This document shows, piece by piece, positions 1 to 46,364 of a stretch of DNA of 46,364 bases; the first letter of the stretch is position 1; every line of letters begins with the position of its first letter. Below the pieces are notes generated by a model. The model was not told where the DNA came from, ran no database searches, and saw only the letters and a list, made by a program, of their open reading frames with translations. A program made the position numbers and the translations under genes. The stretch is taken from the NCBI GenBank assembly GCA_029212405.1, contig JARGNR010000025.1, positions 24,277-70,640 on the forward strand, read 5' to 3'. The DNA comes from Saprospiraceae bacterium. Lineage in GTDB: Bacteria; Bacteroidota; Bacteroidia; Chitinophagales; Saprospiraceae.

Positions 1-2057
<2,057 letters not shown>

Positions 2058-2068
2058 TTAACAACTCC

Positions 2069-2076
2069 CAAATTTA
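2069..2076 (-). promoter_or_regulatory. Possible -7 box of katG promoter
   Basis: Read on the minus strand this is TAAATTTG, a full match to the Bacteroidota -7 consensus TAnnTTTG, 39 bases before the katG ATG. I see no TTG at the expected -33 spacing, so this is a weak call. Confidence 0.35.
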
Positions 2077-2738
2077 ACCAATTTCAATGGATATTGTTGA
2101 TGGTTTGACACAAATTATTGAATAAAATCGCCCATTTATTCATCTAATTTGTATTTGCGTTCATCGATCGACTATTTTATCATCTAGCTCTATTTTTTTT
2201 ATCAGTTTCACGCCTTTTTGATAATTAAGTACTACTCAAAAACCTTTTGCGTAATTCTACTCAAATTTAACGTATAACTACCTAATTATAGCGCCATTCG
2301 GGCGTCTTACTCTAGTTCACCTTACAATAGTCTTTGTTTTTTCTTACATTGAAAATAACGGATGGCAAGGAAGGCTATTTTTTAAGATCAGCATAAAAAT
2401 CAATGAATTCCTTTGAGCAATATATGAGCTAATGTTTGTTCACGATTAACACCAAATCAGAATAAATAGAATTACAGTGACTTTGCATTTTTATAAGTAC
2501 GGAATAATGTGGCAGCATTTTCCGTGCTTTTTTATTAAAAAAACATACAAATTATAATTATAACACCCTTCATGCCTTGAATTACATCTTAAGCGAAAAG
2601 ACAGATAGCAATTACACTTCATTCACTCGTATCTTACTGGTTAAATATTTAAAAAATATATACAACGGAGTTTCTTCATGAACAATCATGATAGTCATTT
2701 GATTATACCATAGCAAATGTGTTCCTTTTAAAATAGAC
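2077..2738. other. Gene-free intergenic region between katG and the DUF3467 gene
   Basis: About 660 AT-rich bases with stops in all frames. I found no convincing ORF, tRNA or terminator. A small imperfect hairpin, CGCC-attc-GGGCG, lies near 2291-2304 and resembles the CATTCG-cored hairpins near 29170 and 46031. Nothing else can be supported. Confidence 0.5.
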
Positions 2739-2746
2739 TATATTTG
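2739..2746 (+). promoter_or_regulatory. Probable -7 box for the DUF3467-thiolase genes
   Basis: TATATTTG matches TAnnTTTG and lies 24 bases before the ATG at 2771, giving a short leader. No clear -33 TTG is visible. The box overlaps the alternative TTG start at 2744, which argues that translation begins at 2771 instead. Confidence 0.4.
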
Positions 2747-2770
2747 TGGTTTAATAAAAAAACGACCAAA

Positions 2771-3088
2771 ATGGCAGAAGAAAAAAATAAAAAAGGCAAT
2801 CAAATGAATATTGAACTTTCTGAAGAAGTAGCAGAAGGTATCTATTCTAATTTGGCAATAATAGCACACTCACAATCTGAGTTTGTAGTTGATTTTGTTA
2901 AAATCCTTCCTAATGTCCCGAAAGCAAAAGTCAAATCAAGAATAATTTTGACTCCTCAACATGCAAAGAGGCTACTTAAAGCATTGGTAGATAATGTAAA
3001 AAGATACGAGGCACAACATGGAAAAATCAGTGAACCTGAACAAAATCCTTTTCCACCTATGAATTTTACACCAACAGCTCAAGCATAA
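2771..3088 (+). CDS. DUF3467 family protein
   Basis: Small cytoplasmic protein of 105 residues with the DUF3467 pattern: NIELSEEVAEGIYSNLAII, then SEFVVDFVKILPNVPKAKVKSRIILTP, and a C-terminal helix (QHAKRLLKALVDNVKRYE). The function of the family is unknown; it is widespread in Bacteroidota and other bacteria. The frame is open upstream to a TTG at 2744, but I chose the ATG at 2771 because the protein then begins with a normal Met-Ala-Glu-Glu and a -7 box overlaps the upstream start. The tail (about 20 residues, Pro-rich) is low complexity. It lies 46 bases before the thiolase gene and is probably co-transcribed with it. Confidence 0.85.
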   Translation: MAEEKNKKGNQMNIELSEEVAEGIYSNLAIIAHSQSEFVVDFVKILPNVPKAKVKSRIILTPQHAKRLLKALVDNVKRYEAQHGKISEPEQNPFPPMNFTPTAQA

Positions 3089-3134
3089 TTTAAGACAGCT
3101 TAATATTTAAACCTTCCTATACAAGAAACACACT

Positions 3135-4343
3135 ATGAAAGAAGCATTTTTAGTGGATGGCATACGTACTCCTATTGGTAATTTTGGCGGCACTTTATCC
3201 ACGTACAGAACTGATGATTTAGGTGCACATGTGATTCGAGAAATCGTCGCTAGAAATCCTTCTATACCTAAAGATGCCTACGAGGATGTGATAATGGGCT
3301 GTGCAAATCAGGCAGGAGAAGACAATCGGAATGTTGCAAGGATGTGCAGCCTTCTGGCAGGACTTCCCTGGTCTGTTCCAGGCGAAACCGTCAATAGACT
3401 GTGCTCATCAGGTATGTCTAGCATTATTCATGCTAATAGAGCTATTAAAGCTGGTGATGGAGATGTATTTATTTCTGGAGGAGTAGAACATATGACGAGA
3501 GGCCCTTGGGTCATTTCAAAAGTATCTAAGCCGTTTGGTCGAGATGCACAAATGCACGACAGTAGCTTTGGTTGGAGATTTGTAAATCCAAAGATGAAAG
3601 AATTATATGGCGTAGATGGAATGGGAGTTACTGCCGAGAATCTAGCCGAGATGTATCAAATATCCCGATCTGATCAGGATTTGTTTGCATACAATTCTCA
3701 GATGAAAGCTACAGCGGCTCAAACTTCTGGAAGGCTGGCAGCGGAAATTATTCCTGTATCCATTCCTCAGCGAAAAAAGGACCCAATCCTTTTTAGTGCC
3801 GATGAATTTATCAAACCCAACTCTTCCTTGGAGGTGTTAGCAAAATTAAGAACCGCTTTCAAAAAAGAAGGAGGAAGTGTAACAGCTGGAAATGCGTCTG
3901 GTCTAAATGATGGTGCTGCGGCTACAATTATTGCTTCTGAGCAAGCCGTCCAAACCTACGATCTTAAACCGCTTGCTAGAATTGTATCTTCTGCTGTGGT
4001 AGGAGTTGAACCTAGAATCATGGGCATTGGTCCAGTAAAGGCTAGTCAAAAAGCATTGACAAAAGCGGGCATCACATTAGATGATATCGATATAATTGAA
4101 TTGAATGAAGCATTTGCTGCTCAAAGTCTAGCTTGTATTCGAGCATTGGGATTGCAAGACAATGACCCTCGGATCAATCCGAATGGAGGAGCAATTGCAA
4201 TTGGTCACCCACTGGGAATGTCTGGGACCAGAATCACTCATTCTGCCGCATTGGAATTACAAAAGCAAAATAAACGATATGCTCTAGCAACAATGTGTAT
4301 TGGAGTTGGTCAAGGATATGCAGTGGTATTGGAAAAAGTGTAG
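3135..4343 (+). CDS. pcaF: Thiolase, 3-oxoadipyl-CoA/acetyl-CoA acyltransferase type
   Basis: Degradative-type thiolase of 402 residues, the normal length. It cleaves a 3-oxoacyl-CoA with CoA. The nucleophile is Cys90 in VNRLCSSGM, the catalytic His is His358 in IAIGHPLGMSGTR, and the second Cys is Cys388 in MCIGVGQG. The RGPWV segment after GGVEHMT and the GIGPVKAS motif look most like the PcaF/PaaJ subgroup (3-oxoadipyl-CoA thiolase, making succinyl-CoA and acetyl-CoA in aromatic-compound breakdown). No other pca or paa genes are in the window, so a general beta-oxidation or acetoacetyl-CoA role is equally possible. It is convergent with the methyltransferase gene, whose stop is only 16 bases away. 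The family is certain; the symbol is tentative. Confidence 0.8.
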   Translation: MKEAFLVDGIRTPIGNFGGTLSTYRTDDLGAHVIREIVARNPSIPKDAYEDVIMGCANQAGEDNRNVARMCSLLAGLPWSVPGETVNRLCSSGMSSIIHANRAIKAGDGDVFISGGVEHMTRGPWVISKVSKPFGRDAQMHDSSFGWRFVNPKMKELYGVDGMGVTAENLAEMYQISRSDQDLFAYNSQMKATAAQTSGRLAAEIIPVSIPQRKKDPILFSADEFIKPNSSLEVLAKLRTAFKKEGGSVTAGNASGLNDGAAATIIASEQAVQTYDLKPLARIVSSAVVGVEPRIMGIGPVKASQKALTKAGITLDDIDIIELNEAFAAQSLACIRALGLQDNDPRINPNGGAIAIGHPLGMSGTRITHSAALELQKQNKRYALATMCIGVGQGYAVVLEKV

Positions 4344-4359
4344 TAAATAGTAGACTAAA

Positions 4360-5115
4360 TCATTTTTTTCTACACTCAAAAATCCATTCTCTTGGGCCTA
4401 GACCAAGTGCGTTTCTTTTTACCATTTCTGAACCTAATTTAACTCGATAATCTAATTGGTTTACTTTGAACCCCTTTGCTTCTAACTCCCCTTTGTACCC
4501 TACTCCATGCAAACGCAAACATTCTGGTTCTCCATAATGAATCGTACGCAATTCTGGTGTATTGACCCACTCGTGATCAATGGTCTCAACAGATTCGGGA
4601 TTAACAAATGTGAGTAGTATTAGCAAGCCATTAGGACTCAAAACACGATGCAATTCTTCGAGTGCTTTGTCTTCATCGTGGACATAACCTACCACATGAG
4701 AACAGATAATCATATCAAAATAATCATCTGAATATTGAATGTTGGTAATATCAATTACATGATGGGCATAGGCTGGATGGTAATCCGCATCGATATATTC
4801 ATTATCCGTCTTTGAAAGTATCTTATATAAACTTGGTTCTGGTCCAAAATGCAGAACTTTCATCTTTTGAGTAAAAACTTCTGTTTCATTTTGTAAATAG
4901 TATAGCAATAATCGTGTCCTCTCTAAAGCAGCACAATTGGGGCATTCAGCATTTTCTCTTCCTGCTTTTGATAACATCTTTCGAAAGGTCCACCCGCAAC
5001 AATTGCATTTATAGGTGTTTCCATATAAAAAAGGTGCTTTTGCTCTTCTTAATGAAATAATAATGTTGTTCCTCATTTTTTCCGGCACAACACGCTTATA
5101 GAGAGTTTTTATCAT
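4360..5115 (-). CDS. SAM-dependent methyltransferase with N-terminal zinc ribbon
   Basis: A 251-residue class I methyltransferase. An N-terminal cysteine set (Cys37, Cys39, Cys40, then Cys58 and Cys61 in CPNC) looks like a treble-clef or zinc-ribbon module. The Rossmann part follows: a motif I-like strand (KVLHFGPEPSLYKIL, with GPEPS replacing the usual glycine-rich loop), an acidic strand end (YIDADYHP) and the motif IV/post region FDMIICSHVVGYVHDEDKAL followed by LSPNGLLILLTF, typical of Methyltransf_11. The substrate is unknown. Its ATG overlaps the stop of the upstream deacetylase gene by 4 bases (ATGA), so the two are translationally coupled and probably act in the same cell-surface or glycan process. 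Confidence 0.8.
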   Translation of the reverse strand: MIKTLYKRVVPEKMRNNIIISLRRAKAPFLYGNTYKCNCCGWTFRKMLSKAGRENAECPNCAALERTRLLLYYLQNETEVFTQKMKVLHFGPEPSLYKILSKTDNEYIDADYHPAYAHHVIDITNIQYSDDYFDMIICSHVVGYVHDEDKALEELHRVLSPNGLLILLTFVNPESVETIDHEWVNTPELRTIHYGEPECLRLHGVGYKGELEAKGFKVNQLDYRVKLGSEMVKRNALGLGPREWIFECRKK

Positions 5116-6140
5116 TCCCGATGAATTTGGTTTTTACGGAAGATGCGTTTAATCATAAAATAGAGATATTCTGATTTAATAAATTTTTCTGTTTGACCAC
5201 TACACATATCCATTGGTATTCTGTGAAAATGGGATAAAGTATAATCATCTTTCAATCCAGAAACGCCAAATGAAAAACCAACATTTGCTTCCTTTTCCAT
5301 CCAGTCAAATAAATTTTTCCCGACTTCCTCATCTCCAAAAGGAAATGAAAAATACCTTTCTTTTATTTCAAATGTACGTTTCAAAAAATCAAAACTATGT
5401 TCTATCTGTTTTTTCTGAGAATCAAAATCAATATTTTTGAATCTAGGATGATCACAAGAATGCGAACCAAACGAAAATCCTCTATCGATCAACTCATTGA
5501 TCTGAGCAGTGGTTAAATAGGGATTATTTTCTTGGAGCCACTGATGAAAATCCAAACCCAAGGCATCACCCAATTCATCAATAAACTCTTGATCATGGTA
5601 ATTCAATCTCAATAAACTCGACCTGCAATCCAAATGCCATTTTGAATTTTGTTGTACTATTTTCGAAATTTCTAATGCTTTGGCATTGTTTTCATCTCTT
5701 CCTATCTCTTCTAACAACAACCCAATTTTATACCTATAAAACAATTTTTTGTTATCTATAAAATCTGTGTTAACAAAAAAGGTAGCTGGAATCCCTTTTT
5801 CTTCTAATAAAGGAGCAATGTGGGTATAAACCTCTTTTAATCCATCGTCAAATGTCAAATGAAACGCAGGAGAAAGGTCGCCCGATTTATCCATTTTATA
5901 CTTCTCCAATTCATTAATAGAAATGGGTGTGTAGTGCCTACAAAAGTATTCGATATCCGCGCGAAATTGTTTCAGTGATCTGAGTGGATATAAATTGGAA
6001 ATAAAAGGAAGATCATCATCACTCACCGAGTGATAAAATGGTAAAATAAGCCTTCTATTTGTCCAAGAAATTAATCTTTGCTGTGAAAAAATTGGACTTA
6101 AAGGAGTCACCAAACGTTGTATGAATTTACCATTCACCAT
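5112..6140 (-). CDS. Polysaccharide deacetylase (NodB-homology, CE4)
   Basis: Protein of 342 residues. The NodB-homology motifs are intact: FHLTFDDG with Asp98 and Asp99 (catalytic base and metal ligand), and GSHSCDHP with His227 and His231 as the other metal ligands. The family removes N- or O-acetyl groups from glycans in a metal-dependent way. There is no clear signal peptide, so it may act on a cytoplasmic or lipid-linked glycan, or be exported by another route. It follows the amidase gene by 19 bases and overlaps the methyltransferase gene by 4 bases, indicating one operon. The exact substrate cannot be read from the sequence. Confidence 0.85.
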   Translation of the reverse strand: MVNGKFIQRLVTPLSPIFSQQRLISWTNRRLILPFYHSVSDDDLPFISNLYPLRSLKQFRADIEYFCRHYTPISINELEKYKMDKSGDLSPAFHLTFDDGLKEVYTHIAPLLEEKGIPATFFVNTDFIDNKKLFYRYKIGLLLEEIGRDENNAKALEISKIVQQNSKWHLDCRSSLLRLNYHDQEFIDELGDALGLDFHQWLQENNPYLTTAQINELIDRGFSFGSHSCDHPRFKNIDFDSQKKQIEHSFDFLKRTFEIKERYFSFPFGDEEVGKNLFDWMEKEANVGFSFGVSGLKDDYTLSHFHRIPMDMCSGQTEKFIKSEYLYFMIKRIFRKNQIHRE

Positions 6141-6159
6141 ATAGGTACTCTGATTATTT

Positions 6160-7809
6160 TTAATATCCTTTTGGTGTCACTCTCGCATCAAATGCATGCT
6201 CAAATGCAGTTCCTATTTGCAATAGTTTTTTTTCTTCAAAACGTCTCCCTATAAAAGTCATTGCTCTTGGTTCGCCATTATCTGTATATCCCATGGGCAT
6301 GGCTAAACAAGGGTATTTTGCCATAGCAGCATAAGCCGCATCAAAATTATTTATTGACAGGATTGCGTCGAGTTTGTGTGTTTCAAATTGAATATTGTAA
6401 TAGGCCCTGGTATCACTCTCTAATCTATTTTTGATACTGTCCATGGCCAATTCCGATGTACTGTCATCTCTACTTGCTATTAATCGCCCTTGGCCATAAG
6501 GAGCTCTTAATGTTGAATCCTGCAAATTGTAGTTAATCACATCCACCATCTTCATCTGTTTTATTGCTCCACTTGAAAAACGTTCGAAGTATAGAGGCAA
6601 ATCTCGCTGCATGTCATAATTTAATACATCAACAAAACCGTTCAAACTTAATTCCCCAGGAGTAAACTCAATGATGGTTGCTCCCATTTGCTTTAACATG
6701 CCCACTGTAGTTCTATACAATGAATCACTTTCTATAAAATTAGAATTTGCACCCAATCTCAACTGATTAATTTTCACTTTTTCCAAGTCAGCTAAGAAAT
6801 CGATTCCATCAGGCGCGAGTGAAGTTACCTTATCGTTTTTATCCTCTCCTATCATTGCAGACAATAGAATCGCATTGTCGACCACGGATCTAGTCATGGG
6901 CCCAGGAGTATCCAATGTGCTTGAGATCGGCACAATTCCCGCCCGACTTAATCTTCCGATAGTTGGTTTTAATCCGACCACAGAATTTAAACTTGAAGGA
7001 GACAATATGGAGCCTGCAGTTTCAGTTCCCACAGCAGCTACAGCATAATTTGCAGCCATTGTGACACCACTACCAGCACTTGAGCCCCCAGTTTCATAGA
7101 TAAATCTTCCATATGGATTTAGTGTTTGTCCACCTATTGCGCTATATCCTAATGGACATCCATCACAGAAATAATAAGCCCATTCACTCAAATTTGCCTT
7201 CCCCAAAATGAGTGCTCCTTTTGACTTCATATGCGTCACAATCGCTGCATCTGCCGGAGAATTGTTGGCTAATAATACAGCCCCAGCGGTGGTTGGGCAA
7301 CAAGAAGTATTGATATTATCTTTTAATAGAATAGGCATTCCATAAATTGGGTGATCGCTAGCATTTCTATTCAAATCCTTTTGCCGAGCTTCTTGAATTA
7401 CTGTTGGATTAAGACTAATGATAGAATGCAAGGTGGTCATTGGATCGGATTCATATTTCATAATCCTGTACAGATACCATTTTACCAATAATTCGCTGGT
7501 CAATTTTCTACTATTGATATAGTTTTGAATAGTGGGTATACTTTGTTCGTAAATAAAAGGTTTTAAACGTAGATAGTCCTCTTCACTGAATCCCTCTAAG
7601 TCCATTTTCAATTTATTCCACATCTCATCTTGAGAAGAATATTTTGATTGAATCAATTTATACCTCATTCGTGTAGATTCATGGGAGGCATTAAGTTTCA
7701 ATTGGGCCTCTTCAGACCATTTTTCAGCTTGTTCTTGAATTGCTTTTTCAGTTTTATTAGAACAGGAAGCAGAAAAAAGAATTAAAAGAAAAAAGAAAAT
7801 AAATCGCAT
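6160..7809 (-). CDS. Amidase-signature family lipoprotein
   Basis: A 549-residue amidase-signature (GatA/FAAH-like) enzyme carried on a lipoprotein signal: a hydrophobic run followed by the lipobox LFSASC with Cys16 as the lipidated residue. The Ser-cisSer-Lys triad is visible: Lys163 in GMPILLKDN, the GGSSAGSG loop near 241-248, and the nucleophile Ser267 in GTETAGSILSPSS (the usual GGSIR here reads AGSIL). It hydrolyses an amide bond in the cell envelope; the substrate is unknown. The ~140-residue N-terminal helical extension before the catalytic core is longer than in GatA, and a role in Glu-tRNA amidation is excluded by the export signal. It lies in the same operon as the deacetylase and methyltransferase genes downstream. 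Confidence 0.88.
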   Translation of the reverse strand: MRFIFFFLLILFSASCSNKTEKAIQEQAEKWSEEAQLKLNASHESTRMRYKLIQSKYSSQDEMWNKLKMDLEGFSEEDYLRLKPFIYEQSIPTIQNYINSRKLTSELLVKWYLYRIMKYESDPMTTLHSIISLNPTVIQEARQKDLNRNASDHPIYGMPILLKDNINTSCCPTTAGAVLLANNSPADAAIVTHMKSKGALILGKANLSEWAYYFCDGCPLGYSAIGGQTLNPYGRFIYETGGSSAGSGVTMAANYAVAAVGTETAGSILSPSSLNSVVGLKPTIGRLSRAGIVPISSTLDTPGPMTRSVVDNAILLSAMIGEDKNDKVTSLAPDGIDFLADLEKVKINQLRLGANSNFIESDSLYRTTVGMLKQMGATIIEFTPGELSLNGFVDVLNYDMQRDLPLYFERFSSGAIKQMKMVDVINYNLQDSTLRAPYGQGRLIASRDDSTSELAMDSIKNRLESDTRAYYNIQFETHKLDAILSINNFDAAYAAMAKYPCLAMPMGYTDNGEPRAMTFIGRRFEEKKLLQIGTAFEHAFDARVTPKGY

Positions 7810-7862
7810 CTAACTAATTTTTTATAATAGAGAACAAAGTACAATTAATTTGTGAGCCCAGA

Positions 7863-9398
7863 TTACTGTTCTGAGGCTCTTCTGGATAAAATTGCTTCAA
7901 CCATACTCACATTTTTGATTTTGCTTTCTAACCATGAAATGATATCTAAATACAGAAATGGTCGTTTTTCAAACCGTTCCTTTTCGATAACAATCAATTT
8001 GTCTCTCAATTGTTTAAATTCATCAATAATTGTGGCTTCACTCATTCGTGGAGTTCTCCGCACAAACCTGAATATCTCAGCATGAACTTTTTCTAATTCC
8101 CCCATCTTCAATAAAAATCGGAACACTGACTTAATTCGGTAGCTGACTAAAATATCATTGCCTAATTCATAATGAGCAATTAGATTGAGCACTCTCGAAA
8201 AACACTGAATGTCGACCTTTAATCGAGGTTGATAGGATGCCTCTACTTTATTCAAATACGTAATCGTATTTTCAAGATCTCCATTCCCAAAATAAATACA
8301 CGCAATCTTGTAATTAAAAACCATAATCCTGTTTACATCCCACAGGTGCATCTCCTCTTTCAAGGAGGTTTCCAACTCTTGCACGAAAGAAACACCGTAA
8401 GCATATTTAGCGCTCATGAAAATACTGTTGATCCCATGGATATACTTAAACAAACGCAACTGTGCCGTTTCATTCACAGACAATCTTAATGTGTTATCAT
8501 CATTAAATTGCATAAGGAGAAAAAAATACTCTTTAAACATCTTTCTCTTTCCTGCCATAAATAAGGCATTCAACACATTGTGCAAACCTTTTATGTACAA
8601 CGTAGTGGCTGGAATTTTCATCGCAGGAAATTCTTCAAAAAGATTCACCCATTTCAAGGCATATCGATAATAATTGGCAAAATCCTGAGACATATGGTAA
8701 AACCAAACATAAGACTGGAATAAATTGAGTTTTTGGTAAAAATCCAACTCTTGTACCTCTACAACAGGTAGAATGCTATGGAAATATTTATGCAGATCAT
8801 TGTATTCCTCAGCATTTTTAACATATCCATTTTCCAGATATCTAGCATAGAGTAGCAATGACAGGTTAGACAATTCATTAGATAAGGATAAATTCTCAAT
8901 CAAGCTATTCGATTGGGTGGCCAATTCATACGCTTTAGGAGACATACTTTTTGTCACATGTTGAGTTTCAATTATCTTTTCAAAATTTAAAGCCAAAAAT
9001 TCGAGTGGTTTTAAATTGATTTCAGCGGCCATCGCTTTGACTGTTTGTAACATGTCCAGACTCGCTCTATATTGACCTTTTGCATATAGTACTTTTGCAA
9101 AATCAAACCGCTCCCTCGCTTTTATTTCAGGGTATTCTTTACGATTTATATCCCGAAGAGCTATTAATATATGATGACATAAGGTTGATTTAAGGTTGGA
9201 AAGTTGAGACTTTTTGATCAGCGGCAACTTTTTTAAGATCAAAACTTCATCAAACGTTTGATATTTATCCAAGTGGTCAAAAAGCTGAACATACAATTTC
9301 TCCTTACTCCCCGTTTTTTGAGCAATTAATTTGAAATTCCTCTTTTCACTCTTCGTCATAGACCGAATCAAGGTAAGCAAATTATCATTTTTTAACAT
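7863..9398 (-). CDS. Conserved hypothetical protein, all-helical (TPR-like)
   Basis: A 511-residue protein I cannot name. It is almost entirely predicted helix, with repeated short amphipathic helix pairs resembling degenerate TPRs (for example near RFDFAKVLYAKGQYRASLDM and YKIACIYFGNGDLENTITYL). It has no signal peptide or membrane segment, so it is probably cytoplasmic. The N-terminus (LLTLIRSMTKSEKRNFKLIA) is of a type I have seen at the start of uncharacterised Bacteroidota proteins. It is the first gene of a leftward cluster, 53 bases before the amidase gene, and is divergent from leuA. A scaffold or regulatory role is possible but unproven. Confidence 0.75.
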   Translation of the reverse strand: MLKNDNLLTLIRSMTKSEKRNFKLIAQKTGSKEKLYVQLFDHLDKYQTFDEVLILKKLPLIKKSQLSNLKSTLCHHILIALRDINRKEYPEIKARERFDFAKVLYAKGQYRASLDMLQTVKAMAAEINLKPLEFLALNFEKIIETQHVTKSMSPKAYELATQSNSLIENLSLSNELSNLSLLLYARYLENGYVKNAEEYNDLHKYFHSILPVVEVQELDFYQKLNLFQSYVWFYHMSQDFANYYRYALKWVNLFEEFPAMKIPATTLYIKGLHNVLNALFMAGKRKMFKEYFFLLMQFNDDNTLRLSVNETAQLRLFKYIHGINSIFMSAKYAYGVSFVQELETSLKEEMHLWDVNRIMVFNYKIACIYFGNGDLENTITYLNKVEASYQPRLKVDIQCFSRVLNLIAHYELGNDILVSYRIKSVFRFLLKMGELEKVHAEIFRFVRRTPRMSEATIIDEFKQLRDKLIVIEKERFEKRPFLYLDIISWLESKIKNVSMVEAILSRRASEQ

Positions 9399-9517
9399 TG
9401 AACACCGTAGTTTAAATTAATCTATTCTACTGATTAACAGATTACTATATAATTAATATCAATTTGAATACTGTAAAACTATATCAATATTAATCAATTT
9501 AGTGTATTTTTTACACT

Positions 9518-9525
9518 TAGATTTG
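9518..9525 (+). promoter_or_regulatory. -7 box of the leu-ilv operon promoter
   Basis: TAGATTTG matches the Bacteroidota TAnnTTTG consensus and is 22 bases before the leuA ATG, giving a leader of about 15 bases. No convincing -33 TTG is found at the expected spacing. The leader is too short for an attenuator, unlike the ilvD side of the cluster. Confidence 0.5.
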
Positions 9526-9547
9526 TCTTGTTTAAAAAAAATAAGCC

Positions 9548-10711
9548 ATGTCAAAAGATAAGATATTCATTTTCGATACTACCCTAAGGGACGGTGAACA
9601 AGTTCCAGGATGTAAATTGAACCAAGATCAAAAAATAGTCATTGCTCGTCAATTGGATGCCTTAGGTGTAGATGTTATAGAAGCTGGATTCCCTATATCA
9701 AGTCCGGGTGATTTCAAAGCAGTGGAAGCCATAGCTCGAGTTGTAAAAAATGCAACAGTTTGTGGCTTGTCTCGATCAGTAGAAAAAGATATAAAATGTG
9801 CTGCCGATGCTTTGAGGCACGCCAAAAGACCAAGAATACATACTGGTATTGGCACCTCAGATATGCACATCAAGTATAAGTTCAACTCAACTAGAGAAAA
9901 AATAATAGAAAGAGCTGTAGCTGCAGTAAAATATGCGAAAACCTTTGTAGAAGACGTAGAGTTTTATGCAGAAGATGCCGGACGAACAGACAATGTATTT
10001 TTGGCACAAATATGCTCCGCTGTTGTTAAAGCCGGGGCTACTGTACTTAATATACCCGATACCACAGGTTATTGTCTACCGTCTGAATATGGAGAGAAAA
10101 TCGCTTTTTTAAGAGACAATGTAGTAGGCATTGACAAAGCTATTTTATCAACACATTGCCATAATGATCTTGGATTAGCGACAGCAAATGCAATTTCTGG
10201 AGTAATACATGGTGCTCGTCAGATTGAGTGTACCATCAATGGAATTGGGGAAAGAGCGGGAAACACAGCACTTGAAGAAGTCGTTATGATTCTACAACAC
10301 CGTATGGGTCAAGCATATTTTACGGATATAGAATCAAAACAATTAAACAGAATGAGTAGAGCTGTTTCTGATATGATGTGTATGCCTGTTCAACCCAATA
10401 AAGCAATTGTTGGTGATAATGCCTTTGCTCATAGTTCTGGTATTCATCAAGATGGTGTAATTAAAAATAGAGAAAATTATGAGATCATTGATCCCATAAG
10501 TGTAGGTGTGGATCATTCATCCATAATCTTGACTGCTCGAAGTGGAAGAGCTGCCTTGGCATTCAGAGCTAAAGAAATTGGATTTAATTTATTTAAAGAC
10601 GAATTGGATGTGGCGTATAATGCATTTATTGACCTTGCAGACCGCAAGAAAGAAGTAAATGAAAGAGACTTAAAAAAAATGCTTTCGTCCATGTTTAAAG
10701 TACACGCTTAG
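9548..10711 (+). CDS. leuA: 2-isopropylmalate synthase, short form without regulatory domain
   Basis: First committed step of leucine synthesis: acetyl-CoA plus 2-ketoisovalerate gives 2-isopropylmalate. The DRE-TIM barrel is clear: [11 protein letters not shown] at the N-terminus, the [12 protein letters not shown] strand, the metal-binding [13 protein letters not shown] and [10 protein letters not shown]. The protein is 387 residues, whereas the classic enzyme is about 510-560 with a C-terminal LeuA-dimer domain that binds leucine. Here the chain ends soon after the linker region (the [15 protein letters not shown] subdomain), so the leucine-sensing domain is absent. The downstream sequence goes straight into leuC after 27 bases and shows no leftover of such a domain, so this looks native and not a frameshift. 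Homocitrate synthase-like enzymes are an alternative, but the leuCDB neighbours settle the role. Confidence 0.94.
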
Positions 10712-10738
10712 TCCCCCTTTGCTTTAAAAAAAACAACC

Positions 10739-12109
10739 ATGACATTATTTGATAAAATTTGGGATGCTCATGTTGTCACTCAAATTAAAGGAGGTAGACA
10801 AGTGTTATATATCGATCGCCACTTTATTCATGAAGTAACTAGTCCTCAGGCATTTTCTGGTTTAAAAACGAGGAATATTCCCTTATATAGAAAAGAGAAA
10901 ATAACGGCAACTGCAGACCACAACGTTCCTACTAAAAACCAACATCTCCCGATTACGGAACCCCTATCAAAAAAACAAGTTAATACCTTACTCCAAAACT
11001 GTAAAGACTTCGATATTCCTTGTTATGGTCTCGGCCATGAAAAACAAGGAATCGTTCATGTTATAGGACCAGAATTAGGGATCACCCGACCAGGAATGAC
11101 AATTGTTTGCGGAGATAGTCATACAAGTACTCATGGCGCATTTGGTTGTATAGCATTTGGTATAGGGACATCTCAGGTTGAGCAAGTCATGGCTTCTCAA
11201 TGCTTGATTTTAAACAAGCCGAAAACCATGCGTATTACCGTAAATGGTGCTTTACAAAAAGGGGTTACCTCAAAAGATATTGTGTTATACATCATTTCAA
11301 AACTGACTGCAGCAGGAGGAACTGGACATTTTATTGAATTCGCAGGAGATACCATCCAAAATCTCTCCATGGAAGCTAGAATGACCATCTGCAATATGAG
11401 CATTGAAATGGGAGCTAGAGGAGGAATGATTGCTCCGGACCAGAAAACATTTGACTATATCAAAGGACGAGAATTTGCACCAAAAGGCATAGATTTTGAA
11501 AATGCTGTAGCCCACTGGAAAACACTCAAATCTGAGGATGGAGCTATATTTGATACCGAACATTCGTTTGAAGCATCAGACATTAGTCCAATGCTTACTT
11601 ATGGTACCAATCCTGGGATGGGAATTAAAATAGAAGATTCTATCCCTGACACCAATAATAAAAAAGCATTGGATTACATGGGTTTTTCTGCAGGTGAATC
11701 ATTGATCGGAAAAAGAATCGAACATGTTTTCATTGGCAGTTGTACCAATTCCAGAATAGAAGATTTGAGACAAGTAGCTGATTTTGTTAAAGGCAAGAGT
11801 AAAGCTCAACATATCACAGCAATGATTGTCCCTGGATCAAAAAAGGTAGAAAAACAAGCCAAAGAAGAAGGATTGGATAAAATATTTGAAGCTGCAGGAT
11901 TTGAGTTGAGAGAACCTGGTTGTTCAGCCTGTTTGGGTATGAATGAAGATAAGATTCCTGAGGGAGAATATTGTGTTTCAACTTCCAATAGAAACTTTGA
12001 AGGAAGACAAGGCCCAGGAGCAAGAACAATATTGGCTAGTCCATTAACAGCGGCAGCAGTTGCTGTAGAGGGACAAATTGTAGATATTAGAAAGTTTTTG
12101 AGCAATTAA
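10739..12109 (+). CDS. leuC: 3-isopropylmalate dehydratase large subunit
   Basis: Aconitase-family large subunit, 456 residues, a normal length. With LeuD it isomerises 2- to 3-isopropylmalate. The [4Fe-4S] ligands are Cys335 in FIGSCTNSR and Cys395 and Cys398 in [10 protein letters not shown]. The early [12 protein letters not shown] motif is also intact. It sits between leuA and leuD on the same strand with gaps of 27 and 36 bases, so it is part of the leuACDB block. Confidence 0.97.
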
Positions 12110-12145
12110 TTAAAAAGTGATTGAATCATTGAATAATAAAAATAA

Positions 12146-12736
12146 ATGGAAGCACTGCAAAAAATAAAAAGTACTGCGGTTCCTATACCTGTTGAAAACA
12201 TAGATACAGACCAAATTATTCCAGCTAGATTCTTGAAAGCAATTTCTAGAGAGGGGTTTGGTGAAAACTTATTCAGAGACTGGAGGTATGAAAAGTCTGG
12301 AAACAAAGTAGATGACTTCATACTTAACAATCCTATATATACTGGAAAAATACTAGTCGCTGGAAAAAATTTTGGTTGCGGGTCAAGCAGAGAACATGCA
12401 GTATGGGCATTACACGACTATGGATTTAGGGTAGTGATATCAAGTTTTTTTGCAGATATATTCAAAGGAAACTCATTAAATAATGGATTGGTGCCTATCA
12501 CCGTGGATGATGCTACATTACATCTCATCTTTGAGTTCATTGAAAATGACCCCAATCATGTATTTGAGGTGGATATTGCATCTCAGACTTTAAAAATTAA
12601 TGAAACCCATACCCTACACTTTGATATAGATGAATACAAAAAGGAGTGTATTTTAAAAGGGTATGACGATATTGACTATTTATTAAGTATCAAGGACAAA
12701 ATCGAAGAATTCGAAAAACAACAAGAATTATATTGA
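12146..12736 (+). CDS. leuD: 3-isopropylmalate dehydratase small subunit
   Basis: Swivelling-domain partner of LeuC, 196 residues. The typical [14 protein letters not shown] motif lies near the N-terminus, and [14 protein letters not shown] supplies the substrate-binding loop. The gene follows leuC by 36 bases and precedes leuB by 27 bases. The length and both motifs are normal, so an active LeuCD complex is expected. Confidence 0.97.
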
Positions 12737-12763
12737 GCTGCGTTGAAAAATAGACGACTTAAA

Positions 12764-13852
12764 ATGAGCAAACTACAAAACATAACAGTACTAAAAGGAG
12801 ATGGAATAGGACCGGAAGTGGTCAATCAAGCTATTAAAGTACTCCATGCGATCGCTGAAAAATATGCCCATACCTTTACTTTTGATGAGCAACTTATCGG
12901 TGCTTCAGCTATAGATCAAACAGGGAACCCACTCCCTGACCATACGATTGAAAGCTGCAAATCAGCAGATGCTATTCTATTAGGTGCAATTGGAGATCCT
13001 AAATATGACAATGACCCCAATGCTACTGTACGTCCTGAACAAGGATTATTGAAACTAAGGAAAACATTAGGCCTCTTTGCTAATATCAGACCGGTTAGAA
13101 TCTTTGATAATTTAAAACATTTATCGGTACTCAAACCAGAAGTATTGCAAAATGTAGATATGGTTATTTACAGAGAACTGACGGGAGGAATCTACTTTGG
13201 TAAAAAAGAAAAAAATGAAGAACAGGCATCTGATTTATGTCATTATCATCGATTTGAAATAGAACGAATCGCTAAATTGGCATTTGAGGAGGCAACAAAG
13301 AGAAGAAACAAATTGTGTCTAATTGATAAAGCAAATGTATTAGATACTTCAAGGTTATGGAGGGATGTAGTCCAGCAAATGAGTCCATCCTACCCTTCAG
13401 TAGAAGTCAATTACTTATTTATTGACAATGCTGCGATGCAAATGATTTTAAATCCTTCTCAATTTGATGTTATTGTCACTTCCAATATGTTTGGCGATAT
13501 CATTTCTGATGAAGCAAGCGTTCTTGGGGGATCTTTAGGGCTTTTACCATCTTCTTCTGCTGGAACTGAGGCAAGATTATATGAACCCGTTCATGGATCA
13601 TTCCCACAAGCAACAGGAAAAAACATTGCAAATCCCTTAGCCACTATCTTATCTATTGAAATGATGCTTCGAGACTTTGGATTGATAGAAGAAGCCGATG
13701 ATGTATTGAATTCTGTAACCTATTGTATTGATCAAAATTTACTAACTATTGACTTAATCAAAGAAAATGCTTTACTTTGTTCAGAAGTTGGAGATCAAAT
13801 CACAAATCGAATATCTTCCAAAACATCTAAAGACTATGGCGTACTCATATGA
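12764..13852 (+). CDS. leuB: 3-isopropylmalate dehydrogenase
   Basis: NAD-dependent oxidative decarboxylation of 3-isopropylmalate, the third leucine-specific step. From the ATG at 12764 the protein has 362 residues and begins directly with the conserved ITVLKGDGIGPEVV. An upstream in-frame TTG at 12743 would add seven unconserved residues, so I preferred the ATG. Active-site signatures are the RPEQGLLKLRK substrate loop, YRELTGGIYFG, CLIDKANVLDTSRLW (catalytic Lys) and the metal-binding DIISDEASVLGGSLGLLPS. The adenine-loop segment EPVHGSFPQATGKNIANP is present. Its TGA overlaps an ATG (ATGA at 13849) that starts a 5-codon mini-ORF leading into the ilv leader peptide. Confidence 0.96.
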   Translation: MSKLQNITVLKGDGIGPEVVNQAIKVLHAIAEKYAHTFTFDEQLIGASAIDQTGNPLPDHTIESCKSADAILLGAIGDPKYDNDPNATVRPEQGLLKLRKTLGLFANIRPVRIFDNLKHLSVLKPEVLQNVDMVIYRELTGGIYFGKKEKNEEQASDLCHYHRFEIERIAKLAFEEATKRRNKLCLIDKANVLDTSRLWRDVVQQMSPSYPSVEVNYLFIDNAAMQMILNPSQFDVIVTSNMFGDIISDEASVLGGSLGLLPSSSAGTEARLYEPVHGSFPQATGKNIANPLATILSIEMMLRDFGLIEEADDVLNSVTYCIDQNLLTIDLIKENALLCSEVGDQITNRISSKTSKDYGVLI

Positions 13853-13862
13853 ATATAATGGT

Positions 13863-13943
13863 ATGAACAGAGCATTGACAGTCGTCAACATAGTCTCTAT
13901 TTCAATTATTATTATTAGTGTAATTATTATTCAAATGCTCTAA
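13863..13943 (+). CDS. Branched-chain leader peptide of the ilv attenuator
   Basis: A 26-codon ORF between leuB and ilvD. It begins MNRALTVVNIVSIS and continues with four Ile, SV, three Ile, QML and stop. Of 26 residues 9 are Ile, 4 Val and 2 Leu; eight of the nine Ile codons are ATT, in runs of four and three. Followed at once by mutually exclusive hairpins and a terminator, this is the layout of an amino-acid leader-peptide attenuator, analogous in logic to the enterobacterial ilv leaders but not obviously homologous. Its ATG overlaps the TGA of a 5-codon mini-ORF (13849-13866), itself overlapping the leuB stop, so ribosomes finishing leuB could be passed on to it. A small membrane protein is the alternative, but the terminator and pairing scheme make that unlikely. 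Confidence 0.85.
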   Translation: MNRALTVVNIVSISIIIISVIIIQML

Positions 13944-13983
13944 GGAGGTTGACTATATATAAAATAAAAAAAGGTCATTCTCC
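13884..13983 (+). promoter_or_regulatory. Attenuator RNA: alternative 1:2 and 2:3 pairings
   Basis: Region 1 (GTCAAC, 13884-13889, inside the Val-Val-Asn codons) is exactly complementary to GTTGAC at 13948-13953. Region 2 (GGAGGTTGAC, 13944-13953, directly after the leader stop) also pairs with region 3 (GTCATTCTCC, 13974-13983): eight Watson-Crick pairs, one G-U and one mismatch. The 2:3 hairpin uses almost the entire 5' arm of the terminator, so it is an antiterminator. A ribosome stalled on the Ile run would cover region 1 and leave region 2 free for 2:3 (readthrough). A ribosome reaching the stop codon would cover region 2 and let the terminator form. Confidence 0.8.
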
Positions 13984-14002
13984 ATTGAGAGTGGCCTTTT
14001 TT
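13966..14002 (+). terminator. Rho-independent terminator of the ilv attenuator
   Basis: The 5' arm GGTCATTCTC (13973-13982) pairs along all ten positions with GAGAGTGGCC (13987-13996), two of them G-U, around a CATT loop. The stem is flanked by an A run and followed by six T (13997-14002). It ends 19 bases before the ilvD start, the right place for controlling entry into ilvDBNCA; it also serves as the end of the leu transcript when antitermination fails. Confidence 0.92.
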
Positions 14003-14021
14003 AGTTTAAAGAAATTAAAAA

Positions 14022-15698
14022 ATGGAGTTAAATAAATACAGCAAACATGTAACATCGGATCCTTCACAACCAGCAGCACAAGCGATGCTACATGCTATTG
14101 GTCTCACGTCTGAGGATTTAAAAAAACCTCAAATAGGAATTGCCAGTACCGGGTGGGAAGGAAATCCATGCAATATGCACTTAAATGACTTGGCGAAGGA
14201 AATCAAAACAGGGGTATCGAAAGAGGATCTCATCGGATTGATTTTCCATACCATTGGGGTGAGCGACGGAATATCTATGGGAACTGCAGGAATGCGATAC
14301 TCACTCCCATCTAGAGATATCATTGCCGATAGCATAGAAACAGTTGCTTCTGCACAATGGTATGATGCATTGGTTACCGTTGTAGGTTGTGATAAAAATA
14401 TGCCAGGTGCATTGATGGCATTAGGTAGATTAAATAGACCTAGCATATTATTTTTTGGTGGCACCATAGGTCCAGGTTGTCATGCAGGAAAAGACTTAAC
14501 AATCATATCCACTTTTGAAGCTCTCGGTGAGCATATTGCGGGTAACATTGAACAAGGAGAACTCCAGCAAATTATAAAAAAAGCATGTCCAGGTCCAGGT
14601 GCATGTGGTGGTATGTATACCGCAAATACAATGGCCTCTGCCATAGAAGCAATGGGAATGGCACTTCCTTACAACTCATCAAATCCTGCTGTCAGTACGA
14701 ATAAAGCGGAGGAAGCTTTACGCGTAGGACAAGCAATAAACAATCTCTTGCAAAATGATATCAAGCCGAGGGACATCGTCACTCAAGCATCCATAGAAAA
14801 TGCATTGAAATTAATCACTGTATTAGGAGGATCAACAAATGCAGTTTTACATTTTCTCGCAATTGCAAAAGCGTTTGGACTTTCTCTTTCTCTTTCAGAT
14901 TTTCAAAAAATTACGGATTCTACTCCTTTCCTTGCTGACTTAAAACCAAGCGGAAAATACGTTATGGAGGATTTACATAATGCTGGTGGTGTACCCGCAG
15001 TTATGAAAATGATGTTAGAGGAAGGTATGATAGATGGAAGCTGTATGACGGTAACGGGTAAAACAGTAGCAGAGAATCTAGAAAATGTAGGTAGTTTGAA
15101 AGAAGGCCAAAAAGTAATCTATCCGGTTTCAGAACCGATTAAAGAAACAGGTCATTTGCAAATGCTTTTTGGCAACTTGGCTACTGAAGGTGCAGTCGCT
15201 AAAATAACTGGTAAAGAAGGGGAAGTATTTTCAGGACCTGCTCAAGTGTTTGAATCAGAAGCTGAAACAAATGCTGCCATTCAACGCCGAGAAATTGAAG
15301 AAGGGGCAGTTATTGTGATCAGACAATCGGGACCAAAAGGGGCCCCAGGCATGCCAGAAATGCTCAAACCTACTGGGCTACTTATGGGCGCAGGACTGGG
15401 AAAAAGTGTGGCCCTAATCACAGATGGAAGGTTTTCAGGAGGAACGCATGGATTTGTTGTAGGGCACATTACTCCAGAGGCATATAACGGAGGAACAATA
15501 GGCCTCATAGAAAATGGTGATATCATTACAATTGATGCTCGGAACAATACTATAGATGTAAATCTTAGTGAAGCTGAATTAGAAGAAAGAAGAAAAAATT
15601 GGAAACGTCCAGAGAATAATTTAACAGGCTTTTTGAAAAAATATAGATATACGGTTTCATCTGCATCTGAGGGATGTGTGACGGATGGTGAGTATTAA
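14022..15698 (+). CDS. ilvD: Dihydroxy-acid dehydratase
   Basis: Dehydrates the dihydroxy acids to 2-ketoisovalerate and 2-keto-3-methylvalerate, the shared third step of valine and isoleucine synthesis. The 558-residue length is standard. The three iron-sulfur cysteines are Cys50 (GNPCNMH), Cys123 ([10 protein letters not shown]) and Cys195 ([14 protein letters not shown]). The C-terminal [16 protein letters not shown] motif is intact. It is the first gene after the attenuator, so its expression is the most directly controlled. A 269-base gap follows before ilvB. Confidence 0.97.
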
Positions 15699-15967
15699 GA
15701 GTAGGAGGAATAGCTGGATATGCGGAAATGCGAGAATGCGGGAATGTTTAAAAAATCGAAATTTCTTTTTTCTCACTGATGGAAGTAGCCCATTTTTTTA
15801 TTCAAGGCCAAAAAACTTTCATTCTTCGAGATTAAGGATTATCGTTTGATTAAACCAAGTATAGACAAACTAGCAAATAAAATTAATGCTTTTCATAAAC
15901 ACCTAAAACCAAAACAATAACAATTACTTGCCCACAATTCAGCGATTAAAGCACAAAAAACAAAAAA
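15699..15967 (+). other. Gap between ilvD and ilvB with a short imperfect tandem repeat
   Basis: This 269-base gap is the longest inside the ilv cluster. At 15720-15746 it holds three imperfect head-to-tail copies of a unit like ATGCGGAA (ATGCGGAA, ATGCGAGA, ATGCGGGAATG). No leader ORF, terminator or clear TAnnTTTG box was found, so it may be spacer or hide an internal promoter that I cannot recognise. Confidence 0.4.
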
Positions 15968-17704
15968 ATGAAAGTACAATCAATAAAAGAAACCAAGAGT
16001 AAGACCAAGACTACTGAACATATCTCTGGCTCTGAAGCTGTACTTAAGTGTATTCTTCACAATGGGGTCGATACTATATTTGGTTATCCAGGCGGGGCAA
16101 TTATGCCTATTTATGATGCACTCTATTCGTACCAAGATAAAATTACCCATATCTTAACCAGACATGAACAGGGTGCCATTCATGCGGCAGAAGGCTATGC
16201 TAGAGTCAGAAGAAAAACGGGGGTAGCTTTTGCTACTTCTGGACCAGGAGCGACAAACTTATTCACAGGTCTGCTGGATGCATTAATGGACAGTACACCT
16301 CTTGTCTGTGTGACAGGACAAATATATAGTTCACTCTTAGGTTCCGATGCTTTCCAAGAAGCAGATGTAATCGGTTGTACCACTTCCATCACAAAATGGA
16401 ATTATCAAATCACAAAGGCAGCTGAAATACCTGAAGTTTTTGCAAAAGCATTTTACATCGCTAATACGGGTAAGCCAGGTCCAGTTGTAATTGATATTAC
16501 CAAAGATGCACAATTGGAAATGTTTGATTTTGAAGTAGCAGAACAACCCGTTCTTAGAAGCTATAATCCAAGACCAAAAGTAAATCCCGATCAAATTTCT
16601 GAAGCAGCAAGATTAATCAATGCAGCTAAAAAGCCTTTTATTTTGGCTGGTCATGGTATCCATATTGCTCAGGCTCAAGATGAATTTGTTTCGTTTGTAG
16701 AGAAAACAGGTATTCCTGTAGGTTGTACTATTCACGGACTATCGACTATATCAAGTGACCACGAATTGAACATGGGAATGCTTGGTATGCATGGAAATTA
16801 TGGCCCGAATGTTAAAACCAATCAATGTGATGTTTTGATTGCTATTGGGATGAGATTCGATGATAGAGTTACTGGAAATCTGTCAAAATACGCAAAACAA
16901 GCAAAGGTCATTCACATAGAAATTGATCCATCAGAAGTGGATAAAAATGTAAAAACAGAAGTGGCTGTAATTGCAGATGCAAAAGATGCTTTATTGGCCC
17001 TAACCCCATTGGTTGAAGAAAAATCATATCCAGAATGGATCTCAGAATTTCATGAATGCGACAAACAAGAAGCTGAAAAAGTATTCTCTAAAGATTTAAA
17101 AATCAAAGCTTCAGGTTCTATCACCATGGGAAGAATCATGCAAGAAGTGTCCAATCAAACAAAAGGCAAGGCTATTGTTGCAACCGATGTAGGGCAACAC
17201 CAAATGATCGCTGCCAGGTATTATGACTACAATGGCTTCGATCAATGGCTGTCTTCAGGAGGTGCTGGAACTATGGGTTTTGGATTACCCGCTGCAATCG
17301 GAGCACAATTGGGGCGAAAAGATGCTACCGTCATTTGTGTATGTGGAGATGGAGGGTTCCAAATGACTATCCAAGAATTAGGCGTATTGAGCCAATGGAA
17401 AATTCCAGTGAAAATTTTATTGCTGGACAACAACTATCTAGGCATGGTTCGACAATGGCAGCAATTGTTTTTTGACAAGAGGTACTCTTTTGTCGAACTA
17501 GAGAATCCAGATTTTGTGAAAATAGCAGAAGGGTTTGGTGTACAGGGTAAAACGATATCCGACGCGAGTGAAATCAATCAAGGAATTGAAGAGATGTTAT
17601 CATACGACGGTCCTTTCCTTCTGCACGTACAGGTTGAAAAAGAAGAGAATATTTTTCCAATGATTGCCACAGGAAAAGCAGTCGATGAAATAACTCTCGA
17701 ATAA
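15968..17704 (+). CDS. ilvB: Acetolactate synthase large (catalytic) subunit
   Basis: Thiamine-diphosphate enzyme that makes acetolactate or acetohydroxybutyrate from pyruvate. It has 578 residues. Glu67 in TRHEQGAIHAAEGYAR is the cofactor-activating glutamate, and CGDGGFQMTIQEL followed by LLLDNNYLGMVRQWQ is the GDG-N diphosphate/Mg site. The VFGYPGG-type start (TIFGYPGGAIMPIYD) is typical of AHAS. About 20 polar residues precede the conserved core. It is followed by its regulatory subunit gene ilvN. Confidence 0.97.
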   Translation: MKVQSIKETKSKTKTTEHISGSEAVLKCILHNGVDTIFGYPGGAIMPIYDALYSYQDKITHILTRHEQGAIHAAEGYARVRRKTGVAFATSGPGATNLFTGLLDALMDSTPLVCVTGQIYSSLLGSDAFQEADVIGCTTSITKWNYQITKAAEIPEVFAKAFYIANTGKPGPVVIDITKDAQLEMFDFEVAEQPVLRSYNPRPKVNPDQISEAARLINAAKKPFILAGHGIHIAQAQDEFVSFVEKTGIPVGCTIHGLSTISSDHELNMGMLGMHGNYGPNVKTNQCDVLIAIGMRFDDRVTGNLSKYAKQAKVIHIEIDPSEVDKNVKTEVAVIADAKDALLALTPLVEEKSYPEWISEFHECDKQEAEKVFSKDLKIKASGSITMGRIMQEVSNQTKGKAIVATDVGQHQMIAARYYDYNGFDQWLSSGGAGTMGFGLPAAIGAQLGRKDATVICVCGDGGFQMTIQELGVLSQWKIPVKILLLDNNYLGMVRQWQQLFFDKRYSFVELENPDFVKIAEGFGVQGKTISDASEINQGIEEMLSYDGPFLLHVQVEKEENIFPMIATGKAVDEITLE

Positions 17705-17762
17705 ACTTGAAGCTGAAAGAAAATAAATTTTGATCCACTCAAAAGGTGATAAAAAAATAATC

Positions 17763-18305
17763 ATGGAAGAAACAAAAAGAATACATACACTGGTCATTTT
17801 CTCAGAAAACAAAATGGGAATATTAGCTAGAATCGTTGGCATTATTACCCGAAGGCATATCAATATTAAGAGTATAAATTCATCTCCTTCCAGTTTGGAA
17901 GGCATTTATCGCTATACAATTGTGGTCAACTTAACCGACGAACTATCTCGAAAATTGGTCGCTCAATTAGACAAACAAGTAGATGTATTAAAAGCATTTT
18001 CATACACCGATGATGAATTGGTATATCAAGAAATAGCATTGTATAAGATTCCCTCAAAAATCTTTTACGAAGGGGATAGCTGCGAGCTACTGGTTAGAAA
18101 ACATAATGCGAGAATCATTTCAATAGAACCTGAATATATCGTGATTGAAAAGACTGGTCATCATGAAGAAACAGAAGCATTATTAAATCAATTGAGAGAA
18201 AAAGGAATATATGAATTCGTCCGATCCGGTCGCGTAGCTATTGTAAAACCAATGGAGCGCCTCAATAATTATTTAGCAACTATAGAGCGGGCAGCATCTG
18301 TATAA
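17763..18305 (+). CDS. ilvN: Acetolactate synthase small (regulatory) subunit
   Basis: From the ATG at 17763 the protein has 180 residues, the usual size for the long form of the AHAS regulatory subunit. The N-terminal ACT domain is clear (HTLVIFSENKMGILARIVGI, then RRHINIKSINSSPSS); the second half is the C-terminal AHAS-S domain. It binds IlvB, raises its activity and confers valine feedback inhibition in the family. The frame stays open upstream to a TTG at 17730, but the extra 11 residues are unconserved. It lies 58 bases after ilvB and 69 before ilvC. With the short LeuA, this is one of the two visible ACT-type allosteric control points in the cluster, the other being IlvA. Confidence 0.94.
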   Translation: MEETKRIHTLVIFSENKMGILARIVGIITRRHINIKSINSSPSSLEGIYRYTIVVNLTDELSRKLVAQLDKQVDVLKAFSYTDDELVYQEIALYKIPSKIFYEGDSCELLVRKHNARIISIEPEYIVIEKTGHHEETEALLNQLREKGIYEFVRSGRVAIVKPMERLNNYLATIERAASV

Positions 18306-18374
18306 AGTAACGAAAAACAAACACAAAATTTTAGTCCATCAAGAGGACATTAAACACAACAAATAAATAAAAAA

Positions 18375-19421
18375 ATGGCACAATTTAATTTTGGAGGCGT
18401 AGAAGAAAACGTAGTAACCAGAGAAGAATTTCCTTACGACAAAGCAAGAGAAGTCCTCAAAGATGAGACCATAGCAATTATTGGGTATGGAGTTCAAGGT
18501 CCAGGACAGGCTTTAAATTTAAGAGACAACGGTTTCAAGGTGATCATTGGTCAACGATCTCCTTCCAAATCTTACGACAAGGCAATAGCTGACGGTTTTG
18601 TACCAGGAGAAACGCTATTCTCTATTGAGGAAGCAGCAGAGAAAGCTACTGTCATCCAATACTTATTGTCAGATGCAGCACAAATAGCGGTTTGGCCTAC
18701 ATTAAAGCCTTATCTCACAAAAGGAAAAGCTTTGTACTTTTCTCATGGATTCGGGATTACCTATAAAGAAAGAACAGGCATCATTCCTCCAGATGACATC
18801 GACGTTATATTGGCGGCTCCTAAAGGATCTGGAACCAGTCTTAGAAGGTTATTTGTAGCTGGAAAAGGATTGAACTCATCATTTGCAGTATTTCAAGATG
18901 CCACTGGAAGAGCAAGAGATCGTGTCATTGCCTTAGGTATAGGGATAGGATCTGGATACTTATTTGAAACAACCTTCAAACGTGAGGTATACAGTGACCT
19001 TACAGGTGAGAGAGGCTCGTTAATGGGTGCAATCCAAGGCTTGTTTGCAGCTCAATATGATTTGTTACGATCAAAAGGACATTCGCCGTCTGAAGCATTT
19101 AATGAGACCGTGGAAGAAGCAACGGAATCGTTATATCCTCTCGTTGCAGAAAATGGAATGGATTGGATGTATGCCAACTGTTCAACTACTGCACAAAGAG
19201 GTGCATTAGACTGGTGGAAAAAATTCCGTGATGCGGTAAAACCTGTTTTTGAAGAATTATATGAAAGTGTTGAAACTGGAAATGAAGCTCAACTTTCTAT
19301 TGATAGCAACAGTCAATCCGATTATAGAGAAAAACTTGAAGCAGAATTGGATGAATTGAAGAATAGTGAAATGTGGCAAGCAGGAAGAGCAGTAAGAAGT
19401 TTACGTCCTGATAATTCGTAG
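18375..19421 (+). CDS. ilvC: Ketol-acid reductoisomerase (short form)
   Basis: Converts acetolactate or acetohydroxybutyrate to the dihydroxy acids with NAD(P)H and Mg2+. The Rossmann motif is IAIIGYGVQGPGQALNLRDNG, followed by the cofactor loop GQRSPSKSYDKA. Metal- and substrate-binding segments include AAPKGSGTSLRR, DLTGERGSLMG and the helical EEATESLYPL region. At 348 residues it has the short single-knot arrangement, unlike the ~490-residue enterobacterial form. The sequence style (GYGVQGPGQ) resembles the Bacteroidales and eukaryotic-organelle type. The last 30 residues form an acidic or charged helix. Confidence 0.96.
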   Translation: MAQFNFGGVEENVVTREEFPYDKAREVLKDETIAIIGYGVQGPGQALNLRDNGFKVIIGQRSPSKSYDKAIADGFVPGETLFSIEEAAEKATVIQYLLSDAAQIAVWPTLKPYLTKGKALYFSHGFGITYKERTGIIPPDDIDVILAAPKGSGTSLRRLFVAGKGLNSSFAVFQDATGRARDRVIALGIGIGSGYLFETTFKREVYSDLTGERGSLMGAIQGLFAAQYDLLRSKGHSPSEAFNETVEEATESLYPLVAENGMDWMYANCSTTAQRGALDWWKKFRDAVKPVFEELYESVETGNEAQLSIDSNSQSDYREKLEAELDELKNSEMWQAGRAVRSLRPDNS

Positions 19422-19472
19422 GGACAATAAGTAATTTAAAACGTAATCAATTACAAAAATTCAAACTGATTC

Positions 19473-19508
19473 AAGAGCTCTTGGGTAGCATTATACTTGA
19501 GAGCTCTT
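19473..19508 (+). other. Stem-loop between ilvC and ilvA
   Basis: AAGAGCTCT (19473-19481) is perfectly complementary to AGAGCTCTT (19500-19508) with an 18-base loop; the first arm is also part of a 12-base palindrome, CAAGAGCTCTTG. No T run follows, so it is not a standard terminator. It lies 26 bases before the ilvA start and could be an mRNA processing or stability element. Confidence 0.5.
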
Positions 19509-19533
19509 ATTTCAAAAATAACAATACGATCCT

Positions 19534-20802
19534 ATGCAAATTGCAGAAACAAAACTAAGTTCCATGATTTCCATTGAAGACATTGATGCAGCATCCGAAC
19601 GTATTAAAGATGTGGTTCTTGAAACTCCTTTCTCCGCAAATCAAAATCTCTCTGAAAATTACAACTGCACCGTCTACCTCAAAAGAGAAGACATGCAATC
19701 TGTACGGTCATTTAAAATAAGAGGTGCCTACAATAAAATCAAGTCTCTTTCTTCTAGAGAAATTGAAAACGGTGTTGTTTGTGCAAGTGCAGGAAATCAT
19801 GCTCAAGGGGTTGCACTATCTTGTTCTAAATTGAAAATAAAAGGAACGATTTTCATGCCTCACCCTACTCCAAATCAAAAAGTAGCCAAAGTAAAACAGT
19901 TTGGAGGAGAATGGATCGAAATTATATTAACCGGCGACACCTTTGATGATGCCCATTTGAGTGCGTTATCTGCATCAGAAAACCGAAACATGGCCTTTAT
20001 TCATCCTTTCAATGATAAGGATGTGATAGCAGGGCAAGGTACGATTGCCAAAGAAATGCTCAATCAGGCTGACCATCCACTGGACTATTTATTTGTGGCT
20101 GTTGGAGGAGGTGGACTTCTTTCGGGAGTAGGTAGTTATTTCAAGCAAATGAGTCCCAAAACTAAAATAATCGCTGTGGAAGCGTCAGGTGCAGCCGCAT
20201 TAGCGGCTTCACTTAAGCAAGGTCAATTGGCTACACTCAACAATATAGATAGTTTTGCAGATGGAATTGCAGTGAAAAAAATAGGAGACCTCACATTTAA
20301 AATAATCTCTGAAATATACGATGAGAATGTAACTGTCCCAGAAGGGGCCATTTGCTCATCCATCCTAAAATTATACAACGAAGAGGCGATTGTGGTCGAA
20401 CCCGCTGGTGCCGTATCTATTGCCGCGTTGGAAAGCTACCGGGAACAAATTAAAGGAAAACATATAGGGATAATTATCTGTGGAGGAAATAACGACGTTA
20501 ATCGGACTCAAGAGATAAGGGAAAGAGCCTTATTGCACGAAGGAAAAAAACATTATTTCATTGTCCGTTTTCCACAACGAGCAGGCGCCCTACGAGAATT
20601 CCTAAATGTATTGGGCCCCAATGACGATATTGCTCATTTCGAGTATACTAAAAAAACCAATCGGGCGAGTGGCCCGGCACTGGTGGGCTTAGAACTGCAA
20701 AACAAAGAAGACTTTGACGCTCTGGTTCAAAGAATGACAAACCAAGGAATCAATTTTGAGCACATCAATAATAATCCCATGCTATTTGAAATGCTGGTAT
20801 AG
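19534..20802 (+). CDS. ilvA: Threonine dehydratase (threonine ammonia-lyase)
   Basis: PLP enzyme that deaminates threonine to 2-oxobutyrate, the isoleucine-specific entry step. The Schiff-base lysine is Lys61 in VRSFKIRGAYNK; ASAGNHAQGVA and the glycine loop VGGGGLLSG complete the PLP site. At 422 residues it has one C-terminal ACT-like regulatory domain (HYFIVRFPQRAGALREFLNVL, from about residue 340), not the two found in the ~514-residue E. coli enzyme. It is the last gene of the cluster; its regulatory domain should provide isoleucine feedback. No strong terminator follows. Confidence 0.95.
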   Translation: MQIAETKLSSMISIEDIDAASERIKDVVLETPFSANQNLSENYNCTVYLKREDMQSVRSFKIRGAYNKIKSLSSREIENGVVCASAGNHAQGVALSCSKLKIKGTIFMPHPTPNQKVAKVKQFGGEWIEIILTGDTFDDAHLSALSASENRNMAFIHPFNDKDVIAGQGTIAKEMLNQADHPLDYLFVAVGGGGLLSGVGSYFKQMSPKTKIIAVEASGAAALAASLKQGQLATLNNIDSFADGIAVKKIGDLTFKIISEIYDENVTVPEGAICSSILKLYNEEAIVVEPAGAVSIAALESYREQIKGKHIGIIICGGNNDVNRTQEIRERALLHEGKKHYFIVRFPQRAGALREFLNVLGPNDDIAHFEYTKKTNRASGPALVGLELQNKEDFDALVQRMTNQGINFEHINNNPMLFEMLV

Positions 20803-20874
20803 TACAATCCAAAAAATTAAATACTAAAGATATCTGGATATCGTTTTAAGTTGGACTCACTATCCAATTACACA

Positions 20875-21603
20875 ATGAAAACAAAGTCTTTTCTCTTTAT
20901 TTTAATCTTTGGAATTATAAGTTTTCAGTCTTATGGTCAACTATTCAAACGATTTACATTTGAATTCGGGTTTAACAAATCTAAAATATTCAATACCCAA
21001 GAATTTGCCTCATTTGAAGGTTTCAGAAATAACACAACGTATCAAGTTGATATAACCAATGAATTTTTTCCAATCACAACTAATCAGAGTTTTTCATTAG
21101 GGTACCGACTTGCCAAAGATTCCCATCTACGGCTTCGGTTTTCAAAAAACCAATTAGGGAGTAGATTAAATGGTAGATTGCAGATAATCCGCTCGCGATT
21201 CGGAACTCAGGATATTTCTATTAGTGAATTCCATACTAAAATCCTCAGTACATCAATAGGGCTAATTTATGAATATCATGCTACAAATGAAGAAGGTGGA
21301 TTTGTTTTTGGAGCGGGATTTGAAGGACAAAAAAATTCTATTTGGACTGCACTGGTTGTACCAGGACTTCAGAAATATAGTTATTCTTTTCACAATCACT
21401 TTGGTTATTTAGCCGCGATCAAACCAAAGGTTTTTCTTCATGCCAAAGTCTTTGGTACCTACTATTTCCCAGGATTGGACCAGATATATACCACTCCTGT
21501 GGAATCGGCATATGTTCCTCTCCAACTAGGCATTGAAGTAGGAATACGTTTAGGTTTCTCTTATTTCAGTATATTAGAGGAAAATGAACCAGTTAACTAT
21601 TAA
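20875..21603 (+). CDS. Putative outer-membrane beta-barrel protein, paralog 1 of 3
   Basis: A 242-residue exported protein that I cannot name. From the ATG at 20875 it has a signal peptide (KSFLFILIFGIISFQSYGQ, cleavage after the Gln-preceding Gly region). An upstream in-frame TTG at 20851 would bury the signal and was rejected. The mature part has alternating hydrophobic strands and family marks shared with the next two genes: FEFGFNKSKIFN near the start, R-x-R-F-S-K-N-x-L-GSRL-x-G in the middle, G-L-I-Y-E-Y, and PLQLGIEVGIRLGF near the end, consistent with a small barrel. Only 3 bases separate it from the next paralog. Confidence 0.75.
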   Translation: MKTKSFLFILIFGIISFQSYGQLFKRFTFEFGFNKSKIFNTQEFASFEGFRNNTTYQVDITNEFFPITTNQSFSLGYRLAKDSHLRLRFSKNQLGSRLNGRLQIIRSRFGTQDISISEFHTKILSTSIGLIYEYHATNEEGGFVFGAGFEGQKNSIWTALVVPGLQKYSYSFHNHFGYLAAIKPKVFLHAKVFGTYYFPGLDQIYTTPVESAYVPLQLGIEVGIRLGFSYFSILEENEPVNY

Positions 21604-21606
21604 GCG

Positions 21607-22308
21607 ATGCACTACTTAAAACTGATCGTACTTTGTCTACTTCTAATTACTTTTCACATTGATGTCAACTGTCAGTTTTTTGGCAAGCTAGATTTAGAGA
21701 TGGGCGTCAATCGTGCTAAGGTGTTTAATACTAAAGCGATTAATTCTTTTGTAGCCAACTATTCATTTTCTACTACAACGGTCACCATCATCCAGGAAAC
21801 GGCCACTTTAACCACCAACTACAACATGTCTATAGGTATTCCACTTTCTCAGAAACAACGAATTCGAATACGTTATGCACATAATCTATGGGGCAGTAGA
21901 TTGACTGGATCTATACAGTCCATTAGTGACAACTTGACTACTTCAACAACTGAATTAAGAAACACACACAATAGTATTATAGGTACCAATATTGGAATCC
22001 TTTACGAACATCTCTTTCCATTGTCAACAGGACAATTTAGTCTGGCTTCTGGTATTGATTTGCATAAAAGCAGCTTTAGTGAAACGCTCCTTTTTGTGCC
22101 AGGCATCCTCGACACCAATATTGCCCTCCATTCGTATTTTGGCTATCTAAGCCCCATTAATAACTATACTTCCTTCCATGCAAAACTCTTTACAACTTAT
22201 GTTTTCCCCGCAGATAACTCAAGTGTTACCAACATAACCAATAGTGAATATCTACCTTTCCAAATTGGAATAGAACTTGGAATTCGATTGAAATTTAATG
22301 AACCATAA
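21607..22308 (+). CDS. Putative outer-membrane beta-barrel protein, paralog 2 of 3
   Basis: A 233-residue exported protein. The signal peptide (LKLIVLCLLLITFHIDVNCQ) is followed by LDLEMGVNRAKVFNTKAINSF, which aligns with the same region of paralogs 1 and 3. Other shared marks are RIRIRYAHNLWGSRLTGS, IGILYEH and PFQIGIELGIRLKF. Its middle is rich in Thr and Ser strands. The function is unknown; the tandem arrangement indicates local duplication followed by strong divergence, since only the strand-turn marks are kept. Confidence 0.75.
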   Translation: MHYLKLIVLCLLLITFHIDVNCQFFGKLDLEMGVNRAKVFNTKAINSFVANYSFSTTTVTIIQETATLTTNYNMSIGIPLSQKQRIRIRYAHNLWGSRLTGSIQSISDNLTTSTTELRNTHNSIIGTNIGILYEHLFPLSTGQFSLASGIDLHKSSFSETLLFVPGILDTNIALHSYFGYLSPINNYTSFHAKLFTTYVFPADNSSVTNITNSEYLPFQIGIELGIRLKFNEP

Positions 22309-22344
22309 AAGCAGCATAAAAGAAGTTTCATCCCTCTATATACT

Positions 22345-23034
22345 ATGAAACGCTTACAACTTATTACCATTGGTTTGCTCTTCACATTCAATATTTCAAT
22401 TGGGCAAGCACATTTTCTGGAACGTTTTGACTTCGAAGTTGGTGTAAACAGGTCTATCGTAATGAATCGGGTTGAAATGTTTCCCAATTCAGACAATGCT
22501 AACATTTCGTCTGACAGAGCCAATAAAGAATCTCCTTCGTATACTAACAACTTTAGTCTATCTATAGGTTTTCAAATGCATAAACATCATCACATTCGAA
22601 TTCGGCATGCAAGAAATACCGTAGGAAGTCACTTTTCTGGGACAGTCCGAGGCAATGGTTGGTGTGGTAATGGTGCCATGAATCAAACATACTTAAATGC
22701 TTTCAATCAAATTAAAAATTCGACACTTGGTGCCATGTATGAATTTCAAATAGATATCAATCCAGGTAACTTTGCCATTGGTATAGGAGTAGAAAAACAA
22801 TGGAATGATTTTGTAAATACCTATCAAATTCTTCCTGGTATTCTATATGATAATTTAGCTTTTCATTCATCAATGGGATACCTTTTTCCTTTGTATGACT
22901 CCATTCAACTCCATTCCAAATTTTTTGTAACTCAATCCTTTCAAAATTCAGATCAATTAAACACTACAGAAATGGGAGGCTATGTTCCCATCCAAATCGG
23001 CTGTGAATTAGGTGTCCGATTACGCTTGAACTAA
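22345..23034 (+). CDS. Putative outer-membrane beta-barrel protein, paralog 3 of 3
   Basis: A 229-residue exported protein with signal peptide KRLQLITIGLLFTFNISIGQ. The family marks are FDFEVGVNRSIVMN, HIRIRHARNTVGSHFSGT, LGAMYEFQ and PIQIGCELGVRLRLN. It carries a small insertion with NGWCGNGAMN that the other two lack. It lies 36 bases after paralog 2, so the three are probably one transcript. No enzymatic motif is visible. Confidence 0.75.
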   Translation: MKRLQLITIGLLFTFNISIGQAHFLERFDFEVGVNRSIVMNRVEMFPNSDNANISSDRANKESPSYTNNFSLSIGFQMHKHHHIRIRHARNTVGSHFSGTVRGNGWCGNGAMNQTYLNAFNQIKNSTLGAMYEFQIDINPGNFAIGIGVEKQWNDFVNTYQILPGILYDNLAFHSSMGYLFPLYDSIQLHSKFFVTQSFQNSDQLNTTEMGGYVPIQIGCELGVRLRLN

Positions 23035-23107
23035 TATACAAATGATTAACATGTAAATCTGTATAATTCCAATTGATTTGCATGTATATTGAGCAAAATT
23101 TCAAGAC

Positions 23108-23827
23108 ATGCGCATCTATTTTGCTTTATCATTTTTAGCCATCTTTCTTTGTACTTCGATACATGCTCAATCATTAGTTCCAACAGAGATAATCAATAAG
23201 AGCATTGAATATCATGATCCAAAAGGGAAACTTTTCAAAAAGAATGTGACGCTTCATTTGACAGAAACCAGACCAAATGGAAAAGATCGCAAATCAAAAA
23301 TCCATTTTCACATAAAAAAAGAAAGATTTCAAATGGATCAACATATAGATGATCAGAGAATCTTAAGCACCTACAACCGAGGAAATGTAGAATTTACCGT
23401 GGACGGAGATAAGTCAATTTCTGATGAAACCAAAGAGAAATTCAGGCTTACAGAACAGAGAGTGACCATGCTCAAGAATTACTACCAATACCTTTGGCTA
23501 TTACCTATGAAATTAAAAGATGCAGGTACAAATTTGAATCCTACTGTCAAAACGGTTGATTTTTTTGGAAAAGAATCATTAGAAATCAGAGTCACCTATG
23601 ATCCCTCTGTGGGTGGTGATGTGTGGTATTTTTATTTCCACCCTAGTACCTATGGACTTCAAGGATATCGCTTCTATCATGAAGAAGAAAAAAATGACGG
23701 TGAGTATATTCTTTTAGAAGGAGAAACAGAGTTTAATGATGTACGTTTACCTAAGGAACGAAAATGGTACACGCACAAAGAAGATAAATTTTTGGGTGCA
23801 GATATCCTAGATGAATTAGAATTTTGA
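23108..23827 (+). CDS. Exported DUF6503-like protein
   Basis: A 239-residue secreted or periplasmic protein. The signal peptide (RIYFALSFLAIFLCTSIHAQS) is followed by SIEYHDPKGKLFKKNVTLHL, the characteristic start of DUF6503-type Bacteroidota proteins, and a run of antiparallel strands (FHIKKERFQM, VEFTVDGDKS, EIRVTYDPSVGGDVWYFYF). The half-barrel pattern suggests a LolA-like or lipid-binding fold, but that is inference. It stands 73 bases after the barrel cluster and may be a separate transcript. Confidence 0.7.
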   Translation: MRIYFALSFLAIFLCTSIHAQSLVPTEIINKSIEYHDPKGKLFKKNVTLHLTETRPNGKDRKSKIHFHIKKERFQMDQHIDDQRILSTYNRGNVEFTVDGDKSISDETKEKFRLTEQRVTMLKNYYQYLWLLPMKLKDAGTNLNPTVKTVDFFGKESLEIRVTYDPSVGGDVWYFYFHPSTYGLQGYRFYHEEEKNDGEYILLEGETEFNDVRLPKERKWYTHKEDKFLGADILDELEF

Positions 23828-23848
23828 ATCTCGTACAATCAATTTGGT

Positions 23849-23889
23849 TTGATTTGGAAGGTTATTGAGATAATAAGTAGCCAAATCAA
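23849..23889. terminator. Possible bidirectional stem-loop between convergent genes
   Basis: TTGATTTGG (23849-23857) and CCAAATCAA (23881-23889) are perfect complements across a 23-base loop, located between the convergent DUF6503-like and DinB-like genes. There is no strict T run on either side, so terminator activity is only a guess. Confidence 0.3.
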
Positions 23890-23931
23890 GTTTGCGTTGA
23901 GTTTGCTATTTTATTAGTAAAGACAATTAAA

Positions 23932-24459
23932 TTAGATATATTTTTCTTTCAATATGTCAAGATGATGATCCACATGAATGGCATTCCACATGATCATTTC
24001 ACGAATCAGCATTCTGCCTAAAAGGGGATGTGGTATCAAATAAGTATCCATATTCTTTTCAGAAATTCGTTTAATTTTCTTTAGTAGAATATCTTTTTGA
24101 CGAGATAATTGTGCTATGATATCTTGTTTCCCTTCTGGCGGTGTATCGGGCATATTTTTTGAAAAAGGAGAAATTACATTTACGGCTGCAGCCAATTTAG
24201 TTTTGTATTTATGTTCAACCGTATCGTATGTTCTTGGGCCACGATTTGCTTTGCCAAATTTATACCAAAGGAAAAACATCGGTAAACCCATGGCTCGATT
24301 AAGAGGTTTTGCTCCTTGTAAAAGATGTAAAACATGTTGTCCGGTAGTCCATTTCCCCTCTGGCCCTTGATTCCATTTTTCATCATCATGGCTTTCTAAA
24401 AAATCAAACAAATTTTGGAATTTTTGCTCTGTAACTTCAAGGAGTTCTGCTTTCTTCAT
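23932..24459 (-). CDS. DinB-like (DinB_2) family protein
   Basis: A 175-residue four-helix-bundle protein of the DinB/YfiT-like superfamily. The metal-ligand histidines are visible as WTTGQHVLHLL near residues 38-48 and MWNAIHVDHHLDILK near the C-terminus. Many members bind a divalent metal, and some are thiol-dependent transferases; the particular substrate is unknown. There is no signal peptide. It is convergent with the preceding gene and divergent from the Fur-family regulator gene. Confidence 0.85.
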   Translation of the reverse strand: MKKAELLEVTEQKFQNLFDFLESHDDEKWNQGPEGKWTTGQHVLHLLQGAKPLNRAMGLPMFFLWYKFGKANRGPRTYDTVEHKYKTKLAAAVNVISPFSKNMPDTPPEGKQDIIAQLSRQKDILLKKIKRISEKNMDTYLIPHPLLGRMLIREMIMWNAIHVDHHLDILKEKYI

Positions 24460-24545
24460 ACAACTAATTTATGCTAAAGGTAAAAAAGATATTTTGGCAT
24501 TTCATAGCAATTTTGTTTACCTTATTATGGTTCATGACAATGTGA

Positions 24546-24566
24546 TGTTGCGAGTTATGAGCAACA
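24546..24566. promoter_or_regulatory. Inverted repeat TGTTGC-N9-GCAACA
   Basis: TGTTGC (24546-24551) and GCAACA (24561-24566) form a perfect 6-base inverted repeat. The half-sites are those of the TGCAA-N5-TTGCA operators nearby but in everted order. It lies about 75 bases upstream of operator A. Function is unknown. Confidence 0.35.
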
Positions 24567-24619
24567 TAGAGTAAAATAATAGATTGATATTTTCAATCTA
24601 GTCCATCACATTATCAAAT

Positions 24620-24660
24620 TGCAACAAAATTGCATTTATTAGAAAGAAAGTATAAATTTG
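24620..24660 (+). promoter_or_regulatory. Operator A and promoter of the Fur-family regulator operon
   Basis: TGCAACAAAATTGCA at 24620-24634 is a perfect TGCAA-N5-TTGCA palindrome. Its TTG (24630-24632) is spaced 20 bases from TAAATTTG (24653-24660), a full -7 consensus, so the operator covers the -33 element. Binding of the repressor here should block transcription. The predicted start is near 24667, leaving a leader of about 150 bases that contains operator B. Confidence 0.75.
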
Positions 24661-24785
24661 TACTTGAATACTTAATTGGTTAAGTAAGCTGTCTTTAGTT
24701 TAAATATTAGATTGCTAGGATTTGTTTTTTGATATTTTCCTGAAAAAATGGAATAATTGCCAGTGTCCTACAAAATTCTAATTTT

Positions 24786-24800
24786 TGCAACTAAATTGCG
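24786..24800 (+). promoter_or_regulatory. Operator B, just before the regulator gene
   Basis: TGCAACTAAATTGCG matches the TGCAA-N5-TTGCA palindrome at all but the last base. It is 18 bases before the chosen ATG and downstream of the predicted promoter. It might act as a roadblock or a second site for cooperative binding. A TTG start at 24785 would overlap this site, which is another reason to reject that start. Confidence 0.6.
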
Positions 24801-24817
24801 TTAATAAAAAATGGTAT

Positions 24818-25237
24818 ATGCTGAGATATAGTGAGATAAAGAACATATTGAAATCCCACAAACTAAGTGTTACAGTAGTTAGAGTGGATGTTTTGGAATT
24901 TTTTATTCGCGAAAACAGGGCCCTATCATTCAAAGATCTTGAGGACGAATTTAAAGATTCTGACCGTGTCACGCTTTATAGGACTTTAAACTCTTTTACA
25001 GATAATGGGGTACTTCATAAAATTCCAGATGACAGTGGATTTGCCACGTATGGACTATGTCATGATACATGCAGCTCTGAAGATCATAATCATGACCATA
25101 TGCACTTCAAATGTAACAAATGCGGAACTATTGAATGCCTCAATCTACATATTCCTCCCGTGAAAGTCCCAGGCTATCAAGTGACAGAGGCAAATTTAAT
25201 CTTAAAGGGAATTTGTAATAACTGTGCAGCTGCATGA
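24818..25237 (+). CDS. Fur-family transcriptional repressor, probably zinc-responsive (Zur)
   Basis: A 139-residue Fur-superfamily regulator. The N-terminal winged helix includes the recognition region DRVTLYRTLNSFTDNGVLHKI. The metal-binding C-terminal half has the His-rich stretch SEDHNHDHMHFKC, the structural CNKCG and the final CNNC, giving the two CxxC pairs of the structural zinc site. Zur is preferred over Fur or PerR because of the His-rich loop and the neighbouring receptor with a His cluster, but metal specificity cannot be proven from sequence. I chose the ATG at 24818; the open frame reaches a TTG at 24785 inside operator B. Its stop overlaps the start of the TonB-dependent receptor by 4 bases, so the two are coupled. 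Operators A and B imply autoregulation. Confidence 0.85.
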   Translation: MLRYSEIKNILKSHKLSVTVVRVDVLEFFIRENRALSFKDLEDEFKDSDRVTLYRTLNSFTDNGVLHKIPDDSGFATYGLCHDTCSSEDHNHDHMHFKCNKCGTIECLNLHIPPVKVPGYQVTEANLILKGICNNCAAA

Positions 25238-27651
25238 TATCAACCATATTCTACATGCCAAAACCACAATTAAAGCTTCTTTTCAGATACGGTTTAGTAC
25301 TGCTCATTTTGTTTTCTTTAAAAGATTCAATTATAAGCCAGCAAACAGTATGTGACCATGTAGTGAAAGGAAAAGTTTTAGATCAGGTGAGTACAGAGCC
25401 ATTACCCTTTGCAACCGTCAGCATTTTAGAAAGTGGTCAAGGTGTAATAACGGACATCAATGGAGATTTTATCATAGAAAAAGTTTGTTTGGAAGAATTC
25501 CACTTAGTAATACAGTTTCTTGGATACAGAACTGTTGAGCATCATCATGACTTTCATCATGGAGACCCAATAATTTATTTAGCACCAGAAGAGACTCTAT
25601 TGGATGGTGTTGTTATAGAGGGTTCTCGAATTGAAGCATTTAAGTCTCTAGCCATCCAAAAATTAGAAGTTAACAAAGAGTCCTTATTGAGCAATTCTGT
25701 TGGTGACCTCACCGAAAGCATCTCTGGCATTTCTATCCTAAAGACCGGATCCAATATCTCCAAACCCATCGTACACGGCTTGCATTCAAATAGAGTCTTA
25801 GTAATGAATAATGGCTTAAGACATGCCTACCAGGTTTGGGGGGAAGGACATGCACCTGAAATTGATCCCTCACATATTGATGAAATTAAAGTGGTTAAAG
25901 GTGCAGGAACAGTAAAGTATGGTCCTGAGGCTTTGGGAGGAGTAATTCTATATAATTCGAAAAAACCGCAACTAGACCAAAAATTAAAAGGTTCTCTTGG
26001 TACATCTTATCAATCAAATGGTAGAGCCTATAGTGGACAAGTTAACTTAAAGCAAGGTTCTCATCGATTTGCGTGGAATGCTGGTGGCTTTGGCATCAAA
26101 CAGGCTGATTTAAAAAGCCCTAATTATAATTTATCCAATACTGGAAAGAGAGAATATGGTGGAAGCTTTAATACCTTATTTCATCTACCTAAAATAGACC
26201 TACAAGTCTCTGGAAGTTTTTTAGGTCAGGAACTCGGCATCCTTCGTGGATCACTAGTTGGAAATCTTCAAGACTTACAGAATGCCATTGATAGAAGTGA
26301 ACCCAATCCTACTTTCGATCCTACTTACGAAATTCAAAACCCCAAGCACAAAACTCAGCATGGGTTATTAAGAACAAATCTTTCGGTTTACCTAGGAGAT
26401 CATATCTTCAAATTGCAGTACGGAGTTCAACGCAACATCAGAAAAGAATTTGATGTAAGAAGAGGTGAACTTAATGAACGGCCCGTGATAGATCTTGAAT
26501 TAACATCACATAATTTTGAACTAGAATGGGTACAACCAACAATTGAAAAATGGAATGGAAATTCTGGATTCCAATGGTTTTCTCATGATAGTGCCAATAA
26601 GCCTGGCTCAAACCCAATCAATTTTGTCCCAGATTACAACGTTTCGAATATTGGAGCCTACACGATACAATCGCTTAAGTTAGACGAATCGACTATTGAG
26701 TTAGGGGTGCGCTTTGATTTTCAAAATTTAAGTGTTGCAGATACGATCAGAGATGTCACGATATATTCCAATAAGGTAAATTTTGCCAATGCGACCTTTA
26801 CTCTTGGTTATAGGAAAAATCTTAGTGAAGAACTTTCTGTATTTGCAAATGTCGGTACCGCTTGGAGACCACCAAATGTATCTGAGCTCTATTCATTTGG
26901 ATATCATTTTTCCCGAATTCAATTTGGATTATGGCGTTATAATCTTGAACCACAAATATCTACACCACTTAATCAAGTATTTGATGAAACAGATAGAAAA
27001 GTGCCGTCAGAAAAAAGTTTAAAATTAGTCTCTGGAATAGAAATAAATAATGAGAAGATAAACGCAGAATTTATAATCCATGTAAATCGAATCAACGATT
27101 ATATCTACTTAAGACCTTTTGGGGTAACAACGAATGTAGCAGGCACATTTCCTTACTTCATTTTCAGCCAAACGAATGCTTTTTTTATAGGTAGTGATTG
27201 GGACTTCAGATACCATCATTCTGAAACTTGGACTTCTGAAGCTAAAATTTCCTACGTCTACGCCAGAGAAACTGAAAATAATCAATCGTTTATAGAAATT
27301 CCTCCACTCAATATCAACTACAACTTAGAATTTTCAAAAGGCCCGTGGGTAGCTGGGATGGATTTGAACTATATGGCGCAACAATGGAATGCCCCCATGG
27401 TTATTGAACCTATCTCATTCCAAAATGGGGGTGTTGAAGTTAATCCTGATGAAATATTTGATTTCACCGATGCGCCTAATGCTTATTTCCTAGTGGGAGG
27501 AAATTTAAGCTATACCTATAAATCATTACGTATCGGGTTGAGAGCTAAAAATCTTCTAAATACAACGTATCGAAACTATACCGATCGATTAAGGTACTTT
27601 TCAGATGCACCAGGAAGAAATTTTATTTTGACATTCGGAGTTGATTTTTAA
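25234..27651 (+). CDS. TonB-dependent outer-membrane receptor (probable metal importer)
   Basis: An 805-residue receptor. After a signal segment (KLLFRYGLVLLILFSLKDS; an internal ATG at 25255 is an alternative start) comes a carboxypeptidase-regulatory-like domain (about 44-112, KGKVLDQVSTEPLPFATVS), the plug (about 140-245: VGDLTESISGISIL, then DEIKVVKGAGTVKYGPEALG) and the barrel ending in a terminal Phe. A His cluster (VEHHHDFHHGD, His103-His109) sits in the N-terminal domain, and GEGHAPEIDPSHIDEI adds His in the plug, which fits a zinc or similar metal substrate. No SusD partner is adjacent, so it is not a typical glycan-uptake pair. It is translationally coupled to the Fur-family regulator and is followed by the operator-controlled lipoprotein gene. 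Confidence 0.9.
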   Translation: MISTIFYMPKPQLKLLFRYGLVLLILFSLKDSIISQQTVCDHVVKGKVLDQVSTEPLPFATVSILESGQGVITDINGDFIIEKVCLEEFHLVIQFLGYRTVEHHHDFHHGDPIIYLAPEETLLDGVVIEGSRIEAFKSLAIQKLEVNKESLLSNSVGDLTESISGISILKTGSNISKPIVHGLHSNRVLVMNNGLRHAYQVWGEGHAPEIDPSHIDEIKVVKGAGTVKYGPEALGGVILYNSKKPQLDQKLKGSLGTSYQSNGRAYSGQVNLKQGSHRFAWNAGGFGIKQADLKSPNYNLSNTGKREYGGSFNTLFHLPKIDLQVSGSFLGQELGILRGSLVGNLQDLQNAIDRSEPNPTFDPTYEIQNPKHKTQHGLLRTNLSVYLGDHIFKLQYGVQRNIRKEFDVRRGELNERPVIDLELTSHNFELEWVQPTIEKWNGNSGFQWFSHDSANKPGSNPINFVPDYNVSNIGAYTIQSLKLDESTIELGVRFDFQNLSVADTIRDVTIYSNKVNFANATFTLGYRKNLSEELSVFANVGTAWRPPNVSELYSFGYHFSRIQFGLWRYNLEPQISTPLNQVFDETDRKVPSEKSLKLVSGIEINNEKINAEFIIHVNRINDYIYLRPFGVTTNVAGTFPYFIFSQTNAFFIGSDWDFRYHHSETWTSEAKISYVYARETENNQSFIEIPPLNINYNLEFSKGPWVAGMDLNYMAQQWNAPMVIEPISFQNGGVEVNPDEIFDFTDAPNAYFLVGGNLSYTYKSLRIGLRAKNLLNTTYRNYTDRLRYFSDAPGRNFILTFGVDF

Positions 27652-27694
27652 TACAACTAAGTTGCATAAATCGGATTATTGCAATATACTTGCA
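27652..27694 (+). promoter_or_regulatory. Operators C and D with promoter of the tandem-domain lipoprotein gene
   Basis: Operator C, TACAACTAAGTTGCA (27652-27666), has one deviation from TGCAA-N5-TTGCA. Operator D, TGCAATATACTTGCA (27680-27694), matches perfectly. The TTG within C (27662-27664) lies 20 bases before TATACTTG (27685-27692), one base off the -7 consensus, so C covers the -33 and D the -7 element. The operator-to-promoter register is the same as at operator A. The predicted start is near 27699, 26 bases before the ATG. Confidence 0.7.
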
Positions 27695-27724
27695 TTAAAT
27701 TTACCCACAATAAAATTCTTAATA

Positions 27725-28825
27725 ATGAAATACACAAATACACTACTATATTTTATGATGTTCTGTTTACTTGGGTTCATGACAAGTTGTGACGATAATG
27801 ATGATCCAGAAGAGATGGAAGAAGAAATAACTCGGATCGAAATGACATTTACACCAGACAATGGGGAAGAGGTTGTGACAGCGACGTGGTTTGATGCTGA
27901 TGGAGAAGGGAGTGGTGCACCAACAATTGATGCGATTGATTTAGAAGAAGGTATTACTTATACACTTGACATCGTTTTGACTAACACCTTGGGCCAAACT
28001 GATGAAGACATCACTTCAGAAATTAAGGAAGAAGACGATGAACATATGTTCTTTTTTGGTTTTACTGATGGATACTTTTCTGACCCTACGGGAGATGGCA
28101 ACCTGGATAATCGCAATGATCCGGTCAACTACAATGATCAAGATAGTAATGGAGAACCACTTGGTCTTTCAACTACTTGGACAGCTGGTGCGCATTCTGA
28201 AACACTGGGAGAATTTAATCTTGTATTAAAACACCAACCAGATCTTAAAACTGGAAGTTCTGATGTTACAGTAGGAGGGACAGATGTAGACATTACTTTT
28301 CCTTTACAAATAGAAGAAGGTCATGGTGAAGAAGAAGTGATCAATGAAATTATTTTGACATTCACACCAACTGGTGGCGGAGATGCGATTACTGCGACTT
28401 GGTTTGATAGTGACGGTGAAGGTGTTGCAAACCCTACAATTGAAGACATCAATTTAGCTTCCAATACAGAATATGAAATGTCTATCTCTTTAGCAAATAC
28501 ATTAGGTATGGAAGTAGAAGATATAACTGAAGAAATTAGGGAAGAAGACGATGAACATATATTTTTCTTTGAATTCACATCAGACATTTTCTCAAATCCA
28601 AGTGGAGATGGAAATATAGACAATCGTCAAGATCCATTGGTTTATAATGATCAAGACGCTAATGGAAATCCAGTAGGGCTATTGACAAATTGGACCACTG
28701 GTGGAGCATCTAGTGGAAATTTCAGACTAGTTTTGAAGCATCAACCTGATCTTAAAACAGATACATCTGATGCAACAGTAGGAGGTACGGATGTGGATAT
28801 TACCTTACCAATAAACATTCAGTAA
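27725..28825 (+). CDS. Acidic lipoprotein with tandem-duplicated domain, metal-regulon member
   Basis: A 366-residue lipoprotein. The start at 27725 gives a signal peptide with Cys22 in LLGFMTSC; the longer open frame from 27641 would bury it. After an acidic linker (DDNDDPEEMEEE) come two copies of one domain, about residues 36-197 and 206-366. Both contain TFTP, VTATWFDADGEG or its variant, a PTI..I.L strand, LANTLG-type turn, EEDDEHxFFF (His107, His278), YNDQDxNGxPxGL, LVLKHQPDLKT (His170, His339) and VGGTDVDIT. Single-copy relatives occur in Flavobacteria, where I recall the label 'type 1 periplasmic binding fold superfamily'; I could not check it. The conserved His and acidic residues plus operators C and D suggest metal binding or delivery to the receptor. 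This is inference. Confidence 0.8.
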   Translation: MKYTNTLLYFMMFCLLGFMTSCDDNDDPEEMEEEITRIEMTFTPDNGEEVVTATWFDADGEGSGAPTIDAIDLEEGITYTLDIVLTNTLGQTDEDITSEIKEEDDEHMFFFGFTDGYFSDPTGDGNLDNRNDPVNYNDQDSNGEPLGLSTTWTAGAHSETLGEFNLVLKHQPDLKTGSSDVTVGGTDVDITFPLQIEEGHGEEEVINEIILTFTPTGGGDAITATWFDSDGEGVANPTIEDINLASNTEYEMSISLANTLGMEVEDITEEIREEDDEHIFFFEFTSDIFSNPSGDGNIDNRQDPLVYNDQDANGNPVGLLTNWTTGGASSGNFRLVLKHQPDLKTDTSDATVGGTDVDITLPINIQ

Positions 28826-28840
28826 GGATAAAGTAAAAAG

Positions 28841-28897
28841 AAATGTTCCCTTCTATGTAAATCCAAAATAAGGGCTTACTAAAAGGGAACATTTTTT
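28841..28897 (+). terminator. Rho-independent terminator after the tandem-domain lipoprotein
   Basis: AAATGTTCCCTT (28841-28852) is perfectly complementary to AAGGGAACATTT (28883-28894), with a T run to 28897. It closes the regulator-receptor-lipoprotein locus 15 bases after the stop codon. The loop is long (30 bases). Confidence 0.8.
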
Positions 28898-29590
28898 ATT
28901 TGATTAACTAATGAAGTGATTTAGCTTACTCTTTTTCCTCATTAATAATCTGTACGTTTTTATTTGTTAGAGTACTCCAACGTTAAAGGCTTTTTATTTT
29001 TCTCTCTATTAACTTATTGCTGATAAGTGGCCGATGTAAGAGGGGATATTCAGTAATATCGAATATCTTCAATTTCATTCAGACTAGAGTTCTTACACCT
29101 GAAAATATTACCCCTTTTTTAAGGCTTTTTCCTTAAATTCGAGGTAAGTATTTTAACCGAATTATTTCGCTCCGCGAATGGCGTTCAATATTTTATTTTC
29201 AACCATTACATTGTTTTCGCTCAAACACTTTTGTGTTTTTAGCAGAAAATGAAACTTCAAAATACTAATCTAGATAAGGCCAAATTTTAGGCTGGTTGGA
29301 TCTAAAGAGAATTCACTTTTAAAATTACTTAACTCCTGAATCACCCTAAGAAGAAAATTGATATCATAATCGTATGATATTGATTCTGCATTTTAGAACT
29401 ATCACCGTATTCTGATTCGTTACTATTTATATTCCTGAAGTTTTGAATTACCATTTCTAAGAACTCACCTAATTCCTCCCTTAATAAGCAATAGGCTTGT
29501 TGTGTCCTATACGTTGAAATTCAATTTACTTACAAGCAAATATTTCGGTTATTCCTTAAAGTAAAAACAACAATGGACATACCTTTATCC
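28898..29590. other. Gene-free intergenic region
   Basis: About 690 bases with no supportable ORF or RNA gene. It contains a TTGCTGATAAGTGG stretch (about 29018-29031) resembling the TCCCGCTGATAAGCG repeats near 46106 and 46250, and a CGCGAATGGCG segment near 29174 resembling the CATTCG hairpins near 2291 and 46031. These may be worn copies of a dispersed intergenic repeat. Confidence 0.4.
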
Positions 29591-29595
29591 TAAAC

Positions 29596-29630
29596 AAAAA
29601 ACAGCCACTTACAAATTTTGTAGGTGGCTG
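29596..29630 (-). terminator. Rho-independent terminator of the metalloprotease gene
   Basis: CAGCCACTTACA (29602-29613) pairs with TGTAGGTGGCTG (29619-29630) with a single wobble and a five-base loop. The A run at 29596-29601 is the T run on the minus strand. It lies 74 bases after the protease stop codon. Confidence 0.85.
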
Positions 29631-29703
29631 CTAATAAAACATTATTTAAACCTATATACATTTTCGGATGAACGTATGTAGGGATAAACAAAAAACTATC
29701 AAA

Positions 29704-32430
29704 CTATTTGATTTTAATAAATTTATCAATCATTTCGTCTCCTTCTGCATCTGTAACTTTAATGAAGTAAGTACCAGATTCTAATTCAGCAATATTTACT
29801 GGAATAACATTCAATCCTTCTGCAGCATTCGATTTATTTGAGATCACTTTTCTTCCCAAGAGATCAATCACCTGAATCTTTAACTCCTGGTTGGTATCCA
29901 ATTCAATCTTCACTCTTAGTTCATCCAATGCTGGATTTGGAGATATTTGCATTTCATCAATAAAAGTAAACTCACCAGACTCAGCAAATGAATGCAATTT
30001 CTTAATCTTAATTTCATTACTAGGTAAACTTCCTGAAGAAAGGCCTACAGCAGATACCTGATCTATATATATTCTATCTGCATTTCCACTTGCATCACAC
30101 TGGAATCTAAATTGAGCATTCGAAGCCATATTGTAAGATGAGCTTAAGATTGGAACTGTAGCCGTATAGAATGAATTATTTTGGAAGGAAGAACCACTAA
30201 CAAAAGTTGCAACAGTCTGCCATGATGAACCATCATAATATCTCAACCAAAAGTCTTCTCCACTTTCCATACTATTCGGATAAAAGAAGAAGGTAACTTC
30301 AACACCGCTATATTGCGATAAATTATACGTTGGAGATGTCATTGCTGAAGCAGTTCCAGAATTATCTCTAATTCTTATTGAGTAACTTCCTTCGTACGAT
30401 CTTTGACCAGAATATCTGTAGCAGTCACTACCACCATCTTGCCATCCATCCCATCCAGTCTCGAAGTAGTGTGCAAACAAATCATCATTTCCACCACCAC
30501 AAGGAGCACAATCTGGACCACCACAATCTACTCCTGTTTCATTTCCGTTTTGAATTCCATCATTACAAGTAGGACATGCAGGACAATCTGGACCTCCACA
30601 ATCTACATCTGTTTCGTTTCCATTTTGCACTCCATCATTACAAGTAGGACATGCAGGACAATCCGGACCACCACAATCTACTCCTGTTTCGTTTCCATTT
30701 TGTACTCCGTCTGTACATGTCGGACCGGAACCTCCACCAGCACAGAAATTCTTAGTTTCCGTACTACCAAACGCTCCTCCAGAAGCTACAGATTGACCAC
30801 CTATTGAAATGTCATACGACCCTTGGCCATATCCACAACAGATACCATCTCCATATGAATCATTGATGGTAAAATCATAACAACCATCTACTAAACAAAA
30901 ATCTACTGTTACGGTACTTCCTGCAGAAGAATAAGGACCTCCACTGTATAAAGTAGTACCTCCAGCATTTTTTAATGTCCAAGTTGTTTCTCCTGGATAA
31001 TTATCTAAAACAAGCGTTAGTGTTGCTTCAGTATCAGTACATGGATCAGGGCATGCAGGACAATCCGGACCACCACAATCTACTCCTGTTTCATTACCAT
31101 TTTGTACTCCATCTGTACAAGTTGGCCCTCCACCGCCACATGGATCCAAGCAAGACGCATTGGTCACTCTACTTCTAATTAGGTTTCCAGGCTGTGGGCC
31201 AAAACCATTATTCAAATTAATTCCTGCACTAGTAAGGTGGCAGTAACTCATTACTGTACCACCTCCTGAAGGAATTCCAGGTTGAGGACAATTGCCTTCT
31301 GTTGTATAACATCCATCAATGGCTGTGTTATTTCCATTCCATGCACAAGCATGAGTATGACTTGACCCAAATAAATGACCAAATTCATGAGTAACTACCA
31401 TTACAGACCATGAGTAAACAGGCACATTCTGGTAAGTTGGATCAATACTACTAAAACTCTTTTTTAGGTCAGGGTTTGAACTACATAATTGATCTACATA
31501 TGCAATTCCACCACTAGCTTGATAAGATAACAATTGAGCCAAGTCTCCGTCAAATGCTCCTGTATTTGCAAGAAAATCATTTAACATTCCACTTGAACTT
31601 GTAGAACTATATGGACTAGTTTGTGTCCAAATTACCAAAGGAGACAATACAATATTGATTTGCTCATTCGCATACATTGTTGCTACTTGATTGAATAAAC
31701 CAGTAATGAAGTTTGTAACAGTCGTAATATTACTTCCTTTATCCAAATAGATATCATAATCTACTTCAAAGTAAATACGTACACAATCAGAAAGTGCTCG
31801 CTCTCCACCTTCTGGAGTACTCAATTCCTCTATGGTATATTCTACAGGAGATTCAGGTGTAGCGCAATCGAAATTAAATTTATCCAATAAGTCCTTATCC
31901 TCATAAATAATATGAGAAGATTTATCTTCCAACATTCCAATAACAAGATTGCTATTACCTGGCTCTGAGATAAATCCCATCACCTCATTTTCAAAAACAG
32001 AAATTGATACAAGACTCTTTTGATTGCCTTTCACAATTCCTCTAAAATGTTTACCGTGATTCACTTTTACTTGTTCGTTTGAAGGCTTTTCAATTACATA
32101 GCCATCGTCTGAAAGGATGTTCACTTCTACCAATTCCAATTTCAAATCTGATCTCCCATAAACAGGTACAGATACTTCAATAAAATCGTTATTGGATGTA
32201 AGAATGTCATTCACTGCTTGACTTTTCAAATCCATCAACTCATAATTCACAAGTTCTGAAGGTACGTTTGCCGAACGATCCTCACTCTTGCTGAATACAG
32301 AAACTTGAACAGCTTTCTTAACAGAGTTAGCTGCAGCTACCAATTCAGAAGGTTTGTGCGTATTACTTTGTGCGAATGAAAAATTTAGAAAACAACATGA
32401 CAATAGTGTGTAGAAAATAATTTTTCTCAT
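29704..32430 (-). CDS. Secreted reprolysin-like zinc metalloprotease with T9SS sorting domain
   Basis: A 908-residue secreted protease. A signal peptide (KIIFYTLLSCCFLNFSFAQ) and ~190-residue prodomain precede a metzincin catalytic domain (about 205-430). The zinc site is HEFGHLFGSSH with His348, Glu349, His352 and His358, and the Met-turn is Met394 in TVMSYC, as in M12-type reprolysin-like peptidases. Next comes a 23-residue Cys-rich repeat (438-460), a ~100-residue strand domain with CCGYGQGSYDI, then three tandem Cys-rich repeats (572-644), a jelly-roll-like domain (about 650-790), and a C-terminal type A T9SS sorting domain (about 829-908: ISPNPALDELRV, LLGRKV, LESGTYFIKV). It is expected to be exported across the outer membrane by the type IX system. 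Substrate unknown. Confidence 0.92.
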   Translation of the reverse strand: MRKIIFYTLLSCCFLNFSFAQSNTHKPSELVAAANSVKKAVQVSVFSKSEDRSANVPSELVNYELMDLKSQAVNDILTSNNDFIEVSVPVYGRSDLKLELVEVNILSDDGYVIEKPSNEQVKVNHGKHFRGIVKGNQKSLVSISVFENEVMGFISEPGNSNLVIGMLEDKSSHIIYEDKDLLDKFNFDCATPESPVEYTIEELSTPEGGERALSDCVRIYFEVDYDIYLDKGSNITTVTNFITGLFNQVATMYANEQINIVLSPLVIWTQTSPYSSTSSSGMLNDFLANTGAFDGDLAQLLSYQASGGIAYVDQLCSSNPDLKKSFSSIDPTYQNVPVYSWSVMVVTHEFGHLFGSSHTHACAWNGNNTAIDGCYTTEGNCPQPGIPSGGGTVMSYCHLTSAGINLNNGFGPQPGNLIRSRVTNASCLDPCGGGGPTCTDGVQNGNETGVDCGGPDCPACPDPCTDTEATLTLVLDNYPGETTWTLKNAGGTTLYSGGPYSSAGSTVTVDFCLVDGCYDFTINDSYGDGICCGYGQGSYDISIGGQSVASGGAFGSTETKNFCAGGGSGPTCTDGVQNGNETGVDCGGPDCPACPTCNDGVQNGNETDVDCGGPDCPACPTCNDGIQNGNETGVDCGGPDCAPCGGGNDDLFAHYFETGWDGWQDGGSDCYRYSGQRSYEGSYSIRIRDNSGTASAMTSPTYNLSQYSGVEVTFFFYPNSMESGEDFWLRYYDGSSWQTVATFVSGSSFQNNSFYTATVPILSSSYNMASNAQFRFQCDASGNADRIYIDQVSAVGLSSGSLPSNEIKIKKLHSFAESGEFTFIDEMQISPNPALDELRVKIELDTNQELKIQVIDLLGRKVISNKSNAAEGLNVIPVNIAELESGTYFIKVTDAEGDEMIDKFIKIK
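30499..30717 (-). repeat. Three tandem CxDGxQNGNETGVDCGGPDCPAC repeats in the protease
   Basis: Residues 572-594, 597-619 and 622-644 are near-identical 23-residue Cys-rich units separated by Pro-Thr; a fourth, isolated copy is at 438-460 (31051-31119). Nucleotide identity is also high, so recombination between copies is possible. The unit is a common spacer in secreted Bacteroidota proteins; the four Cys per unit and the Asp/Asn-rich loop suggest disulfide- or Ca-stabilised linkers. Confidence 0.9.
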
Positions 32431-32727
32431 GGAAGTTTTAGTTTTAGTGAGTTAATTTAGATTGATCTCCAACCTACTTTAATTTGTCTTAACAATAGCA
32501 AAAAAAGCATTTATACTTCACATTTGTACAACTACTTACAAATTATTTTAAAAAATAGTCAATTGCACGGATATGCTTTGGCATCTCATTAAGGGAAAAC
32601 CCTGAATAATTTTCGTGGTGTGACTGAACAGAATATGATATTTAAATTCTTATTGAAATCGTCTTAAATGCTGGCATTCAGGGCTATTATCCTTCACTAC
32701 CTTGCTTTGGAAATCGCCAGGCTTTAT
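32431..32727. other. Intergenic region upstream of the metalloprotease
   Basis: About 300 bases between the metalloprotease start and the terminator of the cytochrome c peroxidase gene. It must hold the protease promoter on the minus strand, but I could not find a convincing TAnnTTTG box. No ORF or RNA gene is supported. Confidence 0.4.
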
Positions 32728-32763
32728 AAAAAAACAGCGCCTCAGGATCTAAACTAAGGCGCT
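32728..32763 (-). terminator. Rho-independent terminator of the cytochrome c peroxidase gene
   Basis: AGCGCCT (32736-32742) pairs with AGGCGCT (32757-32763), with partial extension inward. The A run at 32728-32734 gives a T run on the minus strand, 34 bases after the stop codon of the leftward gene. Confidence 0.75.
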
Positions 32764-32796
32764 ATCAAATACTTTTTGGGGTTCAATACCTGGTTT

Positions 32797-33990
32797 TTAT
32801 CCCTTGAAGGGATCTAAAAACTTTTCGTCACTTGTGACTTCTTTGTCTGTTAGGGTTTTTAAATAGGCTACTAAAGCGCTTTTTTCTTCTTGGTTAAAAT
32901 TTAATAGTAGTGGATTTCCATTTTCATCTTTTAACTCATCTGACAAGTTAGAATGATTAACTATTCCTTCACTATAATGATCCACCACTTCTTCCAATGT
33001 CTCAAATCTACCATCATGCATATAAGGCGCAGTAAGTTCTATGTTTCTCAAAAATGGAATCTTAAACACACCGTAAAAATCAGGATCATTCAATCTTCCT
33101 CCTATTCCGTTATCCGAGTATTCCATTTCCAATCCGTTATTAGCAGTAGCCTTCACAGTAAAATTGTGCTTATCCGTATGACAAGATGCACAATTGGCAT
33201 TATATAGTTTTTTCCCCTCGTTTTCTTCTGCTGTAAAATTGTAAAAATCTTTGTCCACAGAAAAAAGAGCTGCAGACTCCAATCCTTTGTCAAACTTTGA
33301 ATTTACCGAAGATATCGCATCTACAAAAGCAGATATAGATTCCGCAATTCTATCGCTATTCACTTCATCTGTGCCAAATGCTTTCTTGAATAAAATACTA
33401 TAAAAAGGTCTTTCAGAAATTCTCTGCTTTATTTCCTCTTCTTCAATATTCATTTCGTTTTCACTTAAGAATGCATTTTTTACTTGCTGTGGTAAATCTG
33501 CGGCACTGTCGTCCCATGAGAATTTTGAACGTGAAAGGCTCGGATCAATCGGGCTGTAGGAAATCTTAAAACTTAGGGTTGTAGCCAATGCCAATGTATT
33601 TCTTTTGGTAATGACCTCTCCTACTCCTTCACTAAATTGCTTATCATCACTGAATGCTCTTTCTGGATGATGACAACTCCCACAACTTACATTTCTATCC
33701 AATGAAAGGGTCTTGTCATAAAAGAGTACTCTACCTAAAGTAGCTTTATTATTATTCGAATAAATATCTCCAAATGATACCGTATTCACCTTTGGATACG
33801 TTTTCCCAGGAGGCAAAAAATGTTCTTTTAATTCTAATTGATAACTATTGACTACTTGAGGGAGTGTCAATTCTTGCGAGATTAAGGCATACTCTTCATT
33901 TGAATAATCATCAAGATTTCTTTCTTTCTCACAAGAGAAGAAAACTAGTAAGCAAAACAAAAGGCAAATAAATGCAGTTACATTTTTCAT
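32797..33990 (-). CDS. Di-haem cytochrome c peroxidase (MauG/CcpA family) lipoprotein
   Basis: A 397-residue envelope protein with two c-type haem sites: CGSCH (Cys103, Cys106, His107) and CASCH (Cys267, Cys270, His271). The spacing and the segments GRVLFYDKTLS, KRNTLALATT, GGRLNDPDFYGVFKIP and PYMHDGRFETLEEVVDHY are those of bacterial di-haem peroxidases, which reduce H2O2 with electrons from small cytochromes. I chose the ATG at 33990, which puts a lipobox (LLVFFSC, Cys20) at the right place; the frame is open 24 codons further to 34062, but that would bury the signal. Related MauG-type proteins modify other proteins, so the substrate is not certain. Confidence 0.92.
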   Translation of the reverse strand: MKNVTAFICLLFCLLVFFSCEKERNLDDYSNEEYALISQELTLPQVVNSYQLELKEHFLPPGKTYPKVNTVSFGDIYSNNNKATLGRVLFYDKTLSLDRNVSCGSCHHPERAFSDDKQFSEGVGEVITKRNTLALATTLSFKISYSPIDPSLSRSKFSWDDSAADLPQQVKNAFLSENEMNIEEEEIKQRISERPFYSILFKKAFGTDEVNSDRIAESISAFVDAISSVNSKFDKGLESAALFSVDKDFYNFTAEENEGKKLYNANCASCHTDKHNFTVKATANNGLEMEYSDNGIGGRLNDPDFYGVFKIPFLRNIELTAPYMHDGRFETLEEVVDHYSEGIVNHSNLSDELKDENGNPLLLNFNQEEKSALVAYLKTLTDKEVTSDEKFLDPFKG

Positions 33991-34207
33991 AAGGTATGAT
34001 AATTTCTTCAGGCCAATAATAAACTTTGTCCTTCGTAAATAGGATATTAATAGTCTTTTCAACTATACACTTAATAAATTATATATATCGAAAATCTTCG
34101 TAACTCAACTGCAAAATTCTACGAAATTGATTCTCACACAATTTAATTGCATAAATGTACAATTTTTTCCAAATAATCAAGCATTTGCCTTCCAAATTGC
34201 AATTATA

Positions 34208-37200
34208 TCAATGCCCTCGCATCATTTTAATTGCTCTTCCAGGCGTATAGGGTGCATCTGCTCCCTCTAGTTTTTCTTCCAACTGTGGAATCATCACTGT
34301 TGCTATTGCTGTCAATGTATCCATTATCGGCACAAACTCCTCTTTGGCAATAGCTAAACTGTTCTTGTGTGTTTCTGTAGGATCAGAAGTGGAATGTTTT
34401 TGCTCATAAACAATCCATCCCAGTCTACCCGCAGGAGTCGGAGGAGCTCCTATATCAAGTTTCCCTTTGATTGGGTCACCATTCAACAATACACTTGCAG
34501 CTCTAATTTCATTCTCAATAGTCACGATTTCATTCATCAATTCTGGCATTGGCAATTCCACCATTTTGATGGCTTCTTTCATGTGTCTAACTTTATTTCT
34601 CATTTCACCAATCAATCTACCCGCTCCTGATATCGATCTATTCAACTCGTCCACTTCTCTCTGAAACTTTGTTTTTGCTATTGGATCCTGAGCAGGCATC
34701 ACTCGTTCATTTAACAATTTAACTTCAAATTCTTGTGGACTGCCTAAATCTGTAAACACTCCATCCACATATTTTGTCATTTGAATCATATATTTTCCTG
34801 GTTGAACTAAAGAGCCTTCCGCCTTCCCTGCCCAAGGATTATAAAAAGCAGGTTTTCTCAAGTTAATAGGATCTTTCGGCGCATAGCGTAAATCCCACGT
34901 CATCCTCTGTACTCCTGCACTATATCCTTTCATTAATTTACGAACTACATTTCCACTTTCATCGGTAATCGTAAATAACAACTGTGGCTTTAATTGTTCC
35001 CGTTCACTTTTCAATTCTTCATAGCTAAGAAATGGTGTGTCCTCATTTTCTTTTATCGCCTCTTTCTCTCTCTTTTTTCTACTATCTTTTAACGTTTTCA
35101 CCTTTTCTTTTACATAGTAAGTAATCATTGCAACAGGTCCAAGATCTTCTGCGGAATAGTAACTATCACCCGACATTGCTTTCCCAGGTAAACCCAATGG
35201 AGTGGATTGTTCGAAAGCAAGTGGATCTCGAACTGAAAAGAGCATCGCTTCTCCCTCTAATGACTCATTATTGATACTTCGCAATGCAGAATAATCATCC
35301 AACACATAAAATCCTCTTCCAAATGTTCCTAAGACAAGATCATTTTCTCGTTTTTGAATGGCCAAATCTCGTACTGCAATAGTCGGAACACCAGCCTTCA
35401 ACTGTTTCCAATTCATTCCTGAATCATTTGAAAAGAATACGCCAAACTCAGTACCTGTAAAAATCAAGTTAGGGTCAACATGATCTTCTTCAATCGCATA
35501 CACACTTCCTCGTTCTGGTAAATTATTTGATATACTTTTCCACGTTTTCCCTTTGTCTGATGACTTATATATGTAAGGCTTAAAATCACCCTTTTTATGA
35601 TTGTTAAACGCTGCATAAATCACAGAAGCATCGTGTTGTGAACAATAGACACTATTCACGTACGTATTTTCTGGAACCCCACTAAATCGTTCTACTTTCG
35701 TCCAAGTAGTTCCTCCGTCATTTGTAATTTGTATCAAACCATCATCCGTTCCTATGACTAAGAAATTTGGATCCAAGGTAGATTCACTAAAAGCGACAAT
35801 TGTTCCGTAGGGAGAGGTCGAAGAATTTTTCATCACCGCATCCATACTTTGAACTCTACCCATTACTTTCAGTGTATTTCTATCTATTTGACGAGTCAAA
35901 TCTTCACTGATCACTTCCCAACTATTTCCATAATCATCTGATCTAAACACCTTGTTTGCTGCAAAATACAACCGTCCATCTTTATGCGGACTAACTGCCA
36001 ATGGTGCATCCCAATTCCATCGGTATGCATTCTCATTTTTTCTTTCTTTAGGTTGAATTCCAACTTCCTCTCCGCTTAATTTATCGAAACGTACGAGGAC
36101 CCCATACTGAGATTGTGCATAGACAATATTAGGATTTTTTGGATCTACCTGTGATTCAAAACCATCTCCACCGTGTGTAAAGAACCAATCCGAATTGGTT
36201 ATACCATGACTTGTAATTGTCCGAGAAGGACCTCCCATACTCGAGTTATCTTGTGTTCCACCATAAATATTATAAAATGGAGCATCGTTATCAACCGCTA
36301 CTTTGTAGAATTGAGTGACGGGAAGATTCGGCTTAAAGTCCCATGTTTTAGCCGCATCAAAGGTCTCATACAATCCCCCATCGCATCCTACCAACCAATG
36401 ATCGCCGTTCATAGGGTCTATCCACATACAATGATTATCTACGTGTTTGGTGTCTTCTCCTACATTTTGGAATGTTTTTCCACCATCTGTACTTTTTTGC
36501 ATCCACGTATTCATTGCATACAATTTATTACGGTCAGTGAGGTCACAATAAATCTCTTGATAATAATTTCCACTAGAGGTATAAGATCCTCTTTTCTTCC
36601 AGGTTATTCCTCCATCCGTCGTTCTGAATGTTCCGCCTTTACCTTCAGCAGCTTCAACTACTGCATAGATGTAATCGTTGTCTGCTGGAGAAATTGCCAA
36701 TCCGATTCGTCCCATATTTGCAGGTAGCCCCGAATTGATTTTCGTCCACGTTTCTCCTCCGTCAATGGATTTATGCATTCCAGATCCTGGTCCACCTCCA
36801 ACATATGTGAACACATGTCGTCTACGTTGTTGAGCCGCAGCATACAACACCGATGGGTTTCTTGGATCCATTATTAAATCACTCACACCTGTGTGTTTGT
36901 CAATCTCCAAGACCAACTTCCAATTCTCACCTCCGTCTACCGTTTTATATACTCCTCTTTCTCCACCTTCACTCCACAGTGGCCCCATCGCTGCCACGTA
37001 TACGATATCACTATTGGAAGGATCAACGATTATCTTCCCGATATGCTCAGAACTTTTAAGCCCCATATTCTTCCAGGATTTACCTCTATCTTCTGATTTG
37101 TACACACCATCTCCATAAGCGACACTTCTCTGGTTGTTATTCTCTCCACTTCCGACCCAAATGGTATTGTGATTTGATGGATCTATGGTCACGCAGCCAA

Positions 37201-37492
37201 TAGAATAAGATGCTTGGCTATCAAATATAGGTGTATAGGTTGTACCCGCATTAACAGTCTTCCAAACACCACCAGAAGCCACGGCAACATAATATTCAAA
37301 AGGATTTTTAGGATTCACTGCGATATCAGCAATCCTACCTGAAGCGATTGCTGGGCCAACACAACGAAATTTAAGTCCAGAGAGTGAAACTTTCTCCATT
37401 TCAGACTTCTCTTCTTTATCTTTCTGTGCATTGGAAGGAATGATTAAAAAAGATACTAGTAAGACAATTAATAAGGTTTTGATTGAATTCAT
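34208..37492 (-). CDS. Secreted Asp-box (BNR/sortilin-like) beta-propeller protein
   Basis: A 1094-residue exported protein with signal peptide KTLLIVLLVSFLIIPSNAQ. The first ~750 residues contain at least ten Asp-box repeats of the S-x-D-x-G-x-x-W type (for example YKSEDRGKSWKNMG, YKTVDGGENWKLV, HKSIDGGETWTKI, FRTTDGGITWKK, YKSSDKGKTWKSI), forming one or two beta-propellers as in sortilin or xyloglucanase-like proteins. The last ~300 residues include a strand domain (QLLFTITDESGNVVRKLMKG, RMTWDLRYAP) and a helical hairpin. In databases such proteins are often labelled glycosyl hydrolases, but I see no catalytic pair that proves it. No T9SS sorting domain is apparent. It probably acts in the periplasm or at the surface. 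Confidence 0.85.
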   Translation of the reverse strand: MNSIKTLLIVLLVSFLIIPSNAQKDKEEKSEMEKVSLSGLKFRCVGPAIASGRIADIAVNPKNPFEYYVAVASGGVWKTVNAGTTYTPIFDSQASYSIGCVTIDPSNHNTIWVGSGENNNQRSVAYGDGVYKSEDRGKSWKNMGLKSSEHIGKIIVDPSNSDIVYVAAMGPLWSEGGERGVYKTVDGGENWKLVLEIDKHTGVSDLIMDPRNPSVLYAAAQQRRRHVFTYVGGGPGSGMHKSIDGGETWTKINSGLPANMGRIGLAISPADNDYIYAVVEAAEGKGGTFRTTDGGITWKKRGSYTSSGNYYQEIYCDLTDRNKLYAMNTWMQKSTDGGKTFQNVGEDTKHVDNHCMWIDPMNGDHWLVGCDGGLYETFDAAKTWDFKPNLPVTQFYKVAVDNDAPFYNIYGGTQDNSSMGGPSRTITSHGITNSDWFFTHGGDGFESQVDPKNPNIVYAQSQYGVLVRFDKLSGEEVGIQPKERKNENAYRWNWDAPLAVSPHKDGRLYFAANKVFRSDDYGNSWEVISEDLTRQIDRNTLKVMGRVQSMDAVMKNSSTSPYGTIVAFSESTLDPNFLVIGTDDGLIQITNDGGTTWTKVERFSGVPENTYVNSVYCSQHDASVIYAAFNNHKKGDFKPYIYKSSDKGKTWKSISNNLPERGSVYAIEEDHVDPNLIFTGTEFGVFFSNDSGMNWKQLKAGVPTIAVRDLAIQKRENDLVLGTFGRGFYVLDDYSALRSINNESLEGEAMLFSVRDPLAFEQSTPLGLPGKAMSGDSYYSAEDLGPVAMITYYVKEKVKTLKDSRKKREKEAIKENEDTPFLSYEELKSEREQLKPQLLFTITDESGNVVRKLMKGYSAGVQRMTWDLRYAPKDPINLRKPAFYNPWAGKAEGSLVQPGKYMIQMTKYVDGVFTDLGSPQEFEVKLLNERVMPAQDPIAKTKFQREVDELNRSISGAGRLIGEMRNKVRHMKEAIKMVELPMPELMNEIVTIENEIRAASVLLNGDPIKGKLDIGAPPTPAGRLGWIVYEQKHSTSDPTETHKNSLAIAKEEFVPIMDTLTAIATVMIPQLEEKLEGADAPYTPGRAIKMMRGH

Positions 37493-37636
37493 TCTTGTAT
37501 GGTTGGGTTTAGTAAAAAAATGATGCTAAACATAAGAAAATGTTTACACTTTTTATTCCAATAGCTTATGAAAGGATGCATGGTGTATACATCAGTGTAC
37601 CATTTTCTGAATCACGAATATACCAAAAAATGATTC

Positions 37637-39139
37637 CTATCTTTTCAGAATGGATTTTACCTTCTCCAGAGATTGCCAAAATAGTGTTGTGATATCCTCA
37701 CTAATCTTAAAATATATAAGAGCGGCCATAAAGAAAAATGCAATCACGATGGACCGTAATACGATATTCAGAAGAATAAATTGGGTAGGGACGACCAATA
37801 ACCCCATTCCATAAACGGCAAGGCCGATCAAAAGTACTTGAATACTTTTTACTGTAAAAGGATGCATTCCCATTTTGTAATAGACATAGACAGACTTACT
37901 AACATTAAAAATCATCAAAGAAGTGGCTGTAGCCAGTGCTGCCCCATTTAGTTCATATAAAGGGATAAAAATATAGTTACTAATTACATTCAATCCAGCT
38001 AAGATTAGAGCGGCATAAAAGTTAAATCTGAAAAATTTAGAATATCGAATAATGGTATCATTGGTTCCAGTAGCCAAGTCAAAGATTTTTCCAATCCCTA
38101 AAATGAGGATGACATATTTTCCAATAGCATATCGTTCTCCATTGGGCATCAATGCAAAAATATCATCTATTGAACTCCATATGCCAATCAGACACAACAA
38201 GCCAAAACTTAATAATATGATAGATGACTTTGTGTAGATGGTTCTAATATTGGCCAGGTCATTTTCCTTCCATGATTGAGCAATTACGGGACTAGAAATA
38301 TTGACTATAGCCTTGGCAGGTACATTAATCACACTGGCAATGATCATTGCAATTGAATATACTCCAACAGCTTTGAGATCGTCCGTAGCCAAAATAGCCA
38401 ACATAAATACATCAATACGAGTTGCCATTATACTCCCAAGACTTCCTAATATTCCATACAAGGAATACACACTCATTTCCTTAATGATGGGTTTCTTCAA
38501 AAAGCTCCAATTCGGTTTGAAATGCCATTCTTTGAGATAGATAATATATGCAAACAAGCAGATAACAATCAATCCATTTACAGCCAACCAAATCAATACC
38601 CCTTGATAGATGGTCAAAAATTCAAAGTATAATAGGACGGCAATAACTGGAAGGCCAACCTTTAAGAAGAGTTCATTAAATACACTTGGCAATAGCACTT
38701 TCTTAAAGTTGAGAATGTATTGAGTAGTTATTGTTCTGAGTACTACAAACCCTGCCATGGGGACCACATAAAACCAGTACTCTTGAATATATAAAGATTT
38801 CGAAGCAAAAAAACCATCTATAAATGGTTGGAGGCAAATCGAAATAGCAAGGAAAATAATGTACCCAATAATGACCCCAGACAGCAAAAGAAAAAGCAAA
38901 CCATTATGCCCGTTGAGTGGACTCTTAAATGTTGGAAACATTCTTATGGATAGATTATGAATACCCAACGTAATAAAAGGATAAATTAATGTCGCTGTCT
39001 CTAGTAAAAATCGAAATAAACCCAACTCTTCTTCAGTAAAAAACTTAGGATAAAAGTACATGGTATTGACCAGGCCGATCAATACCCCAACATACGTGAC
39101 AGCGCTTTGCTTTATTCCTTCTTTTTTAATTACGCCCAT
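37637..39139 (-). CDS. Polysaccharide flippase (Wzx/MVF-type membrane protein)
   Basis: A 500-residue polytopic protein with about 12-14 hydrophobic segments, of the oligosaccharidyl-lipid flippase group in the MOP superfamily. The N-terminal pattern GVIKKEGIKQSAVTYVGVLIGLVNTMYFYPKFFTEEELGLFRF is the usual start of Bacteroidota O-antigen or exopolysaccharide flippases, followed by an FxxLGIHNLSIRMFP segment. It should move lipid-linked glycan units across the inner membrane. It lies 108 bases after the YfhO-family gene on the same strand and near a glycosyltransferase and heptose genes, so the area is devoted to surface glycans. Confidence 0.88.
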   Translation of the reverse strand: MGVIKKEGIKQSAVTYVGVLIGLVNTMYFYPKFFTEEELGLFRFLLETATLIYPFITLGIHNLSIRMFPTFKSPLNGHNGLLFLLLSGVIIGYIIFLAISICLQPFIDGFFASKSLYIQEYWFYVVPMAGFVVLRTITTQYILNFKKVLLPSVFNELFLKVGLPVIAVLLYFEFLTIYQGVLIWLAVNGLIVICLFAYIIYLKEWHFKPNWSFLKKPIIKEMSVYSLYGILGSLGSIMATRIDVFMLAILATDDLKAVGVYSIAMIIASVINVPAKAIVNISSPVIAQSWKENDLANIRTIYTKSSIILLSFGLLCLIGIWSSIDDIFALMPNGERYAIGKYVILILGIGKIFDLATGTNDTIIRYSKFFRFNFYAALILAGLNVISNYIFIPLYELNGAALATATSLMIFNVSKSVYVYYKMGMHPFTVKSIQVLLIGLAVYGMGLLVVPTQFILLNIVLRSIVIAFFFMAALIYFKISEDITTLFWQSLEKVKSILKR

Positions 39140-39247
39140 ACCTATTTATCCATGCGAAATCATTTTGGATGGCAAATCTTTTACAATCTAACGAGGTTAA
39201 ATCATAATTTAAGATATGTACTATCTCTTTTCTTCCCTCAAAACGAA

Positions 39248-41698
39248 TTACGCGTCCGACTTTGATTCGACATCAAGTGTCTCTTTATTCTTGAAGTAGT
39301 AGCCTATAGCACCAACTGCCAATACCAAAATAAGTAGAGAAGAAATCAAAGAAACCCATCCCATTGGTGCAGTAGGTTTAAATTCAAAAACGATTTCATG
39401 ATCTCCTTTCGGCACAGAAAGTCCTCTCAGTAGATAGTTTGCTCTAAAATGTTCCACTTCTTGACCATCAATTGTAGCTACCCATCCTTTATTCGGACCA
39501 TACCAAACTTCTGAAAAGATCGCAACTTGGTCACTTGAAGAAGAAGAGGAATAGGTCAACTTATTCGGTTTATAATCCACCAACTCAATTTGTCCAATAC
39601 CATTCCCTGCTGCAATAGTTTGATCAGCAAATTCACTTTTTAATACAATAGCTGTTGAATCTACACCGAATGTGCTTAATGCATCAATTTCTTCTTGCGG
39701 AGTAGTCACCGTTTGAATTGAGCGCACAAACCAAGCATTCCCATATGCATTTGGATTAGGAGATAGTTTGCCATCTTGAGTAATAATGTACTTCGTATTC
39801 AACATATTCAATACGTTGAAGTTGCCCCTACTAATGTATTGCATAATCACATCTTGATATCGTTGCAATTTAGCTGGATCATATCCTCCAATCTGATGGT
39901 GGTGATACGAAGGTTTAGCATCATTAAACGTATTGACAGAAAGGTCAAACACCCTATAAAATCCTTTTCCTTTTGGTTCATTTTTAAAAATCAATTGATC
40001 ATTTTGCGTCGGAGCAAACTGTGCTTGGTAATTAGATTTTTTCAAATAATCTTGGGATTTCACATAACGACTGTCTATTTGAAAAACATCCACAAATGCA
40101 AACAAACCAAGTCCCAATAAAACCAAATACATGTTTTTAATCTTCTGGGTAAGGTAGGCCCATAATACACCACCAGTCAGCAATACAAACAACAATGATC
40201 GGAGACTATCTGATTTTTGCATGCTTGATCGTGCATCTCTCAATATATTCTGTACCTGAACATCATATTGAAGTTCATTAGGTTTCAAAAAGTCAAATAA
40301 ACTGCTCCCCGCCAGTGCAAAGAAAAGCGACAATCCCCCCAATATCCCAATACTGTAGTACAAGGGTTTGACATATTGTTTTTTATCCTCACTATTGAAT
40401 ACCTTATTTAATCCAAGGCAAGCAGAAATGACCAAGAAAACGGGTGCGATCATCAATGCAGAATTCGGTGATCTGAACTTATTGAATAATGGCATGTGAT
40501 CAAATAAAGGTCGGTTGAGCCATGATGCATTGTTTCCCATTGATAAAAAGGCCAAAATTGCAACTGCCCCTATCATCGACCATCTCATTTTAGGCCCGAC
40601 AACAAATAAGGAAAACAAGAATAAAAATATAAAGGTTATTCCCATATAAGTAGGACCAGCCGTGGATTCCAATCCACCCCAATATCCGGGTACCCGCATT
40701 ATTTTTTTCCGATCAGGTGTAACTCCAATTTTTCTCATGAGTTTTCCTGCTGTAGAATTTGCTTTAATTCTTTCTCCAGATGATCCGCCACTAAATCTAG
40801 GAATCATAGTAGCCACCACATCGTTGGCTCCGTTGCTCCACCTCATTGCGTAGTCCCAATCTAGTCCTACTATTTCTTCACTATTTTGTTCTTCTGCCCC
40901 TTCATTATTCTCTAGTATGGACGTGCCCCTCATGGTGTCTACTGCAAAAGCCTTCGTCGAATACAATTGGCTAAAATTAGACAACCCAGCCAGCGCAGCA
41001 GCTGCTATCGCAATCCCAGTACCCTTTGCAAAACTTGAAAATTGTTTATCTTTTATGCTGTACACTAAATAGACCAAGCCAATAATGACTAAAGCAAAAA
41101 GGAGATAGTACACCATTTGAATATGGTTGTATAATATGGCTAAAGAAGTACTTACGGCAATCGCTGCAGCTCCTTTCAAAAAATCGCCTTTAAAACATAA
41201 CAATGCTCCACTTATTATGAGAGGAAAGAAACTCATCACATGCACTTTGGTATTGTGTCCAGCTTGAAATAAGACAACATGACTTGTGTTGAGACTAAAT
41301 ATCAACGAGCCGATTAATGCCAGCCAGGGATTTATTCCTAGAAAACACAGTGCAAGAAAGCAAATTAGGCCTGCTTGAAAAAAGACACCAATGGGATTGT
41401 CAATATAGAGTTTCCATGCACTCTTAAATTTCCCAAGTACATTTTGATCCCTTCCTAACAACATTAAATTCTCAGGCATTCCAGAAAACAATGCTGGATT
41501 CCATAGACACCATTCTCCTGTTACTTCCTCATAATCTTTTACTTCTTTTGTCTTAGCGATATAAGATACCATATCCCCACTTGGATATTTCTTCCCTGCT
41601 AATTGAGGAGAGAATACAAACATATTGACCAACAGTAAAATGACAATTGAAATTACATATGGAATACTCTTTTTCAGAATACCTTTCAAATTATTCAT
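39248..41698 (-). CDS. YfhO family membrane protein
   Basis: An 816-residue protein with about a dozen transmembrane segments in the first ~560 residues, two near the C-terminus, and a soluble ~200-residue domain between. The N-terminal YPSGDMVSYIAKTKEVKDYEEVTGEWCLWNPALFSGMPENLML and later NTKYIITQDGK, WVATIDGQEVEHFRANYLLRGLSVPKGDHEIVFEFKP are typical YfhO family marks. Such proteins resemble GT-C-type glycosyltransferases; Bacillus YfhO glycosylates lipoteichoic acid. Here the glycan target is unknown. The ATG at 41698 directly precedes the first membrane helix. Confidence 0.9.
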   Translation of the reverse strand: MNNLKGILKKSIPYVISIVILLLVNMFVFSPQLAGKKYPSGDMVSYIAKTKEVKDYEEVTGEWCLWNPALFSGMPENLMLLGRDQNVLGKFKSAWKLYIDNPIGVFFQAGLICFLALCFLGINPWLALIGSLIFSLNTSHVVLFQAGHNTKVHVMSFFPLIISGALLCFKGDFLKGAAAIAVSTSLAILYNHIQMVYYLLFALVIIGLVYLVYSIKDKQFSSFAKGTGIAIAAAALAGLSNFSQLYSTKAFAVDTMRGTSILENNEGAEEQNSEEIVGLDWDYAMRWSNGANDVVATMIPRFSGGSSGERIKANSTAGKLMRKIGVTPDRKKIMRVPGYWGGLESTAGPTYMGITFIFLFLFSLFVVGPKMRWSMIGAVAILAFLSMGNNASWLNRPLFDHMPLFNKFRSPNSALMIAPVFLVISACLGLNKVFNSEDKKQYVKPLYYSIGILGGLSLFFALAGSSLFDFLKPNELQYDVQVQNILRDARSSMQKSDSLRSLLFVLLTGGVLWAYLTQKIKNMYLVLLGLGLFAFVDVFQIDSRYVKSQDYLKKSNYQAQFAPTQNDQLIFKNEPKGKGFYRVFDLSVNTFNDAKPSYHHHQIGGYDPAKLQRYQDVIMQYISRGNFNVLNMLNTKYIITQDGKLSPNPNAYGNAWFVRSIQTVTTPQEEIDALSTFGVDSTAIVLKSEFADQTIAAGNGIGQIELVDYKPNKLTYSSSSSSDQVAIFSEVWYGPNKGWVATIDGQEVEHFRANYLLRGLSVPKGDHEIVFEFKPTAPMGWVSLISSLLILVLAVGAIGYYFKNKETLDVESKSDA

Positions 41699-41971
41699 GT
41701 ATGAAATATTAAATGTATTAATAACGAAGCACTAAGATATAAGATTAATAATTTATATGACATATGAGCGAATAAGAATTAAAGAACAATTTCTTTCATT
41801 ACTTTATCCACTAAAAAGATTTGTGAACTTAGATCTTTGGATAAAAATTAATAATTTTGACACCGATTTCAACTATTCAACAATTTCTTTCAAACTAAAT
41901 AATATTGCCTTTATGGTGACCGTTCTCATTGATTTTCATTTAACTAGACCTATCTCACAAGAAAAGATACA

Positions 41972-43099
41972 ATGAAAATAGCAATTATTGGCCCGTCCTA
42001 CCCGTATCGAGGAGGTATCGCTACCTACAATGAAAGAATGGCTCTGGAATTCCAAGAAAAAGGGCATGAGGTGACCATATTTACGTTTTCTCTTCAATAT
42101 CCCAATTTTTTATTTCCTGGGAAAACCCAATATTCTACAAATAGCCAAGCGCCAAATGTAAAGATTGTACGAGCGATCAACTCTGTTAACCCTTTCAATT
42201 GGATTACTGTTGGAAATCGAATTAAAAGAGAAAAACCAGATCTCGTTATCGTCCGTTTTTGGCTTCCTTTTATGGGGCCATGTTTTGGAACGATTTTAAG
42301 GCGAATAAAAAGTAATGGACACACCAAGGTATTAGCGCTTGTTGACAATATGATTCCTCACGAATCGCGCATCGGAGACACTATTTTCACCAAGTATTTT
42401 ATTGGTCCAATCGATGGATATGTTGCCATGTCGAAAACTGTCCTAAAAGATATAGAATCATTTGATAATCAAAAGTTTAAAATATTAACTCCACACCCGC
42501 TATTCGATAATTTTGGGGAAACTATAACCAGAGAAGATGCCATTAAAGCATTAGGACTAGACCCGAACTATCGATATATGTTATTTTTTGGATTTATTCG
42601 CAAATACAAAGGTCTGGATCTTTTATTGCAAGCGTTTGCCGACCAAAGATTTAGAGGTAAAAACATTAAATTGATTGTTGCGGGAGAATATTATGTAGAT
42701 AAAGCCCTGTATGCCGATCTGATTAAAAAAAGCAACTTGGAAAATTCAGTTGTTCAATTTGAGCGATTTATTAAAGATTCTGAGGTAAAAAACTTCTTCT
42801 GTGCTTCTGATTTAATCGTTCAACCTTATCGTTCTGCTACACAAAGCGGGGTAACACAGATCGCCTACCATTTTAATAAACCTATGGTGGTGACCAATGT
42901 GGGAGGTTTACCAGAATTATGTCCTCATGAAAAAGTGGGATATATAACCACTACAGAACCCAACGACATAGGCGATGCCATTCTGAGATTCTTTGAGGGA
43001 GATAAAAACAAATTTGAGGCTAACATTCTAGAAGAAAAGAAAAAATACTCTTGGGATATTTTGATTCAAAATATTCTGAAGGCTGCTGACAATAGTTAA
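41972..43099 (+). CDS. Glycosyltransferase family 4 (GT-B fold)
   Basis: A 375-residue cytoplasmic glycosyltransferase. The N-terminus KIAIIGPSYPYRGGIATYNERMALEFQEKGHEV is the acceptor-binding half of a GT-B enzyme with the glycine-rich loop. In the C-terminal half MLFFGFIRKYKGLDLLLQAF begins the nucleotide-sugar domain, and VQPYRSATQSGVTQIAYHFNKPMVVTNVGGLPEL covers the E-x7-E-like donor site, with the first acidic residue replaced by the PYRSA sequence. The donor and acceptor are unknown. It is divergent from the YfhO gene and upstream of gmhA and a gmhB-like gene, which suggests a role in LPS or exopolysaccharide assembly. Confidence 0.88.
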   Translation: MKIAIIGPSYPYRGGIATYNERMALEFQEKGHEVTIFTFSLQYPNFLFPGKTQYSTNSQAPNVKIVRAINSVNPFNWITVGNRIKREKPDLVIVRFWLPFMGPCFGTILRRIKSNGHTKVLALVDNMIPHESRIGDTIFTKYFIGPIDGYVAMSKTVLKDIESFDNQKFKILTPHPLFDNFGETITREDAIKALGLDPNYRYMLFFGFIRKYKGLDLLLQAFADQRFRGKNIKLIVAGEYYVDKALYADLIKKSNLENSVVQFERFIKDSEVKNFFCASDLIVQPYRSATQSGVTQIAYHFNKPMVVTNVGGLPELCPHEKVGYITTTEPNDIGDAILRFFEGDKNKFEANILEEKKKYSWDILIQNILKAADNS

Positions 43100-43255
43100 C
43101 CGTAATAGATAGTTTACTTTAAATGTTGGTCAAACCGATAGAAACAATTGAAAATTTCGTAGAATCTAGTACATTCGTATCGTCGTCTAGTTCGTTCTCT
43201 TTAGCGTGCCAGTGCACATTGGAATATAGAACAACCGAATCAGTATAGTAATAGC

Positions 43256-43843
43256 ATGGATAATTCAACAATCATAAAAAACAACTTTCAAGAATCAATT
43301 CGTTTGAAACGGACACTTTTGGAAGATGAGCGCATGATTAGCGCAATTCATGCTGGTGCAGGTCTGTTGATACAAGCATTTAAATCAGATGGTAAAGTAT
43401 TGTTTTGTGGCAATGGTGGGAGTGCCGCAGATGCCCAACACCTTTCAGCAGAATTATCAGGAAAATACTATTTAGATAGACCTCCTTTACAAGCTGAGGC
43501 GTTGCATGTAAATACTTCTTTTTTGACTGCTGTTGCCAATGATTATTCATTTGATGAAACTTATGCTAGGTTGGTTACTGGTTCTGCACGCTTGGGAGAT
43601 GTTGTAATTGGTCTTTCTACATCTGGGAATTCTAAAAACATTGTCAATGCTTTAAAGGAAGCCAAAAAAATCGGCTGTACTACTATTGGTTTGACAGGTA
43701 AAGGAGGAGGGGAACTGGCAGCCTTTTGTGATCTATGGATTGCTATTCCTTCTGAAAATACACCTAGAATCCAAGAATGCCACATGATAATTGGTCACAC
43801 CATTTGTGAAATCGTCGAAAAAGAGTTGTTTTCCAACCAATGA
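43256..43843 (+). CDS. gmhA: Phosphoheptose isomerase (SIS domain)
   Basis: Converts sedoheptulose 7-phosphate to D-glycero-D-manno-heptose 7-phosphate, the first step to LPS-type heptose. The 195-residue length is normal. The SIS motifs are LFCGNGGSAADAQHLSAEL and VIGLSTSGNSKNIVNAL. The zinc ligands His62, Glu66, Gln173 and His181 are all present and match the E. coli GmhA set shifted by one. It is 48 bases ahead of a GmhB-like phosphatase gene, as expected for this pathway. Confidence 0.93.
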   Translation: MDNSTIIKNNFQESIRLKRTLLEDERMISAIHAGAGLLIQAFKSDGKVLFCGNGGSAADAQHLSAELSGKYYLDRPPLQAEALHVNTSFLTAVANDYSFDETYARLVTGSARLGDVVIGLSTSGNSKNIVNALKEAKKIGCTTIGLTGKGGGELAAFCDLWIAIPSENTPRIQECHMIIGHTICEIVEKELFSNQ

Positions 43844-43890
43844 AACCGATGTCATCATTCTTCCGTTCTATAATTTGAATATACGAGCTC

Positions 43891-44427
43891 ATGGATTTCA
43901 TTTCTAACATAAATAGTGACTGGTCCCTCTTTTTGGATAGAGATGGAGTAATCAATAAAAAACTGGAGAACGACTATGTAAAGAATCTAGAAGAACTAGA
44001 ACTTATCTCTGGATCGATTGAAGCTATTGCAGCGTTGTCTTCCATATTTAGTAGAATCTTTATTGTAACCAATCAGCAAGGAATAGGCAAGCAATTGATG
44101 ACCAAAGAAGACCTGAACATCATCCACAACGCGATAGATGTCAAGGTGATTGAAGCTGGCGGTAGAATAGATGCATTTTATTTTGCACCACAATTAGAAA
44201 AAGAGAATTCTCCTATGAGAAAACCCAATATTGGAATGGCACTTGCAGCAAAAAAAGAATTTCCAGAAGTGAATTTTTCAACGTCTATCATGGTAGGTGA
44301 CGCTGAAAGTGACATGAAATTTGGTGAAAATGCAGGAATGAATACGGTACGAATCGCTAAATCTAAAATTAGCAAACATATTACAGTACCTTCTCTCATT
44401 GATTTTGCCAACCTTTTCAGCTCCTGA
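43891..44427 (+). CDS. GmhB-like HAD-IIIA phosphatase (heptose bisphosphate type), no zinc loop
   Basis: A 178-residue HAD-superfamily phosphatase, next to gmhA, so it probably removes the 7-phosphate of heptose 1,7-bisphosphate. The HAD motifs are FLDRDGVIN (Asp16 nucleophile, Asp18), IVTNQQGIG and MVGDAESDMKFGENAG. In typical GmhB a zinc site is formed by a loop with three Cys and one His before the RKP motif. Here the same region reads FYFAPQLEKENSPMRKPNIGM and contains no Cys or His, so the zinc loop is lost while RKP is kept. It is short but complete. A related histidinol-phosphatase-like activity is possible. Confidence 0.82.
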   Translation: MDFISNINSDWSLFLDRDGVINKKLENDYVKNLEELELISGSIEAIAALSSIFSRIFIVTNQQGIGKQLMTKEDLNIIHNAIDVKVIEAGGRIDAFYFAPQLEKENSPMRKPNIGMALAAKKEFPEVNFSTSIMVGDAESDMKFGENAGMNTVRIAKSKISKHITVPSLIDFANLFSS

Positions 44428-44526
44428 TCCTTTCTCAGTAATTTTCTTCTATTATTCCCAACCTTTTTATTATCCTTTCCTGTCTTTACAAATACAAACT
44501 GACATTGCACAAAATAAATCACTAAA

Positions 44527-44946
44527 ATGAAATACGTTATAATTCTATTTTCGCTTTGCATTATTTCACTTTCAGCCTGTTCTGATAATGAAGAAACCTC
44601 CAAATATGGTGAAGAGTTTGTTATACGTCTAGATGAGACAGTCACGTTCTCCGATGGAAATTCTATGAAGGTTACGGAAATTCGAGATGAGTTTTGTTGC
44701 TGTTTATGTCTTTGTGTTTGGGAAGGTCAATTGGTCATAGAAGTAGAGACCACAAATGCATCTGGAGAAATAGAAAATAAGTCTTTTGGCAGCGCACCCA
44801 ACCAACTAGGTAGAGATATTTTTGATGATTATGTGGTCAGCTCAATCAACTATCTGTATGATAATGAACCCGACTCTCTACCGCTATGTGAAGGAGAGTT
44901 TGACCCAAATAAAGTGGAGTTGATCATGGTAATTTCTAAAAAATAA
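44527..44946 (+). CDS. Lipoprotein with Cys cluster, paralog 1 of 3
   Basis: A 139-residue lipoprotein I cannot name. Its lipobox is SLSAC with Cys18. A central cluster, DEFCCCLCLCVWEG (Cys57, 58, 59, 61, 63), sits where many small bacterial lipoproteins have a DSRCP-x-x-x-x-CxWxG motif; CVWEG is shared with that family. A last Cys lies in LPLCEGEFD. It has about 65-70% similarity to the next gene, at both protein and DNA level, so the duplication is recent. The function is unknown; the Cys cluster could bind metal or form disulfides. Confidence 0.78.
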   Translation: MKYVIILFSLCIISLSACSDNEETSKYGEEFVIRLDETVTFSDGNSMKVTEIRDEFCCCLCLCVWEGQLVIEVETTNASGEIENKSFGSAPNQLGRDIFDDYVVSSINYLYDNEPDSLPLCEGEFDPNKVELIMVISKK

Positions 44947-44951
44947 AAAGC

Positions 44952-45374
44952 ATGAAATATTCCAATTTAGCTTGGTTTGCCATTGTCCTATTAACTTTCA
45001 TTTCTTGTACTGATAAAGATGGGAGTGCTCAATATGCCGAAGAATTCTCTATAAAGTTAAATGAGACGATAACATTCAATGATGGTAACGCTATAAAAAT
45101 TACTGATATAAGAGATCAGTTCTGTTGTTGTTTTTGTGATTGCAAGTGGGAAGGAGAATTGGTCATAGAAGTGGAGACCACAAATGCATTAGGTGAAATT
45201 GAAAACAAGACATTTGGTAGTTCTCTTAAGCAAGAAGACAAAGATATTTTTGAGGATTATGTGGTCAGTTCAATAAACTATCTGTATGATAATCAACCGG
45301 ATTCTCTACCGCTATGTGAAGGTGATTTTGATCAAAGTAAAGTGGAGTTAATCTTTATAATATCAAAAAAGTAA
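44952..45374 (+). CDS. Lipoprotein with Cys cluster, paralog 2 of 3
   Basis: A 140-residue lipoprotein, 5 bases after paralog 1. Lipobox LTFISC with Cys19. The cluster is DQFCCCFCDCKWEG (Cys58, 59, 60, 62, 64). Long stretches, such as WEGELVIEVETTNALGEIEN and YVVSSINYLYDNQPDSLPLC, are almost the same in paralog 1. It is surely part of the same transcript. No known catalytic residues. Confidence 0.78.
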   Translation: MKYSNLAWFAIVLLTFISCTDKDGSAQYAEEFSIKLNETITFNDGNAIKITDIRDQFCCCFCDCKWEGELVIEVETTNALGEIENKTFGSSLKQEDKDIFEDYVVSSINYLYDNQPDSLPLCEGDFDQSKVELIFIISKK

Positions 45375-45381
45375 TCTGATT

Positions 45382-45810
45382 GTGAAATGTATCTATTTTA
45401 TATTTTTGGTATTCTTAATAGCTTCCTGCAGTGATGACGAATCAAACACAAATGCATGTGTAGAACAAGCTTATAAAGAGTTATTTACAGTTGCGCTAAA
45501 TGATGAAATCTGTTTCCCAAATGGGTCTTCATTAAAAATTACAAAGATAGAAAGCGCACATTGTCAATGCAACATCTACTGTGATTATGGTGGCGATTTT
45601 ATCATAGGTATTGAAGCCCAAAGCGCAGCGATTGTCATAGAAAACAAGGAGTTTTACACCCGAAAAATTGACTTAAACACATCTATTTTTAAGAATTATG
45701 AAATAAATAACTTTTCAATTAACTACCAAGGAAGTACGGAGATTCCGTTTTGTATTGATGATTTTAATTCGGATGATGTCACACTCAGCTTTTCTGTGAT
45801 TCCAGAATAA
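45382..45810 (+). CDS. Lipoprotein with Cys cluster, paralog 3 of 3 (GTG start)
   Basis: A 142-residue lipoprotein, 7 bases after paralog 2. Lipobox LIASC with Cys16. The signal peptide requires a start at the GTG at 45382; no in-frame ATG precedes the lipobox, so a GTG start is used, which is uncommon among its neighbours. It is diverged: the cluster becomes SAHCQCNIYCDYGG (Cys61, 63, 67), with extra Cys26 and Cys44. The overall order (SLKIT, IENKEF, INYQG, PFCIDDFN, VTLSFSVI) still follows the other two paralogs. Confidence 0.72.
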   Translation: MKCIYFIFLVFLIASCSDDESNTNACVEQAYKELFTVALNDEICFPNGSSLKITKIESAHCQCNIYCDYGGDFIIGIEAQSAAIVIENKEFYTRKIDLNTSIFKNYEINNFSINYQGSTEIPFCIDDFNSDDVTLSFSVIPE

Positions 45811-46008
45811 AAAATATCATAGGATAATCAATTTACAAGTTGTCTGCTTTTTTAAATGTCGTTCAATCAAAACAACTAAAATTATAAATGCCAGATTCGC
45901 CCTCCTCATGATATCATAAACTGTAAGTCTACTATTATTTATATATCACCAAATTAAAAACACTACAAAAAAGCCTGAATTATCATTGCGCAAAAAGAAG
46001 CGTGGCCT

Positions 46009-46062
46009 GACGCTTTACTTGGGATGCGGGAACGGCATTCGCCGTTTAGCAATTAAAGCGTC
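46009..46062. repeat. Nested inverted repeat (possible REP-like hairpin)
   Basis: The outer arms GACGCTTTA (46009-46017) and TAAAGCGTC (46054-46062) are perfect complements. Inside is a second hairpin, AACGGC (46031-46036) and GCCGTT (46041-46046) with loop ATTC. Such nested, locally GC-rich palindromes in an intergenic gap resemble REP or small non-autonomous mobile elements; no transposase is nearby. Confidence 0.55.
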
Positions 46063-46105
46063 GAGATTTTTTGGTTTCGTTTTTTATCAATTGAAAAAAG
46101 GAAAA

Positions 46106-46308
46106 TCCCGCTGATAAGCGAATATCAATTGAAACAAACCAATCATTACTATTTGACAAATAACATTTGAAAAACAATATTTCTTCTTACTTAAAACTAT
46201 AAATTATATTTTCACTTAAATCTTGTCATCCGCAATGTCTGGCGTTCCCTCCCGCTGATAAGCGCAAACGATTTGAAAAAACATGCCTATCACTATTTCA
46301 CAACTATT
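46106..46308. repeat. Pair of diverged ~60-base direct repeats
   Basis: TCCCGCTGATAAGCG occurs at 46106-46120 and 46250-46264. The similarity extends about 45 bases further in both (AT-rich, with TTGAAA and ACTATTT segments in the same order), so units of about 60 bases start 144 bases apart. A shorter related stretch is near 29018. Confidence 0.55.
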
Positions 46309-46364
46309 AATTTAGGCATATTCAGGAGTAGACTAACATAAAAAACAAGAAGTTTGGGAATTAA

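Follow-up and report, generated by a model that had tools for sequence, protein, structure and literature searches.

Organization of the leu–ilv locus

The window, by which we mean the whole stretch of 46,364 nucleotides analysed here, carries the gene order leuACDB–ilvDBNCA, with every gene on the + strand. The first gene, leuA (9548–10711), encodes a short form of 2-isopropylmalate synthase of 387 aa recognized by NF002086 with 595.8 bits, and is followed by leuC (10739–12109; TIGR00170), leuD (12146–12736; TIGR00171) and leuB (12743–13852; TIGR00169), whose TGA stop codon occupies 13850–13852. Downstream lie ilvD (14022–15698; TIGR00110), ilvB (15968–17704; TIGR00118), ilvN (17730–18305; TIGR00119), ilvC (18375–19421; TIGR00465) and ilvA (19534–20802; NF006390), the last encoding threonine ammonia-lyase, each of these matches being over its cut-off.

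The C-terminal regulatory domain of LeuA is the leucine sensor of the enzyme. The window LeuA matches the synthase profile no further than about position 378 of 494, and a Pfam search returned HMGL-like and HCS_D2 as the only matches, with no such regulatory domain. The gap between ilvD and ilvB contains, at 15755–15908, a decayed remnant of a four-helix-bundle gene (TIGR02436; tblastn E 7e-10), which is intact in a relative of the same genus (L005:1047–1409), where it stands between the predicted attenuator and ilvD.

A putative attenuator between leuB and ilvD

A short leader ORF (MNRALTVVNIVSISIIIISVIIIQML; 13863–13943, + strand) begins 10 nt after the leuB stop codon and ends with TAA at 13941–13943. 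Its 26 codons, counted from the ATG at 13863, are rich in those for the end-product amino acid and its companions: nine specify Ile, four Val and two Leu, a total of 15. The putative regulatory isoleucine codons are arranged in runs of four ATT (13905–13916) and three ATT (13923–13931), just as the first-pass annotation had read them in the sequence. Between this ORF and ilvD, on the same strand, folding and covariation point to an intrinsic terminator hairpin at 13970–13999, in which the arms 13970–13982 and 13987–13999 form 13 pairs (two of them G.U) around a CATT loop, with a tract of six T read directly at 13997–14002. The six T had already been recognized, while the ten pairs then assigned to the stem have to be replaced by thirteen. 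The 173-nt segment from 13849 to 14021 folds with a z of −3.3. Since the stem ends 22 nt before the ilvD ATG (the T tract, 19 nt), ilvD, the first gene under the proposed control, is probably made by read-through.

Immediately 3′ of the leader stop codon lies region 2 (GGAGGTTGAC; 13944–13953, + strand), the 5′ strand of a candidate antiterminator. The 5′ arm of the terminator doubles as its partner (13974–13983), the two structures being mutually exclusive. Nine of the ten positions pair, leaving one T.T mismatch (13949 with 13978), and the duplex reached a z of −5.1 (p 0.005, 200 shuffles). In a folding model of the RNA extended to 13986, with a ribosome placed at either ATT run, the antiterminator was the predicted fold (−11.8 kcal/mol), and once the ribosome was moved to the stop codon of the leader it became unavailable. 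The geometry proposed at first pass, in which a ribosome at the stop codon masks region 2, holds, as 13944–13953 directly follows the stop. For the full-length RNA every modelled case gave the terminator as the stabler of the two folds, and the choice of antitermination would thus have to be kinetic.

Occurrence and covariation of the module in relatives

We scanned 125 loci upstream of ilvD, 45 of them from a search of 100 genomes (IlvD was found in 47, the window's own included) and 80 of them named, the best 80 of 593; these relatives are not independent, and in two cases a pair of loci shares the same final 300 nt. A module was called where a leader and a terminator occurred together, leaders being scored by the number of I/V/L in 12 residues. 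The first-pass annotation had regarded the lack of a conserved leader or terminator in related genomes as fatal to its reading; instead, 78 modules were called and, after five were dropped, 73 of the 125 loci carried both elements upstream of ilvD. The five (L038, L058, L083, L096 and L100) were discarded by eye, being either not I/V leaders or located inside other genes, and removal of L007, L098 and L109 as duplicates left 70 distinct leaders. By source, the module occurred in 22 of 36 loci from the window's family, 3 of 9 from other families of the order and 48 of the 80 named loci, themselves the 80 best among 593; the other 52 of the 125, including 14 of the 36 from the same family, yielded no accepted module. 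When a strict limit of 450 nt before ilvD was set, a leader plus terminator with a score of at least 7 was present in 55/125 loci, versus 7/125 reverse complements and 0/625 dinucleotide shuffles. Many relatives in the phylum carry, as predicted from these elements, an isoleucine leader-peptide attenuator before ilvD.

The residues of the 70 distinct leaders comprise 29.6% Ile and 15.5% Val but only 6.3% Leu, and ATT is the main isoleucine codon (324 of 434). When the leaders of two same-genus relatives, L004 and L005, were compared, seven of the eight differences fell at third positions, the differing codons being six synonymous and one non-synonymous (P 0.0024 versus random substitutions). 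On this pattern of substitutions, the comparison shows coding constraint on the L004 and L005 leaders, the count covering those two alone.

Covariation was counted on the 22 of the 70 sequences that are nearest to the window. In the terminator, 95.8% of cells were paired and 8 of 13 pairs had changed on both sides, a count reached by none of 500 shuffles. The corresponding figures for the antiterminator were 85.8% and 6 of 10 pairs (reached by 14 of 500 shuffles), with a covariation score of 0.353 that no shuffle among 500 attained and that compares with at most 0.201 in slid versions, a control which leans in favour of the structures because they were picked from the same sequences. At antiterminator pair 40:86, 15 rows have G-C and three have A-U, these three being the members of the window's genus, in which the same C-to-U change gives only a G.U in the terminator. 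Across the 70 loci, own antiterminator duplexes averaged −12.9 kcal/mol versus −8.6 for swapped partners, with p <0.05 in 50 loci, <0.2 in 65 and at least 0.2 in five. In the same 70 loci, region 2 starts between 24 nt before and 8 nt after the leader stop codon, the search interval itself having opened 24 nt before it. The competing pairing of 13944–13953 with 13974–13983 claimed at first pass is thus borne out both in the sequence, at nine of ten positions, and among relatives.

The remaining pairing had been proposed as a 1:2 stem joining region 1 (GTCAAC, 13884–13889, + strand) to GTTGAC at 13948–13953. All six pairs are indeed present in the window, but relatives support them weakly as a 1:2 stem: own partners gave −8.7 kcal/mol versus −7.7 for swapped ones over the 70 loci, 17 of which ranked in the best tenth, with a median rank of 23 of 70 and the window in 11th place (10 better). 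In L004 and L005 the stem was not seen at the window's place, and the pairing found elsewhere there is weaker. Among the three stems for which a covariation check had been suggested, the terminator and the antiterminator covary, whereas the 1:2 stem is weak across the 70 loci. Should this stem not exist, it would provide no means of silencing leaders that go untranslated.

A terminator and an alternative pairing in a leader are also what a metabolite-binding riboswitch or a T-box would use, and a weak match to Thr_leader might be counted on that side. Nevertheless, this match reached 26.6 bits against a gathering score of 55 and was the best sub-threshold hit in the window, where no Rfam family attained its gathering score; only about 100 nt separate leuB from the terminator, and what stays constant are Ile/Val codons and a region 2 near the stop codon, and not an aptamer. 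We regard such an element as extremely improbable here. At the leaders of 11 other loci no Rfam family was matched at gathering score either, the sole match, Flavo-1, lying elsewhere.

Position of the leader and candidate promoters

The site between leuB and ilvD, which the first-pass annotation had singled out, was confirmed, although it proved common and not unusual: leuB was found upstream in 31 of the 125 loci, and 27 of these 31 have a leader. The distance from leuB to the leader was measured in 25 loci: three loci of the window's genus have 10–13 nt, L088 has 2 nt and the remaining 21 have 53–277 nt, so that a leader start 10–13 nt after leuB is rare. From the leader stop to the ilvD start there are 78 nt in the window and more than 900 nt in some relatives.

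These distances bear on whether the leader could be mainly translational, or a coupled reinitiation element for ilvD, with termination being secondary. The leuB stop and the leader start lie 10 nt apart and the leader stop and the ilvD start 78 nt apart, and leader genes near structural genes are reported, in the accessible text of one study, to raise translation (PMC4833913). However, a separation of 78 nt in one genome and more than 900 nt in others is too far and too variable for reinitiation, and the terminator, with 13 pairs and six T, also argues against termination being secondary, so that this explanation appears highly improbable.

The motif TAnnTTTG, given as the sigma-A box in the accessible part of a report on F. 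psychrophilum (PMC9723704), occurs in the 200 nt that precede the leader at 25 of the 70 loci, versus a shuffle mean of 11. In five Flavobacterium loci (L065, L066, L071, L105 and L107) a TACTTTTG box is found in the leuB–ilvD gap, 26–29 nt 5′ of the leader ATG, which suggests that ilv may have its own promoter in Flavobacterium. In the window, a search of the 250 nt ahead of the leader found no TAnnTTTG box, which makes it likelier that the leader is transcribed together with leu or from a promoter within leuB, for which 13486 is a candidate; a TAnnTTTG without TTG lies about 30 nt 5′ of leuA. The candidate inside leuB, TATGTTTG with an upstream TTG, is located at 13486–13493, 377 nt before the leader, and may be due to chance. 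Co-transcription of leu and ilv would imply a separate tuning of the two by the element between them.

The hairpin might instead be a mere 3′ terminator of the leu operon, the small ORF being accidental and ilvD having a promoter of its own. It does stand directly behind leuB, and the Flavobacterium boxes indicate that ilv can form a separate unit in that genus. Against this, the 22 nt from the stem and 19 nt from the T tract to the ilvD ATG leave little room for a promoter, the hairpin ends at most 60 nt from ilvD in 26 of 70 loci, the leader recurs with its frame kept between L004 and L005, and the antiterminator covaries. We therefore consider a simple leu terminator very unlikely.

Further leader modules

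Two other candidate leaders were detected in the window's genome: MKKVNTYIHHHFHSAQLSR, a leader ORF with a His run and a terminator directly before hisG (L129:1198–1314), and MKKHNFTWWHTFQLSIRD, a Trp-Trp leader ORF with a terminator directly before trpE (L130:1295–1410). Candidate antiterminators were found in both, and attenuation seems to be general in this genome; no threonine leader was detected before its homoserine dehydrogenase gene at the thresholds used. In 11 of the 125 loci, two I/V leader–terminator modules occur in series before ilvD as candidate pairs (L021, L044, L064, L072, L075, L084, L085, L106, L108 and L116, with L061 weaker). These loci span the Saprospiraceae family, Flavobacteriaceae, Chryseobacterium and Ignavibacteriae, and the antiterminator of the additional module had p <0.05 in 10 of the 11, the exception being L061.

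Discussion

Our findings make it highly probable that the leuB–ilvD gap encodes a ribosome-mediated transcription attenuator of ilvDBNCA for which charged tRNA-Ile, probably along with tRNA-Val, is the signal. The mechanism is very probably classic ribosome-mediated attenuation, a kind already known, as the first-pass annotation had proposed; relatives lend support to each of the three elements, the leader ORF, the terminator and the antiterminator. When isoleucine is plentiful, the ribosome would reach the stop codon and cover 13944–13953, allowing the terminator to form and transcription to stop near 14000. When isoleucine is scarce, the ribosome would stall at the ATT runs and 13944–13953 would pair with 13974–13983, so that RNA polymerase could continue into ilvD. 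The leader would lie inside the leu transcript and would perhaps be translated by ribosomes leaving leuB, and the leu genes would escape this control.

The E. coli ilvL–ilvGMEDA attenuator has a leader with Ile/Val/Leu codons, a terminator, a competing antiterminator and masking at the stop codon. The likeness seen between the window and this system is one of architecture; unlike it, the window has a leader with few Leu codons, an internal position after leuB and an uncertain 1:2 stem. For Proteobacteria and Actinobacteria, attenuation by leader peptides is described in the accessible portions of two sources (PMC2965389, PMC1262725). The ilvBNC leaders of Corynebacterium and other Actinobacteria, as far as the available text of the reports describes them, also combine Ile/Val/Leu codons with a terminator, but belong to another phylum and have ilvB as the first gene instead of ilvD; according to the same partial texts, a codon-replacement test in Streptomyces gave no support for classic attenuation (PMC1262725, PMC11857589, PMC10272879). 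Within the same phylum, the accessible text on Flavobacterium psychrophilum describes strong clues of leader-peptide attenuation before amino-acid biosynthesis operons, with ilv not named in that text (PMC9723704). The Bacteroid-trp RNA (RF01692) appears in the accessible part of its source as a cis-regulatory candidate of Bacteroidetes whose name points to trp (PMC2864571); it is not an ilv element and has no match in the window. Tandem attenuators with two short ORFs in one leader are described for Salmonella mgtCBR in the available text (PMC3641672) and resemble the doubled modules of some relatives, although they respond to other signals and the window has one module. Our literature search, outside of which subscription journals mostly lie, found no paper on this ilv leader in Bacteroidota. 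Vitreschak et al. 2004 reportedly mention Bacteroidetes/Chlorobi attenuators.

A broader proposal, which we put forward tentatively and with less than even confidence, is that these elements form an undescribed ilv leader family that extends across the phylum, with one Ignavibacteriae record besides. Its module would be put to varied use: under a promoter of its own in Flavobacterium; fused 10–13 nt behind leuB in the genus of the window, where leuB translation may feed the leader; and present as two copies in series at about one locus in ten, which could steepen the isoleucine response.

The locus would thus represent a classic, well-covarying case of amino-acid attenuation, without Rfam coverage, in a phylum whose regulation has been little studied. 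Shine-Dalgarno motifs are reported, in the accessible text on F. psychrophilum, to matter little in Bacteroidota (PMC9723704); in this phylum, the close ribosome–polymerase coupling that attenuation needs is itself a question. One genome offers testable ilv, his and trp attenuators, and the single, leuB-fused and doubled attenuators predicted here would provide a natural series for asking how such switches evolve.
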